NCBI RefSeq assembly: GCF_018866245.1
Contig: NZ_CP076458.1
Coordinates: forward strand, 1,116,001-1,180,000
Length of the DNA stretch: 64,000 nucleotides
Source: Novisyntrophococcus fermenticellae
GTDB taxonomy: Bacteria; Bacillota; Clostridia; Lachnospirales; Lachnospiraceae
Direction: 5' to 3'
This document shows, in pieces, positions 1-64,000 of this stretch (the first letter of the stretch is position 1; every line of letters starts with the position of its first letter). The notes under the pieces were generated by a model. That model made no database searches and was not told where the DNA came from. It saw only the letters and a list, made by a program, of their open reading frames with translations. The translations under genes and the position numbers were made by a program.

Positions 1-75
1 GAGTCATGAGGAGCGATTTCATCGCTAAAGAACGGGAGTGTAAAATAAAGTGTGTAAGTTGAACAAACAACTTAT

Positions 76-156
76 GCGAATCTAAGTGGTGGAAACCAAC
101 AGAAAGTGGTTTTAGCGAAATGGCTGATCTGTGATCCGGAAATCTTGATCGCGGAT
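76..156 (+). pseudogene. Fragment of sugar ABC transporter ATPase
   Basis: These 81 bases encode 27 residues from [10 protein letters not shown] to PEILIAD, the ABC signature and run-up to Walker B of a ribose/galactose-type ATPase. The peptide is identical to the second ATPase domain of the intact gene at 11143-12654 (bases 12328-12408), while the DNA differs only at synonymous positions. After 156 the frame runs into unrelated sequence and stops. It is the scrap of a diverged paralogue, not a recent copy of the local gene. The rest of 1-360 holds no convincing gene. Confidence 0.8.
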
Positions 157-277
157 GTAAACTGGGGTAACAGTTTTAGCTGTGTATCCAGTGTATAAAG
201 TGAAAAAGAATGGAATATAGGTGCTGTATACACAGGTAATACGAAAATATGTGTACACAGTAAAAAAATATGGATAT

Positions 278-320
278 CTGATATGAGAGAATAAGATCTT
301 GTATCAGCTTTTTTATTTTC
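278..320 (+). terminator. Possible weak terminator
   Basis: CTGATA near 279 can pair with TATCAG near 303 and is followed by CTTTTTTATTTT. The stem is only six base pairs, so this is a weak candidate that may be left over from the gene that once stood upstream. Confidence 0.3.
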
Positions 321-426
321 ATAGAGTGTCATTGAATGAGAGATAAAAGGGGAGTGTTACGTAAACGCTCCATAGTGGGTGTCTTCTAAAAATCACACCA
401 CCTATCAGAGCGGTGTGGGGTGACGG

Positions 427-513
427 TTACTTTCTGCAATTCGCCGGAAGCTTTTCCGACCATTCGATTGTAGCTGCTAATGAATCAATTCCGAACCTCA
501 AGTCTGTAAACCC
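427..513 (-). pseudogene. IS66 TnpB N-terminal remnant
   Basis: On the minus strand 28 residues beginning GFTDLRFGIDSLAATIEW match the strongly conserved start of IS66 TnpB, whose usual form is GYTDLRxGIDSLAAxI. The frame ends at a TAA after 28 residues and has no start codon in frame. About three quarters of the normal protein is missing. Confidence 0.7.
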
Positions 514-550
514 GGTTATGATGCAGACATTTTTAAAGCAGATGGCATCA

Positions 551-910
551 TTAAGCATCGGCAAGCACCTGGAGCACCATTTTCAATAATTCCGGTGTTG
601 TATTCTCCGTAACACGAAGACTAACATGATTTACTTTCACTTCCAGACTGGACGATACGGAAGCAACATTTGCCATCAGTTCAGAGGGAACTGGAACGAC
701 ACTTTGAGAGGCTGGTCCTTCCGGAAGGTTCTCGAGACATGCCATGCGAACCTGCTTTAAGCGATAGTAATAATTAGCAACTGTAATCTGGTGCTGACTG
801 CACCATTCCTTAACAGTAAGATTGCTTGGGCGGTTATTGCATCCGCAAATCTGATCCGCCCATTCGTGAAGTCGATATTGACGTGCGACTAAAGATGTAG
901 TAGATCCCAA
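551..910 (-). CDS. tnpA: IS66-family TnpA-like accessory protein
   Basis: This 119-residue protein has the pattern of the IS66 first open reading frame: W-A-D-Q-I, then VKEWCSQHQI and the conserved YYYRLKQVR (residues about 34-55), which form a helix-turn-helix-like N-terminal domain. In complete elements TnpA and TnpB help the TnpC transposase. Here only tnpA is whole, tnpB follows as a stub and tnpC is missing, so the protein probably has no function of its own. A GGGAGGT-like ribosome site lies just upstream, and two overlapping stem-loops occupy the leader. Confidence 0.75.
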   Translation of the reverse strand: MGSTTSLVARQYRLHEWADQICGCNNRPSNLTVKEWCSQHQITVANYYYRLKQVRMACLENLPEGPASQSVVPVPSELMANVASVSSSLEVKVNHVSLRVTENTTPELLKMVLQVLADA

Positions 911-932
911 TAGACTATACCTCCCTTTGGAT

Positions 933-974
933 GTTGAAAAAGTTAAGGCTCAACTTTTTCAACTTGGTGAGCCT
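933..974 (-). repeat. Overlapping stem-loops in IS66 leader
   Basis: GTTGAAAAAGTT at 933-944 pairs perfectly with AACTTTTTCAAC at 952-963. AGGCTCA at 946-952 pairs with TGAGCCT at 968-974. The two hairpins share bases and cannot both form, an arrangement that could switch expression of the tnpA gene just downstream on the minus strand. No regulatory role is shown. Confidence 0.5.
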
Positions 975-1254
975 ATTATCTCAAATCTACAGTATAAAAT
1001 CTGCGCACTTACTATGGAGCGTTTACGTTTGAAGATGCAAACAATAAAGTGTATAATCCACTATACTTTACTTTGCAAAATCATGTGCCAAAGGGTGCTC
1101 CTTTGGAATCCCAAACAACTCCGTTTAATTGTATAGACTCATAACCTGATGTTTCATATTGATGTGAGAACCATTTTCTGACCGATGATGATGCAAACGA
1201 ATGTGATAAAAAATTTAACGCATACACTGAGGTAAATGTTATAATGTGAAATTT

Positions 1255-1708
1255 TTAGTTAATAGAGCTGATTATATAAAGTTTTAAGTCTTTTGATGAG
1301 TATAAAAGATATAAGATGCTACCATTACCAGCATCTTTAACTTGTACGAAGTCTATAGTGTCATAAGCAGGAAACCACCCATCTGGAATATCTAAAGACG
1401 ACATATGAGTATTTATGTTATCTTGCATTTTTTTGGATAATACATTTTTATTCAATTTTTTAATTATACGGTTTTCTGGTGAATACTGATAAATTGCATA
1501 CCAGTCCTTTAAATCGCTATATGTATAGAGCTCGTTACCAGACGGAATCCAAATTCCCCAATTTAATTTAATAATTACTCTATTTTGAAAAGAACTCGAA
1601 AAAAAAATAAATTATGAATAAGAGTAGAAAAAATGTAATAGAAAGTAGAAAATATCTAAAGTTTCTGTTTTTAGCTTGCTTGGATTTTCTGTATTTTCTG
1701 CTTTTCAT
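1255..1708 (-). pseudogene. Small membrane-anchored protein, frameshifted
   Basis: An ATG at 1708 (minus strand) follows a GAAAGGAG ribosome site and opens a basic N-terminus followed by one hydrophobic helix (residues about 20-42). The frame ends after a run of nine A on the plus strand (1599-1607). Removing one base joins it to a second frame that runs to 1255, giving about 150 residues: a short cytoplasmic tail, one membrane segment and an outer domain containing NWGIWIPSGNELYTYSDLKD. I do not recognise the family. The frameshift could be a real mutation, slippage-based switching, or a sequencing error in the homopolymer. Confidence 0.55.
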
Positions 1709-1860
1709 AACAATGTACTCCTTTCGACTTCAATGAAATTAAGCAAAGAATATATCCAAATTATAGCATATAGTGAACCATATAAAAAGTCTTTTTCTTG
1801 TATGATGAAAGGAATATAATAAATTCGAAGCAATTATTATAGTTTATAGGAGGATTTAAA

Positions 1861-2259
1861 ATGAGAGGGCAAATGTTAAAAAGAATTGGGCTAATCTGTA
1901 CGATAACATGTTTACTCGGAACATCGACAAGCGCTGTATCAGCAAAAGCTAGTAACTCAACGTTAGATCTTTATCCGTAAACTGAAGAAACTTTGAAAAT
2001 TTTACTTGAAGAGCATCCAGAATTTCAAAATCATATTGATGGTGTAATGGATAGCTTAAGTCAATCTGGATTTGCTTCAAACAGTAGTGAAGTAAACAGA
2101 ATACTTTTGGATGCAATTCAACAGTTGGAAGCTACTGAGAGAAAGGTGTTAACAGAACCAAAGAATAACATGGAGGACACTGCTGACACTGCCGACTTAA
2201 ACTCACTTAGAAGTATGGAAGATACGGTATTTCAGATTTTTAAAGAAATTTATTCGGCG
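1861..2259 (+). pseudogene. Secreted small protein with in-frame stop
   Basis: A GGAGG site precedes ATG 1861. The first 34 residues form a signal peptide (hydrophobic core, cleavage near SAVSAKA). A TAA at 1978-1980 interrupts the frame, but the same frame continues without a gap through TEETLKILLEEHPEFQNHID to about 2250, where it enters the ISL3-family remnant. The later part is acidic and helical. I do not recognise the protein. Both the nonsense codon and the replaced 3' end argue that it is dead. The segment from 1993 could in principle be expressed alone, but it has no ribosome site. Confidence 0.55.
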
Positions 2260-3357
2260 GGGTTAAATCTCCCCGCCGTCAAGCTATCACAATCTTTGTA
2301 TTGATCCAAGAAGCTCCTTTTGTTTGAACGGCATAATACTTCTGGATCCCCATGAGGATATTTCTTGATGGTGGTTTTATTCAGATTGAATTTCCTACAA
2401 ATTTCCGATTCATTTTTACACACCTTTGCCATTTTCTGAATCTGGTAAATGAGTTTTAAACGTTTCTTCTCTGCATCCGTTAGGTTATCCACAATGGATA
2501 CGATTTTTTTTACAAGGCTCATTATCTTCAGTTGCTTTATCTGAGTGAGAATTGCTAGACGTTTCATCCATGATTGCAGTGGTTGCAGGAATTTCTCTGC
2601 CCAGTATTTTATTGACAGCATCCATCAGATTCTTATGCAGATGGAAACGGTCTGCAATCTGCATACAGTCGGGAAGGATTTCCTCAACAGCCTTTGCATA
2701 TGCACTAGCTCGATCACGAGTTACAGTTTTTACTTGTTTGTTATTTTCCAGCCATTCTTTTAATGTGGTACCATCACGGCCATCCAGAATTGCAACCGTT
2801 TTATGGGTTTCTGCATCTACAATTATTGTACCGTATGTATGACGTTTCTTAAAAGCAAAATCATCAACACCAATAACTGAACCACATTTGGTAGTCGGTT
2901 GACGATCGTATCGTTTAATTAGTGTTCGTATAACGGTATCCCCACTGATTTTAACACTCATTGACTGAAGAATTCTTGCACAGCTTTCACAACTGGTTTC
3001 AAGAGCCAGGGTGCAGACTAAATCTACCAGGCGATTAGTCATGTAACAGTAATCGTTCAAAAAGTAACTACAAGATTCTGTAAAGCTTACAGAATTACAA
3101 TCAGGGTTATTGCATTTGAATTCATAAAGGGTAAGATCCAATACAACTCGTTTTCCCAGTATTGGGAGGTCTTGAACTTTTTTATGATGCGTTGCATATA
3201 GTTCTCCCGATACCGAATTACAGGAAGGACATTTGCATTCCTTTGTTTTGGATTTGATATGAATTGTAATAACACTGTCATCTTGCTCTATGGACATAAT
3301 ATTTAAATTTTCCGGATAAAATGACTGTAAACTAATAGAATTGGCAATACTCTGCAT
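2250..3357 (-). pseudogene. ISL3-family transposase, frameshifted and truncated
   Basis: Reading starts at ATG 3357 behind GAGGTGA. The N-terminal part has the zinc-binding motif of ISL3 transposases (CKCPSCNS and a second pair in CNNPDCNS), then the DDE-type core with GVDDFAFKKRHTYGTI and ADRFHLHKNL. The frame breaks in a run of eight A (plus-strand T run 2503-2510). Deleting one base restores SLVKKIVSIVDNLTDAEKKR and the linker domain that ends near CRSNKRS. The catalytic C-terminus is then lost, and the frame ends at 2250 in a GC-rich palindrome. The element has cut into the secreted-protein gene beside it and can no longer transpose. Confidence 0.8.
2255..2278. repeat. GC-rich palindrome at ISL3 remnant edge
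   Basis: CGGCGGGG at 2255-2262 pairs with CCCCGCCG at 2271-2278 across a short A/T loop. It sits at the join between the secreted-protein gene and the transposase remnant, and may be an element end or a bidirectional terminator. There is no T run directly after it on either strand. Confidence 0.5.
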
Positions 3358-3414
3358 TTGGATCACCTCACGGATACTTGCTATTAGTATAATACAATCT
3401 ACAGTTATATGCAT

Positions 3415-3852
3415 ACGTTTATACGAAAATGTGCGGAAGAACCAGTTTTATTATACACTAAACATCTATCTTACTTCATGTATGGCATTTCTGCTTATTG
3501 TATCCGCAGAATCAAAAACAAATACATTTAATGTTTCAATTATAAAGCTGCAGATCCAGTGTAAATGAAAGTGTCAGGGCTGGATACGATTCTGGACAAG
3601 GCACTTTGTTACCGACAACTTTGCTTTAAACCATCCTCTAGATAAAAGGATAGTCATCCTACAGAGTCTAGTTCCGGCGGAGCTTATTTAAGTTGCACTT
3701 AGTTCCCGAAATGTCGTGCGGTTTCTCAGAAAGTAGACAGACTAGATGATACGTGTCTGGCATGTAAAAATATTACGCTAATTTGCTTTTATATAATAAG
3801 AATATATACATATTAAACAAAAAAGAACTATGAGAATTGGTTCAACTATTAA
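3415..3852. other. Gap without recognisable genes
   Basis: About 440 bases separate the transposase remnant from the blaI-like promoter. All frames are short and none has a convincing ribosome site or familiar sequence. It probably contains debris of earlier insertions. Confidence 0.5.
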
Positions 3853-3893
3853 TTGACAGGAAAAGGATTTTAGCTTATTATATTTATAAGCTA
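3853..3893 (+). promoter_or_regulatory. Promoter and operator of blaI-like gene
   Basis: TTGACA at 3853-3858 and TATTAT at 3876-3881 are separated by 17 bases, a good sigma-A promoter. A perfect dyad, TAGCTTAT at 3871-3878 and ATAAGCTA at 3886-3893, overlaps the -10 box. A repressor bound there would block transcription, as expected for autoregulation by the BlaI-type repressor encoded 50 bases downstream. The promoter and dyad are seen directly; which protein binds is inferred. Confidence 0.65.
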
Positions 3894-3943
3894 TACACAA
3901 AAAATATTTATAGAAAATATAAATAATGAATGGAATATGGTAA

Positions 3944-4336
3944 ATGAAGAGTTTGACAAAAAGTGAAGAAGATTTAATGGGGATATTTTGGGAAGAAAAA
4001 AAGCCGTTGACCAGTGTTGAAATTTTGGACATAGCATCCGATCGTTCTTGGAATGGGAATTATCTACACATGATGTTGCGGTCCCTTCAAAAAAAAGGAC
4101 TATTAGAGGCATGTGGAACGGTACGGTATGGAACACAGTATGCAAGAAAGTTTCTTCCATTATTAACAAAAGAAGAGTATGCTGCCAAGATTATTGTGTC
4201 AACTGGGATTAAAAGCAGTTCTATTGCGCAGGTTACGGTTGCTTTGGCGAAAGAAATCGGAGATAAAGAGGAATTGATTGAGCAACTTGAAGAGATTATA
4301 CAGGAATTAAGTAAGAACGGAGAAAAGGAATCATAG
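3944..4336 (+). CDS. BlaI/MecI-type transcriptional repressor
   Basis: The 130-residue protein has the family plan: an N-terminal winged helix with the typical opening LTKSEEDLMGIFWEEKKPLTSVEILD and a C-terminal dimerisation helix (QLEEIIQEL). BlaI-type repressors bind dyads near their own promoter and are cleaved or released when a membrane M56 peptidase senses a signal. The next gene is such a peptidase and starts one base after this stop. The family is also used outside beta-lactam resistance, and no beta-lactamase is present here, so the signal is unknown. The target is probably the lipoprotein/exporter locus downstream. Confidence 0.85.
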   Translation: MKSLTKSEEDLMGIFWEEKKPLTSVEILDIASDRSWNGNYLHMMLRSLQKKGLLEACGTVRYGTQYARKFLPLLTKEEYAAKIIVSTGIKSSSIAQVTVALAKEIGDKEELIEQLEEIIQELSKNGEKES

Positions 4337-5496
4337 ATGCAGATTACATTTTTTTCTTTTATTGTTTCAATTTTCTGTAGCAGTGTTTTGATTATTATTG
4401 CCTATATATTTCGTAGACAGGAAGCTTTCATCCGGTCGTTTGGTGTTTCAACAATATTGATTCTATATCTTACAGCGCTTACTCGACTACTTGTACCTTT
4501 TGAGTTTCCATTTACTTATGAAGTGGAAGTAGAAGGAGTGGTTAGCCATATTGTCAAAACAATCTACTTGGATCAAATAGAGCCTGTCTCATTATCCATT
4601 GCAAAAATTTTATGTATTATATGGGTTGATGTTATGGTGTTGCGGATTGTATCCTTTATATATCGATATTGTAAAGTAAAAAAAGAAGTGAAGATGTATA
4701 AAAAATGTGAGGATGATGATCAATATAGTAGGGTATTTAATAAGATTCAAAAAGATAGAAAGGTGATTAAGGTCGATATCCGGTGTAGTGATAGCATTCA
4801 TATACCTGTAGGAATTGGTGTTTTTAAACGAGCCATTATTTTGCCTGATGAAGACTACAGTGATTTAGAATTAGAATACATATTGTTGCATGAATACACA
4901 CATTTTTTAAATAGGGATCCATTAGTGAAAATGTTAGTTTATCTGTTCTGTTGCATATATTGGTGGAATCCCATTGTGTATCTGTTAAAAAAAGATTTGG
5001 ATAAAATATTGGAAATAAAATGCGATTTATGTGTAACTGAAATGATGAAGAAGACCGACAAGGCAGCATATCTGACAACCATTCTTAATGTATTGAAAAA
5101 GAGTGGCAATAAAAGCATTCAGATGAAGGATGTTACGACAGCACTGTTTCAACGAAATAGTAATTTAGAGTTGGTGGAGCGGTTTGCGATGGTAGTAGAA
5201 AGCAGTCATCAAAATGCTGAGAGCAAAACAAGTTTTTCAGGAAGGGTGCTTCTTTTGAGCATTCTAGTGATGGGACTTTCTTACTTATTCGTTGTGCAAC
5301 CTTTGTATCATCCTCCGGCAGATCAAATGAAACCGACGATGAAACTTATGAACTTAATTCTGAGAATTCGTATTTGATTGAGAACTCTGACGGTAGTTAT
5401 GTACTAGTTTATAAGGATGGTACAAGAATAAGTGTTACACAACAAGGAGCGAAATTGATGATAGAGCAGGGATTTAATGTATGTAAATTAAAATAA
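4337..5496 (+). pseudogene. M56 (BlaR1-like) membrane peptidase, frameshifted
   Basis: Several N-terminal membrane helices surround a cytoplasmic zinc peptidase domain with HEYTH at residues 185-189 and the third ligand Glu226 in EIKCD. The first frame ends at 5377 with an odd tail (MKLMNLILRIRI). From 5338 another frame continues naturally as DETYELNSENSYLIENSDG and on to a TAA at 5494-5496, giving the expected extracytoplasmic sensor tail. A single small indel near 5333-5345 explains this. The peptidase core is intact, so a truncated protein might still work. By family, it would sense an envelope signal and inactivate the upstream BlaI-type repressor. Confidence 0.75.
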
Positions 5497-5630
5497 AAAA
5501 ATTGTAAAATTGTTATTAATGGTAATGACGCTTTCAGCAATTCCATAGTGGATATTATTTTTATTATGAGAACCGTGCTCAAAAAAATACGTGGATAGCC
5601 GGAAGATATAACCCATAACAAGATAGTAGT
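5492..5630 (+). pseudogene. Possible remnant of small secreted peptide gene
   Basis: Overlapping the M56 stop, a frame opens at an ATA where an ATG would be expected and reads IKKIVKLLLMVMTLSAI, a good signal peptide, then a TAG. A neighbouring frame continues as HSGYYFYYENRAQKNTWI and ends at a TAA near 5620. One base change at the start and one indel would make a peptide of about 42 residues. No functional start is visible. The idea rests on composition only. Confidence 0.3.
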
Positions 5631-5662
5631 TTCAGGCAGAAGCTTCATGCTTCTGCCTGAAA
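5630..5662 (+). terminator. Perfect 14-bp hairpin
   Basis: TTTCAGGCAGAAGC at 5630-5643 pairs perfectly with GCTTCTGCCTGAAA at 5649-5662 across a five-base loop. No T run follows, so it may be an attenuator or mRNA-stabilising hairpin between the regulatory genes and the lipoprotein genes, or a weak terminator. Confidence 0.5.
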
Positions 5663-5680
5663 TATGGATTCGAGGTATTT

Positions 5681-5860
5681 ATGAAAAGAGCTGTTTTATC
5701 TTTATTTATTATAATGCTAATATTAGTAAACGCAGGATGTACCAGAGAGAATAGAACATTGGATAAGGCGTTTAAAAGGGAAACACATATTACAGATAAG
5801 GCGAAAAACCTAAAGGTCGATGCAGAGGTACATATTCCAAAATCAATGCTACATTACTAA
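5681..5860 (+). pseudogene. Truncated lipoprotein
   Basis: A 59-residue frame begins with a lipoprotein signal peptide ending in NAGC (Cys20), followed by a linker and the segment KNLKVDAEVHIP. The layout resembles the start of the full-length lipoprotein immediately downstream (signal peptide, linker, ENLIVDIPFKEP), so this looks like the 5' end of a paralogue whose remainder has been lost. A GAGG-like site precedes ATG 5681. CCGGGTA and TACCCGG near 5889-5925 form a hairpin after it. Confidence 0.5.
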
Positions 5861-5957
5861 ATCACATGAAGATGAATTAGGGGAGCCGGGTATGATTTCT
5901 TACGATAGAAGGAATACCCGGTAACCTGTATAAACTTAATAGGAAGGGATCATAGAT

Positions 5958-7094
5958 ATGAATTGCAAAATAAATAAAGCCCTTAAATTATCTGGGTTAA
6001 CATTTGCCTTATTATTGTTTGCAACCGCTTGCAAAGACGAGCAGTTAGTTTCCCAGACAGATGATAAAGAATCAGGTTCAGCAGCTTCGACTAATTCCAG
6101 AGAAGGAGAAGCAATTAAAATTGAGACAGAGAATCTCATAGTAGATATTCCTTTCAAGGAGCCATATAACTTAGAGCAAGAAAAAATACAAATAGTTCCC
6201 GGAGATATGGATATATCCTCCATAAAAACGATTGTATTCCGGGAAGATACGAGCGACAACGTAGTAGATACTCCTTACGAAAATGAAACGAGATTAATAT
6301 CGGAATCAGGACTAACCTTGGTACAAAGCGAAACGATAGTTAGCGGGATGATGTCAGGCTTTGAAATATATAATGATGTTTTAGGATTTAAAGATGCGCA
6401 AAATATTGCTTTGAATACACCTGATGATATTGATTTAAACTTCATGTCAAAAGCGGATGTTCAAAAAAAAATCCAAAGCCTTATAGGGGATTTCGACATG
6501 GATGTAGAAGTGAGTGATATGAAAATAAAATCTTATTCAAAAGAGTTCTTTGAAGAAATGTCAGATGCTCTGAAAAAAAATTCCGATTACTCTGATTTTG
6601 TGAACAATGATACACTTTTGAGAGAATGGAAATCCGATGACGAAGTTTACTATATTGAAGTTGATTTTCAGAAAAATGGGATTCCCATTGAGTCAGAAGT
6701 ATACACTTTGTCTGATGAGTCTTCGGTTGAAGGGATGCAGATGCAAATATATATGACAAAGGACGGTATACAGTCCTTTGTGGCATATAGTCTACCCATG
6801 TCAGTTAAAAAAATTGAAAATATTGAGATTTGTAGTGTGCGGAGTGCGTTAAACGCCGTATTAGAAAAATATGAAAATATTATGACAAATTCGGAACTTA
6901 AAATTGTAAATGTAAACATGGTTTATAACATCCTTCCAGACAGCATTACAGGTTTTCTTTATTTAACTCCGGTTATTCGATTTGACACAGAAAGAAGGAT
7001 AGAAATGGTTTCTGAGGAAAACCCGAATCCTGTGACAGAAACGGTTTATGGGACAATCCATGTTAATGCAGAAACAGGAAGGATAATTGAATGA
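5958..7094 (+). CDS. Large lipoprotein of unknown function
   Basis: The protein has 378 residues: a signal peptide with lipobox FATAC (Cys25), an acidic serine-rich linker to about residue 50, then an alpha/beta secreted domain without recognisable catalytic motifs. It is anchored outside the membrane. An AGGAAGGG site stands before ATG 5958. The stop overlaps the start of the exporter permease by four bases (ATGA at 7091), so it belongs to that operon. It may be a sensor or immunity-type partner of the exporter and of the M56 peptidase. It recalls lipoproteins of the DUF6034 kind, but I am not certain of that. Confidence 0.65.
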   Translation: MNCKINKALKLSGLTFALLLFATACKDEQLVSQTDDKESGSAASTNSREGEAIKIETENLIVDIPFKEPYNLEQEKIQIVPGDMDISSIKTIVFREDTSDNVVDTPYENETRLISESGLTLVQSETIVSGMMSGFEIYNDVLGFKDAQNIALNTPDDIDLNFMSKADVQKKIQSLIGDFDMDVEVSDMKIKSYSKEFFEEMSDALKKNSDYSDFVNNDTLLREWKSDDEVYYIEVDFQKNGIPIESEVYTLSDESSVEGMQMQIYMTKDGIQSFVAYSLPMSVKKIENIEICSVRSALNAVLEKYENIMTNSELKIVNVNMVYNILPDSITGFLYLTPVIRFDTERRIEMVSEENPNPVTETVYGTIHVNAETGRIIE

Positions 7095-7918
7095 GGAAAA
7101 AAACTTCTTTTGCGTTCTTTAAGATGCTATTAAAAAGAGCATTTGGATTCAATTTTCTGAGTTCTTTATTGTTAATATGTCTTGTGTTTTTTTTAGATAC
7201 AGAGCCTAGTGCGCGGAATGTATTGATGGGAAAATATGCTCCAGAACAATACCAGGGTATTTCGTTTTATTTTGAAGGTGTGCTTTTATATGGTGTGAAT
7301 TACAAATTATTTCTTGTATTTATGACGTTGGGCTTTACCATTGTTTTTCCAATTGACTGGAAACATAAAATAATTCCGAACATAGTACAGAGGCTGGGGC
7401 TAAAACAATATTCCATGATCCAGGTTGGTTTGTCAGCACTGAGTGGTGGCCTGTCTGTTTCCGGTGGTTTTCTTCTTTATTTACTTATAATGAGAAGCAA
7501 ATTCCCGTTGATTCCGGAGGGTGAGGACATATATAATATGTATGAATTTTTGCGGGATATGCCGTATTATCAAGGGATTTCGCAAAAGGACGCTCAAATA
7601 TTTGTGCTTTGTATGCTTATTATTTTCTTTTTATCCGGAGCAACCTGGTCGGCTTTTGCAGCAGGTCTCTCTGCTTACCTGAATAATACTTACATAGTAC
7701 TGGTATTTCCGTACTTGCTTTCAAGAACCTATATTGAGGCAGCAAAGTTCTTTAGGATTCCAGCCGAATTTCGTTTGGATAGGTGGTTTTCAGGATTGGT
7801 TCAACCTTTCCCCATACCAATATGTTTAGCGATTCTAGCGATTATATGCCTTCTGATATTCATGATCAGTAAAAAGTTTTTTGCAAAAAGTTTAAGATGG
7901 AGATTGGAAAATGGATAG
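7091..7918 (+). CDS. ABC-2-type exporter permease
   Basis: This 275-residue protein has about six hydrophobic segments in ABC-2 permease style, with a charged N-terminus and a large extracytoplasmic stretch after the third helix. I recognise no family by sequence, but position decides: it overlaps the lipoprotein gene upstream and a second permease gene (start 7911) downstream, and an ABC ATPase closes the operon. Such small two-permease exporters often export or confer protection against peptides; the substrate here is unknown. Confidence 0.65.
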   Translation: MRKKTSFAFFKMLLKRAFGFNFLSSLLLICLVFFLDTEPSARNVLMGKYAPEQYQGISFYFEGVLLYGVNYKLFLVFMTLGFTIVFPIDWKHKIIPNIVQRLGLKQYSMIQVGLSALSGGLSVSGGFLLYLLIMRSKFPLIPEGEDIYNMYEFLRDMPYYQGISQKDAQIFVLCMLIIFFLSGATWSAFAAGLSAYLNNTYIVLVFPYLLSRTYIEAAKFFRIPAEFRLDRWFSGLVQPFPIPICLAILAIICLLIFMISKKFFAKSLRWRLENG

Positions 7919-8747
7919 GATAAAAACAATCGTTCAAGTATGTAAGTATCAATTATCTTTGTAACGGAATGATGTAAAAACAAGTGTATTTTTTTTACTG
8001 CTATTTTTCTATATCGGGGGAATGATGTCACCTGTCAGAGAATTTTCCAAAGCGATGAATCAGGGTATTTCTTTATGGATGTTTCCTGTATTAATGAATG
8101 ATATGATTGTATCATTTATTACCTTTAGTCTTTGGTGCATTATGGTTTGCGAGGCGCCTTTTAAGAATGAGGGGTATTTGTATCTCGTTGGAAGAGCCGG
8201 AAAAGAAAATTGGGTTCTGGGTGAGATACTATTTTTAGTTCTTTTTTCAGGTGTTTTTACTTTTGGACTGGTGCTTTCAACGTTTATTTTCTCATTGCCA
8301 AGACTAGATTTCACACTAAACTGGGGGAAGGTAATTGGAACCTTGGCGTATACAGATGCTTCAACGGAATTTTCTATTCCCTTTTCTTTTCCAATCTCTA
8401 TGATGAGCAATGCTGCACCGCTTAAAACAATGCTTTTAAGTATACTCCTCGTATGGTGGGTAGCGTTCCTGTTATCCGCATTTATATTTACAATTAATCT
8501 TGTGTTTAAGACGAAACTTGGAGTGGCATTTTCCTGCTTCCTTGTGTTTTTTGATTTAACAATCTATAACATAATGGATTTACAAATAGGACGATATTCA
8601 CTTACCGCTATGTCCAGGCTTTCAAACTTGACTGGGCGTGCGCCGGACTTTTCTGTTCGGTGGGCTTTGTATTTTCTGATGATTCTTACCATTGGACTTG
8701 TGTTTATGTCTATTATTTGTACAAAGCATAGAAAGGGAATTGAATAG
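7911..8747 (+). pseudogene. Second exporter permease with in-frame TAA
   Basis: Translation begins at ATG 7911, overlapping the previous gene by eight bases, and reads MDRIKTIVQVCKYQLSL, a typical permease N-terminus. TAA at 7962-7964 interrupts it, but the same frame continues without a break as RNDVKTSVFFLLLFFYIGG through six hydrophobic segments to 8747. One base change explains the stop. A restart at ATG 8022 would give a 241-residue protein lacking the first helix and has only GGGGGAATG as a poor ribosome site. The exporter is probably impaired. Confidence 0.7.
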
Positions 8748-9389
8748 ATGAAATATGTTGTTGAAGTATCTAACGTTGACAAATCTTATGGAAAAACAAA
8801 AGTCCTGAATAATATAAACTTAAAATTATTATCAGGTAAAATCTATGGAATCATAGGCAGAAATGGATCCGGAAAAAGTGTATTGATGAAATGTATTTGT
8901 GGCTTTGTACATCCGGATGTGGGTGAAATACATGTATATGGAAGAAAAGTGGGAAAAGACGTAGAGTTTGCGCAAGATGTGGGTTTTATCATAGAAAGTC
9001 CAGGGTTCCTGCCTCAGTATAGTGCCTACAAGAACTTAGCATATTTCTATAGCATAAAAAACAAGATAGATAAAGACACTATAGAAAAATACATTCGTCT
9101 AGTAGGACTTGACCCCCATGATAAAAAGAAAGTGGGGAAATTTTCGATGGGAATGAAGCAGCGTTTGGGAATTGCGCAGGCAATCATGGAATCTCCAAGT
9201 CTGATTATTGTGGATGAACCATTTAATGGATTAGACATTTCAGGAGTACAAGAAATGAGGAATTTATTCTTAGAGATGAAGAAGGAAGGTAAAACGATTA
9301 TTTTAGTAAGCCATAATCGTGATGATATTAATATATTGTGTGATGAAGTCTATGAGATGGATCAAGGTGTTTTGAAACAGATGTATTAA
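8748..9389 (+). CDS. ABC exporter ATP-binding protein
   Basis: The 213-residue ATPase is complete: Walker A GRNGSGKS (about residues 37-44), signature FSMGMKQRLGIAQA, Walker B LIIVDEPFNGLD and the switch histidine in LVSHNRDD. It is of the CcmA/bacteriocin-exporter type that pairs with ABC-2 permeases and powers export at the inner face of the membrane. The start codon directly follows the stop of the interrupted permease gene. Its own sequence shows no damage. Confidence 0.9.
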   Translation: MKYVVEVSNVDKSYGKTKVLNNINLKLLSGKIYGIIGRNGSGKSVLMKCICGFVHPDVGEIHVYGRKVGKDVEFAQDVGFIIESPGFLPQYSAYKNLAYFYSIKNKIDKDTIEKYIRLVGLDPHDKKKVGKFSMGMKQRLGIAQAIMESPSLIIVDEPFNGLDISGVQEMRNLFLEMKKEGKTIILVSHNRDDINILCDEVYEMDQGVLKQMY

Positions 9390-9660
9390 AAAGATGTTGC
9401 TTGTTTATGATATGGCAGGCATTCAACTATTACAGAACGTTCCATCACCTCCTCAGCATTTCCGCTGTATAGGTGATACTGAATATTTGGATATTCACCT
9501 TGCAGCTTTTGGGCTGTTTGGGGGATAAGGCGCATGGCATCTGTTTCGCCACCGCCAATGTAAATGTCACCGCTAATGACCTCATTGGCCCTACTGATTT
9601 CGATTTCTGTTTTGGCTACCAAATCCATGATTTCCTGCGCCCGCTTACGAAGCAATAATC
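9386..9660 (-). pseudogene. LysR-family regulator fragment
   Basis: The minus-strand frame LLRKRAQEIMDLVAKTEIEI through SGDIYIGGGETDAMRLI to YHLYSGNAEEVMER is the hinge and first part of the effector domain of a LysR regulator. The DNA-binding domain is missing upstream and homology ends after residue MER, replaced by unrelated codons. No start is supported. It is a fragment of about 80 residues out of a usual 300. Confidence 0.8.
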
Positions 9661-9684
9661 CTTATGATTCACAATTCAGCAAAA

Positions 9685-9728
9685 GACCCCTATCGATATC
9701 GGCGTTCTAACGCATATCTACAGGGGTC
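9685..9728 (-). terminator. Terminator of zinc dehydrogenase gene
   Basis: GACCCC at 9685-9690 pairs with GGGGTC at 9723-9728. Inside, GATAT/ATATC and GCGT/ACGC extend the stem. Read on the minus strand, the hairpin is followed by TTTTGC, so it would end transcription of the dehydrogenase gene. Confidence 0.7.
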
Positions 9729-9754
9729 AACTTAATTACAGCTCTTTCTTTACA

Positions 9755-10804
9755 CTATTTGTCAATCCGAATGACTGCCTTCACAATATCCTCTTTATTA
9801 TTTACACTGCTGTCCATAGCATTCTGAACATCATCCAGATCAAAAATATCTGTTACAATACCCTTTAAATTCACTCTGCCTTCTGCCACCGCCTGAATTG
9901 CCAGCGGATAGATGTGGCGATAGCGGAATACGGACTTAATATTCAACTCTTTATCGCATATCATACTGGTGGGAAGGTTCATGTCTCCGGAGGCACTGTA
10001 GCCCACCTGAACCAGGGTTCCATCCTTGACTAACATCTCAATGCCCTGTCTGGCGCAGATTTCGTTTCCGGAAGTTTCGATGACCAGGTCGCATCCCCGT
10101 CCACCGGTAATTTCCATAATTTCCTGTACAGGATTTTTGTCCCTGCCGTTAATGACACCTGTTGCTCCAAGCTCCATGGCTTTTTCCAGACGTTTCTGCA
10201 TGATATCCACCACGTAGACTTCTGTAACCCCAAGAGCCTTCAGAGCCATCATAGAAACCAGGCCGATACAGCCGGATCCGGTAACTACAGCCACTTGTCC
10301 AAAATGTGCGCCGCCTTGTTTTGCAGCATGAAAGCCTACGGCTAAAGGTTCGATAAGAGCACCTTCCATGGTACTTAGATTGTCAGGAAGCTTAAAACAA
10401 AGGCCTGCTTCATGCGCCACATATTCCTGAAATACACCATCCACCGGAGGGGTTGCAAAGAAGATAACATCCGGACAAAGGTTATAGCGTCCTGTGCGGC
10501 AGAATTCACAGTGGCCGCAGGTCTTGCCAGGTTCAAGTGCTACACGGTCACCGACTTTCAAGTCTTTAATATCCTTTCCGACCTCTACTACGGTTCCACC
10601 TGACTCATGGCCCAGGACAAAGGGCGGCTTTACAACGTAGTCACCAATCCGCCCGTTTTCATAATAATGAAGATCCGAGCCACAGATTCCCACGTACTCC
10701 AGTTTTACCAATACTTCATTGTCTTTTGGCACCGGAACAGGGCGTTCCTCAAATCCCATTTTCCGGATACCATTCATTACAGCTACTTTCATTGTTTTTT
10801 TCAT
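9755..10804 (-). CDS. Zinc-dependent polyol/alcohol dehydrogenase
   Basis: This 349-residue protein is a medium-chain dehydrogenase of the sorbitol/xylitol type. Catalytic zinc ligands are Cys41 (GICGSDLHYYENG), His66 and Glu67. The structural zinc has Cys96, 99, 102 and 110. The NAD-binding fold carries GSGCIGLV. AGGAGGT lies just before ATG 10804. It would oxidise a polyol or sugar alcohol to a keto compound with NAD. It is divergent from the ribose-type transporter, and a shared promoter region suggests joint control, perhaps by the ROK protein at 15773. The exact substrate cannot be told. Confidence 0.85.
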   Translation of the reverse strand: MKKTMKVAVMNGIRKMGFEERPVPVPKDNEVLVKLEYVGICGSDLHYYENGRIGDYVVKPPFVLGHESGGTVVEVGKDIKDLKVGDRVALEPGKTCGHCEFCRTGRYNLCPDVIFFATPPVDGVFQEYVAHEAGLCFKLPDNLSTMEGALIEPLAVGFHAAKQGGAHFGQVAVVTGSGCIGLVSMMALKALGVTEVYVVDIMQKRLEKAMELGATGVINGRDKNPVQEIMEITGGRGCDLVIETSGNEICARQGIEMLVKDGTLVQVGYSASGDMNLPTSMICDKELNIKSVFRYRHIYPLAIQAVAEGRVNLKGIVTDIFDLDDVQNAMDSSVNNKEDIVKAVIRIDK

Positions 10805-11142
10805 GAAATATATACCTCCTGAGTTATATAAATTTAAATTGAAACAACTTTATAAAAACGATTATAAAAGTATAATATTAATTATAAAATTTATTATACA
10901 ATCTGTCAATCATAATTTAAAAATGATAGAATGTTAAAATATATACAAATCAGATATAAAATTTTAAAAAAAAATAGTTGACATGTACAAGACGGAGGGT
11001 TATTATAGAGACACTTAATAAATAACTTTTAAAAACATACTTTAAAAGTGGAGGAAAAGATGAATGGAGAGAAAATTTAACCAGAGTTTTTGGGGTGTGA
11101 CAGGGAAAACTTTGTGTATTTTATTCAAAGGGGGTGTAATGG
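10805..11142 (+). promoter_or_regulatory. Divergent promoter region of sugar cluster
   Basis: This 340-base AT-rich gap separates the dehydrogenase from the transporter. For the transporter direction TTGACA at 10978-10983 and TATTAT at 11001-11006 are spaced 17 bases. GGGGG at about 11130-11134 serves ATG 11143. A six-codon frame at 11060 has no clear role. I could not point to a definite operator. Confidence 0.65.
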
Positions 11143-12654
11143 ATGGAAGAAAATCAGATAATACTTGAGTTACGGCATATATCCAAGTATTTTCCAGGTG
11201 TAAAAGCACTTGATGATGTAAACTTCCAATTGAAGAAGGGGACAGTACATGTTCTGTGTGGAGAAAATGGAGCCGGAAAGTCCACATTGATGAAGATAAT
11301 AGACGGAGTTTATCAGGCGGATAAGGGTGATATTTTCATCAATGGTGAAAAGGTGCTCATCAGGGATCCTATGCATGCAAAGGCCAACGGAATTGCCATG
11401 ATTTTCCAGGAGCTTTCCTATGTGCCGGACATGACACTGGAAGAAAATCTATGTCTGGGCAGCTGGCCGAAGAAAGGGGCACGTATTGACTGGAGGAATA
11501 TACGCAGCCGCACCAACAAGCTTATGAAGCAGGAAGGTTTGCATTATGCACCGGATGTGAAACTCCGCAGTCTCAGTGTGTCCGATATTCAGATGATAGA
11601 AATTTTGAAGGCTGTCTCATACGATGCAGGAATTATTATTATGGACGAGCCAACCTCGGCAATTACCGATAAAGAAGTACAGGTTCTTTTTAAAAAGATT
11701 GCAGAACTGAAAGCACGGGGAGCCAGTATTATCTATATTTCCCATAAGATGGACGAAATTTTTAAAATCGCGGATGAGATTACGGTGTTTCGTGACGGCA
11801 AATCCATCATTACCGAAGATGCTAAAAATCTTACGGTAGATCAGGTAGTCGAGTATATGGTGGGGAGGAAGATTGAAAATCAATATCCGAAAGAAACCCT
11901 TCCGATCGGAGACGAAATTCTCCGTGTGGAGAAACTGACACAGCCCGGAGTCTTTGAACATGTCAACTTTCATGTAAATGCAGGGGAAATTGTGGGTTTT
12001 GCCGGATTGATGGGAGCCGGACGTACGGAAATTATGCGGGCGCTGTTTGGTCTGGACCCATATTCTTCCGGGACAATTAAAATTCATGGAAAAGAAGTAC
12101 ATATTAAAAATGTCAGACAAAGTATCAGGAATGGACTGGCGATGCTGACAGAAGAAAGGCGCCGGACGGGGATTGTTCCAATCTTGAGTGTAAAATATAA
12201 TACGACGCTGGCATCTCTGGATAAAGTAATATATAAGGGCTTTCTCCATACAGGCACAGAAGATGCAATTGTAAAAGAGGCGTGCGAAAGCATGAACGTT
12301 AAGATGCCGAATCTGGATGCTGCGATTGCGAATCTGAGTGGCGGAAACCAGCAGAAAGTGGTGCTGGCGAAGTGGCTGATTTGTGACCCGGAAATCTTGA
12401 TTGCGGATGAACCAACCCGTGGGATTGATGTAGGTGCAAAGCGCGAGATATATGAACTAATGAATAAATTCGCATCCAAGGGGAAAGGGATTATCATGAT
12501 TTCTTCGGAACTGCCGGAGCTGATTGGCGTCTGTGACCGGATTTATGTTGTGAGTGAAGGGCATATTGCCGGAATGTTGTCCAGAACAGAATTTTCGCAG
12601 GAGTCAATTATGCAGCTGGCCGTTTCCAACGTTCAGAAAGAAGAGGAGGCATAA
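11143..12654 (+). CDS. Ribose-type sugar ABC transporter ATPase
   Basis: A 503-residue duplicated ATPase of the RbsA/MglA class. The first domain has GENGAGKS (residues about 40-47) and Walker B GIIIMDEPTSAI; the second has the usual degenerate Walker A GLMGAGRT, the signature [14 protein letters not shown] and ILIADEPTRGID. It powers import through the permease encoded six bases downstream. I chose ATG 11143 because an overlapping ATG at 11138 is out of frame. Such transporters carry ribose, galactose, xylose or related monosaccharides and polyols. An 81-base relic of a paralogue lies at 76-156. Confidence 0.9.
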   Translation: MEENQIILELRHISKYFPGVKALDDVNFQLKKGTVHVLCGENGAGKSTLMKIIDGVYQADKGDIFINGEKVLIRDPMHAKANGIAMIFQELSYVPDMTLEENLCLGSWPKKGARIDWRNIRSRTNKLMKQEGLHYAPDVKLRSLSVSDIQMIEILKAVSYDAGIIIMDEPTSAITDKEVQVLFKKIAELKARGASIIYISHKMDEIFKIADEITVFRDGKSIITEDAKNLTVDQVVEYMVGRKIENQYPKETLPIGDEILRVEKLTQPGVFEHVNFHVNAGEIVGFAGLMGAGRTEIMRALFGLDPYSSGTIKIHGKEVHIKNVRQSIRNGLAMLTEERRRTGIVPILSVKYNTTLASLDKVIYKGFLHTGTEDAIVKEACESMNVKMPNLDAAIANLSGGNQQKVVLAKWLICDPEILIADEPTRGIDVGAKREIYELMNKFASKGKGIIMISSELPELIGVCDRIYVVSEGHIAGMLSRTEFSQESIMQLAVSNVQKEEEA

Positions 12655-12660
12655 GTTATC

Positions 12661-13626
12661 ATGAATACAGGAAAAACCACAGATGTTAAAAAGCTTTTTT
12701 CTAAATATAGTATTATATTAATTTTAATTCTAATCATGGTAGTCTGCACGTTTGCCAACAGAAGTTTTTTAAGTGCCAGTAACCTGATTAATGTCTGTCG
12801 CCAGCAATCTGTTACGATTATTATTGCTTTTGGTGAGATGGCGTTAATCATATGCGGGCAGTTGGATCTGTCATGTGGAGCTGTCATTGCTCTTGCGGGC
12901 TGCCTGTCTGTTTCAACGTATAAAGCCAGCGGGAATATGCTGCTTGCCTTTGCTGTTGCAATCGGTGTCGCAGTGTTCGTTAATCTGCTGAATGGAATAA
13001 TGGTTACAAAATTTAAGGCACCCGCATTTATTGCCACACTTGCAACACAAACCATGGCCCGGGGTGCGGCTCTGTATATTACAAGCGGACAGAATATCTA
13101 CGAAATCGGTAAATATACAGTTGTGGGTCAGGGGTCACTGGGACCTGTTCCGATTCCGGTTATCTTTATGATTTGTATTTTTGCCCTGATGGCTTACTTT
13201 ATGCGGAATACGCGTTGGGGGCGTTCTACATATGCAGTGGGAGGTAATGCTGAGGCAGCCAATGCGTCCGGAATCAATACGAAGCTGGTAATTATGAAAG
13301 CTTATCTGCTTAACGGAGTTCTTGTGGGCATTGCAGCGGTACTTTTCATGTCACGCGTAAATGGTGGTCTTCCGGCAGGTGCTGCAGGGTATGAAATGGA
13401 TGGCCTGACTGCAACTATCGTTGGAGGGACAAGCTTTACAGGAGGAATCGGTACCCCATGGGGGACCGTAGTCGGTGCTTTCGTGGTTGGCTTCCTGGGG
13501 AATATCATGAATCTGATGTCGATTGATTCATATATTCAGCAGATTGTGCGAGGGGCAATTATAGCTTTCGCAGTAATCTGGGATATTTATTCAAAATCTC
13601 GTCAGACCTATAAAAAGGGAAAGTAA
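12661..13626 (+). CDS. Ribose-type sugar ABC transporter permease
   Basis: The 321-residue protein has eight to ten hydrophobic segments and the RbsC hallmarks LIICGQLDLSCGAVIALAG near residues 61-80, KAPAFIATLATQTMARG, and GGTSFTGGIGTPWGT in the last third. It forms the membrane channel for the ATPase upstream. The gene follows that stop by six bases and shares its operon. A small stem-loop near 13640-13657 separates it from the binding-protein gene, which is often expressed more strongly. Confidence 0.9.
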   Translation: MNTGKTTDVKKLFSKYSIILILILIMVVCTFANRSFLSASNLINVCRQQSVTIIIAFGEMALIICGQLDLSCGAVIALAGCLSVSTYKASGNMLLAFAVAIGVAVFVNLLNGIMVTKFKAPAFIATLATQTMARGAALYITSGQNIYEIGKYTVVGQGSLGPVPIPVIFMICIFALMAYFMRNTRWGRSTYAVGGNAEAANASGINTKLVIMKAYLLNGVLVGIAAVLFMSRVNGGLPAGAAGYEMDGLTATIVGGTSFTGGIGTPWGTVVGAFVVGFLGNIMNLMSIDSYIQQIVRGAIIAFAVIWDIYSKSRQTYKKGK

Positions 13627-13694
13627 ATATAGTAATTCGCTTTGCAGCTTCGCAGAGCAGATTATAAAAATGAATGTAAATGGGAGGAAGCATT

Positions 13695-14804
13695 ATGAGG
13701 AAAAAGGCTTTAGCATTATTGTGTGCAGTTGTGTTGGGAGGTTCACTTGCAGCCTGCGGTTCGTCGGGCGGTTCAAACGCCGCTGCAAATTCTGTTTCAT
13801 CAGGTTCCGCTAAGAGCGGGACTAAGGAAACATCAGGTTCTTCGGAAACCAAGACTGGTGGATTTAAGGTTGCATATATTGCACGTAACCAGTCAGATCC
13901 TTTTGCGGCAGAACTGGTAAATCAATTTACATTGCAGGCAAAGGAGTATGCGGATACTTTTACGCTGGACACCTTTGATTCTCAGGCCGACAGCGAGAAA
14001 GAAAACTCGATTATTGAAGATTGTATCACAAAAAAATACGATTGTATCATCATCCAGCCGAACGATGGAGAGTTGCAGAGACCGTATTGTCAGAAGATTC
14101 TGGATGCAGGCATTTTCTGTATTACTACGAATGCGGCAATCCGAGATCTTAAGGGAGGTTCCTGGGTGGATGGTGACCCATATGCGCAGGGAGAGGCGAT
14201 TGCCAAACTTGCCGCAGAAAATGTTCCCAAGAACGGTGTTGTCGGCATATTGAACTGTATGCCTGGAAACTTTCATACCACACAGCGTTATGAGGCAATC
14301 AAGGCAGAGTTTATTGAGAAGAGAAAAGACTGCAACATCATTGGAGACTTCATGGAAGAAGAATCCACAGAGGCTGCCGCTATGGCAACCATGGAAGACT
14401 GGGCAACATCCTATGGTCGTATTGACTGTATGCTTACCACTGCGGATTTGCTGGGAAATGGTGCTTATGAAGCTGTGAAGGATAATTCCACTTATGATGG
14501 CATGCAGATCTATTCGGTAGACTGCCTGGCGAAAACTGTTCTTGAAATTAAGGATGGGGTCTATACAGCAGCGGTATACCAGAACCCTCCGGCACTGGCA
14601 GCGGCAAATCTGGCAGCAGCAAACAAGCTTCTGACAGGTGAGGAGACGGTTGTTGAAACATCGGTTGATTCCTTACTTTGCACTTCTGATAATGTGGATC
14701 AGTTCATTCAGATGTATATCGATCAGGGACAGATTACAGAAGACGAGGCAGCACAGCATAGTTATACAGCAGGAAGCGCTAAATCCATACTTGATGAGCA
14801 GTAA
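13695..14804 (+). CDS. Sugar-binding lipoprotein of ABC transporter
   Basis: GGGAGGAAG precedes ATG 13695. The signal peptide ends in LAACG (lipid-modified Cys21) and is followed by a Ser/Gly/Ala-rich linker to about residue 55. The rest is the periplasmic-binding-protein type 1 fold of RbsB relatives: VAYIARNQSDPFAAELVNQF, CIIIQPNDGELQRP and later VDCLAKTVLEIKDGVY. It captures the sugar outside and delivers it to the permease. An intrinsic terminator follows, so the enzymes downstream may be transcribed at a lower level. Confidence 0.88.
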   Translation: MRKKALALLCAVVLGGSLAACGSSGGSNAAANSVSSGSAKSGTKETSGSSETKTGGFKVAYIARNQSDPFAAELVNQFTLQAKEYADTFTLDTFDSQADSEKENSIIEDCITKKYDCIIIQPNDGELQRPYCQKILDAGIFCITTNAAIRDLKGGSWVDGDPYAQGEAIAKLAAENVPKNGVVGILNCMPGNFHTTQRYEAIKAEFIEKRKDCNIIGDFMEEESTEAAAMATMEDWATSYGRIDCMLTTADLLGNGAYEAVKDNSTYDGMQIYSVDCLAKTVLEIKDGVYTAAVYQNPPALAAANLAAANKLLTGEETVVETSVDSLLCTSDNVDQFIQMYIDQGQITEDEAAQHSYTAGSAKSILDEQ

Positions 14805-14820
14805 GAAACAGATATAAAAA

Positions 14821-14865
14821 AGCGCTTTGGAAAATGCATAGTATATTTTTCAAAGCGCCTTTTAA
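14821..14865 (+). terminator. Intrinsic terminator after sugar-binding gene
   Basis: AGCGCTTTG at 14821-14829 pairs with CAAAGCGC at 14851-14858 and runs into CTTTT. The stem is partly extended by A/T pairs. It probably reduces read-through from the transporter genes into the metabolic genes. Confidence 0.6.
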
Positions 14866-14884
14866 AATTAAGGAGGAGAATGTG

Positions 14885-15649
14885 ATGTATTTAGAAGATG
14901 TGTTTGGATTGAAAGGGAAAGTTGCCATTGTAACCGGGGGACGAAGAGGCATCGGTCAGGTAGTGGCTTGCGGACTCGCAAAAGCCGGGGCTGAGGTGGT
15001 TATTTTCAGCAGGACATTGTCCCGGGAAACGGTAAAGATGATTATAGAAGAAGGGGGAAAGGCTTATGATATTGCAGTTGATGTGACGGATGAAAAGGGT
15101 GTGGATGATGCCGTAGCAGAGGTGATGAAACGTTCCGGACATATCGATGTAGTGTTTAATAATGCCGGAATCTGCATCCATGAGGATACGCTGACAGCTA
15201 CTGTTGAAGCGTGGAGAAAAGTCATTGATGTAAATCTTACGGGAGAGTATATTATGGCACGTGCGGTGGGGAAGGTAATGATTGAAAATAAAATTCATGG
15301 AAGCATTATTAACATGGCATCCATGTCCGGAACAATTGTAAATATTCCTCAGTGGCAGGCGTCTTACAATGCTTCCAAGGCGGGGGTGATTCATATGACG
15401 AAATCCCTGGCAATAGAGTGGGCAGATTACGGGATTCGTGTAAACAGCTTAAGTCCCGGTTACATAGCTACACCAATGTCGGAGGATACACCACGGGAAT
15501 TGAAAGATGCATGGATGCCTCTGATTCCTCAGCACCGTATGGGTAAGCCGGAAGAATTAATTCCAGCGATTCTTTATCTGGCATGTGACGCATCCGGATA
15601 TACAACAGGATCCGATGTGATTGTTGATGGAGGATATGTCTCATTTTGA
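14885..15649 (+). CDS. SDR-family sugar/polyol dehydrogenase
   Basis: AAGGAGGAG precedes ATG 14885. The 254-residue protein is a classical short-chain dehydrogenase: cofactor motif TGGRRGIGQ near residue 17, NNAG, and catalytic Ser in MASMSG with YNASKAG (Tyr-x-x-x-Lys); the C-terminus has the usual GYTTGSDVIVDGG. It would interconvert a hydroxyl and keto group using NAD(P). Lying between the transporter and the aldolase/kinase genes, it probably does the second redox step of the pathway, alongside the divergent zinc dehydrogenase. Confidence 0.87.
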   Translation: MYLEDVFGLKGKVAIVTGGRRGIGQVVACGLAKAGAEVVIFSRTLSRETVKMIIEEGGKAYDIAVDVTDEKGVDDAVAEVMKRSGHIDVVFNNAGICIHEDTLTATVEAWRKVIDVNLTGEYIMARAVGKVMIENKIHGSIINMASMSGTIVNIPQWQASYNASKAGVIHMTKSLAIEWADYGIRVNSLSPGYIATPMSEDTPRELKDAWMPLIPQHRMGKPEELIPAILYLACDASGYTTGSDVIVDGGYVSF

Positions 15650-15772
15650 TGTAGGAAGATGCTGCCGGCAGTACCCTGAAAATCATCAAATCCGATATTA
15701 CTTGAAAAATATCCGGATATGTTATAAATTGATAGTAATATGCAGAAAATGCACCGGAAGGAGAATAGTGAT

Positions 15773-16897
15773 TTGCTCGATAAAGCAACCAATATAGAAC
15801 TGAAACGAATAAACAAAAACAATATTTACCGTACGGTAATTGCTCAGAAAAAAATATCAAAACAGGAGATTGCTTATCGGTTGAATCTCAGCCTTCCTAC
15901 AGTTGCGCAAAATCTGAATGAATTGATGGAGATTGGACTGGTGGAACAACAGGGAACCTTTCAGTCCACAGGAGGCAGGAAAGCAAAGATTATTTCCAGT
16001 AATCCGACGGCCAGAGCAGCTCTGGGACTGGATATTACCCAAAATCATGTGAATCTGGTCATGGTTGATCTGGAGGCAAGTGTTTTAAGCTCTGTACGGA
16101 GACGGATACCCTTCCGGGCAGATGAGAGATATTTTCAGACCTTAAAATGCATGATTCATGACATGGTGAAGAGCGCAGGCGTGCTTCCTAATCATATTCT
16201 GGGAGTGGGAATCTCTCTGCCTGCCATTCTGGGAGAGGATGACAGGACTTTGAAATATGCGCCGCTTCTGGAGGAGCCTCTGGACTTGTATCAGGATCTG
16301 AGCACATATATCGATTATCCATATCGCTTTATTAATGATGCCAACGCAGGAGGGTTTGCTGAATTGTACTCAGGAAAGACGGGGAAAAACGCACTTTATC
16401 TTTTACTTAGCAACACAGTAGGCGGAGCCATAATTATGGACGGAAAGCTGTACTGTGGGGAAGGCCGCCGCGGAGGAGAGTTCGGACATATGACACTGGT
16501 TCCGGATGGGCGTCCCTGCTATTGCGGTAAAATTGGCTGTGTTGATGCATATTGTTCTGCACTGCTTTTGTCGAATACGACAGGAGGGGACTTGGAAAAA
16601 TTCTTTGAGAGGCTGGAAGCGGGTGATGAAAAGTGCAGGGCGGTGTGGGAAGAATATCTGCATTACCTTGTAATTGTGATTAACAATCTACAGGTGAGCT
16701 TTGACTGCGATGTTGTTCTGGGCGGATATGTAGGATGGCATCTGGATCCCTATCTGGAAGAAATTAAAAAAAGGGTTATTGCACGCTGTAATTTTCAGAC
16801 AGATGGCTCCTATCTTCATGTCAGCCATCTGAATGCAGAAGCATCAGCACTGGGAGCGGCACTTTTTTATATTGATGAGTTTATAAAACAAGTATAG
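15773..16897 (+). CDS. ROK-family repressor
   Basis: The N-terminus is a helix-turn-helix (ISKQEIAYRLNLSLPTVAQNLNEL), followed by a ROK sugar-kinase-like fold: LGLDITQNHVNLVMVDLE, the sugar-site motif GGEFGHM and zinc-type cysteines CYCGKIGCVDAYCS. Proteins with both parts are repressors of the NagC/XylR type that respond to the sugar. I prefer TTG 15773 because AAGGAG lies nine bases before it; ATG 15740 is in frame but has no such site. It probably controls this sugar cluster and senses its substrate or an intermediate. Confidence 0.83.
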   Translation: MLDKATNIELKRINKNNIYRTVIAQKKISKQEIAYRLNLSLPTVAQNLNELMEIGLVEQQGTFQSTGGRKAKIISSNPTARAALGLDITQNHVNLVMVDLEASVLSSVRRRIPFRADERYFQTLKCMIHDMVKSAGVLPNHILGVGISLPAILGEDDRTLKYAPLLEEPLDLYQDLSTYIDYPYRFINDANAGGFAELYSGKTGKNALYLLLSNTVGGAIIMDGKLYCGEGRRGGEFGHMTLVPDGRPCYCGKIGCVDAYCSALLLSNTTGGDLEKFFERLEAGDEKCRAVWEEYLHYLVIVINNLQVSFDCDVVLGGYVGWHLDPYLEEIKKRVIARCNFQTDGSYLHVSHLNAEASALGAALFYIDEFIKQV

Positions 16898-16922
16898 AAT
16901 TTTTAGAATGGAGGGCTTGCCC

Positions 16923-17807
16923 ATGCTGGTAAATCTAAAAGAAGTTATGGAATGCGGAATAAAGGGAGGCTATGCGGTCGGGGCCTTTAACGTAACGAAC
17001 CTGGAAACACTCATTGCTGTTACAGATGCGGCCCGGGAGACGGGCAAAGGGGTCATCCTTCAGTATGCGGAAGTGCACCAGCCATACATTACGCTGGACG
17101 TCATTGGTCCAATTATGATTGAATTTGCGAAGAAAGCTTCTGTTCCCATATGTGTACATCTGGATCACGGTTCCTGTATAGAAAGCTGTATGCAGGCAAT
17201 GCGTCTGGGGTTCACGTCGGTTATGATAGATGCCTCTTCCTCCGATTATGAGAAGAATGCTGCCACAACAAGGGAGGTTGTGAGATGGGCGCATTCTGTG
17301 AACGTGACTGTGGAGGCGGAGCTCGGACATATCTTTTCCTCAGACGGGAAAACTTCCCAAAGTGAAGAGAGCGGCAGGAGAAAATCGGATTTTATCAATG
17401 TGGAGGATGCATATACAGATCCGGAAATGGCAAAGGATTTTGTGAAAACTACGGGAGTGGATGCTCTTGCCATAGCGTTTGGTACAACGCATGGAATCTA
17501 TACCAGGAAACCGGTTCTGGATTTAAATCGTATCCGGGCAATCAGGGAGTGTGTGGATATCCCTCTTGTCATGCATGGGGGATCAGGGTTAAGTAAAGAA
17601 GAATTCCAGACAGCCATCAGGAACGGAATCCGTAAAATCAATTACTACACCTATGTTTCTCTGGCGGGAGCAAAGGCGGTGAAAAAGGTACTTGACAAGG
17701 CAGATCCGGAAGACAATATATTCTTTCATGATATTCCTTTGCTTGGTATACAGGCCATGAAAGAGGATATCAAAAGAGCAATCCGGATTTTTAGCCTGGA
17801 AGTATAA
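16923..17807 (+). CDS. Class II ketose-bisphosphate aldolase family protein
   Basis: The 294-residue protein carries the class II zinc aldolase motifs: HLDHGS with the first metal histidine, AIAFGTTHG with the second and VMHGGSGLS with the third, plus the phosphate-binding glycines near the end. It cleaves a ketose phosphate to dihydroxyacetone phosphate and an aldehyde. ATG 16923 follows GGAGGG at the right distance. Neighbouring kinase and dehydrogenase genes suggest a tagatose-, fructose- or deoxyketose-like phosphate as substrate; sequence alone does not decide. Confidence 0.87.
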   Translation: MLVNLKEVMECGIKGGYAVGAFNVTNLETLIAVTDAARETGKGVILQYAEVHQPYITLDVIGPIMIEFAKKASVPICVHLDHGSCIESCMQAMRLGFTSVMIDASSSDYEKNAATTREVVRWAHSVNVTVEAELGHIFSSDGKTSQSEESGRRKSDFINVEDAYTDPEMAKDFVKTTGVDALAIAFGTTHGIYTRKPVLDLNRIRAIRECVDIPLVMHGGSGLSKEEFQTAIRNGIRKINYYTYVSLAGAKAVKKVLDKADPEDNIFFHDIPLLGIQAMKEDIKRAIRIFSLEV

Positions 17808-17824
17808 TCTGGGAGGTATGTTGT

Positions 17825-18832
17825 ATGGGCGGAAAAGGGATTACGGTGGCGGGAACTTTGATTTGTGATAATTATTACATGGTGGATACATATCCCAAGC
17901 AAGGGCATCTGACGAATATCCGAGGGGTGGAAAGAGGCGTGGGAGGGATCGGAAACCTCATTATGGATCTGGCAAAATTAGATGAAAATCTTTCATTAAA
18001 GGTAAGTGCCGTAGTTGGCACAGGGAGTAATGGACGATTTGTCTTGAATACGCTTAAGACGCTTCCGAATATCAATATTGATAATGTAACCACGGAAGGC
18101 AGCACTTCCATGACAATTGCGATGGAGGCAAATGATAACAAACAGAGGACTTTCTTTTATCTGCCAGCCGCCAGTGATATATATGATGAGAGCTATATAG
18201 ACTGGGACAAAGTGGAAGCAGATATTTTTCATTTGGAATATCTTCTTCTTCTGAAGAAAGTCGATGAAGAAGACCCGGTATATGGAACGCATGGCGCGAA
18301 AATACTGCATGATGCGAAAAAAAGAGGGATGAAGACTTCTATTGATATTGTATCGGAAGAAAATTTTGAAAGGATGAGGAAAGTCGTCAGACCGGCTCTT
18401 AAATATACAGATTACTGTATTATAAATGAAGTAGAAGCAGAAGGAATTACGGGAATCAGCCTGACAGCAAATGAAACGTTGCTTGAGCAAAATGTTCCCC
18501 GGGCACTGGAGGAGTTAGAAAGGCTTGGAGTTTCGGAGTGGGCGGTAATCCATTCGCCTCCGTGTAGTTTTGGACTGGATGTCCGTACAAAGGAAATAAA
18601 GAGCGTATCAAGTCTGAAGCTGCCCGAAGGATATATTAAAAGTACCACAGGTGCCGGTGATGCATTTTGCAGCGGCGTACTCTACAGCGCCTATAAAGGA
18701 TTCGGGCTGGAGCATGCCTTACAATTGGGAACCGGCTGTGCTGCATGTTCCCTGTCGGATATCGGCGGATGGGCAGGGCTTCGTCCGTATAAGGATGTCA
18801 TGAAAGAGTATCTTCTTTATATAGCTCCATAA
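17825..18832 (+). CDS. PfkB-family sugar kinase
   Basis: The 335-residue protein has the ribokinase fold, with an N-terminal GVERGVGGIGN loop and the catalytic signature STTGAGDAFCSGVL near residue 277 (Asp is the general base). GGGAGG lies before ATG 17825, eighteen bases after the aldolase stop. It should phosphorylate the sugar that the aldolase then cleaves. It differs from the PfkB protein of the mannoside operon (45995-46945), consistent with a different substrate. Confidence 0.87.
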   Translation: MGGKGITVAGTLICDNYYMVDTYPKQGHLTNIRGVERGVGGIGNLIMDLAKLDENLSLKVSAVVGTGSNGRFVLNTLKTLPNINIDNVTTEGSTSMTIAMEANDNKQRTFFYLPAASDIYDESYIDWDKVEADIFHLEYLLLLKKVDEEDPVYGTHGAKILHDAKKRGMKTSIDIVSEENFERMRKVVRPALKYTDYCIINEVEAEGITGISLTANETLLEQNVPRALEELERLGVSEWAVIHSPPCSFGLDVRTKEIKSVSSLKLPEGYIKSTTGAGDAFCSGVLYSAYKGFGLEHALQLGTGCAACSLSDIGGWAGLRPYKDVMKEYLLYIAP

Positions 18833-18840
18833 TTATGCCA

Positions 18841-19390
18841 TTTCCAGAAGTAAAGTGTGTCATTTTTTGATTTTGAGAGGTCATAAAGTAAATCTGTATG
18901 AAAAGTCAGACAAACTGGGAGGAATGTTTATTGCAGCTTCATCTATGAGCTTTAAAAAGGCAGACAGAAAACTTATTTCCTGGTATGAAAGACAGATGAA
19001 AGAGACAGGTGTTACGGTTCATATGAATTGTAATGTGACATTGGATATGGTGGCGATTGAAAAGCCGGATGTGGTTTATGTTGCAACGGGTTCTGTGCGG
19101 CAAATGAAAACATGCTTAGAATGGCTATTGAACAATATCAGATTGGTATTCATACAGATACAAAGATTGTTAAAATATCCGAAGAGAGTGTTACAATTGA
19201 GAGGGACGGCAAACAGTCAGTTCTTGCGGCTGATACCGTAATCAGCAGTATCGGATATATTTTCGAGAATTCACTTGCACAGCAATTAAAGGATTGTGGT
19301 GCGCAAGTCGAAACACTTGGGGATTGTGATCATGTATCCAACTTAATGGGAGCAATATGGAAGGCATTTGAATCAGCAAGTAAAATTTGA
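18841..19390 (+). pseudogene. Broken flavin oxidoreductase (2-enoate reductase type)
   Basis: Two pieces in different frames match the C-terminal FAD/NAD-binding half of NADH:flavin oxidoreductases of the 2-enoate reductase/FadH type. The first (about 18850-19110) includes GHKVNLYEKSDKLGGMFIAA and DVVYVATGSVRQ. The second (19112-19390) includes VISSIGYIFEN and the LGDCDHVSNLMGAIWKAFE end. The N-terminal barrel is absent and sequence is missing between the pieces. It is debris lying between two functional clusters. Confidence 0.75.
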
Positions 19391-19398
19391 GACTGTAT

Positions 19399-19440
19399 AC
19401 AACAGCCCCTGCAGAAAGCAACTTCTGCAGGGGCTGTTGT
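19399..19440 (+). terminator. Perfect 18-bp terminator hairpin
   Basis: ACAACAGCCCCTGCAGAA at 19399-19416 pairs perfectly with the 18 bases at 19423-19440 across a six-base loop. Only AATGT follows on the plus strand, but the 5' arm is A-rich and its minus-strand reading ends in TTGT. It separates the sugar cluster and its debris from the sulfur operon promoter. Confidence 0.7.
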
Positions 19441-19456
19441 AATGTAAAAAAATAAG

Positions 19457-19485
19457 TTGACAATTGGAAAATCAGGATGTATAAT
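19457..19485 (+). promoter_or_regulatory. Consensus sigma-A promoter of sulfur operon
   Basis: TTGACA at 19457-19462 and TATAAT at 19480-19485 are exactly 17 bases apart, the full consensus. Transcription should start near 19492, about 60 bases before the leader peptide. A promoter this strong needs control afterwards, which fits the leader attenuator that follows. Confidence 0.85.
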
Positions 19486-19550
19486 CAGTAGCATAATAAT
19501 AACCTATAAAGCATATCGTATTAGTAGGAAATAAGAAAGGAAGCAATGCT

Positions 19551-19658
19551 ATGGAAAACTTAAACGTAACAAGTGATAAAAATGGCATGATGTATTGTTG
19601 TTGCCAGGCTGTATGTACAAATACAGTTTATTTTTCATATGCATTGTGTACCGGGTAA
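19551..19658 (+). CDS. Cysteine-rich leader peptide
   Basis: An AAAGGAAG ribosome site precedes ATG 19551. The 35 residues run MENLNVTSDKNGMMYCCCQA and onward, with cysteine codons at positions 16, 17, 18, 22 and 33 (TGT TGT TGC, TGT, TGT). Cysteine is normally the rarest residue, so three in a row in a tiny frame ahead of cysteine synthase is the mark of an attenuation leader whose translation measures charged Cys-tRNA. An intrinsic terminator follows 18 bases after the stop. A role as a cysteine-rich peptide product is possible but less likely. Confidence 0.7.
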   Translation: MENLNVTSDKNGMMYCCCQAVCTNTVYFSYALCTG

Positions 19659-19713
19659 ATATGCAGTATATTTGCAGGCAGGTGTCATAAGCATATGGCA
19701 TCTGCCTTCTTTA
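19636..19713 (+). promoter_or_regulatory. Leader attenuator: terminator and competing pairing
   Basis: AGGCAGGTGTCAT at 19676-19688 pairs, with G-U pairs, with ATGGCATCTGCCT at 19695-19707 and is followed by TCTTTA: an intrinsic terminator ahead of cysK. CATATGC at 19636-19642, inside the leader frame, is complementary to GCATATG at 19691-19697, which forms the loop and part of the 3' arm. A ribosome stalled at the Cys-Cys-Cys codons would leave 19636-19642 free to pair and break the terminator; one reaching the stop would cover it. The pairings are seen; the switching is inferred. Confidence 0.6.
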
Positions 19714-19776
19714 TACCAAATTATGTAGTTTTTGCAGCTGAGGAACAAACAAATTAAAATTATGGAGGTAATGATT

Positions 19777-20715
19777 ATGAGTAAGATTAAAGAAAGTGCA
19801 TTGGAATTAGTTGGAGGAACACCAGTATTAAAACTCAACCGTTATACAAAGAAAGCGGGGGCTTCCGAGGCAACAATCCTTGCTAAACTGGAATACTTGA
19901 ATCCGGCAGGTTCTGTCAAAGACAGAATAGCTCTTGCAATGATTGAAGATGCAGAGAAGAAGGGAATTCTTAAGGAAGGGGCAACCATTATTGAACCAAC
20001 AAGTGGAAATACCGGGATTGGTCTTGCAGCAGTTGCGGCAGCAAAGGGATATAAAACAATACTTACTTTACCGGATACTATGAGTGTGGAAAGAAGAAAT
20101 CTTTTAAAAGCATATGGTGCTGAACTGGTTCTTACAGAAGGTGCAAAGGGAATGAAGGGCGCAATTGCAAAAGCCGACGAGCTTGCACAGGAAATCCCCG
20201 GAGCAGTCATTTTAGGGCAGTTTGTAAATCCGGCGAATCCGGCAGTTCATAAAGCGACCACAGGTCCAGAGATTTGGGAGCAGACAGATGGGAAGGTGGA
20301 TATCTTTGTTGCAGGGGTCGGTACCGGAGGAACAATTACCGGTGTTGGCGAATATCTGAAGGAGCAGAATCCTGATATAAAGATTGTAGCCGTTGAACCG
20401 GCCGGAAGCCCTGTGCTTTCCACAGGAACACCGGGTGCTCACAAGATACAGGGTATCGGGCCGGGATTTGTTCCGGAAGTACTTAATACAAAGATCTATG
20501 ATGAAATCATCACAATTGAAAATGAGGATGCGTTCGCAGAAGGTAAGGCGTTTGCAGTCAGTGAAGGTATTCTGGTCGGCATTTCATCCGGTGCTGCACT
20601 AAAGGCTGCTGTGATCTTAGCAAACAGACCCGAAAATAAAGGGAAGACGATTGTCACATTGCTTCCGGATTCGGGAGACAGATATTTATCTACTCCGCTA
20701 TTTGGCAATAATTAA
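19777..20715 (+). CDS. cysK: Cysteine synthase (O-acetylserine sulfhydrylase)
   Basis: TATGGAGG precedes ATG 19777. The 312-residue protein has the pyridoxal-phosphate lysine Lys48 in NPAGSVKDR, the substrate loop TSGNTG (75-80), and the phosphate-binding GTGGTITG. It makes cysteine from O-acetylserine and sulfide in the cytoplasm. It is the first structural gene after the cysteine leader and is followed by a YezD-family gene and nitrogenase-like genes. Its position suggests that it fixes sulfide or thiol set free by the reductase downstream. Confidence 0.93.
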
Positions 20716-20746
20716 GGATGAACTATCTGCCCGGAGGTGAATATGT

Positions 20747-20905
20747 ATGAGGCAAACTGAAATCAATCATGTTTTGGATACTTTACATTTAAAAGAAATA
20801 GAAGGATTGATACGTGATCTGAAATATGGAAGTATAACAATTATTGTTCAGGATGGCAAGGTTATCCAGATTGATAAGACAGAAAAACACAGAATGAAGG
20901 CATGA
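20747..20905 (+). CDS. YezD-family (DUF2292) small protein
   Basis: CGGAGGTG precedes ATG 20747. The 52 residues include the family core LKYGSITIIVQDGKVIQIDKTEKHR. Members of this family are small cytoplasmic proteins that recur beside sulfate and cysteine assimilation genes in Firmicutes; their biochemical role is not known. Here it sits 31 bases after cysK, which supports a sulfur theme for the operon. A competing ATG four bases earlier gives only a five-residue frame. Confidence 0.85.
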   Translation: MRQTEINHVLDTLHLKEIEGLIRDLKYGSITIIVQDGKVIQIDKTEKHRMKA

Positions 20906-20985
20906 AATAAAACATGAATAAAGCGTCAATAAAGCATAGAATACATAGGATGTAAGGGTCAAAAAACAATAAAATGCTGACTGGG

Positions 20986-21035
20986 AAACCGGAGGTTTTG
21001 TTAATGAATTTAACAGACCTTCGGTTTTTGTTTTT
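20986..21035 (+). terminator. Terminator between yezD-like and nifB genes
   Basis: The 19 bases at 20986-21004 (AAACCGGAGGTTTTGTTAA) pair with 21009-21027, with one bulge and a few wobble pairs, and are followed by TTTTTGTTTTT. This is a strong intrinsic terminator inside the cluster, so the nitrogenase-like genes must rely on read-through, a conditional antiterminator or their own promoter. TAGAAT near 20936 is a possible -10 box. Confidence 0.75.
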
Positions 21036-21070
21036 AATATTTAGCTGGAAATCTGACAAGGAGGTGCAAA

Positions 21071-21943
21071 ATGAACAATACATATAAAAATCTGCAGAAG
21101 TCACATCCCTGCTTTGGCGGTCACAAGAATAATGTAGGGAGAATACATCTGCCGGTAAGCCCGGGGTGTAATATTGCCTGTCGGTTCTGCGACCGGGTGA
21201 TTAATGATGTGGAAGACCGGCCGGGTGTTACCTCTAAGGTAATCACACCGGATGAAAGTATTGAAGTATTGGAACAGGCTTTGAAGATCTGCCCGGAGAT
21301 TACAGTAGCAGGAATTGCAGGTCCGGGAGATACCCTTGCGTCCGGCTACGCCTTACAGACTTTTCGAAAAGTAAAAGAGAGATTTCCCCAATTAATCAAG
21401 TGTATGAGTACGAATGGATTACTTTTATATGAAAAGGCCGATGAGGTGATTGATATCGGGATTGATTCTCTTACAGTTACGGTGAATGCCGTAGATCCTG
21501 AAATCGAAGAAAAGCTTAATAAATATATTATTTACCATGGGAGAAAATACGAGGGAATAGAAGGGGCGGAGATACTGATTGAGAATCAACTGAAAGGAAT
21601 TAAAAAGGTGTCTGATGCAGGAATTACCATAAAAGTAAATTCTGTTTTAGTCCCGGAAATCAATGGTGAGCATATCGAAGCCATTGCAAAAACTGTGAAG
21701 AAGGCAGGCGCAAGTATTGATAATATTATTCCACTGATTCCTCAGGCTGAACTTTCCTGCCAAAGGGCACCTGTCTGCTCAGAAATTGATGCGGCCCGAA
21801 CAAAAGCTTCCAAATATATTGATGTGTTCAGACATTGTCAGCACTGCAGAGCAGATGCAGTTGGCGTACCCGGGAAGTCTGAATTTGGAGATCAGATTTA
21901 TCAGCGCAGAATATCTGTAAAGGAAACATTTTCACATGGATAA
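21071..21943 (+). CDS. nifB: NifB radical SAM cofactor protein
   Basis: AAGGAGGTG precedes ATG 21071. The 290-residue protein has the NifB start HPCFGGHKNN, the radical SAM cluster motif Cys33-x3-Cys37-x2-Cys40 in SPGCNIACRFC, and the C-terminal CQHCRADAVG (Cys256, Cys259). NifB fuses two 4Fe-4S clusters with a carbide and extra sulfur to make the 8Fe core of nitrogenase cofactors. This is the short form without a fused NifX domain; NifX-like proteins are encoded separately next door. Its presence argues that the reductase downstream carries a NifB-derived cluster. The stop overlaps the next gene by eight bases. Confidence 0.92.
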   Translation: MNNTYKNLQKSHPCFGGHKNNVGRIHLPVSPGCNIACRFCDRVINDVEDRPGVTSKVITPDESIEVLEQALKICPEITVAGIAGPGDTLASGYALQTFRKVKERFPQLIKCMSTNGLLLYEKADEVIDIGIDSLTVTVNAVDPEIEEKLNKYIIYHGRKYEGIEGAEILIENQLKGIKKVSDAGITIKVNSVLVPEINGEHIEAIAKTVKKAGASIDNIIPLIPQAELSCQRAPVCSEIDAARTKASKYIDVFRHCQHCRADAVGVPGKSEFGDQIYQRRISVKETFSHG

Positions 21944-22301
21944 TACGGAATATAAATACCGGATAGCGGTAGCAACAACAGATGGAATCGTGGTAAATCA
22001 GCATTTTGGAAGAGCAGATGAGTTTCTGATCATAGGCCTGGATTGGCAAAATCAAATACACCGGATTGAAAAACGTCAGGTAAACCCAGTCTGTGATGGT
22101 GGCGAACACGATGAAAAAAGGCTTGAAACCACAGTCAACATGTTTACGGACTGCAAATATGTATTGGTGAGCAGAATTGGGGAGGGTGCTGCTTATGCGC
22201 TGGAAAAATCAGGTATTATCCCTATAGAGTTTCCGGGAATTATTGAAGAGTCAGTGCAAAGGATTCTCGTACAAGAGTTAGTTTTAAGCATTTATTTATA
22301 G
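21936..22301 (+). CDS. NifX/NafY-like cofactor-binding protein
   Basis: The 121-residue protein has the dinitrogenase iron-molybdenum cofactor fold: RIAVATTDGIVVNQHFGRADEFLII at the start, CDGGEH in the middle and a closing LEKSGIIPIEFPG. Such proteins carry the NifB product or mature cofactor between assembly steps. The gene overlaps nifB, suggesting direct hand-over from NifB. A second relative lies after the nifK-like gene (26043-26429); the two are clearly different and may act at the two ends of the delivery path. Confidence 0.85.
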   Translation: MDNTEYKYRIAVATTDGIVVNQHFGRADEFLIIGLDWQNQIHRIEKRQVNPVCDGGEHDEKRLETTVNMFTDCKYVLVSRIGEGAAYALEKSGIIPIEFPGIIEESVQRILVQELVLSIYL

Positions 22302-23165
<864 letters not shown>

Positions 23166-23183
23166 GAGAAGGAGAACACTACT

Positions 23184-23249
23184 ATGGTAAAGGTCACAGG
23201 ACTTAGATATCTCTCAACAAATTTGTTTCGTGAAGATCAGGAGGTGTAA
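23184..23249 (+). CDS. Possible 21-residue small protein
   Basis: Behind GAGAAGGAG, ATG 23184 opens a 21-codon frame (MVKVTGLRYLSTNLFREDQE and one more residue) that ends three bases before the start of the nifD-like gene. The ribosome site of nifD lies inside its last codons, so it might couple translation of the nifH- and nifD-like genes. It matches nothing I recognise and could be chance. Confidence 0.35.
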   Translation: MVKVTGLRYLSTNLFREDQEV

Positions 23250-23252
23250 AAA

Positions 23253-24716
23253 ATGGCACTTAATTTAGAAAATTCCAATGTTGCTACCAGAGAGAATCGA
23301 ATCGGTTCAATTACAGGCTATATTGGGACATTAAGTGATTTGGCAAATCAGAGCAGCTGCGGCACATTAAAGGGATGCTCCAGATGCTTTTCACAATCCA
23401 GTACATGTTTATCCAGCTGTGCATTAGGGCAGCTTTCCGCAATTCGTGATGTGGCAATTATCCATCATGGACCAGCAGGATGTTCGGCAGCCAGTGCAGG
23501 TGCATATTATCTTGATAAGGTAATGGCAAAGAAGCGCGGAGTCACTACGAATACAGTATATATTGGAACTGACATGAATGAAAATGACACGATTTTCGGT
23601 TCGGCAGAAAGTCTTAGAAAAATCATACTTGAGGTAAATAAGAGGTATTCACCTAAGGCAATATTTGTAACAAGCTCCTGTGCTACGGGAATTATTGGTG
23701 AAGATATCGACAGTGTGGTAGATGATGTGAAAGATGAAGTGGAGGTACCAATTGTGGCGGTGCACTGTGAAGGATTCAAGTCCAGAATATGGGCAACCGG
23801 ATTTGATATTTCTGACCATGCAGTGCTGAGCTCTATCGTACAGCCTCCCAGACAGAAGAGAAACACCATAAATTTCAAGAACTTCTATGAAAGTGCAAGA
23901 CCTGAAATCATAGAAATTTTTAAAAACTTTGATCTGGAACCAATTTTTCTTTATTGTAACTCCACAATAGAAGAACTAAGCCATATATCGGAGTCGCTTG
24001 CAACCACATGTATCTGTGGAACGCTTGGAAATTATCTTGGAAATGGTCTGGAAGAAACATATGGGGTTCCGTATATCAGAACGATAAATCCTCTTGGTAT
24101 TGCGGGTTTTGAAACCTGGCTCAGGGAGATAGGAAGAGTGACAGACAGGTCGGAAGCTGTGGAGAATTATATAGAAGAACAAAGAAAAATCTATATTCCG
24201 CAGATTGAAGAAATCAAGAAGGAATTAAAAGGTTTAAGGGCAGTACTTGGCATGGGGCCGGGGTATACATTCGAAGTATCCCGAGTTTTAGATGAACTTG
24301 GAGTAGAAGTAGTGTGGGCACTGGCCTGGCATTACGACAAAAAGTATGAAAATGGTGAGGTTCCCCCATCCATGAAATATCTTTTGGAAAATGATGTGGA
24401 TTTTGAAGCCAGTGTTGCCGATCAGCAGAACTATGAGGTGATGAATATTCTGAAAAAATATCAGCCGGATTTATATCTTTCACGTCATCCCGGTTCTACG
24501 GTATGGGCGATTAAGAATGGGACTCCTGCTGTATATGTTGCAGACGAATATATGATCTTTGGATATAAGCACACTTTGGAATTCGCACAATCGATTCTGG
24601 ACAGTATTCATAACAGAAGTTTTGAAAAGAATCTGGCAAGAAGAGTGAAACTTCCTTATACAGACTGGTGGTATCAACAGAATGTAGATAAATTTTTAGA
24701 GGAGGCTAAAAAATAA
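23253..24716 (+). CDS. NifD-like catalytic subunit of nitrogenase-like enzyme
   Basis: This 487-residue subunit keeps the P-cluster cysteines of NifD: Cys52/Cys56 region, Cys77 in HHGPAGC and Cys143 in SSCATGIIGED. In the cofactor domain Cys255 lines up without gaps with FeMo-co ligand Cys275 of Azotobacter NifD, because both lie 16 residues before the shared EE-Y-G motif (here LEETYGVPY). The region matching the histidine ligand His442 reads AVYVADEYMIFGY and offers no histidine. So a P-cluster and a cysteine-bound cofactor are likely, with an altered active site. AGGAGGTG serves ATG 23253. Substrate unknown; an organic sulfur compound is suggested by context. Confidence 0.87.
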   Translation: MALNLENSNVATRENRIGSITGYIGTLSDLANQSSCGTLKGCSRCFSQSSTCLSSCALGQLSAIRDVAIIHHGPAGCSAASAGAYYLDKVMAKKRGVTTNTVYIGTDMNENDTIFGSAESLRKIILEVNKRYSPKAIFVTSSCATGIIGEDIDSVVDDVKDEVEVPIVAVHCEGFKSRIWATGFDISDHAVLSSIVQPPRQKRNTINFKNFYESARPEIIEIFKNFDLEPIFLYCNSTIEELSHISESLATTCICGTLGNYLGNGLEETYGVPYIRTINPLGIAGFETWLREIGRVTDRSEAVENYIEEQRKIYIPQIEEIKKELKGLRAVLGMGPGYTFEVSRVLDELGVEVVWALAWHYDKKYENGEVPPSMKYLLENDVDFEASVADQQNYEVMNILKKYQPDLYLSRHPGSTVWAIKNGTPAVYVADEYMIFGYKHTLEFAQSILDSIHNRSFEKNLARRVKLPYTDWWYQQNVDKFLEEAKK

Positions 24717-26014
24717 TGGCAAAGCTATTAGATAAACAAAGATATAAATGTGCGATGGGTGCAATGCAGACGGTACAGGCAATCTCCAGAGCCATTCCGG
24801 TATTGCATTCCGGGCCCGGGTGTGCACAGAAGCTTTCCGATTCCATTGGAAGTTCAGGATATTTTTCACCAAATATCTTCCCCTGTACCAGTATTAATGA
24901 AAAAGATGTAGTATTCGGCGGAGTGAAAAAACTGGAAACCACGATTGAAAATTCATTAAAGGTGATTGATGCAGATTTCTATGTGGTTCTTACAGGATGT
25001 ATACCGGAAATCGTGGGTGATGATACAGGTGAGGTGGTAAGCCATTTTGAAGATGCCGGCAAACCGGTAATCTATGCATCGACGGCAGGATTTAAAGGTA
25101 ACAACTATATAGGACATCAACAGATTATCGATGCAATCACAGACCAATATCTTGAAAAGTCTGAAGAACGGGAAAAAGGACTGGTGAATATTTGGGCTGA
25201 TGTTCCCTATCAGGATTTATTCTGGCTTGGCAATATCAGGGAGCTGGAAAAACTAGTAAAAGAATTAGGATTGACTCCGAACACAATATTCGGATACCAG
25301 CGTGGAATTGACAATATTAACAAAATCCCAAAAGCGGAATTCAATCTGCTGGTTTCTCCCTGGGTATCCGTTGAAAATATGAAGAAAATGGAGAAAAAGC
25401 TTGGTATTCCATACCTTCATTATCCCACACTTCCGATTGGTGCATTTGAGACCACGAAGTTCTTAAGAGAAGTCGGTAAATTTGCAGGTGTTGATGAAGA
25501 AAAGGTAGAAAATATTATCAATAAGCATGAAAATTATTATTATTATCTGATTGAAAGGTATGCCGATCTGTTTCTGGAAACAAGGGTTATGGCAAAACAA
25601 TTTTCGGTAGTGGCAGATGCCCAGTATACACTTGGTATCACGAAGTTTTTAGTAAATGATTTAGGACTTGTGCCAGCGAAGCAATTTGTTACAGATGATA
25701 CCCCGAAGGCTTTCCAGGAACAGATTAAAGAAGAATTTGAAAGATTGAATTATGGATTGAAGGCAGAGGTAAGGTTTGAGACAGATGGCTACAAAATACA
25801 AAATGAGATTAGGGAACATGACTATCATGGCTACCCACTCATTCTCGGAAGCTATTATGAGAAGGAAATTGCAGAGGAAATGTCTGGACATTACTTAAAT
25901 ATCTCGTGGCCTGTACAGGATAAAGTGGTGCTGGATGATTTCTATGTGGGTTATACCGGCGGAATCCGGCTGATAGAGGATATTTATTCGGTGGCAGTAC
26001 AGAGATGGAATTAG
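24716..26014 (+). CDS. NifK-like subunit of nitrogenase-like enzyme
   Basis: The 432-residue protein keeps the NifK P-cluster ligands Cys12 (KCAMGAMQ), Cys36 (HSGPGC) and Cys95 (LTGCIPEIVGDD), matching Cys70, 95 and 153 of Azotobacter NifK. It is shorter than NifK (about 520) because the long N-terminal extension is missing. Its ATG shares a base with the NifD-like stop (TAATG), which implies coupled translation and an equal subunit ratio, as in an alpha2-beta2 enzyme. The last part (about 325-432) differs from NifK most. Confidence 0.87.
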   Translation: MAKLLDKQRYKCAMGAMQTVQAISRAIPVLHSGPGCAQKLSDSIGSSGYFSPNIFPCTSINEKDVVFGGVKKLETTIENSLKVIDADFYVVLTGCIPEIVGDDTGEVVSHFEDAGKPVIYASTAGFKGNNYIGHQQIIDAITDQYLEKSEEREKGLVNIWADVPYQDLFWLGNIRELEKLVKELGLTPNTIFGYQRGIDNINKIPKAEFNLLVSPWVSVENMKKMEKKLGIPYLHYPTLPIGAFETTKFLREVGKFAGVDEEKVENIINKHENYYYYLIERYADLFLETRVMAKQFSVVADAQYTLGITKFLVNDLGLVPAKQFVTDDTPKAFQEQIKEEFERLNYGLKAEVRFETDGYKIQNEIREHDYHGYPLILGSYYEKEIAEEMSGHYLNISWPVQDKVVLDDFYVGYTGGIRLIEDIYSVAVQRWN

Positions 26015-26042
26015 GATGTAAACCACACAAGGGAGGTGACGT

Positions 26043-26429
26043 ATGTCTTATAAGATAGCAATCGCTTCTTCTGATGAAAAGCAGATTGATGAAACATTTG
26101 GTTTGGCAAAACGTTTTCTTATCTATCAGGTATCTGGTGGTCATTATGTAAAACTGGAGGAAAGAATCGTAAAACAGGATATTCATCCATCGGACTGTGA
26201 AACTGGTTCCGGTGGAGGGTGTGCAGGGGGTGCGGGTACATCTGCCAGGGTAGAGCTTTTGACAGACTGCAGGTGCGTTGTCTGTAAAAAGGCGGGTTTC
26301 AACATTCAGAAGCAACTTGAGAGAAAAGCAATCGCGGTTTTCGATGTTAACTGTTCGGTAGAGGAGGCCTTAGTAAAAATATCCCATTATTTTAGCAGGA
26401 TAGATAGTCATCAGTCTCTTAGAGGATAA
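26043..26429 (+). CDS. Second NifX-like cofactor-binding protein
   Basis: GGGAGGTGA precedes ATG 26043. The 128 residues follow the NifX fold (YKIAIASSDEKQIDETFGLAKRFLIYQ) but carry an extra glycine/cysteine loop, GSGGGCAGGAG, near residue 60, and several cysteines (DCRCVVCKKAG). The loop could bind a metal cluster. Placed directly after the NifK-like gene, it may insert or protect the cofactor in the catalytic subunits. It differs from the NifX-like protein at 21936. Confidence 0.8.
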   Translation: MSYKIAIASSDEKQIDETFGLAKRFLIYQVSGGHYVKLEERIVKQDIHPSDCETGSGGGCAGGAGTSARVELLTDCRCVVCKKAGFNIQKQLERKAIAVFDVNCSVEEALVKISHYFSRIDSHQSLRG

Positions 26430-26487
26430 CAAAATATAATTGACCAGAAAGTAGAAAATCCGCAGAGAAGAAGGAGGAGTAATTATT

Positions 26488-27327
26488 ATGAAAAAAATAT
26501 GGAGAAAGTCTGGAATAGCGCTTATAGCATTCAGTTTATTTTTTATCACACTTTTGACGGGCTGTGGCAAAAGTGAAACAAATAAATCAGGAAAATCAGG
26601 AAAGGAAGCAACGAAGATTATAGTTGGAACCGGCAATGGATATAGCCCATACTGCTATCTCGATGAAAAAGGAAATCTGGCCGGGTATGAATATGAAGTA
26701 TTAAAAGCGGTCGACGAATTACTTCCACAGTATGAGTTTGAATTTCAAACTTCAGATTTTACAAACGTGCTGATTTCTCTTGATGCAGGAAAAATAGATA
26801 TTGCCGCACATCAATATGAGTATAATGATGAAAGAGCGTCAAAATATCTATTTGGAGAAGAACCATATACAACATTTGTAACATATATCGTTGCCCCGAA
26901 AGAAAACGCTTCTATTCAGTCATTGGATGATCTTCAAGGGAAGACAATATATGCCGGTGGAAAAGGCTCGAATACCACATATATTCTCGAAAATTACAAT
27001 AAAGAGCATGCTGATAACCCGATAACGATCATAAATTCTGAGGCAATTACCTCGGAGGAATTCGTACAGGGATTATTGAGTGGAAAATGGGATGCGGCTG
27101 TTGCAACGAAACGTGATGTTGAAAAGCATAACAAAACATACGGTTCGGATGTATTGGTCACAGCAGGTGAGCCCATACAGTCCTCGTCTACCTACTATAT
27201 TTTTGATAAAAAAAATAAAGAACTGAAAGAGGCTGTGGATGGAGCTATCCGTGAGCTTAAGAAGAGTGGCAGATTAGCAGAAATCTCAATTGACGTAATT
27301 GGCGGAGATTACACGGAAAGCGAGTAA
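26488..27327 (+). CDS. Amino-acid ABC transporter binding lipoprotein (cystine type)
   Basis: GAAGGAGG precedes ATG 26488. The signal peptide ends in LLTGC (Cys26). The remainder is a family 3 solute-binding protein: VGTGNGYSPYCYLDEKGNLAGYEYEVLKAV, KIDIAAHQYEYNDERASKYLFG and SIQSLDDLQGKTIYAGG. Its form is closest to the TcyJ/TcyK group, which binds cystine and other sulfur compounds. It sits behind the nitrogenase-like genes and ahead of two permeases and an ATPase, so it probably imports the sulfur compound that the enzyme reduces, or cystine. Confidence 0.85.
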   Translation: MKKIWRKSGIALIAFSLFFITLLTGCGKSETNKSGKSGKEATKIIVGTGNGYSPYCYLDEKGNLAGYEYEVLKAVDELLPQYEFEFQTSDFTNVLISLDAGKIDIAAHQYEYNDERASKYLFGEEPYTTFVTYIVAPKENASIQSLDDLQGKTIYAGGKGSNTTYILENYNKEHADNPITIINSEAITSEEFVQGLLSGKWDAAVATKRDVEKHNKTYGSDVLVTAGEPIQSSSTYYIFDKKNKELKEAVDGAIRELKKSGRLAEISIDVIGGDYTESE

Positions 27328-27331
27328 TGAT

Positions 27332-28039
27332 ATGGGTGATTTATTTCAATGGAGCAGACTATTTCAAAATTTTAGAATAATCATTCCATTTATCACAGTT
27401 ACTTTCAGGATAGTAGTATATGCTACCGTATTCGGTCTTATAATTGCACTGGCTCTGGCACTGGTAAGGATAAAAAAGATACCAGTATTATATCAAATTT
27501 CAAACCTGTATATTTCATTTATGCGCGGAACGCCGATGCTGCTTCAATTGCTGCTGGTGTATTATGGGCTTCCGATTATTCTGGAGCCTGTCGTGCACAT
27601 TGACGTCACAAGAGTATGGGATAGTATAATCTTTGCATACGTTACCTTTTCATTTAATCAGGGGGCTTTTTTATCATCTATTATCTATAGTGCTGTCAAG
27701 GCTGTAAGTATAGGGCAATTTGAGGCAGGCTATAGTGTGGGTCTGACCTGGTGGCAGACATTTAGAAGAATTATTGTACCACAGGCAGTGAGAATAGCAT
27801 TACCACCATTTGGTTCTGATCTGGTAGGATTATTTCAGAATGCATCCCTGGTGTTTTCAATTGGTGTAATCGATGTTATGGGAAGGGCAAAGACAATTGG
27901 AACCTCCAGTGGGCATGTGTTTGAGGCATATTTAGATGTGGCAGTCATATTTATTCTCTGCAGTCTTATCATCAGGGGAATTTCCTCATGTTGCAATAAA
28001 AAGCTTGATTATAGTGCAGGAAAAGAGGTGAGGGAATGA
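27332..28039 (+). CDS. Amino-acid ABC transporter permease 1 (TcyL-like)
   Basis: A 235-residue HisM-type permease with about five helices, including the binding motif for the ATPase, EAGYSVGLTWWQTFRRIIVPQAVRIALPP. I chose ATG 27332, five bases after the binding-protein stop; an earlier frame start inside that gene is not supported by a ribosome site. It pairs with the permease downstream to form a heterodimeric channel, as in the TcyL/TcyM system for sulfur amino acids. Confidence 0.85.
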   Translation: MGDLFQWSRLFQNFRIIIPFITVTFRIVVYATVFGLIIALALALVRIKKIPVLYQISNLYISFMRGTPMLLQLLLVYYGLPIILEPVVHIDVTRVWDSIIFAYVTFSFNQGAFLSSIIYSAVKAVSIGQFEAGYSVGLTWWQTFRRIIVPQAVRIALPPFGSDLVGLFQNASLVFSIGVIDVMGRAKTIGTSSGHVFEAYLDVAVIFILCSLIIRGISSCCNKKLDYSAGKEVRE

Positions 28040-28740
28040 ATATTCGTCTGGATGCAATCGGAGAAAGTCTGGTCTATGCAATCAAATACCTGCCGGAGAC
28101 ATTAAAATTAATATTTATTCCATTAACAATTGGCCTGTTTATTGGAACAGTGACAGCATTGATTCGTGTCTATCGTACACCAGTCTTAAGTCAGTTTTTG
28201 GCACTGTTTATAACGATTTATCAAGGGATACCGATAGTGGTAGCATTGTTTTTGTATAACATTTTGTACTTAATGAAGTTCAATGATATTTTGGAGGCAC
28301 TCCACATAACCAAAACAATAGCGGATATAGACAGCATATGGATCGGCATATTTGCTCTTACGATGTCAGCTGTCTGTACGATTTCAGAAGTAATGAGAGG
28401 CGCCCTCTTATCAATAGACAAAGGTCAGAATGAAGCTGGATTTTCCGCAGGTTTGACAAAGGTTCAGATAGTCAGGAGAATCATTCTGCCTCAGGTAGTT
28501 CCCGTCGCCATACCGCCATTAGTTAACAGTATTGTCGGTCTGATTAAAGGCTCGTCTATTGTATATGTGATTGGAATCGCTGAAGTTCTATCAGGTGCAC
28601 TCATCCCCAGTGCGAGAAGGTATACCTTTTTTGAAGGCTACCTTGCAGCCGCACTGGTGTATTGGGGATTAACAATTATAATTGAAAAACTTGGGACGCT
28701 GATTGAGGAACATTTAGGAAAATTCAGGAGGTCGTTATGA
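28036..28740 (+). CDS. Amino-acid ABC transporter permease 2 (TcyM-like)
   Basis: The 234-residue protein is the partner permease, with five hydrophobic helices and the ATPase contact NEAGFSAGLTKVQIVRRIILPQVVPVAIPP. It overlaps the first permease by four bases (ATGA) and the ATPase gene by four, so the three are translationally coupled. GAGGTGAGGGA lies before the start. The presence of two different permeases fits the TcyJKLMN layout. Confidence 0.87.
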   Translation: MNIRLDAIGESLVYAIKYLPETLKLIFIPLTIGLFIGTVTALIRVYRTPVLSQFLALFITIYQGIPIVVALFLYNILYLMKFNDILEALHITKTIADIDSIWIGIFALTMSAVCTISEVMRGALLSIDKGQNEAGFSAGLTKVQIVRRIILPQVVPVAIPPLVNSIVGLIKGSSIVYVIGIAEVLSGALIPSARRYTFFEGYLAAALVYWGLTIIIEKLGTLIEEHLGKFRRSL

Positions 28741-29492
28741 TACAGGTAAAGCATATAAAAAAGTCCTTTGGCAAATTAAATGTTTTGAAAGATGTTTCCT
28801 TAGATGTAGGGGATGGTCAGGTAGTTGTATTATTGGGACCCAGTGGTTCCGGAAAAACCACACTGCTTAGATGTATCAATTTTCTGGAGCATGCGGATAG
28901 CGGAGAATTAACAATCGGGAATACGGTTGTAGAAGTAGATAAGGCCAGGAAAAAACAGATTCATGACATTCGAAAAAAAGTAGGATTTGTGTTTCAAAAC
29001 TATAATTTATTTGCCAATAAAACTGCGCTTGAAAATGTTATGGAAGGATTGGTTTTAGCTCAGAAAACACCTAGAAAAGAGGCTGAAAAAATAGCGAAGG
29101 AAACACTTGACTGGGTTGGACTTTCAGAAAAATACAGTTATTATCCATCGCAGTTGTCCGGCGGCCAGCAGCAAAGAGTCGGTATTGCAAGGGCCGTCGC
29201 ACTAAAACCGGAGGTTATTTTATTTGATGAACCAACATCGGCATTGGATCCGGAGCTCGTAGGAGAAATTTTGGATGTCATTAAGAGAGTCGCGCAAAAA
29301 GGGATCACAATGATAGTTGTAACACATGAAATGGCATTTGCTCAGGATGTTGCAGATAAAGTCGTATTTATGGATCGTGGAGTCATTGTGGAGGAAGGAG
29401 TTCCCTCAGAATTTTTTACGAAGCCCAAAGAAGAACGTACAAGACAGTTCTTATCAAGGTTTATTTCATTTGAACCAATTTATTACATATGA
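28737..29492 (+). CDS. Amino-acid ABC transporter ATPase (TcyN-like)
   Basis: The 251-residue ATPase has Walker A GPSGSGKT (about 34-41), a Q-loop VFQNYNLFANKTALENV, the signature LSGGQQQRVGIARA, Walker B VILFDEPTSALD and the switch His in VVTHEMAFA. It is of the polar amino acid import class. It is the last gene of the sulfur operon; a terminator follows. Confidence 0.9.
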   Translation: MIQVKHIKKSFGKLNVLKDVSLDVGDGQVVVLLGPSGSGKTTLLRCINFLEHADSGELTIGNTVVEVDKARKKQIHDIRKKVGFVFQNYNLFANKTALENVMEGLVLAQKTPRKEAEKIAKETLDWVGLSEKYSYYPSQLSGGQQQRVGIARAVALKPEVILFDEPTSALDPELVGEILDVIKRVAQKGITMIVVTHEMAFAQDVADKVVFMDRGVIVEEGVPSEFFTKPKEERTRQFLSRFISFEPIYYI

Positions 29493-29539
29493 ATCGCATG
29501 ACCTTTTGAAGCTGGTATCAGATAATCAGCTTAAACTTA

Positions 29540-29578
29540 AGTGGGCATATTTCTTAGGGGATATGCCCACTGTTTTTC
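29540..29578 (+). terminator. Terminator of sulfur operon
   Basis: AGTGGGCATAT at 29540-29550 pairs perfectly with ATATGCCCACT at 29561-29571 across ten bases and is followed by GTTTTTCT. It ends the transcript that began near 19490. Confidence 0.9.
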
Positions 29579-29704
29579 TAAATGCTTTCACATAGAGATT
29601 GACATTAATACAATATTTTATGATTGGATATACTAGCCATTGCAAGTGCAATTTGGTATAATCTCAATATAACTGGAAAAATAAGCAGGAAAGGACCTGA
29701 ACAG

Positions 29705-30997
29705 ATGCAGAAAATGTTAGAGAGAATACCGGATATTCTATCCCTAAGGGGAGCCGAGCTTGCGAATGCATATAAAGAAGTATATCCGGAACTGGCGCCT
29801 TTAGTAAAACAGTGTTTTTTAAATACAATCGATACCACTGTAAAAAGACTGGAGGATGACAGCTTCTTTGTAATTACCGGTGATATTCCGGCTATGTGGC
29901 TGCGGGACTCTGCAGCACAGGTAAAACCCTATATTAAATATGCCGGCAGGGATCAGGAACTGCATAAAATTATCAAAGGAATTATTCAAAAGCAGGCGGA
30001 ACTGGTTTGTATTGATCCCTATGCCAATGCATTTAATGAGAGTGCCAACGGTGCAGGTCATAAAGATAATACAAAGTTAAATGATTCTGTATGGGAAAGA
30101 AAATATGAAGTGGATTCTTTATGTGCGCCGATCTATCTGTCCTGGCAGTTTTGGAAAGAAACGAGAGAGAAAGATATTTTTGAGGAGAAATATCTGGAGA
30201 TGCTTCGTAATATTTTAAAAGTATTTACCGCAGAACAGCACCATGAAACATCCGATTACTTTTTTCAAAGAACGGATTGTGTGGAAACTGATACGCTTCC
30301 CGTGGAAGGAAAAGGAAATCCAGTAGCCTATACGGGGATGACATGGTCGGGATTCCGGCCCTCGGATGACCGATGTGTCTATGGCTATCTGATCCCTGCG
30401 AACATGATGGCTGCAACAGCTCTTAGCTATGCAGAGGAAATCTGCAGAACGATTTATAAAGATGAAGAACTGGCCGGGAGATGCCAAAAGCTTTCAGATG
30501 AGATCAGAGAAGGAATTGAAAAATATGGTGTTGTTCATCATGAAAAGTACGGCGATATCTATGCTTATGAAACAGACGGTATGGGGCATTATATTCTAAT
30601 GGATGACGCAAATTCACCCAGCCTTCTGTCTATTCCCTATCTGGGCTATAAAGATGCTTCGGATGAGCTTTACCGGAATACACGCAGATTCATCCTGTCG
30701 GAAGACAATCCTTATTTTTACTCCGGAAGATACGCAAAGGGCGTTGGGAGTCCACATACGCCAAAAGGATTTATCTGGCATATCGGATTAACAATGCAGG
30801 CATTAACATCCACGGACAGGGATGAGATATTGGAATGCCTGAAGATGATAGCGGACACCCATGCCGGTCGAAACTATATGCATGAGTCCTTTGACCCGGA
30901 GAATCCGGAGAACTTTACCAGAGACTGGTTTGCATGGGCGAATTCCATATTTGCAGAGCTGCTGGATCAGCTGTTGATTCGGGGGTTTTGGCACTGA
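29705..30997 (+). CDS. GH125 exo-alpha-1,6-mannosidase
   Basis: The protein has 430 residues from ATG 29705 (CAGGAAAGGA upstream). Typical GH125 features are GDIPAMWLRDSAAQVKPYI near residue 58, DSVWERKYEVDSLCAPIYL, YTGMTWSGFRPSDD and the C-terminal HESFDPENPENFTRDWFAWANSIFAELL. GH125 enzymes are metal-independent inverting exo-mannosidases that trim alpha-1,6-mannose from N-glycans and related chains. There is no signal peptide, so it acts inside the cell on imported oligosaccharides, together with the GH38 enzyme 18 kb downstream. Confidence 0.9.
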   Translation: MQKMLERIPDILSLRGAELANAYKEVYPELAPLVKQCFLNTIDTTVKRLEDDSFFVITGDIPAMWLRDSAAQVKPYIKYAGRDQELHKIIKGIIQKQAELVCIDPYANAFNESANGAGHKDNTKLNDSVWERKYEVDSLCAPIYLSWQFWKETREKDIFEEKYLEMLRNILKVFTAEQHHETSDYFFQRTDCVETDTLPVEGKGNPVAYTGMTWSGFRPSDDRCVYGYLIPANMMAATALSYAEEICRTIYKDEELAGRCQKLSDEIREGIEKYGVVHHEKYGDIYAYETDGMGHYILMDDANSPSLLSIPYLGYKDASDELYRNTRRFILSEDNPYFYSGRYAKGVGSPHTPKGFIWHIGLTMQALTSTDRDEILECLKMIADTHAGRNYMHESFDPENPENFTRDWFAWANSIFAELLDQLLIRGFWH

Positions 30998-31022
30998 TTA
31001 TGAAGCAAGAAAAGGAGAAAAA

Positions 31023-31841
31023 ATGCAGACGACCATAAAATTAAACAATGGAATTAAGATCCCCCAGGTTGGTCTGGGAGTATTCCGCGCTTCAACGGAT
31101 GAGGCCGGGCAGGCAGTTACATGGGCACTTGAGGCAGGCTATCATCATATAGATACCGCAAAAATCTATGAAAATGAAGCCGGTGTTGGAAAGGCGGTTG
31201 CTGAAAGCGGTTTTCAGCGGGAAGATTTATTCATTACGACAAAGCTCTGGAACGAGGATATCAGACAAAGGCGGACAAAAGAAGCATTTGCGGAAAGCCT
31301 TGCTGCTCTTCGTACAGATTATATTGACTTATATCTGATCCATTGGCCGGCAGAAGGATTTCAGGAGGCCTGGAAGGAGATGGAAGAATTATACCATCAG
31401 GGAAAAATCGGTGCGATTGGTGTAAGCAATTTTCATCCCCATCACCTGGAGGAATTATTTAAGATACAGACAGTAAAGCCGGCGGTGAATCAAATAGAGT
31501 CTCATCCTTATATGACAAATCAGGAGTTGATCGACTATTGCCAGGGACAGAATATTCAGGCAGAGGTGTGGAGTCCGCTTGGCGGAAAGGATGCGGCCCC
31601 GCTTTCAGATCCGACAATCTGCAGCCTTGCCGCGAAATACAACAAAACACCGGCACAGATAATCATTCGCTGGGATATTCAGCGCGGGGTTATCGTATTG
31701 CCGAAGTCGATTCACAAAGATCGTATTGTATCTAACTTTGATGTGTTTGATTTTGAGATTTCACCGGAAGACATGCGGGAAATCAGTGCATTGAATAAAA
31801 ATCAGCGTGTGGGTTCTGATCCGGATAACTTTGACTTTTAG
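31023..31841 (+). CDS. Aldo/keto reductase
   Basis: The 272-residue protein is a single barrel of the AKR family with the full catalytic tetrad: Asp44, Tyr49 (DTAKIYENE), Lys74 (TTKLW) and His107 (LIHWP). The NADPH site has the PKS motif near IVLPKSIHKDRI. It reduces aldehydes or ketones, of unknown identity. AAAGGAGA precedes ATG 31023, 25 bases after the GH125 gene, so the two are probably cotranscribed. Confidence 0.9.
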   Translation: MQTTIKLNNGIKIPQVGLGVFRASTDEAGQAVTWALEAGYHHIDTAKIYENEAGVGKAVAESGFQREDLFITTKLWNEDIRQRRTKEAFAESLAALRTDYIDLYLIHWPAEGFQEAWKEMEELYHQGKIGAIGVSNFHPHHLEELFKIQTVKPAVNQIESHPYMTNQELIDYCQGQNIQAEVWSPLGGKDAAPLSDPTICSLAAKYNKTPAQIIIRWDIQRGVIVLPKSIHKDRIVSNFDVFDFEISPEDMREISALNKNQRVGSDPDNFDF

Positions 31842-31853
31842 GGGACATATAAT

Positions 31854-32330
31854 ATGCGAAGCAATATGACGACCCTGTGTTATATCGAACAGGAAGGCAG
31901 ATATTTGATGATGCACAGGGTAAAAAAGGAACAGGATGTCAACAAGAACAAGTGGATTGGTGTGGGCGGACATTTTGAAGAAGATGAGTCGCCGGAGGAG
32001 TGTCTTTTGCGTGAAGTAAAGGAAGAAACCGGACTGAAGTTGACCTCATGGGAATTAAGAGGGGTTATCACATTTGGAACGGATAAGTGGCAGACTGAAT
32101 ATATGTTTCTATATACAGCCGATGGATTTGAAGGTGAAATCACAGACTGTAATGAGGGCGATCTGGAATGGGTGCCATGTTCAGAGGTATATAGTCTCCC
32201 GATATGGGAAGGGGACAAGATATTCTTTAAACTGTTACAGGAGAGAAAGGAATTCTTTTCCCTGAAACTACGCTATGTAGGCGATGAATTGGTGGAGGCA
32301 GTACTGGATGGGAAAGAAAAAATTAAATGA
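31854..32330 (+). CDS. NUDIX hydrolase (MutT-like)
   Basis: The 158-residue protein contains the full Nudix box, GHFEEDESPEECLLREVKEE followed by TGL, at about residues 38-60. It begins with RSNMTTLCYIEQEGRYLMMHRVK, like 8-oxo-dGTP diphosphatases. It would hydrolyse an oxidised or surplus nucleoside diphosphate derivative. The start lies twelve bases after the aldo/keto reductase gene, whose last codons supply GGGG as a weak ribosome site. Confidence 0.88.
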   Translation: MRSNMTTLCYIEQEGRYLMMHRVKKEQDVNKNKWIGVGGHFEEDESPEECLLREVKEETGLKLTSWELRGVITFGTDKWQTEYMFLYTADGFEGEITDCNEGDLEWVPCSEVYSLPIWEGDKIFFKLLQERKEFFSLKLRYVGDELVEAVLDGKEKIK

Positions 32331-32361
32331 TATATGTGCAGCCCAAACCGTTCGGATTTTG

Positions 32362-32410
32362 CATATGGCTCCCTGCTTTATTTCAAAGCAGGGAGCCATA
32401 TGCCGCTTCT
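32362..32410 (+). terminator. Perfect 18-bp terminator hairpin
   Basis: CATATGGCTCCCTGCTTT at 32362-32379 pairs perfectly with AAAGCAGGGAGCCATATG at 32385-32402 across five bases, followed by CCGCTTCTT. It ends the GH125/AKR/NUDIX transcript. Confidence 0.8.
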
Positions 32411-32423
32411 TATAATTATTTCC

Positions 32424-32750
32424 TTATTGCTTTTTTATGAATTTATATAGGATATCGATATTATTCGTCAGCAGACTGATACATAATACAATTACAAGCA
32501 GGAGAATTACACAGATTATGTGTGTTCTCTTGTTCATAGCCAAGATGGCTGCATACTCCCTCAATAAGGCATTATACCAGAAATAGAATTTTGTCTTTGC
32601 ACCTATCCCCTGTGCTTTCAGATGCACCTTTTTAGCATAAATTCCTGCCCGGAACACATGATAATTTGTGGTAGAAAATAAGATGCGGGTGTGAAGCATG
32701 TCTTTTTCTTTACTTTCTATCAGTTCCTTTGAAAAGAGCTTTGAAATACT
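32424..32750 (-). pseudogene. YdcF/ElyC-family (DUF218) protein fragment
   Basis: The minus-strand frame contains RILFSTTNYHVFRAGIYAKK and VHLKAQGIGAKTKFYFWYNALLREYAAIL, the conserved C-terminal part of YdcF-type proteins, then one hydrophobic helix and a basic tail. The N-terminal two thirds, with the GGG and acidic motifs, are absent: the frame is closed upstream by TAA TAG. It is a 5'-truncated relic. Confidence 0.7.
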
Positions 32751-32981
32751 TATCTATTATAATACAGGATGCATTGCGATTTTTCAATTATAAGTATAAC
32801 AAAAAGAGGGACAGAAGCACTTCCGGCTTAAACTTTTAATAAACCGGTTCCTCAAGTTATTTTAAGGCCGTATTCCAAATTAAAATTGTATCGAATGTTC
32901 GTTGTGTGACGCAGTTACAGAATTTCCCTGAAAAACTGGTACAATTAAAACATCAGACGAAACAGGGAAGGAGCTTGGGTA

Positions 32982-35465
32982 ATGGCGAAAAAGACTGTGA
33001 TTATTGGTGGTGTGGCAGGAGGGGCTACTACTGCGGCAAGACTTCGCAGAAGAGATGAGTCCATGCAGATTGTTATGTTGGAAAGAGGAGATTATATTTC
33101 CTACGCAAACTGTGGGCTTCCTTATTACATCGGGGATGTAATCAAGAGCAGAGACGCACTCTTATTACAGACACCACAGGCGATGAAGGATAAATTCAAT
33201 ATTGATGTTCGAGTATCCAGTGAGGTAATAAAAATCTTACCGGAAGAGAAAAAGATTAAGGTTAAAAATATAAAAACCGGAGAAATATATGAGGAAACTT
33301 ATGATAATTTGGTTTTAGCAACAGGTTCTTCTCCAATTAAGCCACCGATTCCGGGAATTGATGCAGATAATATTTTTACACTGTGGAACATACCGGATAC
33401 AGATCACATTAAAGCATATATTGCTGAGAAAAAGGTAAGACGTGCGGCGATTATTGGTGGAGGCTTTATCGGGCTGGAAATGGCAGAGAACCTTCACGGC
33501 CTGGGGATCGAAGTAACGGTGATTGAAATGCAAAATCAGGTCATGGCACCGTTTGATCCGGAGATGGCGAACCTGATTCATGAAAACATGAAGAACAATC
33601 AGGTTAATCTGATTCTGGGGGATGGGGTGAAAGCCTTTCATCATCAAGGGAATGCCACAAAAGTTGAACTCACCAGCAAAACGGTTGTAGAGACAGATAT
33701 GGTTCTTTTATCCATCGGAGTACATGCGAACAGTGAACTGGCGAAGCAGGCGGGAATCGCTTTGAATCAACGGGGCGGAGTGATTGTTGATGAGTATCTG
33801 CAGACATCCATGCCCGGTATTTATGCAGTTGGAGATGTTATTGAAACCGTACACTATGTAAGCAAAGATAAAGCCATGATACCTCTTGCCGGGCCGGCTA
33901 ATAAGCAGGCACGTATTCTTGCAGATAATCTTGCCGGAGATAAGAAGACTTACAAGGGGAGCATGGGCACAGCGGTGGCAAAAATATTTGATCTGAATGC
34001 TGCCAGCGTAGGACTAAACGAAAAACAATTAAAGTCTATGGGAAAAGTGAAGCACCAGGATTATTACGTGGCTCTGATCAATCAGAAATCCCATGCGGGG
34101 TATTATCCGGGAGCAGCCTCACTGACACTTAAGATGCTGTTTGATAAAGATGGAAAAATTCTGGGTGGTCAGATGATCGGTCAGGATGGTGTGGATAAGA
34201 GAATTGACACACTGGCGGCGGTCATGGGGCTGGGTGGAACGATTTATGAACTGGCGGAACTTGAACTTGCGTATGCACCGCCGTTCTCTTCTGCAAAAGA
34301 CCCGGTAAATATGCTGGGATTTGTGGCTGAGAATATTTTGTGCGGTCTGGAAAGCTTTATCGAATGGGATGAATTGGATGCGCTGCTGGCAGATGAGCGT
34401 AAAAAACAGGAATATACGATACTGGATGTAACAGAGGATATAGAACGGATGGTCTTTGCGATTCCGGGCTCCCGCCATATTCCATTGGGCCAACTTCGCG
34501 GGAGGCTGGATGAACTGGACAGAAATAAACGGATCATTCCATACTGCGCTGTTGGAATACGTTCTTATAATGCAGAGCGTATCTTAAGGCAGAATGGCTT
34601 TAATAAGGTGGCCGTATTAGCGGGTGGATCATCGTTTTATAAATCCATGCATTATGACGAGGGAAGGACCGTTCTTAAGGCAGCACAAAAGGAAGAGTCG
34701 GAGGAAGAACCGGATTACATACCTGACAGAGAAATAAAAGTGTTAGATTGCTGCGGTTTACAGTGTCCCGGGCCGATTATAAAGGTATACGAGACAATCA
34801 GCCAGATGCAGGAAGGTGAAATCCTGAAAGTATCTGCTACAGATATGGGATTTACCGCAGATATTGACTGCTGGTGCCGCCAGACTGGAAACACACGGAT
34901 GAAGACAGAGCGTCATGACAAAGAATATATTGTTTTTATCAGAAAAGGCGCCCAAAGCGGTCATGCAGAAAAAGGTACGAAGGTTATGGACACCCAACAG
35001 GGAAAGACGCTCATTGTGTTCAGCGGTGATCTGGATAAAGTGCTTGCCTCTTTTATCATTGCAAATGGAGCCGCATCTATGGGAAAACCAGTTACTATGT
35101 TCTTTACATTTTGGGGGCTGAATGCATTAAGGAGATCCGATGCTCCTTCTGTGAAGAAGCCATTTATGGATAAGATGTTCGGTTTCATGACGCCAAAAGG
35201 GAGTAAGAAACTAAAGCTGTCCAGGCTGAACATGGGTGGAATGGGGACGGCCATGATGAAAAAAGTCATGAAGGATAAGAATGTGGATTCGCTGGAAGCA
35301 CTGATGCAGCAGGCGATGAAGAGCGGAATTCGTCTGGTTGCCTGCACCATGTCCATGGATATTATGGGAATTACAAAGGAGGAATTGCTTGAGGGCGTGG
35401 AGTATGCAGGCGTAGCAACTTATCTTGGAGCTGCTGAGGAATCAAATGTTAACCTGTTTATCTGA
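32982..35465 (+). CDS. CoA-disulfide reductase/rhodanese/TusA/DsrE fusion
   Basis: This 827-residue cytoplasmic protein joins four sulfur modules. Residues 1 to about 450 are an FAD/NAD(P)H disulfide reductase with GGVAGGATTAAR and redox Cys44 in NCGLPYY. About 455-560 is a rhodanese domain with Cys522 in CAVGIRS. About 588-655 is a TusA domain with Cys595 in CGLQCPGP. From about 670 a DsrE-type domain follows. It probably passes persulfide sulfur from a disulfide or polysulfide through successive cysteines. GGAAGGAG precedes ATG 32982. It stands alone but close to the cysteine and nitrogenase-like genes. Confidence 0.92.
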   Translation: MAKKTVIIGGVAGGATTAARLRRRDESMQIVMLERGDYISYANCGLPYYIGDVIKSRDALLLQTPQAMKDKFNIDVRVSSEVIKILPEEKKIKVKNIKTGEIYEETYDNLVLATGSSPIKPPIPGIDADNIFTLWNIPDTDHIKAYIAEKKVRRAAIIGGGFIGLEMAENLHGLGIEVTVIEMQNQVMAPFDPEMANLIHENMKNNQVNLILGDGVKAFHHQGNATKVELTSKTVVETDMVLLSIGVHANSELAKQAGIALNQRGGVIVDEYLQTSMPGIYAVGDVIETVHYVSKDKAMIPLAGPANKQARILADNLAGDKKTYKGSMGTAVAKIFDLNAASVGLNEKQLKSMGKVKHQDYYVALINQKSHAGYYPGAASLTLKMLFDKDGKILGGQMIGQDGVDKRIDTLAAVMGLGGTIYELAELELAYAPPFSSAKDPVNMLGFVAENILCGLESFIEWDELDALLADERKKQEYTILDVTEDIERMVFAIPGSRHIPLGQLRGRLDELDRNKRIIPYCAVGIRSYNAERILRQNGFNKVAVLAGGSSFYKSMHYDEGRTVLKAAQKEESEEEPDYIPDREIKVLDCCGLQCPGPIIKVYETISQMQEGEILKVSATDMGFTADIDCWCRQTGNTRMKTERHDKEYIVFIRKGAQSGHAEKGTKVMDTQQGKTLIVFSGDLDKVLASFIIANGAASMGKPVTMFFTFWGLNALRRSDAPSVKKPFMDKMFGFMTPKGSKKLKLSRLNMGGMGTAMMKKVMKDKNVDSLEALMQQAMKSGIRLVACTMSMDIMGITKEELLEGVEYAGVATYLGAAEESNVNLFI

Positions 35466-35473
35466 AAAAATAA

Positions 35474-35526
35474 CAACAAAGCCAGGAATTGATGCTGCAT
35501 TGATTCCTGGCTTTTGTTGCTTTTAA
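35474..35526 (+). terminator. Terminator after sulfur-trafficking fusion gene
   Basis: CAACAAAGCCAGGAAT at 35474-35489 pairs with ATTCCTGGCTTTTGTTG at 35503-35519, with one bulge, and is followed by CTTTTA. Confidence 0.8.
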
Positions 35527-35570
35527 GATAAAAATGGAGTAAAATAAATGAAAAATTCCATGTAATTGGA

Positions 35571-37361
35571 ATGTCTGGAGAAAAAAGTTTGAAACTGATA
35601 CATTCAAAACCCATATTTGTACAACTGGTCGTCTTTTCGCTCCTGATCAGCCTGATACCGATACTGATTATCGGTACTTTTTTGTTTAGAAAACTGGAAA
35701 CCATGGTAGTGAATGAGATGGTGAACTACCATGCGCAGATTACTTCTCAGTATACGAAAAATATAGAGGAAAAACTGGAACAATATCAGAAAAGTCTGAG
35801 GTTCATCTCCAATAATACAATGATATTAAACACTCTGGCAGATAGAAGCCAAAATCCGTATGCCAGAGGGGAAACCATCAGTGAAGAGGTAACAAAATCT
35901 CTGCTGCTGGAAAAAAACAGCGAGATTAGAAACTGTATGGTTTATTCCATGGTTAAAGAGAATCCCGTATATGGAAACCGGGCTTCTATGATAGAGGAGG
36001 CCGGGAGAGAAGTATGGTATCCAAAGGAACAATCCTTAAAGGAGGGCTGGTTTTCCTACTTTGTTTTAGGGAATGAAGAGCCTCTTTTGTCAATTGTAAA
36101 AAAAGTAGAGAGTCTGGATACGGATAATCTTACCAGAACTCAGCTTGGAATTGTAAAACTGGATGTTTATATGGCGAGATTATTTGCTCCGGCTCCTTTG
36201 AATGATGAGAGCGAAGCAACCTATGATGTGATTGTATACAGCGGCGATTCGGAGATACTATACTCCACAGCCGGAGATACCGAACCGGTTCTTCGGGCAT
36301 ATCTGAAGCACCATGATAAAGAGAATTCAAAGGGTGGATCCCTGCAGGCAGTCAACACCTACGTGGTGGAACAAAAAGACCTGGACAACTATGGGATGAA
36401 ACTCCTGTTCCTCTTCGACAACAAGGAAGTGCTGGAACGAAGAGCCGAAATTCAGTGGATGGTTCTCCCTCTGGTAGGGGCACTGATTCTGATTATCATC
36501 GGTTGTTCCTATATTTACAGCAGGGGGTTTTCTTTGCGCATTGCTCTTTTGCTCCGGAAGTTTCGGACAGCTGAGACAGGAAACCTGACTATTCAGGCTC
36601 CGATTGAAGGGAAAGATGAGGTTGCAGAGCTGGACCGGCAATTTACGCATATGCTGCTGAAACTGGATGAGCTGATTAAGAAGAATTATATCCAGCAGCT
36701 GGAGAATAAGGAGGCACAGCTTCGTAATCTGCAGCTGCAGATTAATCCCCATTTTCTGTATAATACGCTGGAAACAATCAGCTCTATAGCGGCGGTGAAG
36801 CAGGTATTTGTGGTTTGTGATATGTGTCAGAAACTGGGGGAGATTTTCAGGTATAGTCTCGGAAAGGATTACGGTGAGCGTGTAACGCTGGAACAGGAAT
36901 TGACTCATATCAAAAATTATGTCTTTATTCAGAAAATCAGGTATGGGAACCGTTTTGAGGTTTTTTATAATATCGAGGTGGATGATCAGAAGTATTATCT
37001 TCCCAGGTTTATCCTGCAGCCGATTGTGGAAAATGCAATTGTTCATGGTCTGGGTGAACTGACCAGTACAGGAACTCTGGAACTTATCGCTTATGAAAAA
37101 GAGGGGATGCTCTGTATCTGCATTGAGGATGATGGGATAGGTATGGATGCGCAGAGTGTAGAAGCGTTAAAAGCTTATATTGACAGTACACAAGCGGATA
37201 AAAAGAAGAATAAAAGCATAGGAATCAGGAACGTAAATCAGAGGATTAAATTATCCTGCGGCGAGAAATATGGAATTTTCATAGAAAGCCATCCGTATCA
37301 GGGCAGCCGGTTTACGCTTCGGCTGCCTGTAATTAAGGGAGGTGAAACAGATGAGACATAA
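35571..37361 (+). CDS. YesM-type sensor histidine kinase
   Basis: The 596-residue protein has a first helix near residues 16-35, an outer sensor region of about 250 residues, a second helix (WMVLPLVGALILIIIGCSYI), a HAMP segment, and the YesM-type kinase core with phospho-acceptor His394 in NPHFLYNTLE, N box IVENAIVHGL and GIGLR-like glycines. It phosphorylates the regulator whose gene overlaps its end. TTG 35589 may be the true start, since GGAG lies before it and nothing lies before ATG 35571. Such pairs control carbohydrate uptake operons; the Lpl-type mannoside operon is the obvious target. Confidence 0.9.
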   Translation: MSGEKSLKLIHSKPIFVQLVVFSLLISLIPILIIGTFLFRKLETMVVNEMVNYHAQITSQYTKNIEEKLEQYQKSLRFISNNTMILNTLADRSQNPYARGETISEEVTKSLLLEKNSEIRNCMVYSMVKENPVYGNRASMIEEAGREVWYPKEQSLKEGWFSYFVLGNEEPLLSIVKKVESLDTDNLTRTQLGIVKLDVYMARLFAPAPLNDESEATYDVIVYSGDSEILYSTAGDTEPVLRAYLKHHDKENSKGGSLQAVNTYVVEQKDLDNYGMKLLFLFDNKEVLERRAEIQWMVLPLVGALILIIIGCSYIYSRGFSLRIALLLRKFRTAETGNLTIQAPIEGKDEVAELDRQFTHMLLKLDELIKKNYIQQLENKEAQLRNLQLQINPHFLYNTLETISSIAAVKQVFVVCDMCQKLGEIFRYSLGKDYGERVTLEQELTHIKNYVFIQKIRYGNRFEVFYNIEVDDQKYYLPRFILQPIVENAIVHGLGELTSTGTLELIAYEKEGMLCICIEDDGIGMDAQSVEALKAYIDSTQADKKKNKSIGIRNVNQRIKLSCGEKYGIFIESHPYQGSRFTLRLPVIKGGETDET

Positions 37362-38979
37362 CCTGCTGATTGTGGATGATGAAGAATTAATCCGCCAGGG
37401 ATTGCGGGCACGGTTGGAGTATCTGGAAATCAATACCGATGAGATATTTGAAGCGGAAAATGGAAGAAAGGCTTTAGAGTCTGTAAAAAACCATTCGATT
37501 GACATTGTAATTACGGATATAAGAATGCCGGACATGGACGGACTTACACTGATTCAGGAGATAAAGAAGCTCCAGAAAAACATGCAGTTCGTGGTCTTAA
37601 GCGGCTATGCGGAATTTTCTTATGCAGAAACCGCAATTCGGCTGGGGGTAAAGGCATATTTGTTGAAACCTCTGTCCAATGAAGAACTGAAAAAGGCATT
37701 TGAAAAGCTGTATCAGGATATGGAGCGGGACTCACAGATCAGAAGTGCCATGTGGATGCAGGGGAGGATGAACCGGGAAAAGCAGGAATACCATCAGGAA
37801 AAGGCAATCAATACGCTGCTCTTTGATACTTCGGATGGAACTATGGATTCTAAAGGCTTAAGTGAAGTCTGTGGAATAGATACGGATAACTCTTACAGGG
37901 GCATGTTTATGATGCTGGCTGTGATCCATATCAACGGTGAAACCTATGATAATATCAAATTCCACCGGGTGGATTATGATTTAATACGGTTTTCTGTTCG
38001 AAATGTTTTCCTGGAACTGGAATCTTCCTGTGAAAAGCGCATTGTGAACAGTCTTTCAGATAATAATCAATTATATGCCGTCTTTTTTATGGAGGATAAA
38101 AGGAGTCTCAGGAATGAAGTGGAGCATATTTTTCTTGCGATGCGGTCCGTTCTCGAAAAGAGGATGAGCATCCATCTTACGTTAGGGGTGAGCAGACCCA
38201 CCCTTCTGCTCGGAAGAAAATCAGCTTCAGAAGCACTTGGTGCGTTGAAACAGAGAATCATCTATGGAAATTCTAATGTGTATTTTTATGAAGATATCGG
38301 GATTTTCAGTGAGCAGAGTTTTCCTGTTTCCCAGGTGTGGCTGCTGGATTCCTACCTGGAGCGAAATGAACTTCAAAAAATAAAAAAACTTTTGCAGGAG
38401 ATTTTTTCGGCAGAATTGATGCGCAAGTATGGTACGCCTTATCTGAGAATCATGTGGGTGCGTATTTTAAATGTGATTCTTCAGCATTACGATAAAAAAG
38501 AAAGAAAAGCTTCCAGTATGGAAAAACTGCTGATGAGTTTTGATCTGCCAGATCAGATTCAGTCGGCTTCCGAAATCCAACAGCGTATTATCGATATTAT
38601 TATGGAGTGCGTCCGTGCAGAAACTGTGAATGACATGGATTCCAGAAGTAAGATCCAGATGGCGGTTCGGTACATTCAGGAGCATTATAGCGAGAATATC
38701 GCAATCAATGATTTGGCAATGCGGTTCGGCATGAGTCCCAATTACTTTTCATCTATATTTAAGGCGGAAACTTCACGGTCTGCTGTGAACTATATTACGG
38801 AGCTTAAAGTAAAAAAGGCAAAGGAGATGCTGGTGAATTCTGAGCTTAGCGTAGTGGATATTGCAAATAGAATCGGTTATGAAGACAGTCAGTATTTCTT
38901 CCGGGTATTTAAGAAACATACAGGTATGACTCCCTTAAGCTACCGGGAACGAAATACTGGTCTCCATGGATTGAAATGA
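37351..38979 (+). CDS. YesN-type response regulator (AraC family)
   Basis: GGGAGGTG lies before ATG 37351, inside the end of the kinase gene. The 542 residues contain a receiver domain with phosphorylation site Asp56 (VITDIRMPDMDG), a long middle region and two helix-turn-helix motifs of the AraC type near the end (INDLAMRFGMSPNYFSSIFK and VDIANRIGYEDSQYFFRVFK). It would activate transcription of sugar-uptake genes when phosphorylated by the upstream kinase. Confidence 0.92.
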   Translation: MRHNLLIVDDEELIRQGLRARLEYLEINTDEIFEAENGRKALESVKNHSIDIVITDIRMPDMDGLTLIQEIKKLQKNMQFVVLSGYAEFSYAETAIRLGVKAYLLKPLSNEELKKAFEKLYQDMERDSQIRSAMWMQGRMNREKQEYHQEKAINTLLFDTSDGTMDSKGLSEVCGIDTDNSYRGMFMMLAVIHINGETYDNIKFHRVDYDLIRFSVRNVFLELESSCEKRIVNSLSDNNQLYAVFFMEDKRSLRNEVEHIFLAMRSVLEKRMSIHLTLGVSRPTLLLGRKSASEALGALKQRIIYGNSNVYFYEDIGIFSEQSFPVSQVWLLDSYLERNELQKIKKLLQEIFSAELMRKYGTPYLRIMWVRILNVILQHYDKKERKASSMEKLLMSFDLPDQIQSASEIQQRIIDIIMECVRAETVNDMDSRSKIQMAVRYIQEHYSENIAINDLAMRFGMSPNYFSSIFKAETSRSAVNYITELKVKKAKEMLVNSELSVVDIANRIGYEDSQYFFRVFKKHTGMTPLSYRERNTGLHGLK

Positions 38980-38983
38980 TGCC

Positions 38984-39889
38984 TTACAGGTGAATAACCG
39001 GACTGACGCACATAAGGTTTTTCAGTACAGTTCCTTTTTTATAAAGCTTTGGAATAATTATGGCATCCTTTTCAAATTCAGTCACTAAAATCCGGTCATC
39101 AGGACGGCAAGTTAAGGTGGCTGAACCGGATTTCAGCGTGATACTGTATTCATCCGGCCGGGCAGGCAGGTAGCCCGATTTTCTTGTCTGATAAATAGAA
39201 AAAGAAATCATGCCGTCTTCAATATGAGTTTCCAGTAAGGGACCTTTGCATACCCAGGTTTTTTGCGTGTGGATGGCATCTGTCAGCTCCCGGCACACAT
39301 CCCCTGCTTCTTCCCCCTGAATATAGGTGGCATAATGTCCGGCAAAGGGATTATTATCATGTAAATCCATGCCGCAGGTGGCAGACAGCTTCTCGCCGGA
39401 AAGTACCAGAGATTCCCAGAGAGACAGAGCCTTTTCATTTACAGAAAGCGGTTCCGGATTGTTGAAAATCTCAATAAAGTCACAACAGGAATAGTCGGTA
39501 ACATGCATTACGAACTGGCATCCCTGTGCAAAAGGCCAGCCAAAGGAAAAGGGGTGAGCGATGCCAACCAGTGCACCTTTGGCACGGGCAGCCTGGAAAA
39601 GCAATTCCGGTTTGTGCTTGTTGATGTTTTCCCATGGAACATATTCTCTTAAGTTCAGGCAGAGGATGTGTCCATAGTAGGTTGTATATTCCATGCCTGG
39701 AATAAAAGATACAGGCAGGCATGACTCTTCCAGGATGGCCTGGATTTTTTTATGCCCGGATATCGTATTGTGATCGGTGAGAGCAAAAGCATCTACCTGA
39801 TCTGCGGCCATGAACTCTGTCAGTTCACGGCAGGTGCAGGAAGCATCTGATTCATTGGTATGATTATGTAGTTCCAGTCTTTTATACAT
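38984..39889 (-). CDS. PHP-domain phosphoesterase-like protein
   Basis: The 301-residue protein begins LELHNHTNESDASCTCREL and continues with AFALTDHNTISGH, the first metal-binding motifs of the PHP family; further histidines lie in GIAHPF and GMDLHDNN. The family hydrolyses phosphoesters with two or three metals. A GGAGGAA site precedes ATG 39889. It is transcribed together with the small gene upstream and opposite to the mannoside operon, which has its own PHP protein. The substrate is unknown. Confidence 0.82.
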   Translation of the reverse strand: MYKRLELHNHTNESDASCTCRELTEFMAADQVDAFALTDHNTISGHKKIQAILEESCLPVSFIPGMEYTTYYGHILCLNLREYVPWENINKHKPELLFQAARAKGALVGIAHPFSFGWPFAQGCQFVMHVTDYSCCDFIEIFNNPEPLSVNEKALSLWESLVLSGEKLSATCGMDLHDNNPFAGHYATYIQGEEAGDVCRELTDAIHTQKTWVCKGPLLETHIEDGMISFSIYQTRKSGYLPARPDEYSITLKSGSATLTCRPDDRILVTEFEKDAIIIPKLYKKGTVLKNLMCVSPVIHL

Positions 39890-39904
39890 GATGAGTTCCT
39901 CCTT

Positions 39905-40375
39905 TTATCGTACCCGTACGGTCAGGGTGTAGTCCGTGTTATCAAGAAGCACTGAAAAAGCCAGGATCGTGACCTTTAGAACTCCTTCGATGAAGGGCTG
40001 CGCAATACAGCCTTCCGTAGCTGCTTCGGAAGTAAAGTGCATATGCCGGGTAGTCAGCTGCCGGTGTATACATCCGATAAATTCATCATTTAACATTGCC
40101 ATTGTATGAATCTCTGTTTTCATCTGGCCGTAGATGGCATCCTCAAGCTCTTCCCGGGAAGCAAAGGTCAGGTCATATTCTTTTTTACAGTAATCAATCA
40201 GCTCCTGCTCCAGTTCAGGTGTTATATCTTTGGGAGCAAATGTTCTGGGTCCAAAAGAAAATTCAATATCCAGTTCTTCGTAGGTCTCATCCAGGCAAAC
40301 GGTATAGGAAATCTGGCCGACAAAATCTTTTGACAGTTTTCCCTGTACCTGGTAGACGGTTTTCATTTCATCCAT
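39905..40375 (-). CDS. Small conserved-looking protein, function unknown
   Basis: This 156-residue acidic cytoplasmic protein has no signal peptide or membrane helix. It contains VYQVQGKLSKDFVGQISYTV, then FSFGPRTFAPKDITPELEQE and ends in beta-strand-like sequence. I do not recognise it with certainty. Its gene begins the short minus-strand operon with the PHP gene and is divergent from the mannoside operon, which hints at a role in the same metabolism. An alternative start lies four codons in. Confidence 0.6.
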   Translation of the reverse strand: MDEMKTVYQVQGKLSKDFVGQISYTVCLDETYEELDIEFSFGPRTFAPKDITPELEQELIDYCKKEYDLTFASREELEDAIYGQMKTEIHTMAMLNDEFIGCIHRQLTTRHMHFTSEAATEGCIAQPFIEGVLKVTILAFSVLLDNTDYTLTVRVR

Positions 40376-40547
40376 AGTTATATCTCCACTTTCACGTTTT
40401 CTGTTTCAAGAATAAGCAATCCTTTTTCAGATGTCAAGTGTCGGGGGGCAATCGTAGAAATTTCCAGCTTTTTTGAAAGTTATGTACATTATGATAGATA
40501 TATTTTTCTGATATACTTTGTCTTAAGCTTATGTGAGGAGGATTTAT

Positions 40548-41459
40548 ATGGAAAAGAGAACCCTGTATAAAGAGGGAAGCTATAAAAAGGGTAACCTGCA
40601 TACGCACTCTACCTGGTCTGATGGGCTTAATACTCCCAAGGAGGTCGCAGAGCATTACCGCAGCAGAGGATATGATTTTCTGGCAATTACAGATCACTGG
40701 GTGTATGGGATACATTCCAGTCTTTGCAAAGATGATTTTCTGGTGTTTCCGGGGACAGAACTGGATATAGAGCTCCCGGGCAGAAAAGACCACCATCTGG
40801 TTGGGCTGGGACTGCCGGAAACAAACAAAATCCCGGAAGGCTATATTTTTTTGGAGGAGCGTGCGCAAAATGTCTTAACTACACCGGAGCGAATAATAGA
40901 GTATTTCGGACAGAAGGGAAATGTCACCTTATATGCGCATCCATACTGGTCAAAAGTAGACTCTACAGATATCAAGTATCTGCAAGGACTGATTGGGATG
41001 GAAATCTATAATCACGGATCAGAATTCGAATCAAATAACGGCAATTCAGAAACCTACTTTGACCATTTTCTCTTTGTGAGGAACAGGATAAACTGTTTTG
41101 CCACAGATGATGCACACAATCTGGAAGCGCATAGCCTGGGTGGATTTGTCATGGTAAAAACCAGGGAGTTTACGCACAGGGGTATCCTGCAGGCATTAAA
41201 GGACGGCAGCTTTTTTGCTTCCAGTGGTCCACTGATTGAGGATTTTTATGTGGAGGATCAACAGGCGGTATTAAGATGTGCTCCTTGTCAGGATATTTAC
41301 TTTCAGACACCTCACCGAGGTGGTCACCTGCACAGTGATGAGGAGGGATTGACAGAAGGAACCTTTGCACTGGAGGGCGATGAGGAATATGTGCGTGTGA
41401 CATGTAAAGATTCCTATGGAAAAAAGGCATGGAGCCAGCCAATCTGGCTCTGGATATAG
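40548..41459 (+). CDS. CehA/McbA-type PHP phosphoesterase
   Basis: GAGGAGG lies seven bases before ATG 40548. The 303-residue protein starts KGNLHTHSTWSDGLNTPKEV, followed by DFLAITDHWVYG, GTELDI and AHPYWSK, and later DDAHN: the metal-binding set of PHP metallohydrolases. It would cleave a phosphomono- or diester in the cytoplasm. It opens an operon of phosphodiester-type and mannoside enzymes, suggesting that the imported glycan carries phosphate. It is distinct from the PHP protein at 38984. Confidence 0.85.
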   Translation: MEKRTLYKEGSYKKGNLHTHSTWSDGLNTPKEVAEHYRSRGYDFLAITDHWVYGIHSSLCKDDFLVFPGTELDIELPGRKDHHLVGLGLPETNKIPEGYIFLEERAQNVLTTPERIIEYFGQKGNVTLYAHPYWSKVDSTDIKYLQGLIGMEIYNHGSEFESNNGNSETYFDHFLFVRNRINCFATDDAHNLEAHSLGGFVMVKTREFTHRGILQALKDGSFFASSGPLIEDFYVEDQQAVLRCAPCQDIYFQTPHRGGHLHSDEEGLTEGTFALEGDEEYVRVTCKDSYGKKAWSQPIWLWI

Positions 41460-41472
41460 GAGGACGAATAAC

Positions 41473-42243
41473 ATGCTTAAGCTTGTTACATTCAATATAA
41501 GATGTGATTTCAATCAGGATAAGGGCAATAGTTTTCAATACCGTAAACCATTGATTCTAAAGAAAATACAAAAAGAGAAACCCGATTTAATCTGTTTTCA
41601 GGAGGTGCTGCCCCATGTGGCTCTGTGGCTGAAGGATGTGTTAGACGATTATTACGTTATGGGATGCGGGAGAAGCGAAACGCTTGAGGATGAACAGGTA
41701 GCCATTGCATATAAAAAGAATCGGATAAATCTCATTTCCATGGAAACCTTCTGGCTTTCTCCAAAGCCCTTTATACCGGCAAGCAGATATGAAGAACAGT
41801 CCACCTGCCCCCGGGTATGCACGGAAGCACTGTTTGAGGATCTGGAGGAAAAGAAAGTATTTAGACTTTTAAATCTTCATCTGGATCATCAGGGGGTACA
41901 GGCAAGAGTTCTGGGATTAAGACAGGTGCTTAAAAAGGCAGAGGAAGCAAGACTGTTTCGCGAAGCGCCTGTGATTCTGGCTGGTGACTTTAATGCCGAA
42001 CCGGATGGGCAAGAGTTTCTTGAAATGAAACAGCAGCCGGAATATGTGAATATCACGGAAGGAATCGGTGTAACCTATCATGGCTTTGAACCGGAGGACG
42101 AATCGGAGTGTATTGATTACATCTATATCAGAAACAGAAAAGACGGACTCAGATGCCGCTCTTTAGAGAAATGGGAAGAAAGAGAAGACGGCGTATGGCT
42201 GTCGGATCATTATCCCATCAGCGCATTGCTGGAATGGATTTGA
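41473..42243 (+). CDS. Endonuclease/exonuclease/phosphatase-family hydrolase
   Basis: AGGAGGA precedes ATG 41473. The 256 residues have the family sequence: VTFNIRCDFNQD at the start, ICFQEVLP (metal Glu), NLHLDHQGVQAR, LAGDFNAEP and the final LSDHYPISA with the catalytic His. Members act on phosphodiesters of nucleic acids, lipids or glycerophosphodiesters. In an operon with a PHP esterase and mannosidases, a small-molecule or glycan phosphodiester is more likely than DNA. No signal peptide. Confidence 0.87.
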   Translation: MLKLVTFNIRCDFNQDKGNSFQYRKPLILKKIQKEKPDLICFQEVLPHVALWLKDVLDDYYVMGCGRSETLEDEQVAIAYKKNRINLISMETFWLSPKPFIPASRYEEQSTCPRVCTEALFEDLEEKKVFRLLNLHLDHQGVQARVLGLRQVLKKAEEARLFREAPVILAGDFNAEPDGQEFLEMKQQPEYVNITEGIGVTYHGFEPEDESECIDYIYIRNRKDGLRCRSLEKWEEREDGVWLSDHYPISALLEWI

Positions 42244-42270
42244 AAATTATGAAAAAGAGGAGGATCTTTT

Positions 42271-43223
42271 ATGCAAGCAGCAGGTGTTGGGAAGCAGAAA
42301 AAATATAAGCCGGCAAAACAACCCTTAAGAAAAAGGCTGATTCGTTACTGGCCGCTGTATGTAATGCTTCTGCCTTGTATCATTTACTACATATTAATCT
42401 GCTATGTACCCATGGCAGGCTCCGTACTTGCCTTTAAGGATTATTCGTTTAAGAAAGGAATCTGGGGAAGCCCGTGGGTGGGACTTCGGTATTTTAAGAC
42501 GTTTTTTTCCAGCTATGATGCTCCGAGACTGGTTAAGAATACGTTAAGCGTAGGGGTAATTAAATGTATTCTGGAATTTCCGTTTGCCATTATACTGGCG
42601 CTGATGCTCAATGAGCTCCGCAGTATGAAGTTCAAGAAAGTTTCACAGACAGTTACGTATCTGCCGCATTTTCTGTCTTCGGTTATTATTGTTACAATGC
42701 TGCAGAGAATTCTTGCTCCGAACACAGGTGTCCTGAATCAGGCGATTTCGGCACTGGGGGGCGACGGAGGTACCTTTTTTCTGATGGATGCAAAATATTT
42801 TTTCCGTATTTTGTTTTCCATGGACTTATGGAGAAATATCGGATGGGACTCGATTATCTATCTGGCAGCAATCAGTTCTGTCGACACCTCTCTGTATGAA
42901 GCAGCGGATATGGATGGCTGCGGGAAACTGAAAAAGATGTGGCATATTACATTGCCCGGCATACGGGGAACCATAGGACTTTTGTTCATTATGGGGGTGG
43001 GGGATTGCTTTCCTCTGGTGTAGAGCAGATCTGGCTCTTACGTACACCTGGCAATATGTCACTGGCAGATACGCTGGATGTCTATGTGCTCCGTACAGGT
43101 ATTCAGGGAGGACAGTTTGGTTATGCTACTGCCATTGGGTTGATACAGGGACTTGTAGGGCTGGTATTGGTTGTAGTATGCAATAAAATCAGTAAGAAGG
43201 TTACTGAGGTCGGACTTTGGTAA
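42271..43223 (+). pseudogene. Lpl-type sugar ABC permease, frameshifted
   Basis: The gene encodes an LplB-type permease (WPLYVMLLPCIIYYILICYVPM at the start, EAADMDGCGKLKKMWHITLP as the ATPase contact). The frame fails at a run of five G, 42999-43003, and stops at 43023. With six G it would read MGVGGLLSSGVEQIWLLRTP and continue to 43223, a normal length of about 317 residues with the standard end. The other operon genes look healthy, so this may be a sequencing error, a recent mutation or G-tract phase switching. GAGGAGGA precedes ATG 42271. Confidence 0.8.
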
Positions 43224-43260
43224 CATTTTTATAATGAAAATTCTTAAGGAGGTATTACAC

Positions 43261-45009
43261 ATGAAGAAGGAAACTTTAAAACGATGTCTGGCAGTGTCCA
43301 TGGCCGGGGCCATGACGCTTGCAGCACTGGCAGGCTGCGGGGGGCAGGACACTGGCAGTAATGCAAAAAAAGAGGAGGGAAGCAGTGCAGATAACGCTGA
43401 TAAGCCCGATACCTGGATTGCAGACCGTACCATTACGGTACAGGCTTATGTAAATGATATCGGAGACACGCTTCCGGATGATTTTAATAATACGGAAACG
43501 ATGAAAAAGATTACAGAGCTGACGGGTATTAAGCTGGATGTCCGCTATACGCCCGGAGACAGTGATTCAAAAGTTCTGGCTTCCCAGCTTGCATCAGGAA
43601 CCATCCCGGATGTGATTGTCAGCTATCTGGATGATTCCACAAGACCTGAATTTCCTCTGCTGTACAAGGCCGCCAAAGATGGGATGTTTGCGGATGTATC
43701 TGATTATATGAAGAACAGTAAGGTGTATTCCAAATATTATGAGGATGATTATCTTCCACAGGATACGCATGATAACATCGTGTTCAGAGATGACCTGGAC
43801 GGTGTCTATATGTGGCAGATGGATATAGACGAAATTGACCGTTCGCTGGAATATAATCCGGAGGAAGAATACGTAGGCGGTATGTACATCCAGTCGGCTA
43901 TTGCGGATAAGCTTGGCATTGACCCGAGAACAATTAATACACAGGAGGACTTCTACAATCTTCTGGTTAAGATTAAAGAGGGTGGTTTTAAGGATGATAA
44001 CGGAAATGATGTATATCCATTGGGACCAAAATATTGGGGCGGTTCAGCTGATCCCCTGAAATTCATTACGGCCGGATATAATTGGGGTGTCAGTGATAAC
44101 TACAATCTGGATACGGACGGAAAAGTAAAACATATAGCTGAAACAGACTATGTTTATGATCAGATTAACTTCGTAAGAAAGCTGCTTGACGAAGGTCTGA
44201 TGAATCCGGAGTTCTTTACCATGGATGCCACCCGTGCGGAAGAGGTTTCCAAAAACCACAATTCAGCAATTATGGCAGACGTCCATAATTACGAAGAAAT
44301 TGTATATGGAAATGATGACTGGGTACCGCTTGGGCCGCTGAATGATATTCAGGGAGACAACAAGGAAGTGGTACACGGTAAATCTCACCGCGGCTGTATG
44401 GCAATTTCTGCAGACGCTGAGAATCCGGAAGAGATATTCGAATTCTTTGACTGGCTGTCCTCAAAAGAAGGACAGATCATCGCACAGTATGGTGCCGAGG
44501 GAGTCTCCTATGATATGGTAGACGGTTATCCGCGGCTGAAAGATGAAGTTGTAAAAAAATTAAATGAAGGCGATACGGATTATCTGATTAACACGGTTGG
44601 TTCCGGCTTCGGAGGTTCAGGAAATTACTTCTTTGAATTTGTACTGACGAATAAAAACAATATCGACAACTTCGGTGAGTCACGTCCCGGAGCATCCGCA
44701 GGTGATTCGACTTTCGCAAGGAGCGTGCAGATTGCCAAGGATTATCCGGTGGAGAAGAAACTGATTCCGGGTCTTGACGCTACGGCATATCTGTCAGCAG
44801 ATGAACTGGCGGATGTAAAGATGCAGATGGAACTTCTGGATTGGAAGGAAACCTTCATACAGGCATGTTTTGCCAAGTCAGATGACGAAGTAAAATCAAT
44901 TGTTGAGTCCTTCCGCGCACAGTTGAAAGCAGCAGGTGTGGAGAGATTTGAGGATTACGTAAAGAATGTATATGACGAGAATCCGGAATCTGTAACGTTC
45001 TATAAGTAA
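43261..45009 (+). CDS. Lpl-type oligosaccharide-binding lipoprotein
   Basis: AAGGAGG precedes ATG 43261. The 582-residue protein has a signal peptide ending in ALAGCG (Cys26), a serine/acid linker and a large family 1 binding fold (ITVQAYVNDIGDTLPDDFNN, VIVSYLDDSTRPEFP, KYWGGSADPLKFITAGYNWG). Such proteins bind complex oligosaccharides for import. It pairs with the permeases at 42271 and 45076; as usual for this class, no ATPase is in the operon and a shared MsmX-type ATPase is expected elsewhere. A hairpin follows the gene. Confidence 0.9.
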   Translation: MKKETLKRCLAVSMAGAMTLAALAGCGGQDTGSNAKKEEGSSADNADKPDTWIADRTITVQAYVNDIGDTLPDDFNNTETMKKITELTGIKLDVRYTPGDSDSKVLASQLASGTIPDVIVSYLDDSTRPEFPLLYKAAKDGMFADVSDYMKNSKVYSKYYEDDYLPQDTHDNIVFRDDLDGVYMWQMDIDEIDRSLEYNPEEEYVGGMYIQSAIADKLGIDPRTINTQEDFYNLLVKIKEGGFKDDNGNDVYPLGPKYWGGSADPLKFITAGYNWGVSDNYNLDTDGKVKHIAETDYVYDQINFVRKLLDEGLMNPEFFTMDATRAEEVSKNHNSAIMADVHNYEEIVYGNDDWVPLGPLNDIQGDNKEVVHGKSHRGCMAISADAENPEEIFEFFDWLSSKEGQIIAQYGAEGVSYDMVDGYPRLKDEVVKKLNEGDTDYLINTVGSGFGGSGNYFFEFVLTNKNNIDNFGESRPGASAGDSTFARSVQIAKDYPVEKKLIPGLDATAYLSADELADVKMQMELLDWKETFIQACFAKSDDEVKSIVESFRAQLKAAGVERFEDYVKNVYDENPESVTFYK

Positions 45010-45015
45010 GGTATC

Positions 45016-45048
45016 ATTCCTGCCCGCTCTTTGCGGGCGGGCAGGAAT
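45016..45048 (+). repeat. GC-rich hairpin between ABC genes
   Basis: ATTCCTGCCCGC at 45016-45027 pairs perfectly with GCGGGCAGGAAT at 45037-45048. There is no T run. It is probably an mRNA-stabilising or partial-termination element that keeps the binding protein more abundant than the permease. Confidence 0.6.
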
Positions 45049-45075
45049 AAAGATAAGGAAAGGATTGGGTAAAGA

Positions 45076-45975
45076 ATGAAAAAACATATAAAGACAAACC
45101 CAATGGATCGATTTATTCAGACTTTGATTTATATTATAATTATAGCGCTTTGTCTGATCATTCTGCTCCCGTGTTTGAATGTAGTGGCTCTTTCTTTTAA
45201 TGATGGAAGGGATGCTGCCCGGGGCGGCGTCTGGTTCTGGCCAAGGGAATTTACATTAAACAATTTTAAAGAGGTATTCAAAGACGGCAGCATCATGAAT
45301 GCATATGGCATCACGCTGGCAAGAACGGGAATCGGAACTTTTTTAAGCCTTATGGTTACAACGATGGCAGGTTTTGTATTGAAGCAGTATGATCTTCCCG
45401 GACGTAAGCTTATCACGATGTTGATTACCTTTACAATGCTGTTTGGCGGTGGTATGATTCCTACATATATTCAGTATAAGAATCTGCATCTGCTGAACTC
45501 CTTTTGGGTTTATGTAATTCCCGGACTGGTAAGCGTAACATACCTCATGATGGTGAGAAGCTTCTTTGAGGGGATACCGGATAGTCTGGAAGAATCGGCA
45601 AAGCTTGATGGATGCGGATATTTTCAGGTCTATACAAAAATCATGCTTCCTTTAAGTAAACCGGTAATTGCTGTTGTGGGACTGTATACTGCGGTAAATC
45701 ACTGGAACGACTGGTTTGCAGGAGCATTTTACATGAATGATACGAAGTTGTGGCCGGTCCAGACCGTACTGCAGCAAATGCTGACAAAGGCCATGAACTC
45801 TCAGCAGGAGGTTACTTCTGTGGCACAGGCGCTGGCCCATAATACGGCATCCGTAACTTCAGATTCATTGAAAATGGCAGCAGTTGTGGTAACAACAGTA
45901 CCGATTCTCTGTGTATATCCTTTTATACAGAAGTATTTTGCCCAGGGGGCCATGATTGGTGCGGTAAAGGGATAG
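45076..45975 (+). CDS. Lpl-type sugar ABC permease (LplC/YtcP-like)
   Basis: The 299-residue protein has six helices, starting with TLIYIIIIALCLIILLPCLN, and the conserved contact loop EESAKLDGCGYFQVYTKIMLPLSKP. It ends in the family signature PFIQKYFAQGAMIGAVKG. It would form the channel with the permease at 42271. AAAGGATTGGG precedes ATG 45076. Confidence 0.9.
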   Translation: MKKHIKTNPMDRFIQTLIYIIIIALCLIILLPCLNVVALSFNDGRDAARGGVWFWPREFTLNNFKEVFKDGSIMNAYGITLARTGIGTFLSLMVTTMAGFVLKQYDLPGRKLITMLITFTMLFGGGMIPTYIQYKNLHLLNSFWVYVIPGLVSVTYLMMVRSFFEGIPDSLEESAKLDGCGYFQVYTKIMLPLSKPVIAVVGLYTAVNHWNDWFAGAFYMNDTKLWPVQTVLQQMLTKAMNSQQEVTSVAQALAHNTASVTSDSLKMAAVVVTTVPILCVYPFIQKYFAQGAMIGAVKG

Positions 45976-45994
45976 AATGTTTAAAGGAGAAAGC

Positions 45995-46945
45995 ATGAAC
46001 GAAAAAAAATGGGATGTATACGTTTACGGTGACATAAATATTGACATTGTAATACCGGGTGTGGAAAAGTTTCCCGGGCCGGGACAAGAGATGGAGGTCC
46101 CGGTCATGGAAACTTTTGTAGGGGGAGGTGCCGCTCTGTTTACGCTCGGCGCAGGTAAACTGGGACTGCACCCGGTGTTCCAGGGAGAAGTGGGAGATGA
46201 CTGTTATGGGGATTTCATCCGGAAGGAATTTTTGAGAAGCCATGTGGACGATTCTCTTTTACAGACAAGTAAAACACAAAAGACAGGCATTTCTTTAAGT
46301 TTTACAGATGAAAAAGACAGATCTTTTTTAACCTATCGGGGAACCAATGAAAGCCTCCATATCGATGCGGTGGACATAGAGAAGGTGAAAGACGCTTCGC
46401 ATATTCATGTGACAGGTTATGCAGGCTCCTCCAACCATGATTCCTATTTAAGCTTCCTTAAGAGCATGAAAGAGGAGACACAGACGTCCGTTTCCTTTGA
46501 TCTGGGATGGGATTCCACAGGGGAATGGAAGCAGGAGATCTACCAGTTGTTTCCTTATATAGATATATTGTTTATGAATGAAACAGAGGCACAGCATTAT
46601 GCAAGGAAAGAAGATGTCAGAGAGGCTGCATTGGATTTTGCGGCATATTGTGGTCTGGCAGTGATTAAGATGGGAAAGAAAGGTTCCATTGCCATAAAAG
46701 GCAGGGAAATTTATGAGGCGGACGCCTACACGGTGAATGCCATAGATACTACCGGAGCCGGAGACTCATTTAATGCGGGATTTGTATATGGATTTTTAAA
46801 AGGCAAATCTCCGGAAGATTCTCTGCGAATCGGGAATGCCTGCGGTGCATTATCCGTAACCGCACTGGGAGGAAACACAGGGTTTCCTACAGAGGACAGG
46901 CTTATGAGGTTTATACAGGAAAGTGAAGCTGTGGTTATAAAATAA
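45995..46945 (+). CDS. PfkB-family carbohydrate kinase
   Basis: AAAGGAGAAAG precedes ATG 45995. The 316-residue protein has the ribokinase fold: VYGDINIDIVIPG, VGGGAALFTLGAGKLG and the catalytic DTTGAGDSFNAGFVYG near residue 253. It phosphorylates a sugar released from the imported glycan. The next gene is a GH4 enzyme, a family that often acts on 6-phospho-glycosides, so the kinase may supply or use such sugars. Confidence 0.9.
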   Translation: MNEKKWDVYVYGDINIDIVIPGVEKFPGPGQEMEVPVMETFVGGGAALFTLGAGKLGLHPVFQGEVGDDCYGDFIRKEFLRSHVDDSLLQTSKTQKTGISLSFTDEKDRSFLTYRGTNESLHIDAVDIEKVKDASHIHVTGYAGSSNHDSYLSFLKSMKEETQTSVSFDLGWDSTGEWKQEIYQLFPYIDILFMNETEAQHYARKEDVREAALDFAAYCGLAVIKMGKKGSIAIKGREIYEADAYTVNAIDTTGAGDSFNAGFVYGFLKGKSPEDSLRIGNACGALSVTALGGNTGFPTEDRLMRFIQESEAVVIK

Positions 46946-46959
46946 AGGAGGATTTCAGG

Positions 46960-48309
46960 ATGAAGATTGCAGTGATCGGAGGAGCAGGCGTACGTACCGT
47001 TATTTTTATAAATGGTCTTTTAAAGCGATATAAAAAGTTGCATATCGATGAAGTTGTTCTCTACGATATTCAGAAAGAAAAGCAGAAAATTATAGAAAAG
47101 CTCTGCAGGCATGTGGTGAGCAGGGAAAAGGAAGAACTTAAAGTATGGGCAGCGGCCGATCCGGTAGAAGCCGTCAAGGGTGCAGACTATATCGTAACGA
47201 CCCTTCGTGTGGGCGGGGATTCTTCCAGAGTAACAGATGAGACAATTGCCCTTGATTTGGGGGTTATCGGGCAGGAAACCACAGGAGCAGGGGGATTCTC
47301 CATGGCTGTTCGTACCATACCGGTGCTGCTTAATTATTGTGAGATGATAAAAGAACACGCACCTGAGGCGTGGATTTTTAATTTTACAAATCCTTCGGGT
47401 CTGGTAACCCAGGCATTACGCAGTGCCGGATATGATAGAATAATCGGAATCTGTGATGCGCCAAGCAGCACCAAATTTCGCATGGCAAAAGAACTGGGTG
47501 TGACGGAAGACGAGCTTTATGTGGAATTTTTTGGTTTGAATCATCTCTCGTGGATTCGGAGTGTAAAAAAGAAGGGAGAAGAAATTCTGCCCGAGCTGCT
47601 GTCTGATGACGTATTTTTAAAGCATATTCAGGAATTTTCCATGTTTGATCCCGAGCTGCTGCGCGCCATTGGATTCCTTCCCAATGAGTATCTCTATTAT
47701 TACTACCACAGGGAACAGGCACTTGAGAATATAAAAAAATCCGGAGTGACCAGAGGAAAGACAATTGAAGCTGTCAATGCAAAGATGATGAAGGAACTGC
47801 AAGCTATGGATATGGATGCGGATCCGGAAGGAGCACTGCAGATTTTCCTTTATTATATGCAGATTCGGGAAAACTCTTACATGAGTATAGAATCTGGTCT
47901 TGAGAAGCGGCCTTTGCTTGAGAAGGGAGCGTTGGAGGTTCCTGATGGTATGGGGTATGCGGGTGTTATGTTGGATTGTATCGAGGGAATGCAAAGTGAA
48001 GAAGGGAAATATCTTGTGCTTTCCGTTGAAAATAATGGAAGTATACCGGGTCTTGAGGATCAGGATGTGATTGAAACCACCTGCATGGTATCGAAAGACG
48101 GTATTTGCCCTGTCAGGATTGAAGAGGTTCCGGAAGACTGTTATCTGCTGATCCGCCTGATAAAGATGTACGAGAAACTTACAGTGGAAGCTGTGAAAAC
48201 ACGTTCGCGGCAAACAGCCATCAAAGCATTGATGCTGCATCCGCTGGTGAATTCTTATTCACTGGCAAAGCAGCTGGTAGACAGGTATGATGAGGCTTAT
48301 GGAGGGTAA
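46960..48309 (+). CDS. GH4 (phospho)glycosidase
   Basis: The 449-residue protein starts with the NAD-binding motif IAVIGGAGVRTVIFINGL and contains GQETTGAGGFSMAVRTIPV, NFTNPSG, the metal ligands Cys in GICDAPSS and His in GLNHLSW. GH4 enzymes cleave alpha or beta glycosides through an oxidation-elimination route that needs NAD and manganese; many require a 6-phosphate on the sugar. AAAGGAGG precedes ATG 46960. Specificity is not visible in sequence, but the neighbouring kinase and mannosidases suggest a mannose-containing disaccharide or its phosphate. Confidence 0.9.
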   Translation: MKIAVIGGAGVRTVIFINGLLKRYKKLHIDEVVLYDIQKEKQKIIEKLCRHVVSREKEELKVWAAADPVEAVKGADYIVTTLRVGGDSSRVTDETIALDLGVIGQETTGAGGFSMAVRTIPVLLNYCEMIKEHAPEAWIFNFTNPSGLVTQALRSAGYDRIIGICDAPSSTKFRMAKELGVTEDELYVEFFGLNHLSWIRSVKKKGEEILPELLSDDVFLKHIQEFSMFDPELLRAIGFLPNEYLYYYYHREQALENIKKSGVTRGKTIEAVNAKMMKELQAMDMDADPEGALQIFLYYMQIRENSYMSIESGLEKRPLLEKGALEVPDGMGYAGVMLDCIEGMQSEEGKYLVLSVENNGSIPGLEDQDVIETTCMVSKDGICPVRIEEVPEDCYLLIRLIKMYEKLTVEAVKTRSRQTAIKALMLHPLVNSYSLAKQLVDRYDEAYGG

Positions 48310-48315
48310 GATAAG

Positions 48316-51300
48316 ATGCCATTTGATTTTCATAATCGAGACAGAATTAAAAATATCATTGAGGAATTGGAAGGGCTGCGATATAAAGACAGAAGGGACT
48401 TGGAAGGACTTTTGTTCTGGGACGATGACGGCAGTACCGGGAATCGGATTTTACAGGGAACAGGCCGGCCGGTGGAAAAAGGATTTTGTTGGAAGGGCTG
48501 GGACCGTTATAACTGGCTGACCGTTACTCTGGAGATTCCTCCACAATGGAAGAATAAAGAAGTACTTGGACTGTTTGATTTCGGAGCCAGAATCGGAACA
48601 GGAAATAACAGAGATTTTGAGAGTCTTTTATATCTCAATGGAAAACCTTATCAGGCAGTGGACGGGAATCACCATGAGGTTTTTTTAGAGCCGGAGGTAA
48701 ATGGATATACGCAGGAACTGAAATTTCGTCTTTGGTCGGGACTTAGCGGGGGCGGAATTCCGGAGGAAAACAGGATGGAAATCCGCCAGGTACAGATCGG
48801 GATACTGGATCACCCCACAGATGATTTGTATTATCTGGCAAAAGCAGCCATTGAGACTTATGACCTGCTGCCGGTGGGAAATGAATATAAGGAATGGATT
48901 CTAAACGTTCTGGTTCGTACCTTTACAAAAGTCAATTATACAGAGCCCGGAAATGAAGCGTTTTACGAGACTGTAAAAGAGGCATTTACTTTTCTGTATT
49001 CCGAAATGGACGGAAGGGGAAAACCGGATGTGAACGTAAGTCTGATCGGACACACACACATCGATGTGGCGTGGCTGTGGCGCCTGCGCCATACAAGAGA
49101 AAAGGCGGCACGCTCATTTTCTACGGTGAACCGGCTTATGGAGAAGTATCCGGAATACCTGTTTCTTCAGACACAGGCGCAGTTGTACGAATATATCAAA
49201 GAAGATTCCCCTGATATATACGCCCATATTCAAAAGCGTGTAAAAGAGGGAAGATGGGAACCTTCCGGTGCCATGTGGGTGGAGTGCGACTGTAATCTGG
49301 CTTCCGGAGAGTCCATCATCCGTCAGATTCTTATCGGTAAAAACTTCTTCCGGCAGGAGTTTGAATATGAAAGCGAATACTTGTGGCTGCCGGATGTGTT
49401 TGGATATTCCTGGGCGCTGCCACAAATCTTGAAAAAATCCGGTATAAATACCTTCATGACCACAAAAATCAGCTGGAACGATACGAATCGTCTGCCTTAT
49501 GACACCTTCCGCTGGAAGGGAATGGACGGAACCGAAGTGACGGCTCACTTTATCACAACGACGGACCCCGGCGAGGATTACTATACCTATAACGGGAATA
49601 CCAGCCCGGATGCAATCAAAGGTGTATGGGAGCAATATAAGAATAAGGATACAAACAGGGATCTGCTGATTTCCTTTGGATTCGGTGATGGTGGCGGAGG
49701 TCCTACCAGAACGCAGATAAAGCAGGCAGAGGCCGCCGACAGGATTCCGGGGCTGCCGCATGTAAAGATGGAAATGCCTACGGAATATTTTCGCCGTTTA
49801 AACCGGACCTTGGAAGAGAATCCTATGGATGGACATATTCCCGTGTGGGACGGGGAACTATATCTGGAGTTTCACAGGGGAACCTATACCTCACAGGCTT
49901 ATAATAAAAAGATGAACCGAAGGATGGAATATCTGCTTCGTGATACAGAGATGCTTTCTGTACTGGCCGGGACGGCTGCAGGGGTGCCTTATGACTATGA
50001 CAGCCTTTTAAAAGCATGGAAAATCGTGCTGTGTCATCAGTTCCACGACATTCTGCCCGGTTCTGCGATCAAGGAGGTGTATGAGGACAGCCATGAGGAA
50101 TACGCAAGGGCGCTGCAATTGATCAAAGGAACCATGAAAGAGGTAAATCGGGCAATTTATACAGCAGAAGCAGACTGCTATACAGTGTTCAATAACGCAA
50201 ACTGGATAAGGAGCGGGGCGGCCGTCATTCCTATGAGTGATGCGGAACTTGACAGGTATAGGGGATGTCCGGTGACAGATGAAGGCGGACAGAGTGTAAA
50301 AGCAGTCTGGGAAGAAAACGGACTGCATATATGGGCGCAGGAGATAAAGCCCTTTTCATTTGCCACGTTCCGGATTGTGACAGGTGAAACATCTGTGCAG
50401 GCAGATGGTATATTCTCCTCTTCTGATGTGGGAGCATCGCAGATTGAAACACCATTTTATACGATTTCCTGGAATGAAAAGGGGCAGCTGAACCGTATCT
50501 ATGACAAGAAAGCAGAACGGGAGGTTCTCCCTTCAGAGAAATGTGCCAATGTGCTTCAGATTTTTGAGGATAAGCCCAGATGTTTTGATGCCTGGGAACT
50601 GGAGCCGACTATTGACTTAAAAAAAGAGACAGTGGAGAATTGCATTAGGGTGAATACCAGAAAGCACAGTCTGGGCTGGGAGGTTGCGTTTCTCTGGACG
50701 TATCATAAATCCCGGATTTGGCAGACGATGTGCCTGTATGAGTCAAGTCCGCGGATCGATTTCAGGACAACTGTAGACTGGCAGGAGCGTCAGAAGCTGT
50801 TAAAAACCAGTTTTCCGGTGGATGTACGTGCGGTAGACGCCCGATTCGATATTCAAAATGGAAATATTCGCCGTCCGATTACCAGAAATACTACCTGGGA
50901 GGCTGCCAAATTCGAGGTGGCAGCTCACAAATGGGTGGACATCTGGGAAACCGGTTACGGGATGGCAGTGCTGAATGACTGCAAATATGGTCATGATGTG
51001 AAAGAAGACACCATCCGTCTTACACTTCTGAAATCTGCAGTAGATCCCGATTATACAGCGGATCTTGGAACGCATGAATTTACGTATGCAATTTTACCTC
51101 ATGATAAGGAATGGTATGAAGCAGGTATTGAACAGCAGGCGTTTGATTTGAACAATCCGCTGACAGGACAGCCGGGAAGAAGCCGTCTGGGAGCTGAAAG
51201 CTGGATTTCATTTGACCAGGAAAATCTGGTTGTGGATACACTGAAACGGGAAGAAAACGGAGCACGCATCATACTTCGCTTCCATGAGTTTGAGGGCAGA

Positions 51301-51459
51301 AGGTGTGTTGTGAAAATCAGCAGCAGACTGCCGATAAAACAGTGGTGTGCATGTAATCTGATGGAAGAAGAGACGGAATTTGTTCAGGAAGAGATTCAGG
51401 TGCCGCTTAAACCCTATGAGATAAAAACATTGATGCTGGATATTTTTGATAAAGAATGA
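48316..51459 (+). CDS. GH38 alpha-mannosidase
   Basis: The 1047-residue cytoplasmic enzyme has the zinc site His246-x-His248-x-Asp250 (GHTHIDVAWLWRLRHT), the nucleophile Asp360 in WLPDVFGYSWALPQI, and QFHDILPGSAIKEVYED, all GH38 hallmarks, followed by the large C-terminal beta domains. It releases mannose from alpha-mannosides with retention. GGAGGGTAAG precedes ATG 48316, overlapping the end of the GH4 gene region. With GH125 it would dismantle high-mannose or phosphomannan oligosaccharides after import. Confidence 0.93.
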   Translation: MPFDFHNRDRIKNIIEELEGLRYKDRRDLEGLLFWDDDGSTGNRILQGTGRPVEKGFCWKGWDRYNWLTVTLEIPPQWKNKEVLGLFDFGARIGTGNNRDFESLLYLNGKPYQAVDGNHHEVFLEPEVNGYTQELKFRLWSGLSGGGIPEENRMEIRQVQIGILDHPTDDLYYLAKAAIETYDLLPVGNEYKEWILNVLVRTFTKVNYTEPGNEAFYETVKEAFTFLYSEMDGRGKPDVNVSLIGHTHIDVAWLWRLRHTREKAARSFSTVNRLMEKYPEYLFLQTQAQLYEYIKEDSPDIYAHIQKRVKEGRWEPSGAMWVECDCNLASGESIIRQILIGKNFFRQEFEYESEYLWLPDVFGYSWALPQILKKSGINTFMTTKISWNDTNRLPYDTFRWKGMDGTEVTAHFITTTDPGEDYYTYNGNTSPDAIKGVWEQYKNKDTNRDLLISFGFGDGGGGPTRTQIKQAEAADRIPGLPHVKMEMPTEYFRRLNRTLEENPMDGHIPVWDGELYLEFHRGTYTSQAYNKKMNRRMEYLLRDTEMLSVLAGTAAGVPYDYDSLLKAWKIVLCHQFHDILPGSAIKEVYEDSHEEYARALQLIKGTMKEVNRAIYTAEADCYTVFNNANWIRSGAAVIPMSDAELDRYRGCPVTDEGGQSVKAVWEENGLHIWAQEIKPFSFATFRIVTGETSVQADGIFSSSDVGASQIETPFYTISWNEKGQLNRIYDKKAEREVLPSEKCANVLQIFEDKPRCFDAWELEPTIDLKKETVENCIRVNTRKHSLGWEVAFLWTYHKSRIWQTMCLYESSPRIDFRTTVDWQERQKLLKTSFPVDVRAVDARFDIQNGNIRRPITRNTTWEAAKFEVAAHKWVDIWETGYGMAVLNDCKYGHDVKEDTIRLTLLKSAVDPDYTADLGTHEFTYAILPHDKEWYEAGIEQQAFDLNNPLTGQPGRSRLGAESWISFDQENLVVDTLKREENGARIILRFHEFEGRRCVVKISSRLPIKQWCACNLMEEETEFVQEEIQVPLKPYEIKTLMLDIFDKE

Positions 51460-51474
51460 GAAGGGGAGAGGCTG

Positions 51475-53052
51475 ATGAATTTTATATTTGATGAAAAGAT
51501 TTCAAGGGAAGTACTGGAGAATTATCTGTCCCGCTGTGTAACTGCAGCGGGATTATTTGAAAGCCAAACCCTTGCAGATGATCTGCGTGCCATAAAAGAT
51601 ATGGGCGTAAAGTTTCTGGGAAGGGCATCAGGCATCTGGTATATGCCAATGGAGGACGAGGAACATTTTCGTCTTTCCGAAGAGCTGGCAGAAAAAGTTC
51701 ATGCAGTTGATCCGGAGATTATTCTTCAGGCCTGTGTATTTGAGTGGATCGTGGAACGGATGGAAGAGATTAAGATACCGGCCTACGTATTCGAGGCCTT
51801 TGACATGGAGCCGGAAGACAGGAACTTTTGTCTGCAGGATGCATTATTTACCGATGAGTCCTCCGGATTTATAAGCCCCAGAGAGGATCCATGTAAAAAT
51901 GGTGGAATTCCGGATCTGTCCCGCCGGGAAGCGCAGATGTGGTTCTATTACCGCGCGACCAGATACATTGATTGCGGCTATGAAGCTCTGCATATGGGGC
52001 AGGTGCATCTATACACGGCTCATGATCCGGGTATGGAAAAGACAGCATGGCTTTTTGACCTGATCCGTGCATATGCCAGGGTGCATGGGAGACGGCACAA
52101 GGTGCTTCTGGATGCGCATACCCATGGTGTAAATATCCGGGGCAAATTATTGTTTGATTATCATGCAATGCCATTTACCAGGGTTCCCCTGCTTGAGATC
52201 CCGGGAGAAGAATTAGTTCTGGTGAGAGAAGGTTATAGCGAAGGGGGAGAAAATCCCAATGGATGGTCGGCAGATGCCATGCCTTATCTGATGGAGTATG
52301 ATAACTGGGGCGGTTTAGTGGTGGATGACCGCGATTCCTTTACAAGGGAAGAACTGGCATGGAAAGATTGGTGGGGATATGATCAGATTGCCTGGTTCGC
52401 CAATCAGCCGGAGGAGAGCAGAAACCATTTTCTGGAATATACATATAAGTGGACAGAGATTAACAATCCCAACGCATACTTTGAGCTGCCATTTCGCCGG
52501 ATGCTGGGAGATGGGGCAGTTACCGTAAAAAGAGCTGATAATAAAGAAATGGATTGTCAGGGTTTCTATCAGATGAACCGGAAAAGTCTGGATTGTCCGA
52601 TGGGATTTAATCAGGAGGAGACGGCAAAGAGATTGTGGGTAAGCGGACATCAATTGAGAAAAAAGGCAGCAAATCCGGAGATGCTCATTCGTTATGGAGC
52701 CGAAGAGGTCTACGATGAAAATACCGGTATGAAGCTTCCGGAAAAAATCGTTGTATATGGAAGCTTTCAGCCCCATGTCGGAGCAGTGAAGAATGATTCC
52801 AACAGTGAAGTGACCCGGATGTATTATACGGGAGACAACACCTACACGCTTTCTGTAATATTACCCTTTGCGGGAACCTATGATTATTCGGTGGCTACTT
52901 ATGGAACCTTGTCGGCTACTTATCAGGATGACAGGTATCCCAGAAGTGGATCCTGCAATAAAGCATATTTCACTACAGAAAAAGATAATACTGTGGTACA
53001 ATTCAAATATCGGTTTATTACAAACGAAGTAATGGTAGAGAAGTTTGTGTGA
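51475..53052 (+). CDS. 525-residue protein of unknown function in mannoside operon
   Basis: AAGGGGAGAGG precedes ATG 51475. No signal peptide or membrane segment is visible. The N-terminal 330 residues look like an alpha/beta barrel (IKDMGVKFLGRASGIWYMP, PEIILQACVFEWIVERM, GRRHKVLLDAHTHGV, MEYDNWGGLVVDDRDS), with acidic residues that could serve a glycosidase. The last 120 residues look like beta sandwich. I do not recognise the family. Sixteen bases after the GH38 gene, it is probably a further glycoside-active enzyme. It keeps a normal length and codon usage. Confidence 0.7.
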   Translation: MNFIFDEKISREVLENYLSRCVTAAGLFESQTLADDLRAIKDMGVKFLGRASGIWYMPMEDEEHFRLSEELAEKVHAVDPEIILQACVFEWIVERMEEIKIPAYVFEAFDMEPEDRNFCLQDALFTDESSGFISPREDPCKNGGIPDLSRREAQMWFYYRATRYIDCGYEALHMGQVHLYTAHDPGMEKTAWLFDLIRAYARVHGRRHKVLLDAHTHGVNIRGKLLFDYHAMPFTRVPLLEIPGEELVLVREGYSEGGENPNGWSADAMPYLMEYDNWGGLVVDDRDSFTREELAWKDWWGYDQIAWFANQPEESRNHFLEYTYKWTEINNPNAYFELPFRRMLGDGAVTVKRADNKEMDCQGFYQMNRKSLDCPMGFNQEETAKRLWVSGHQLRKKAANPEMLIRYGAEEVYDENTGMKLPEKIVVYGSFQPHVGAVKNDSNSEVTRMYYTGDNTYTLSVILPFAGTYDYSVATYGTLSATYQDDRYPRSGSCNKAYFTTEKDNTVVQFKYRFITNEVMVEKFV

Positions 53053-53092
53053 ACGAATATACTGTAATTGCAGAAAGTGAGGAGAAAGATAC

Positions 53093-53974
53093 GTGAAGAA
53101 AAAGCTTGCAGCCGGCAGTCTGGTGATCGTAACGATTATATGGGGCGGAGGTTTCGTAGCAACAGATATGACACTGAAAAGCATGTTTCCCTTTCAGATT
53201 ATGGCCGTCAGGTTTTTCCTGGCAGCCGTACTTATGGCGCTTGTCAGCATCAATTCTTTAAAAGACATGAGATGGAAAGAAATCCGGGCAGGCATCCCTA
53301 TGGGGCTTGCATTGTTTGCAGGATTCGCCCTTCAGACAGTCGGGATGCAGTATACCACGCCTTCTAAAAGCGCATTTCTGACGGCATTAAATGTGGTAAT
53401 TGTACCATTTATCACTTTTATCTTTTTAAAAAAGAAAGTAGGTATCAAGGGAATGATAGGTGCAGTTATGTCTGTGATGGGAGTCGCTTTACTGTCTTTA
53501 AATGGAGATCTGTCACTGGGATTTGGAGATACACTGACCCTCTTATGCGCAGCCGCATTTGCTTTCCAGATATTCTTCACAGGAAAGGCAGTAAAGCTGT
53601 ATCGGGCAACGGTTTTGAATTTTGTACAGATGGCTGTGGCATTTATTCTTTCCGTTATCTTTCTCTTTATCTTTGGGGAGACGGATTTCCATGTGACGTC
53701 ACAGGGATGGCTTGGTGTGCTGTACCTGGGGGTAATCAGTACAACCCTTTGCTTTTTCCTGCAAACTGCAAGCCAGAAGTATGTGGAGGAGACTAAGGCG
53801 GCAATTATCCTGTCCATGGAATCGGTTTTCGGAACTTTATTTTCTGTCCTTATTCTGCACGAGATCATTACCCCGCGTATGGTCACGGGATGTATGATAA
53901 TATTGGCGGCCGTAATTATTTCAAATTCTTCGGAAGCACCGGAAGCGGAGCCGGAGAGGCAATATGAAACATAA
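53093..53974 (+). CDS. EamA/DMT-family transporter
   Basis: The 293-residue protein has ten hydrophobic segments in two EamA repeats; the first begins SLVIVTIIWGGGFVATDMTLK and the second covers TLTLLCAAAFAFQIFFTGKAV onward, ending VTGCMIILAAVIISNSSE. GAGGAGAAAG precedes a GTG start at 53093. It exports or exchanges a small metabolite of unknown type. It is the last gene of the long mannoside operon, or a separate unit cotranscribed with it. Confidence 0.87.
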   Translation: MKKKLAAGSLVIVTIIWGGGFVATDMTLKSMFPFQIMAVRFFLAAVLMALVSINSLKDMRWKEIRAGIPMGLALFAGFALQTVGMQYTTPSKSAFLTALNVVIVPFITFIFLKKKVGIKGMIGAVMSVMGVALLSLNGDLSLGFGDTLTLLCAAAFAFQIFFTGKAVKLYRATVLNFVQMAVAFILSVIFLFIFGETDFHVTSQGWLGVLYLGVISTTLCFFLQTASQKYVEETKAAIILSMESVFGTLFSVLILHEIITPRMVTGCMIILAAVIISNSSEAPEAEPERQYET

Positions 53975-53982
53975 GACCATAG

Positions 53983-55293
53983 TCAGGTTTTTACAGGAAT
54001 CAGAATTTTTAATTGAAACCAGCAGGGTTTGTATTTGAGCGTCATGGTACCATCATATTTTTTTACGGCGATTTGAATGCTTTTCAGACCATAGCCATGA
54101 TAAAGCTTATTATTTTTCGTTGTTTCAGGAAATTTGTCTTTTGTTACAGGTGGGTTTTCGGTATAATTTTCAAATTGTATTATAAGGAACTGTTTTTTTT
54201 GAAACATGTTTAAAGTAATTAAACGCTTTTCCGGATTTTCAAATTGTCTGACACATTCAATCGCATTATCCAGAGCATTGCCAAATATTGAGCATATATC
54301 TTTCACGTGCATAAAGTTAATCAGCTTTCCGTCTGCCAGACAGTTAAAAGTGATATTATGCTGTACACAGTAGGTGGTTTTTGTTGTCAAAACCACATCT
54401 AATACATGATTTCCAGTGTCAGCGAAAGCTTCCTGAACTTGAAGTGCGTGTTCCATCTCATATAGGTACTGCTCTCTCTTTTCCGGATTCTCTTCCGAGC
54501 GGATTGCAAGGAGATAATGCTTTAAATCATGTGTTTCTCTTCTTAGAATCTGAAGGTTCTCTTGTGCCATCTTATAGTGGTCATATTGACGTTGTAAAAG
54601 ATTGTTCAGGTTCTGATTCTCAGTCCGCATACGGAATTCCTCGCGTTTGTCCTGATGAGCAAAGAGCATGACCAGCCCTCCGAAATCGACCAGTGTACGT
54701 ATGTATAGAAGAGAACTGGTGGCACTGGAAAAGGGGGTGTCAGGCATGACAAAGCTGATATTACTGATAGCAAAAGCCCCGATGGCAATGGAGGCTGCCC
54801 CGATTAATTCCCTTCGGTTAACATCCAAAGGTTCGTCTGCCGGAATATGAGAACGCTCCAGCAGGAAATAAATGGTGTAAATGAAGAGATAGGTCAGAAG
54901 CATTACCATGACAGATACTAAAATGCTGTTCTTTTGGAACATGTCGGCCCACCAGACATAAAGCTGCCACTGAAGGGAAGCGGCAAACTCAGCTAAAACA
55001 AAAGCTCTGATACAGCAAAAGGCAGCATCCTGAAAGCTCGTATGGCAAATAAAGTAAATTGAAAAATACATGATTGCAATCGCACCAATCATACCTGGAA
55101 TCCATAAATACAGGGGTAAAAGTCCTGCAATATACTGGTATAAAAGCAAGACACCAAGAGTGCCGGTTAACGAGAATCCCAATTTATATTGGTGTAACTT
55201 TTTTGGCAGTAATAAGATATAGATCATGCATGCCGCCCATTCGGCTATGGCAGTAAAAATTCTCGGGGTATCCATTAAATCTGAAGAGTTCAT
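53983..55293 (-). CDS. GHKL-type sensor histidine kinase, orphan
   Basis: From ATG 55293, behind GGGAGAAG, the 436-residue protein has six membrane helices (to about residue 210), a coiled stretch, the acceptor motif RRETHDLKHYLLAIRSE, the N box NALDNAIECVRQF and the G box GYGLKSI. This is the AgrC/CitA-like GHKL class, which usually works with a LytTR regulator. No response regulator gene is adjacent. The gene is convergent with the EamA gene and only eight bases separate them. Confidence 0.85.
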   Translation of the reverse strand: MNSSDLMDTPRIFTAIAEWAACMIYILLLPKKLHQYKLGFSLTGTLGVLLLYQYIAGLLPLYLWIPGMIGAIAIMYFSIYFICHTSFQDAAFCCIRAFVLAEFAASLQWQLYVWWADMFQKNSILVSVMVMLLTYLFIYTIYFLLERSHIPADEPLDVNRRELIGAASIAIGAFAISNISFVMPDTPFSSATSSLLYIRTLVDFGGLVMLFAHQDKREEFRMRTENQNLNNLLQRQYDHYKMAQENLQILRRETHDLKHYLLAIRSEENPEKREQYLYEMEHALQVQEAFADTGNHVLDVVLTTKTTYCVQHNITFNCLADGKLINFMHVKDICSIFGNALDNAIECVRQFENPEKRLITLNMFQKKQFLIIQFENYTENPPVTKDKFPETTKNNKLYHGYGLKSIQIAVKKYDGTMTLKYKPCWFQLKILIPVKT

Positions 55294-55418
55294 CAAGTTC
55301 TTCTCCCATATAATGATTTGTGGGTCAAAAGGTGTTTTGGCCCTGGTATAGTTGATCATAAAGACCTTTCTGCTTCACTGGTCTGAATTCCGCGATAACC
55401 GCAATGCCGCCTATAACG

Positions 55419-56330
55419 TCAAGATATTTTATCCATAGGCACATAGGATAAAAATTTGTCAATCGTAGGATTGTGGTTCTCCTTGTGCCATGCAGCCACA
55501 ACTTCGAATATGTCCGAATCCTTATCCAGAGGTATGGTCACCACGTTCCGAAGGTTCCTGCTGGATGCAAGGGCATAAGAGGGGAGTATAGCAATCCCCA
55601 TGTTAGCAGCTACCATAAGTGCAGTCGTGTTGAAACTTGTGGAGTTCTGCACGATATTCGGAGTAAATCCCGAGCGGATAAAGTGAGCCATCGTACTTTC
55701 ATACTGACCGAAGCTGTCCTCAGGATCACCGATGGAGGTAAAAATAAATGACTCCTTCCTTAAGTCAGACAGCTTAAGCGTGTTACAATAGGTCAGAGGA
55801 TGTGTGGCGGGCAGCATGACAATCAGATTATATCTGTTAATCACCTGATAGGAAATATCTTTTTCTTCCAGTTTACTGTAGGAGAAACGGACATTTACAG
55901 CGATATCCAGCACATGGTTCAGCAGTGAAGTGTATAGGGTGCCCGCACCTCCCTCTTTAATTATAAGGGAAATGTTAGGATATCCCGCACGGAAGGAGCG
56001 GAGGACATTCGGAAATTCAGGATTATCATATCCTTCTACAATTCCGAGGTTTAAGTTTCCTGTAATGCCCGTATCAGCTTTTTTGGCCTTGGCAACTGCA
56101 TCCGCCGTCCGGTTTAAAATTGCTTTTGCCTCAGTCAGAAAGACACTTCCGGCAGGGGTCAGTTCTACACGGCGCTTTGTCCGCTTTAACAGCTTCACAT
56201 CCATCTGCGTTTCAAGCGCCTTTATTTGCTGTGTGACAGCCGTTTGCGATATAAAGAACTTTTCAGCAGTTTTTGTGAAACTTAAGGTTTCTGCTACAGA
56301 AACAAAGTATTCCAATTGTCTTAAATTCAT
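55419..56330 (-). CDS. LysR-family transcriptional regulator
   Basis: GAGGGAGGGG precedes ATG 56330. The 303-residue protein has the LysR helix-turn-helix (QLEYFVSVAETLSFTKTAEK and FISQTAVTQQIKALE) and a full effector-binding domain with IPLDKDSDIFEVVAAWHKEN near the end. It is divergent from the 2-oxoacid oxidoreductase operon, 289 bases away, the standard layout for a LysR activator of that operon. The inducer is unknown but may be a 2-oxoacid or a precursor. Confidence 0.92.
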   Translation of the reverse strand: MNLRQLEYFVSVAETLSFTKTAEKFFISQTAVTQQIKALETQMDVKLLKRTKRRVELTPAGSVFLTEAKAILNRTADAVAKAKKADTGITGNLNLGIVEGYDNPEFPNVLRSFRAGYPNISLIIKEGGAGTLYTSLLNHVLDIAVNVRFSYSKLEEKDISYQVINRYNLIVMLPATHPLTYCNTLKLSDLRKESFIFTSIGDPEDSFGQYESTMAHFIRSGFTPNIVQNSTSFNTTALMVAANMGIAILPSYALASSRNLRNVVTIPLDKDSDIFEVVAAWHKENHNPTIDKFLSYVPMDKIS

Positions 56331-56618
56331 CAAAATCCCCTCCCTCTTTCAGGATACCTACGGGTTGCTACGCACTTTGTAGTGTCATATATAATTTAAA
56401 CTTATTATACCCAGTAAAAAGGAATTTGAAAAGCAGTTTTTTCCTGACTATGCACTATATCTAAAATAACATCTTATATAAGCGGTTAGATATGACTAAT
56501 ATATAAAAATATCTTATGATAACCTCTGGATTTGATATTGGATTTTGACAAAGAATATCGTTATTATAGTATGTAGATAAAAGATTAATATAAAAGTCTT
56601 TTAAGAGAGGTAGAGGAT
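56331..56618 (+). promoter_or_regulatory. Divergent LysR-controlled promoter region
   Basis: An AT-rich gap between the LysR gene and the oxidoreductase operon. TTGACA at 56545-56550 and TAGTAT at 56567-56572 are 16 bases apart and would serve the operon. ATCTTATATAAG near 56470 and ATATCTTATGATA near 56508 share the half-site ATCTTAT and are candidate LysR sites. AGAGGTAGAGG precedes ATG 56619. Confidence 0.55.
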
Positions 56619-57323
56619 ATGGAAGTCTTGATGGAAAGGATAGAGTATCAAAAATATAATAACTTCTTATTTATCGGTGAAGCAGGATGTGGAAAAAGTG
56701 AGATTGCTGTCAATGTTGCAAAACAGCTTGCTGCAGCTGCTGATAAGAAGGTACATTTCTTTGATCTGGATATGACCAAACCTCTGTTCCGCTCCAGAGA
56801 TTTGTGTGAGGAGATGTCCGGCTGGGGGCTGGAAATCCATTATGAAGAGCAATTTATGGACGCTCCCACACTGACGGGTGGCGTAAGGCGTTTTTTGAAT
56901 GATAAAAAGGCCTATACGGTTCTGGATGTTGGCGGAGATTATATCGGGGCCAGATCCATTGGCGGCTTTGCACCTATGATAAACCGGGAAGATACCTGTG
57001 TTTACTATGTGATAAATCCGTATCGTCCCTGGTCTTTTGATTTGGAACACATTGACCGGGTCTTAAGTGAAATATTGGGCGTATCCCATATAGATATCGA
57101 AAAGCTCCACATCATCAGTAACCCGAATACCGGATATCATACCGGGAAAAGAGAAGTTATGGAGGGAAACAGAAAGTTGGAGGAGATGCTTGCTCCATAT
57201 AAGGAACTGGATTTTCTCTGCGTCAGGGAAGAACTTTATGAAGAAGTGAAGAGAAATTCCGGGATTCCGGTTATGCCTCTGCATCTGTACCTTACCTATC
57301 CATGGGCTGTGGAGTCTGTATAA
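56619..57323 (+). CDS. P-loop ATPase of unknown role
   Basis: The 234-residue protein has Walker A GEAGCGKSEIAVN (about 21-33), a strand KKVHFFDLDMTKPLFRSRDL resembling the MinD/CooC-type switch region, and DVGGDYIGARSIGGF as Walker B-like strand. Such ATPases often help insert cofactors or metals, or act as regulators. It is the first gene of the 2-oxoacid oxidoreductase operon, fifteen bases before the ferredoxin gene, so a maturation role for that complex is possible. I do not know its real job. A second ATG lies four codons in. Confidence 0.7.
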   Translation: MEVLMERIEYQKYNNFLFIGEAGCGKSEIAVNVAKQLAAAADKKVHFFDLDMTKPLFRSRDLCEEMSGWGLEIHYEEQFMDAPTLTGGVRRFLNDKKAYTVLDVGGDYIGARSIGGFAPMINREDTCVYYVINPYRPWSFDLEHIDRVLSEILGVSHIDIEKLHIISNPNTGYHTGKREVMEGNRKLEEMLAPYKELDFLCVREELYEEVKRNSGIPVMPLHLYLTYPWAVESV

Positions 57324-57338
57324 AAGGAGGAAAAGAAT

Positions 57339-57542
57339 ATGTCTGAAGTTAAAGTAGTGGCAGAACGCTGCAAGAGTTGTGGTTACTGTGTTAAATTTTG
57401 TCCCAAAAATGTTTTGGAAATCGGCACAAAAGTGAATTCAAAGGGTTATGAATATGTAACCCCGGCTCGTATGGAGGCATGTATTGCCTGTTGTATCTGT
57501 GGAAAGATGTGTCCGGAAGGTGCTATTGAAATTTATAAGTAA
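57339..57542 (+). CDS. 4Fe-4S ferredoxin subunit of 2-oxoacid oxidoreductase
   Basis: AAAGGAGGA precedes ATG 57339. The 67 residues carry two complete cluster motifs, CKSCGYCVKFCP and CIACCICGKMCP. In four-subunit 2-oxoacid:ferredoxin oxidoreductases this is the delta subunit, passing electrons from the thiamine centre to external ferredoxin. The alpha subunit gene follows eighteen bases later. Confidence 0.92.
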   Translation: MSEVKVVAERCKSCGYCVKFCPKNVLEIGTKVNSKGYEYVTPARMEACIACCICGKMCPEGAIEIYK

Positions 57543-57559
57543 TCAGGAGGTTGTGAGTT

Positions 57560-58639
57560 ATGTCTAGAGTATTTATGAAAGGCTGTGAGGCGATTGCGGA
57601 AGCAGCGGTAAGGGCCGGGTGTCGTTTCTTTGCCGGATATCCGATTACGCCCCAGAATGAGATTCCGGAGTATTTTGCGAGAAGAATGCCGGAAGTGGGC
57701 GGTAGTTTCGTACAAGGTGAATCAGAAGTCGCATCTGTAAATATGGTTTATGGCGCTGCCAGTGCAGGGGTCAGGTCGATGACGTCTTCCTCCAGCCCAG
57801 GCATTGCCCTGAAGAGTGAGGGGATTTCTTACTGTGCATCTGCCAGAATCCCTATGGTGTACGCAAACATTTCACGGGGAGGTCCGGGCGTCGGATCTAT
57901 CCAGCCGGCTCAGATGGATTACTATCAGGCGACAAAGGCTTCCGGAAATGGCGGATTTCAGATGCTGGTATTCGCCCCGGCTTCAGTGCAGGAAGCAGTT
58001 GATATGACTTATAAGGCATTTGATTATGCTGACCGGGACCGGAATCCGGTATTAATACTCGCAGATGGTGTCATAGGAACCATGATGGAGCCCGTTACGC
58101 TTCCTGAGATGAAAACAGATGAAGAAATCGCTGAAATAAAAGAAGCAAAGAAAGCATGGGCATGTATCGGACATCCGCTTGACTATGCAAACCGTTCCTG
58201 GATTGAGCCGGGTCACTGGAAGACTGCCGATATGCAAAGAGCGAATGAAGAAGCCTCCAGACTTTACGAGAGCTGGGGAAAAGAAGCACAGGCTGAAGAA
58301 TACAGGACAGAGGATGCCGAAGTCGTGATTGCTGCCTACGGAATATCAGCACGTATTGCAAAATCAGCCGTAAATCAGCTCCGTAAAGAAGGCATAAAAG
58401 CAGGCCTTATCCGTGCGATAACGGTTCACCCGTTTCCAAGTCATGCATTTGAACATATCGATTATGGAAAGGTTAAGGCAGTGCTTGATGTTGAGATGTC
58501 AATTCCTGCGCAGTTTGTAACTGATGTGGAAGCGGCAGTAAAGAATCGCTGTCCGGTAGAAACTTGCCTTTGTTCAGGCGGAAACATCATGAGCCGTGAT
58601 GCGGTTATAGAATCCGTAAGAAAAATCTTGGCAAAATAG
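57560..58639 (+). CDS. vorB: 2-oxoacid:ferredoxin oxidoreductase alpha subunit (VorB type)
   Basis: The 359-residue protein opens with GCEAIAEAAVRAGCRFFAGYPITPQNEIPEYF, with the CoA-binding YPITP motif, and contains SSSSPGIALKSEGISYC. It belongs to the branched-chain 2-oxoacid group (VorB), splitting 3-methyl-2-oxobutanoate and relatives to acyl-CoA, carbon dioxide and reduced ferredoxin. Indolepyruvate- or 2-oxoglutarate-type substrates are not ruled out. TCAGGAGG precedes ATG 57560. Confidence 0.9.
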   Translation: MSRVFMKGCEAIAEAAVRAGCRFFAGYPITPQNEIPEYFARRMPEVGGSFVQGESEVASVNMVYGAASAGVRSMTSSSSPGIALKSEGISYCASARIPMVYANISRGGPGVGSIQPAQMDYYQATKASGNGGFQMLVFAPASVQEAVDMTYKAFDYADRDRNPVLILADGVIGTMMEPVTLPEMKTDEEIAEIKEAKKAWACIGHPLDYANRSWIEPGHWKTADMQRANEEASRLYESWGKEAQAEEYRTEDAEVVIAAYGISARIAKSAVNQLRKEGIKAGLIRAITVHPFPSHAFEHIDYGKVKAVLDVEMSIPAQFVTDVEAAVKNRCPVETCLCSGGNIMSRDAVIESVRKILAK

Positions 58640-58648
58640 GAGGAAGAG

Positions 58649-59386
58649 ATGAAACAAATTTATGCGAGAACAAAAACCATTCAGGAAGACAAAGTTTCAG
58701 GCTTTTGCCCCGGATGCATGCATGGTACCGTGATGAAACTGATCGGCGAAGTTCTGGATGAGATGAATCTGGTGGATAAAGCGGCCTGTGTTCTGGGTAT
58801 TGGTTGCTGTGGACTTCAGATGGACTATATGGCATATGATAATACTACGGCACCTCATGGACGCGCCTGTGCAGTAGCAACAGGTATGAAGAAGGCGAAT
58901 CCAGAAAGCCTGGTGTTTACTTATCAGGGAGATGGAGATTTTGCTTCAATCGGACTGGCAGAATCCATGTCAGCGGCAAACAGAGGAGAGAATATTACAG
59001 TTATCTTTATTAATAATGGTATCTATGGTATGACAGGTGGTCAGATGGCACCGACGACTCTGATTGGTATGAAATCCAGTACATCCCCGCAAGGCCGGGA
59101 TGCAAAGGAACATGGATATCCGATGCATATGTGTGAGATTTTAAATCAGCTTACGGCGCCCGCTTATCTGGAACGGACCAGCTGCAATAACCCTGCGAAT
59201 GTAATGAAGACAAAAAAAGCGATAAAGAAAGCATTTCAAAATCAGATTGACGGAAAGGGCTTTTCAATGGTAGAGATTGTTACCAGCTGCCCTACAAACT
59301 GGGGGATGGATGCACTCAAAGCGCTTGATTATATAGAAGAAAAGATGCTCCCGGAGTTTCCCCTGGGTGTGATCAGAGACCAATAA
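58649..59386 (+). CDS. 2-oxoacid:ferredoxin oxidoreductase beta subunit (TPP)
   Basis: TAGGAGGAAG precedes ATG 58649. The 245-residue protein contains FCPGCMHG, then the thiamine diphosphate motif GDGDFASIGLAESMSAANR through FINNGIYGMTGGQMAPTT. It holds the thiamine cofactor that decarboxylates the 2-oxoacid. Substrate-pocket residues cannot be judged by eye. Confidence 0.91.
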   Translation: MKQIYARTKTIQEDKVSGFCPGCMHGTVMKLIGEVLDEMNLVDKAACVLGIGCCGLQMDYMAYDNTTAPHGRACAVATGMKKANPESLVFTYQGDGDFASIGLAESMSAANRGENITVIFINNGIYGMTGGQMAPTTLIGMKSSTSPQGRDAKEHGYPMHMCEILNQLTAPAYLERTSCNNPANVMKTKKAIKKAFQNQIDGKGFSMVEIVTSCPTNWGMDALKALDYIEEKMLPEFPLGVIRDQ

Positions 59387-59399
59387 GGAGGCGGCAGTA

Positions 59400-59945
59400 A
59401 TGGAAACAAATTTATGTGTAGCCGGTTTCGGCGGACAGGGTGTAATGACACTGGGGAAGTTCCTGGCTTCGGCAACCTGTGATTCAACGGATAAACATGT
59501 TACGTTCTTTCCCTCCTATGGGGCGGAGCAAAGAGGGGGCACGGCAAATTGCTTTGTCGTGATTTCAGATGAAGCAATCGGTGCACCTTTGGGTGATGTG
59601 ATGGATGATCTGATCATCATGAACGGACCTTCTCTGCAAAAGTTTCTGCCCACCTTAAAAGAGGGAGGGACACTGTTTCTCAACAGCTCTATCGTTTCGG
59701 ATGAGAACATTCGTGAGGATGTTAAGATTATAAAAGCACCTGTAACGGAACTGGCACTGGAGCTTGGTAATGCAAAGGTTTTAAATGTAATTATGCTGGG
59801 TGTATATGTAGGCTATACGAAGGTTATAGAGCCAGAAATTGTATGGTCAACAATCGAACATAAGCTTCAGAAAAAAGCCAGTCTCCTTCCGCTAAACAGA
59901 CGGGCATTTGAAAAGGGATTGGAAATCGGAGAGTCACAGAGATAA
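59400..59945 (+). CDS. 2-oxoacid:ferredoxin oxidoreductase gamma subunit
   Basis: The 181-residue protein has the gamma-subunit start LCVAGFGGQGVMTLGKFLA, SYGAEQRGGTANCFVVISD and a VLNVIMLGVYV middle. It completes a four-part enzyme with the three genes upstream. AAGGAGGCGG precedes ATG 59400. All four subunit genes are intact and closely packed. Confidence 0.91.
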   Translation: METNLCVAGFGGQGVMTLGKFLASATCDSTDKHVTFFPSYGAEQRGGTANCFVVISDEAIGAPLGDVMDDLIIMNGPSLQKFLPTLKEGGTLFLNSSIVSDENIREDVKIIKAPVTELALELGNAKVLNVIMLGVYVGYTKVIEPEIVWSTIEHKLQKKASLLPLNRRAFEKGLEIGESQR

Positions 59946-59957
59946 GGAGCATGTCAG

Positions 59958-60863
59958 ATGGTTTATAAAAATTTCGATGAATTGATTGAAAAGGTAAAAG
60001 GATATCCTTCCATGAAACGGATGGCAATTGCAGCCGCCGGTGAAAGACATACTCTGGAGGCTGCGTTCCATGCCAGAAAGGAAGGAATTGCAAAGCCTGT
60101 TCTGGTAGGGGATGAGGCAGAAATCCGCCGGATTATGAAGGAATTGGGCGAGGATGTTCCCGATGAAGATATTTATCCTGCTGCAGATAATAAAGAAGCG
60201 GCAGAACTTGCCGTTTCCCTGGTAAGAGAGGGAAAAGCCGATTTCCTGATGAAGGGATATCTGGATACAGGTGTTATTTTAAAAGCGGTTGTAAATAAGG
60301 AGCATGGACTGGGAAAAGGCGGCGTTATGTCTCATTTTACTATGTTTGATGTTCCGGGGTATCACAAGATTTTAGTTCCGGTAGACGGGGGGATGGTTAC
60401 CTACCCTACATTGGAGCAGAAAAGGGCGATTATTGAAAATACAGTGGACACTCTGATTGCCATGGGTTATGATTGCCCCAAGGTAGGGGTATTGGCCTGC
60501 GTGGAAAAGGTTAATCCCAAGATGCCTGAGACAGTGGAGGCTGCAGAGCTGGCCCGCATGAACCGGGATGGAGAAATTAAGAACTGTATCGTGGAAGGTC
60601 CTATTTCTTATGACTGCGCCGTGGATGGAGAGATTGCCAGATTGAAAGGTTATGAGAGCCGGATTGCAGGTGATGTTGATGTCCTGATCGCTCCCAATAT
60701 CCATGCAGGAAATATCATGGGCAAGATGCTGACCTGTACATGTAAAGCAAAGCTGGCAGGGTTTGTAGTCGCTGCAAAATGCCCGATTGTACTTACCTCC
60801 AGAGGTTCTTCCGCAGAAGAAAAATTCCTTTCTATCGCGGTCTCTGCGGCAGCGGCTAAATAA
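59958..60863 (+). CDS. ptb: Phosphate butyryltransferase-type acyltransferase
   Basis: The 301-residue protein has the family body: KRMAIAAAGERHTLEAAFHARKEG, GKADFLMKGYLDTGVILKAVVNKEHGLG, SHFTMFDVPGYHKI and ADVDVLIAPNIHAGNIMGKM-like ending (GDVDVLIAPNIHAGN). It exchanges CoA on an acyl-CoA for phosphate. Here the acyl group probably comes from the 2-oxoacid oxidoreductase, such as isobutyryl or isovaleryl. AAGGAG precedes ATG 59958. It works as a pair with the kinase that follows. Confidence 0.9.
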   Translation: MVYKNFDELIEKVKGYPSMKRMAIAAAGERHTLEAAFHARKEGIAKPVLVGDEAEIRRIMKELGEDVPDEDIYPAADNKEAAELAVSLVREGKADFLMKGYLDTGVILKAVVNKEHGLGKGGVMSHFTMFDVPGYHKILVPVDGGMVTYPTLEQKRAIIENTVDTLIAMGYDCPKVGVLACVEKVNPKMPETVEAAELARMNRDGEIKNCIVEGPISYDCAVDGEIARLKGYESRIAGDVDVLIAPNIHAGNIMGKMLTCTCKAKLAGFVVAAKCPIVLTSRGSSAEEKFLSIAVSAAAAK

Positions 60864-60882
60864 AAGAGAAGGAGAGACTTTC

Positions 60883-61950
60883 ATGAGCTATAAGATTTTA
60901 GCTGTTAATCCGGGCTCTACCTCTACAAAGATTGCGGTTTACGAGGATGAGAAGGAGCTTTTTTCAGAAAGTATTGTACATTCTGATGAAGAGTTAAAGA
61001 AGTATCAAAAAGTTACCGATGAGTTCGACATGCGCAAGGAAACAATTTTGAATTCCATGAATAAGCATGGCGTAAAAGAAAAAGACTTATCTGCTGTTGT
61101 CGGAAGAGGCGGACAACTGGTAAATATCCATGCGGGCGGCTATCTGGTCACGCAGGATATGAAAGAAAAGCTCGTGGATGCATCTACCATTGAACATGCA
61201 TCCAACCTGGGAGCTCTGATTGCGGATGCAATTGCTGCACCCCTGGGGATTCCCTCTTATATTTACGATGCAGTGGGCTCCGATGAAATGAAGGACATTG
61301 CCAAAATCACCGGTATGCCCGAGATAGTAAGAGAGAGCTTCTGTCATGTTTTAAATTCTAAGGCCATGGCCCGGAAGGTGGCTGCAAAAGCCGGTAAGAG
61401 CTACCAGGAGATGAATTTTATCGTGGCACATTTGGGTGGTGGAATCTCAGTAAGTGCCCATGAAAGAGGTCGTATTGTGGATGCCATTCCATCGGACGGA
61501 GGTCCATTTTCTCCGGAGAGGTCCGGAAGTATTCCCTTAAACTACATTGTAGACATGTGCTATAGTGGTAAATACTGTAAGAGGGAAATGACGAAAAAAA
61601 TAACCGGAATGGGTGGTATTAAAGCTTATCTTGGAACTTCAAGCTGTCTTGAGGTCGAAAAGATGATAGAAGCGGGTAATACACAGGCAAAAGAGATATT
61701 TGAGGCTGAGGCCTATCAGATTGCCAAAGGAATCGGAGAGCTTTCGCCTGTACTCAAAGGGAAAATTGATGCGATTATTTTGACAGGTGGAGTGGCTCAT
61801 TCTAAGATGCTGACTGACTGGATTACAGATTATGTAAGCTTTATTGCCCCGGTAGTGGTTATGCCGGGTGAAAATGAGTTGGAATCACTGGCAGCGGGAG
61901 CCTTACGTATTCTCAAAGGAGAAGAGCAGGCAGATCCTTATAAAAAGTAA
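60883..61950 (+). CDS. buk: Butyrate kinase-type acyl phosphate kinase
   Basis: AGAAGGAGAG precedes ATG 60883, giving the standard 355 residues. Motifs are ILAVNPGSTSTKIAVYEDEK, VVGRGGQL, VAHLGGGISVSAHERGRIVD and ILTGGVAHSKMLTDWI of the acetokinase fold. It makes ATP and a free acid from the acyl phosphate supplied by the ptb product. Together they allow ATP gain from branched 2-oxoacids, thus from amino acids. True butyrate use is possible, but no butyryl-CoA synthesis genes are near. Confidence 0.93.
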   Translation: MSYKILAVNPGSTSTKIAVYEDEKELFSESIVHSDEELKKYQKVTDEFDMRKETILNSMNKHGVKEKDLSAVVGRGGQLVNIHAGGYLVTQDMKEKLVDASTIEHASNLGALIADAIAAPLGIPSYIYDAVGSDEMKDIAKITGMPEIVRESFCHVLNSKAMARKVAAKAGKSYQEMNFIVAHLGGGISVSAHERGRIVDAIPSDGGPFSPERSGSIPLNYIVDMCYSGKYCKREMTKKITGMGGIKAYLGTSSCLEVEKMIEAGNTQAKEIFEAEAYQIAKGIGELSPVLKGKIDAIILTGGVAHSKMLTDWITDYVSFIAPVVVMPGENELESLAAGALRILKGEEQADPYKK

Positions 61951-61967
61951 AATGAAAGGAGCTTTAT

Positions 61968-63356
61968 ATGGCAGACAAATTTTATGCGAAAGGGGAAGGC
62001 AACAACGGGTACATTAAAAACCTTGAAGTTTGTTCTTTCAGTAATCTTGACGGAAACTGTGGCATGTTCCAGATGGCCCTTTACAAAACAGAGGCAGGAA
62101 AATACTATCTGTATGGCTGCTGCTTTGGGGGAACCCAAAACGGAGTTATGATCAGTGATGTGACAGATCCCTATGATCCTAAATTCATCAGACATTTTGA
62201 ACTAGTGGATCCGAAGGAATATCCTACAACCACATCTCCAAAGCTGCAGATTGCCGATGATCTGATGATTGTGGCTATGAGCTGCGGAAGCGGCCCCGGT
62301 GCGCTCGTTGATCAGTCGGGAGAGGGTGAAATTAAGTGCGAAGCAGGAATCCGAATCTACAGTTTGAAGAATGATCCGGAAAATCCGGAGTTTTTAGGCT
62401 ACTGGGATTGCGGGTTGAAACACGTGTTAGGTGTACACCGCTTTATGTACAACGGAGGACGTTATGTTCATCTTTCCAGTGACTGTGAAGGCTTTGAGGG
62501 GATGATTTATCGTATCATCGATATTATCGATCCTACGCATCCCGTAGAAGTAGGACGTTGGTGGAGACCTGATCAATATGCGGATGGCTATCCGGGAAGA
62601 GAATTTGACCCGGGTGCGCCGCATGTACCTTCCTTTATGGATAAGGGCTGGTTACATGGACCACCATTTGTTCGTGACGGAATTGCATATATGGGTTATG
62701 GCGGAGCCGGGCTTGTGATTGTGGATGTTCATGATGTAACACGTCCGAAATGCCTTGGTGAATTGAAACTGATGCCTGCTTTTTCCAGTGAACTCGCAGG
62801 TGCCAGAACTCATACGGCACTTCCCCTTCCCGGACGCGACCTTGTGGTGTGTCAGAATGAAGGAGAGCGCTTCCAGTTCTTTACACCGGACAAAATTAAA
62901 AGGGCACAGGCACTGAATAATCTGCATATGATTGACGTCAGTGATCCGAAGCAGCCGACATTGATTGCGGAATTCCCTTATCCGGAGGTTCCGGAAGATT
63001 TTCCTTATCAAAACTTTAATGTTGCAGGCCTTGGAGTGCCAGGTCCCTTCGGACCTCACAATATCCATGAGCCGATGGATAACAAGCCGTGGCTGGAGCA
63101 AAGAGGCGACCGTGTATACTGCTGCTATTTTTCAGCGGGGTTACGTGTCTATGATGTTTCCGATCCTTACTATATTAAGGAGCTGGCATACTTTATACCG
63201 CCCAATCCGAATAAAAAAACGGAAGAATCTTATTTTCCTGGTTTCCCGGGACCACGTCTGGCCTGCACAGAAGATGTTGTAGTGGACGACAGAGGCTATA
63301 TCATGATTGATGCTCTGGATGATGGGTTCTATATTCTGAAGATGAAAGAGCAATAA
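61968..63356 (+). CDS. LVIVD-repeat beta-propeller protein
   Basis: The 462-residue protein shows repeated blades: GVMISDVTDPYDPKFIRHFE, GAGLVIVDVHDVTRPKCLGE, LHMIDVSDPKQPTLIAEF and AGLRVYDVSDPYYIKELA. These LVIVD-type repeats build a beta propeller. There is no signal peptide, so unlike many relatives it should be cytoplasmic. GAAAGGAGC precedes ATG 61968, seventeen bases after buk. Its role in the operon is unknown; it may be a binding or catalytic partner of the flavoprotein encoded next. Confidence 0.8.
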   Translation: MADKFYAKGEGNNGYIKNLEVCSFSNLDGNCGMFQMALYKTEAGKYYLYGCCFGGTQNGVMISDVTDPYDPKFIRHFELVDPKEYPTTTSPKLQIADDLMIVAMSCGSGPGALVDQSGEGEIKCEAGIRIYSLKNDPENPEFLGYWDCGLKHVLGVHRFMYNGGRYVHLSSDCEGFEGMIYRIIDIIDPTHPVEVGRWWRPDQYADGYPGREFDPGAPHVPSFMDKGWLHGPPFVRDGIAYMGYGGAGLVIVDVHDVTRPKCLGELKLMPAFSSELAGARTHTALPLPGRDLVVCQNEGERFQFFTPDKIKRAQALNNLHMIDVSDPKQPTLIAEFPYPEVPEDFPYQNFNVAGLGVPGPFGPHNIHEPMDNKPWLEQRGDRVYCCYFSAGLRVYDVSDPYYIKELAYFIPPNPNKKTEESYFPGFPGPRLACTEDVVVDDRGYIMIDALDDGFYILKMKEQ

Positions 63357-63367
63357 TAAAAATATTC

Positions 63368-63400
63368 AATTACCGTTCGGCCATAAAACTGGACGGTAAT
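63368..63400 (+). repeat. Hairpin between propeller and flavoprotein genes
   Basis: ATTACCGTTC at 63368-63377 pairs, with one wobble, with GGACGGTAAT near 63391-63400. No T run follows. It may adjust mRNA level for the last gene. Confidence 0.4.
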
Positions 63401-63434
63401 GAAATAAAATACACTATTAAAAAGAGAGAAGACA

Positions 63435-64000
63435 ATGAAGATCTTAGGTATTTCTTTTGGAACGAAGAATGGAACAAATGATTCGCTCTGTATGGAGGCA
63501 TTAATGGGAGCGAAAGAAAAAGGCGGTGATGTGGAATTTATTCAGATGTCTACATTAAACATCCGTCACTGCACCGGATGCTGTGCCTGCGCAAAGACTC
63601 TTTTAAGCGGTAAAGGTAATATGTGTACAATTAAGGATGATGATTTTGAATGGCTGCTTGATAAGATGCTGGACGCAGATGGAATCATTATCAGCGATCC
63701 TATTTTTGAAGAGGGAGCCTCCGGATTATTCCACACCATTACAGACCGTTTCGGACCCAGAACAGACAGAGGAAATAATGTGATCGGAACCAAAATTGCT
63801 CAGGAAACCGGAGGAAAGATTCCGGATCCCCGTCTTTTAAAAGACAAGGTTATCTCTTACATAGGTGTGGGTGGTTCTGACTGGGGAACCAGAGTACAGT
63901 GTGAGCATGCTATGCATGCGTTAACCCCTATGTGGAAAGTGATTGATAATGCATGGTTTCCATGGGCAAAGTCTGTCCTTATGGAGGATGATAAGCTTGC
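63435..64000 (+). CDS. Iron-sulfur-flavoprotein-like NAD(P)H reductase, partial
   Basis: AAGAGAGAAG precedes ATG 63435; the gene runs off the window after 188 residues. It has a flavodoxin-like start, ILGISFGTKNGTNDSLCMEA, and the compact cysteine motif Cys46-x2-Cys49-Cys50-x-Cys52 with Cys64, as in iron-sulfur flavoproteins of the NADPH-dependent FMN reductase group. DADGIIISDPIFEEGASGLF matches the FMN-binding loop. It would carry electrons between ferredoxin or NAD(P)H and an unknown acceptor. Confidence 0.82.
   Translation, partial: MKILGISFGTKNGTNDSLCMEALMGAKEKGGDVEFIQMSTLNIRHCTGCCACAKTLLSGKGNMCTIKDDDFEWLLDKMLDADGIIISDPIFEEGASGLFHTITDRFGPRTDRGNNVIGTKIAQETGGKIPDPRLLKDKVISYIGVGGSDWGTRVQCEHAMHALTPMWKVIDNAWFPWAKSVLMEDDKL

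Follow-up and report, generated by a model that had tools for sequence, protein, structure and literature searches.

A nitrogenase-like operon with a candidate cysteine-codon attenuator in Novisyntrophococcus fermenticellae and its likely role in carbon-sulfur bond cleavage

Organization of the operon

The operon was analysed within a 64-kb window (i.e. the whole stretch of Novisyntrophococcus fermenticellae DNA under study). The following features were read from the sequence or identified by profile matches:

19457..19485, +: sigma-70 type promoter, TTGACA-17-TATAAT (12/12 consensus match)
19551..19658, +: leader ORF of 35 aa with a run of Cys codons (MMYCCCQAVC)
19676..19707, +: intrinsic terminator of the putative attenuator, 14 pairs, behind the leader
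19777..20715, +: cysK, cysteine synthase A (TIGR01139, 451 bits, cut-off 351)
20747..20905, +: DUF2292 small protein of the OscA/YezD family, 52 aa (PF10055)
about 20981..21036, +: second hairpin with a T-run, terminator-like, in the gap between the DUF2292 gene and nifB
21071..21943, +: short NifB, radical SAM (TIGR01290, 274 bits, below the cut-off of 344)
21936..22301, +: NifX-like cofactor carrier, of the NifB C-terminal domain type
22317..23165, +: NifH Fe protein (nifH equivalog TIGR01287, 465 bits, cut-off 394)
23253..24716, +: NifD-like catalytic subunit, Mar-sister clade (Cys52, 77, 143, 255, Arg411, His412)
24716..26014, +: NifK-like subunit (Cys12, 36 and 95, equivalent to the MarK P-cluster ligands)
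26043..26429, +: second NifX-like protein
26488..27327, +: solute-binding protein (SBP), nearest solved structure YtmK (TcyK)
27335..28039, +: amino-acid type ABC permease
28036..28740, +: ABC permease
28737..29492, +: ABC ATPase, TcyN-like (329 bits, below the cut-off of 406)
29540..29571, +: operon-end terminator, 14 pairs

All the genes named in the preliminary description were recovered by profile matches, in the order claimed and on the + strand, and its Cys-rich leader corresponds to the 35-aa ORF at 19551-19658. The single promoter-to-terminator unit that it had proposed was retained for its two ends, but one terminator stands in the leader before cysK and the second hairpin (about 20981-21036) lies further inside. 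Promoter-like sites were about as numerous in the region as in shuffles (31 vs a mean of 30.2), so that the perfect match alone stands out, the sole 12/12 match being that at 19457-19485. Terminator-like sites amounted to 10 vs 6.7 in shuffles (sd 2.9), with the two 14-pair hairpins (19676-19707 and 29540-29571) as outliers.

The short NifB retains the HPCF and CxxCRADA motifs, and its score falls below the TIGR01290 cut-off because it has no fused NifX domain. NifH is closer to its nitrogenase counterpart, with 477 bits against 288 bits for MarH. The DUF2292 protein scored 36 bits with the OscA model, below the cut-off of 85.

Leader region and candidate attenuator

The leader ORF carries its Cys codons behind a ribosome site, and the loop and 3' arm of the terminator at 19676-19707 are complementary to UCAUAUGC within this ORF. 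By complementarity, a terminator and a mutually exclusive antiterminator are both present, and we propose the leader as a candidate cysteine-codon attenuator in which read-through would go up under cysteine shortage.

Leader homologues were found in a minority of the relatives, i.e. 18 of 81 loci plus three more from a separate search, and the leader was detected at E<1e-5 in 16 of 80 sources, ten of which were training rows. Covariation of the antiterminator, counted on 10 sequences, was modest and mixed: neither the number of pairs changed on both sides (reached by 88 of 500 shuffles) nor the pair types (391 of 500) exceeded the shuffles, and sliding the antiterminator by +2 columns gave a covariation of 0.350 vs 0.358 in place. 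When the attenuator model (R1) was run across the host genome, the operon scored 124 bits and six other sites gave weak matches (at most 31.8 bits, E of 0.02 and up). These six were rejected as attenuator copies and taken as chance, the best one having no Cys-rich ORF, so that the search gave no sign of a wider attenuator regulon in this genome. Rfam returned zero matches over the window at the gathering threshold and, for positions 19450-21080 searched up to E 5, three matches that were all far below their gathering scores.

Relationship of the D and K subunits to methylthio-alkane reductase and nitrogenase

The nearest solved relatives of D and K are MarD and MarK of methylthio-alkane reductase (Mar), and homologs of B, H, D and K occur together in one operon, as in Mar. 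All six P-cluster cysteines are retained (C52, C77 and C143 of D, at the Mar P-cluster cysteine positions, and C12, C36 and C95 of K), and the Mar [Fe8S9C] ligands Cys270 and His429, as well as Arg428, correspond to C255, H412 and R411 in D, which probably holds a cluster of this type. An ordinary MarBHDK, converting 2-methylthioethanol or dimethyl sulfide to methanethiol for methionine, would share this gene set, these ligand residues and the Arg-His loop, and would agree with the best structural match. Because the alignment that guided the structure model (m7f443d0d6e07) included MarD relatives, the likeness of this model to MarD is not independent of sequence. Clades other than Mar share the Arg-His pair, which is present in a total of 54 of 89 rows.

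A first quick tree of D comprised 89 rows; as it showed long branches, 24 long or near-identical rows were dropped and the careful tree was built on 65 rows. NfaD of Endomicrobium proavitum was absent from the D comparison. D falls in its own clade beside Mar and outside the characterised MarD (supports 97/90 and 100/99), and is only 33 % identical to MarD, whereas MarD orthologs in the phylum reach 72-81 %. Two Mar residues are also replaced in D, i.e. His194 (present only in the 4 Mar rows among the 89) by Ile179 and Cys73 by Gly59. Together with the cysteine-serving neighbours and a leader that reads cysteine codons, this separation speaks against ordinary Mar. In the R. rubrum methylthio-alkane route, MtnA is required upstream; its family (PF01008) is present in the host, but 5 of 8 operon genomes lack it. 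We thus regard an ordinary Mar as unlikely.

A group IV N2-fixing enzyme like that reported for E. proavitum would account for a NifH above the nifH equivalog cut-off. Relatives were treated as candidate N2 fixers in Igai 2016, which also cites 15N2 fixation by E. proavitum despite a NifD without the cofactor His. Here, however, the nitrogenase Gln191, His195 and Gly424 columns are occupied in D by Trp, Phe and Arg, the operon is surrounded by sulfur genes and preceded by the Cys leader, and the host genome contains no NifEN pair, with just two PF00148 matches genome-wide. Clustering with true nitrogenases and nifEN elsewhere in the genome, which the preliminary description had named as evidence against its reading, were found neither in the tree nor in the genome profile search. 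A search for the homocitrate synthase NifV was not diagnostic, as none of 8 operon genomes scored above the cut-off and Ruminiclostridium hungatei (28 PF00148 matches) remained below it too. An N2-fixing role is in our view most improbable: D and K are not nitrogenase and, on sequence grounds, are best placed in a nitrogenase-like clade adjoining methylthio-alkane reductase but outside it.

Operon relatives and their gene neighbourhood

Operon relatives were found in Lachnospiraceae, Ruminococcus, Treponema and others, and their neighbour genes encode enzymes of cysteine and thioether metabolism, including PatB/CGL-type lyases near the operon. The cystine-type ABC transporter of the preliminary description is present in the window, its SBP being nearest to YtmK (TcyK), but the transporter is variable among relatives and this SBP family was found in just 7 of 81 loci. 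NMT1-type transporters (fam19) occupy the same place in 8 of 81 loci.

The latter transporters would fit a sulfonate reductase like IsrBHDK of Rhodobacter capsulatus, releasing sulfite from isethionate, taurine or cysteate. According to PMC11423573, Isr is likewise a nitrogenase-like group IV system of sulfur assimilation with proposed C-S cleavage and a needed ABC transporter. The host encodes an AsrABC sulfite reductase that could use sulfite, and a sulfite product is therefore possible for the host. In contrast, a sulfite reductase match is absent in 11 of 13 other near-ortholog genomes, the contrast being weak, at p 0.050 when the host is included and 0.019 when it is left out. As described in the same paper, IsrD retains a single P-cluster Cys out of three and lacks the cofactor Cys, whereas D of the window has all of these residues, and the radical SAM protein IsrB is not NifB-like, unlike B of the window. 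The list of structural matches for D contained no Isr or Nfa chain, and excludes nothing. A sulfonate reductase is accordingly judged very unlikely. A survey of PF01507 (CysH/CysD) over 200 family genomes was set aside, this family mixing several enzymes.

A tRNA-Cys gene lies inside the operon in 26 of 60 relative loci. The discriminator base of the operon tRNA-Cys is a purine in all 29 examined, and U in the normal tRNA-Cys of the host.

Proposed function

Sequence, tree, ligand residues, model, neighbourhood and Cys-codon leader agree with the earlier proposal of an enzyme related to yet distinct from MarBHDK and wired to cysteine, not nitrogen. We consider it likely that the locus as a whole is a cysteine-starvation operon built around a nitrogenase-like C-S-cleaving reductase and controlled by the attenuator. 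The [Fe8S9C] cluster would be built and delivered by NifB with the two NifX-like carriers, and electrons from NifH would pass through the six-cysteine P-cluster to the [Fe8S9C] cluster, for which D would supply Cys255 and His412 as ligands. Reductive C-S cleavage in a small thiol or thioether, with an amino-acid type compound as the likeliest substrate, would then yield reduced sulfur (sulfide or thiol) for incorporation into cysteine by CysK. The pathway may be fed by the TcyK-type transporter and, in relatives, also by the PatB/CGL-type lyases. With ample Cys-tRNA the leader would be translated and the terminator would form, whereas ribosomes stalled at the Cys codons would let the downstream segment pair with the terminator loop and 3' arm, so that transcription continues.

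A more speculative extension, for which we see a rather small chance, adds the operon tRNA-Cys of sister species to a cysteine-famine programme. The attenuator would switch on a new C-S reductase with a substrate of its own, an imported thiol or thioether whose sulfur is set free as sulfide. The second Cys-anticodon tRNA, without the CysRS identity base, would be little charged or charged with another amino acid, and could sense famine at the leader Cys codons or reduce the number of cysteines that ribosomes use. If this reading were true, part of the counted gut nitrogen fixation would be sulfur scavenging, given the wide gut and rumen spread of the clade.

Comparison with known systems and significance

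A sulfur link for such proteins was proposed in 2012, and Mar and Isr are established C-S systems. In the available text of Dos Santos 2012 (PMC3464626), group IV nitrogenase-like proteins with Cys275 adjoin cysteine synthase or OAH sulfhydrylase and a link to sulfur is suggested; the leader, the tRNA and the Arg-His loop are not described there. Compared with Rhodospirillum rubrum MarBHDK (PDB 9FMG, 9D9U; PMC12552129), from which D differs as detailed above, the operon of the window has CysK, two NifX, the Cys leader, a TcyK transporter and a more nitrogenase-like NifH. Nitrogenase-like genes beside sulfur genes, with other partners, appear in reports on Mlp gene clusters of anaerobes with IV-A MarHDK-like genes (PMC10418091) and on a termite spirochete operon of nifDK and cysteine synthase (PMC13067680).

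Short ORFs with Cys-codon runs also precede cysteine genes in actinobacterial cys operons, where the available text of PMC1262725 reports no terminator hairpin, whereas the leader studied here, from Clostridia, has a terminator and an antiterminator. A tRNA-Cys within a cysteine operon is likewise seen in the SepRS/SepCysS operons with sulfur genes (PMC5424206), but neither SepRS nor SepCysS was recognised among the named neighbour families, and the 29 operon tRNAs have purine-73. No description of the operon, leader or tRNA was found in the titles and abstract starts of the CC-licensed PMC literature; what we regard as new is the candidate leader attenuator, with its terminator and competing antiterminator, and the operon tRNA-Cys with a purine discriminator.

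Since the active-site residues, the neighbours and the cysteine switch suggest a role in sulfur metabolism, a tally of nitrogen fixers that includes these genes would mislead. Among the candidate N2 fixers presented in 2016 were gut Cluster III nifH sequences with Lachnospira multipara and Lachnospiraceae 3-1 as nearest relatives. The only NifH of each of these two genomes (ATCC 19207 for L. multipara) sits in the operon, and 'Cluster III nifH' of the human gut, interpreted as a sign of N2 fixers, may therefore mark sulfur scavengers. A widespread gut and rumen clade would thereby join the small set of nitrogenase-like enzymes for which a role outside nitrogen metabolism is plausible, the leader giving it an independent regulatory argument. 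It poses the question of which thiol or thioether is the substrate in culturable strains, and offers a tRNA-Cys variant that lacks the usual identity base. The structure of the attenuator, the second hairpin and the variant tRNA-Cys of the relatives are observations that go beyond the preliminary description.

Operon content and host genome

Every operon gene listed in the preliminary description was located in the window, together with the promoter and the terminator, as follows.

Features of the nitrogenase-like operon
19457-29571, + strand: operon, with a perfect promoter first and a terminator last
5' part, in gene order: 35-aa Cys-rich leader ORF, cysK, DUF2292 gene, short NifB, NifX, NifH, NifD-like catalytic subunit (D), NifK-like protein (K)
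3' part: second NifX, TcyK-type solute-binding protein (SBP), two permeases, ATPase, terminator

The best reading of this unit is an operon that looks cysteine-controlled and whose putative C-S cleavage would supply cysteine. In the host genome (3.42 Mb, single contig), NifH gave a single full-length match, and the NifD/K-type family PF00148 is represented by just two proteins, the operon D and K. Directly upstream of the operon (window 18855-19390), there are broken remains, split over two frames, of a gene that by eye resembles a flavin/NADH oxidoreductase.

Phylogenetic position of D

After 24 of the 89 aligned D rows had been dropped, a careful tree of 65 rows was built. The nitrogenase-type rows (n = 8) were set apart at 100/100, and rows with the Arg-His loop clustered in one group (43 rows, support 100/99), itself divided into a Mar side (20 rows, 97/90) and a window side (23 rows, 100/99). 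Within the latter, the window D belongs to a clade of its own (21 rows, 100/100). North 2020 is reportedly the first paper on Mar, the methylthio-alkane reductase. The Mar clade comprised four D rows, i.e. Rhodospirillum rubrum and three phylum members (72-81 % identity), and among the 89 aligned rows His194 was limited to these four. The tree thus upholds the proposal of an enzyme related to Mar yet distinct from it, the window D being placed outside the Mar clade and within the Arg-His group. As far as its residues go, the window D would resemble Mar in its working, and the operon encodes, judged by sequence, a reductase of a new nitrogenase-like, putatively Mar-type clade.

Gene neighbourhood in relatives

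The available text of Dos Santos 2012 (PMC3464626) reports nitrogenase-like proteins with the Cys275 equivalent as commonly adjacent to OAH sulfhydrylase/cysteine synthase, and suggests for them a role in sulfur metabolism. Among such systems, excerpts of the literature give experimental support for Mar (PMC12552129) and for the isethionate reductase Isr (PMC11423573). Further nitrogenase-like genes are described from heliobacteria or from the vicinity of sulfur genes (PMC10418091, PMC13067680, PMC9147875).

Of 271 relatives detected in GTDB genomes, the best 80 (all at least 84 % identical in D) were kept. By title, these 80 are Lachnospiraceae, Ruminococcus, Ruminiclostridium and other Clostridia, as well as Treponema and other spirochetes. 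Families were named from one representative each, and their counts are lower bounds because many of the loci are incomplete.

Neighbour families in 81 loci (best 80 of 271 relatives plus the window)
Most frequent: K 79 (counting second copies of K), D 77, CysK 74, NifX 72, NifH 70, NifB 60
Others: ABC ATPase 36, CGS/CGL-type PLP enzyme 35 (below equivalog cut-off), PatB-type C-S lyase 31, LysR 26, Rrf2 25, DUF2292 18, NifS 13, CysE-like 11 (below equivalog cut-off)

Many relatives carry a second CysK-like gene between nifH and nifD, which is absent from the window. The window's type of SBP occurs in 7 of the 81 loci and an NMT1-type SBP in 8; the transporter is therefore the variable part.

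A second nifDK-like pair lies downstream in 19/81 loci (e.g. L093 8653-10104 and L112 12913-14352). Its D keeps the P-cluster and cofactor Cys and is devoid of the Arg-His loop and of Trp195; the pair may serve as a scaffold or form an additional enzyme. Ruminiclostridium hungatei (L138, genome G600) has 28 PF00148 matches, and one in-frame stop each was seen in the NifD-like matches G367:C1:2825798-2827255 (L012) and G406:C18:23108-24529 (L065).

Sulfite reductase

D matches at E<=1e-40 were found in 25 of 200 genomes of the host's family, 14 of them, including the host, being treated as near-orthologs (65-100 % identity, one a fragment). NIR_SIR sulfite reductase was present in 3 of these 14 genomes (host, G568 and, as a fragment, G548) versus 94 of the 186 others (Fisher p 0.050, or 0.019 when the host is excluded), some of these genomes being incomplete (72-99 %). 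This rarity is a mild argument against a sulfite product. In the host, the anaerobic sulfite reductase AsrABC is encoded next to a NirA-like protein (L206, G000:C1, about 933.3-937.8 kb).

NifH and nitrogen fixation

Within the clade, operon NifH is 85-95 % identical to that of the window; identity is 82 % to the NifH adjoining a true MarD (L082), 74 % to a full-length NifH adjoining a nitrogenase D, and 66-79 % over partial ones. Operon NifH scores above NCBI's nifH cut-off. Lachnospira multipara ATCC 19207 (L161) and Lachnospiraceae bacterium 3-1 (L151) each have one NifH at E<=1e-20, located in the operon, and exactly two PF00148 proteins per genome, all in the operon; in Butyrivibrio LC3010 (L184) the single NifH match is likewise the operon's. 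These single NifH genes bear on published gut nifH counts. In the portions consulted of Igai 2016 (PMC4995403), human faecal Cluster III nifH OTU-08 is 98 % identical to L. multipara NifH and OTU-34 more than 97 % to that of Lachnospiraceae bacterium 3-1, among others; Clostridiales are named as candidate fixers and the NifD histidine is described as kept by other members of that clade. In our alignment, the D proteins of strain 3-1 and L. multipara are identical at the twelve residues compared. The 15N data of Igai 2016 may derive from Klebsiella or others.

Cysteine leader and candidate attenuator

The 81 loci were searched for small ORFs that have a ribosome site and precede a gene by at most 400 nt. 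Out of 381 such ORFs, 66 had a terminator downstream; with three Cys in six residues, 19 of 26 did. The same rule applied to other residues gave, e.g., Leu 9/56, Lys 8/32, Ser 8/29, Pro 3/5 and Met 2/3. Eighteen of the 26 Cys-rich ORFs stand at the operon start (15 with a terminator), and the eight elsewhere may be due to chance. Looser rules added three operon-start leaders (L173, L175, L188); a narrower script, which missed some of these leaders, found 16/58. Most relatives among the 81 loci have no recognizable leader. According to the part available of one study, actinobacterial cys operons have cysteine leader peptides upstream, without terminators there (PMC1262725).

The terminator loop and 3' arm are complementary to a segment behind the leader's Cys run, and this pairing is kept in altered form.

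Candidate antiterminator pairings
Window: UCAUAUGC/GCAUAUGG
L143: UCAUGUGU/ACACAUGG
L180: ACACUUUU/AAAAGUGU
L169: CCUUUUG/CAAAAGG
L110, L137, L165: shorter best leader-terminator pairing, 5-6 pairs

In a 10-row alignment, 87.5 % of cells pair, as many being reached in 1 of 500 shuffles. Three pairs changed on both sides (reached by 88/500 shuffles; pair types by 391/500), and sliding the alignment by +2 columns gave an almost equal covariation score. With ten sequences, these figures are supportive of the antiterminator, not proof. A covariance model (E<1e-5) retrieved five leaders beyond its training rows (L188, L096, L150, L100, L138); its sixth match, L093, has coordinates and score identical to L180, and four further matches were weak.

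A Cys-rich leader-like ORF also precedes another gene set (families fam36-38 plus an ABC ATPase) at L172 13009-13140, and in L167 and L168.

tRNA-Cys genes in the operons of relatives

ARAGORN detected 30 tRNA genes in 60 relative loci, 27 of them tRNA-Cys, which lies inside the operon directly before nifB in 26 cases and elsewhere in the 27th (L145). The gap from cysK/DUF2292 to nifB was readable in 47 loci and held tRNA-Cys by position in 22, plus 2 if nifB starts later. The window has no operon tRNA-Cys, and among the 58 matches listed from the host genome, for which 150 of 206 candidates had been scored, no tRNA is shorter than 71 bases. The 26 operon loci plus L088, L096 and L098 formed a comparison set of 29.

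Operon tRNA-Cys (GCA) before nifB
L112, L114, L122, L124-L129, L131, L133, L134, L137, L139
L144, L146, L147, L150, L151, L155, L165, L168, L171, L172
L180, L188, L088, L096, L098

All 29 are 70 nt long with a fully paired acceptor stem. Their discriminator is always a purine (15 G, 14 A); that of the host's canonical tRNA-Cys is U. For CysRS, U73 is the principal identity element. With three near-copies removed (26/29 kept, 25 distinct), 9 of 20 cloverleaf pairs changed on both sides, as many being reached in 0/500 shuffles; one anticodon-stem position mismatches A with G in 25/25. Decay of these genes appears disfavoured because the fold is conserved. In the section available of one report, SepCysS operons also contain tRNA-Cys genes (PMC5424206).

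A second terminator-like hairpin, conserved in relatives, follows DUF2292 in the window (20981-21036), its 5' arm overlapped by a CTGG-GAAA-CCGG element. At this site 32 of 48 gaps have a hairpin with a T-run, some of which may be tRNA stems, and the sequence motif occurs in 27/60 loci.
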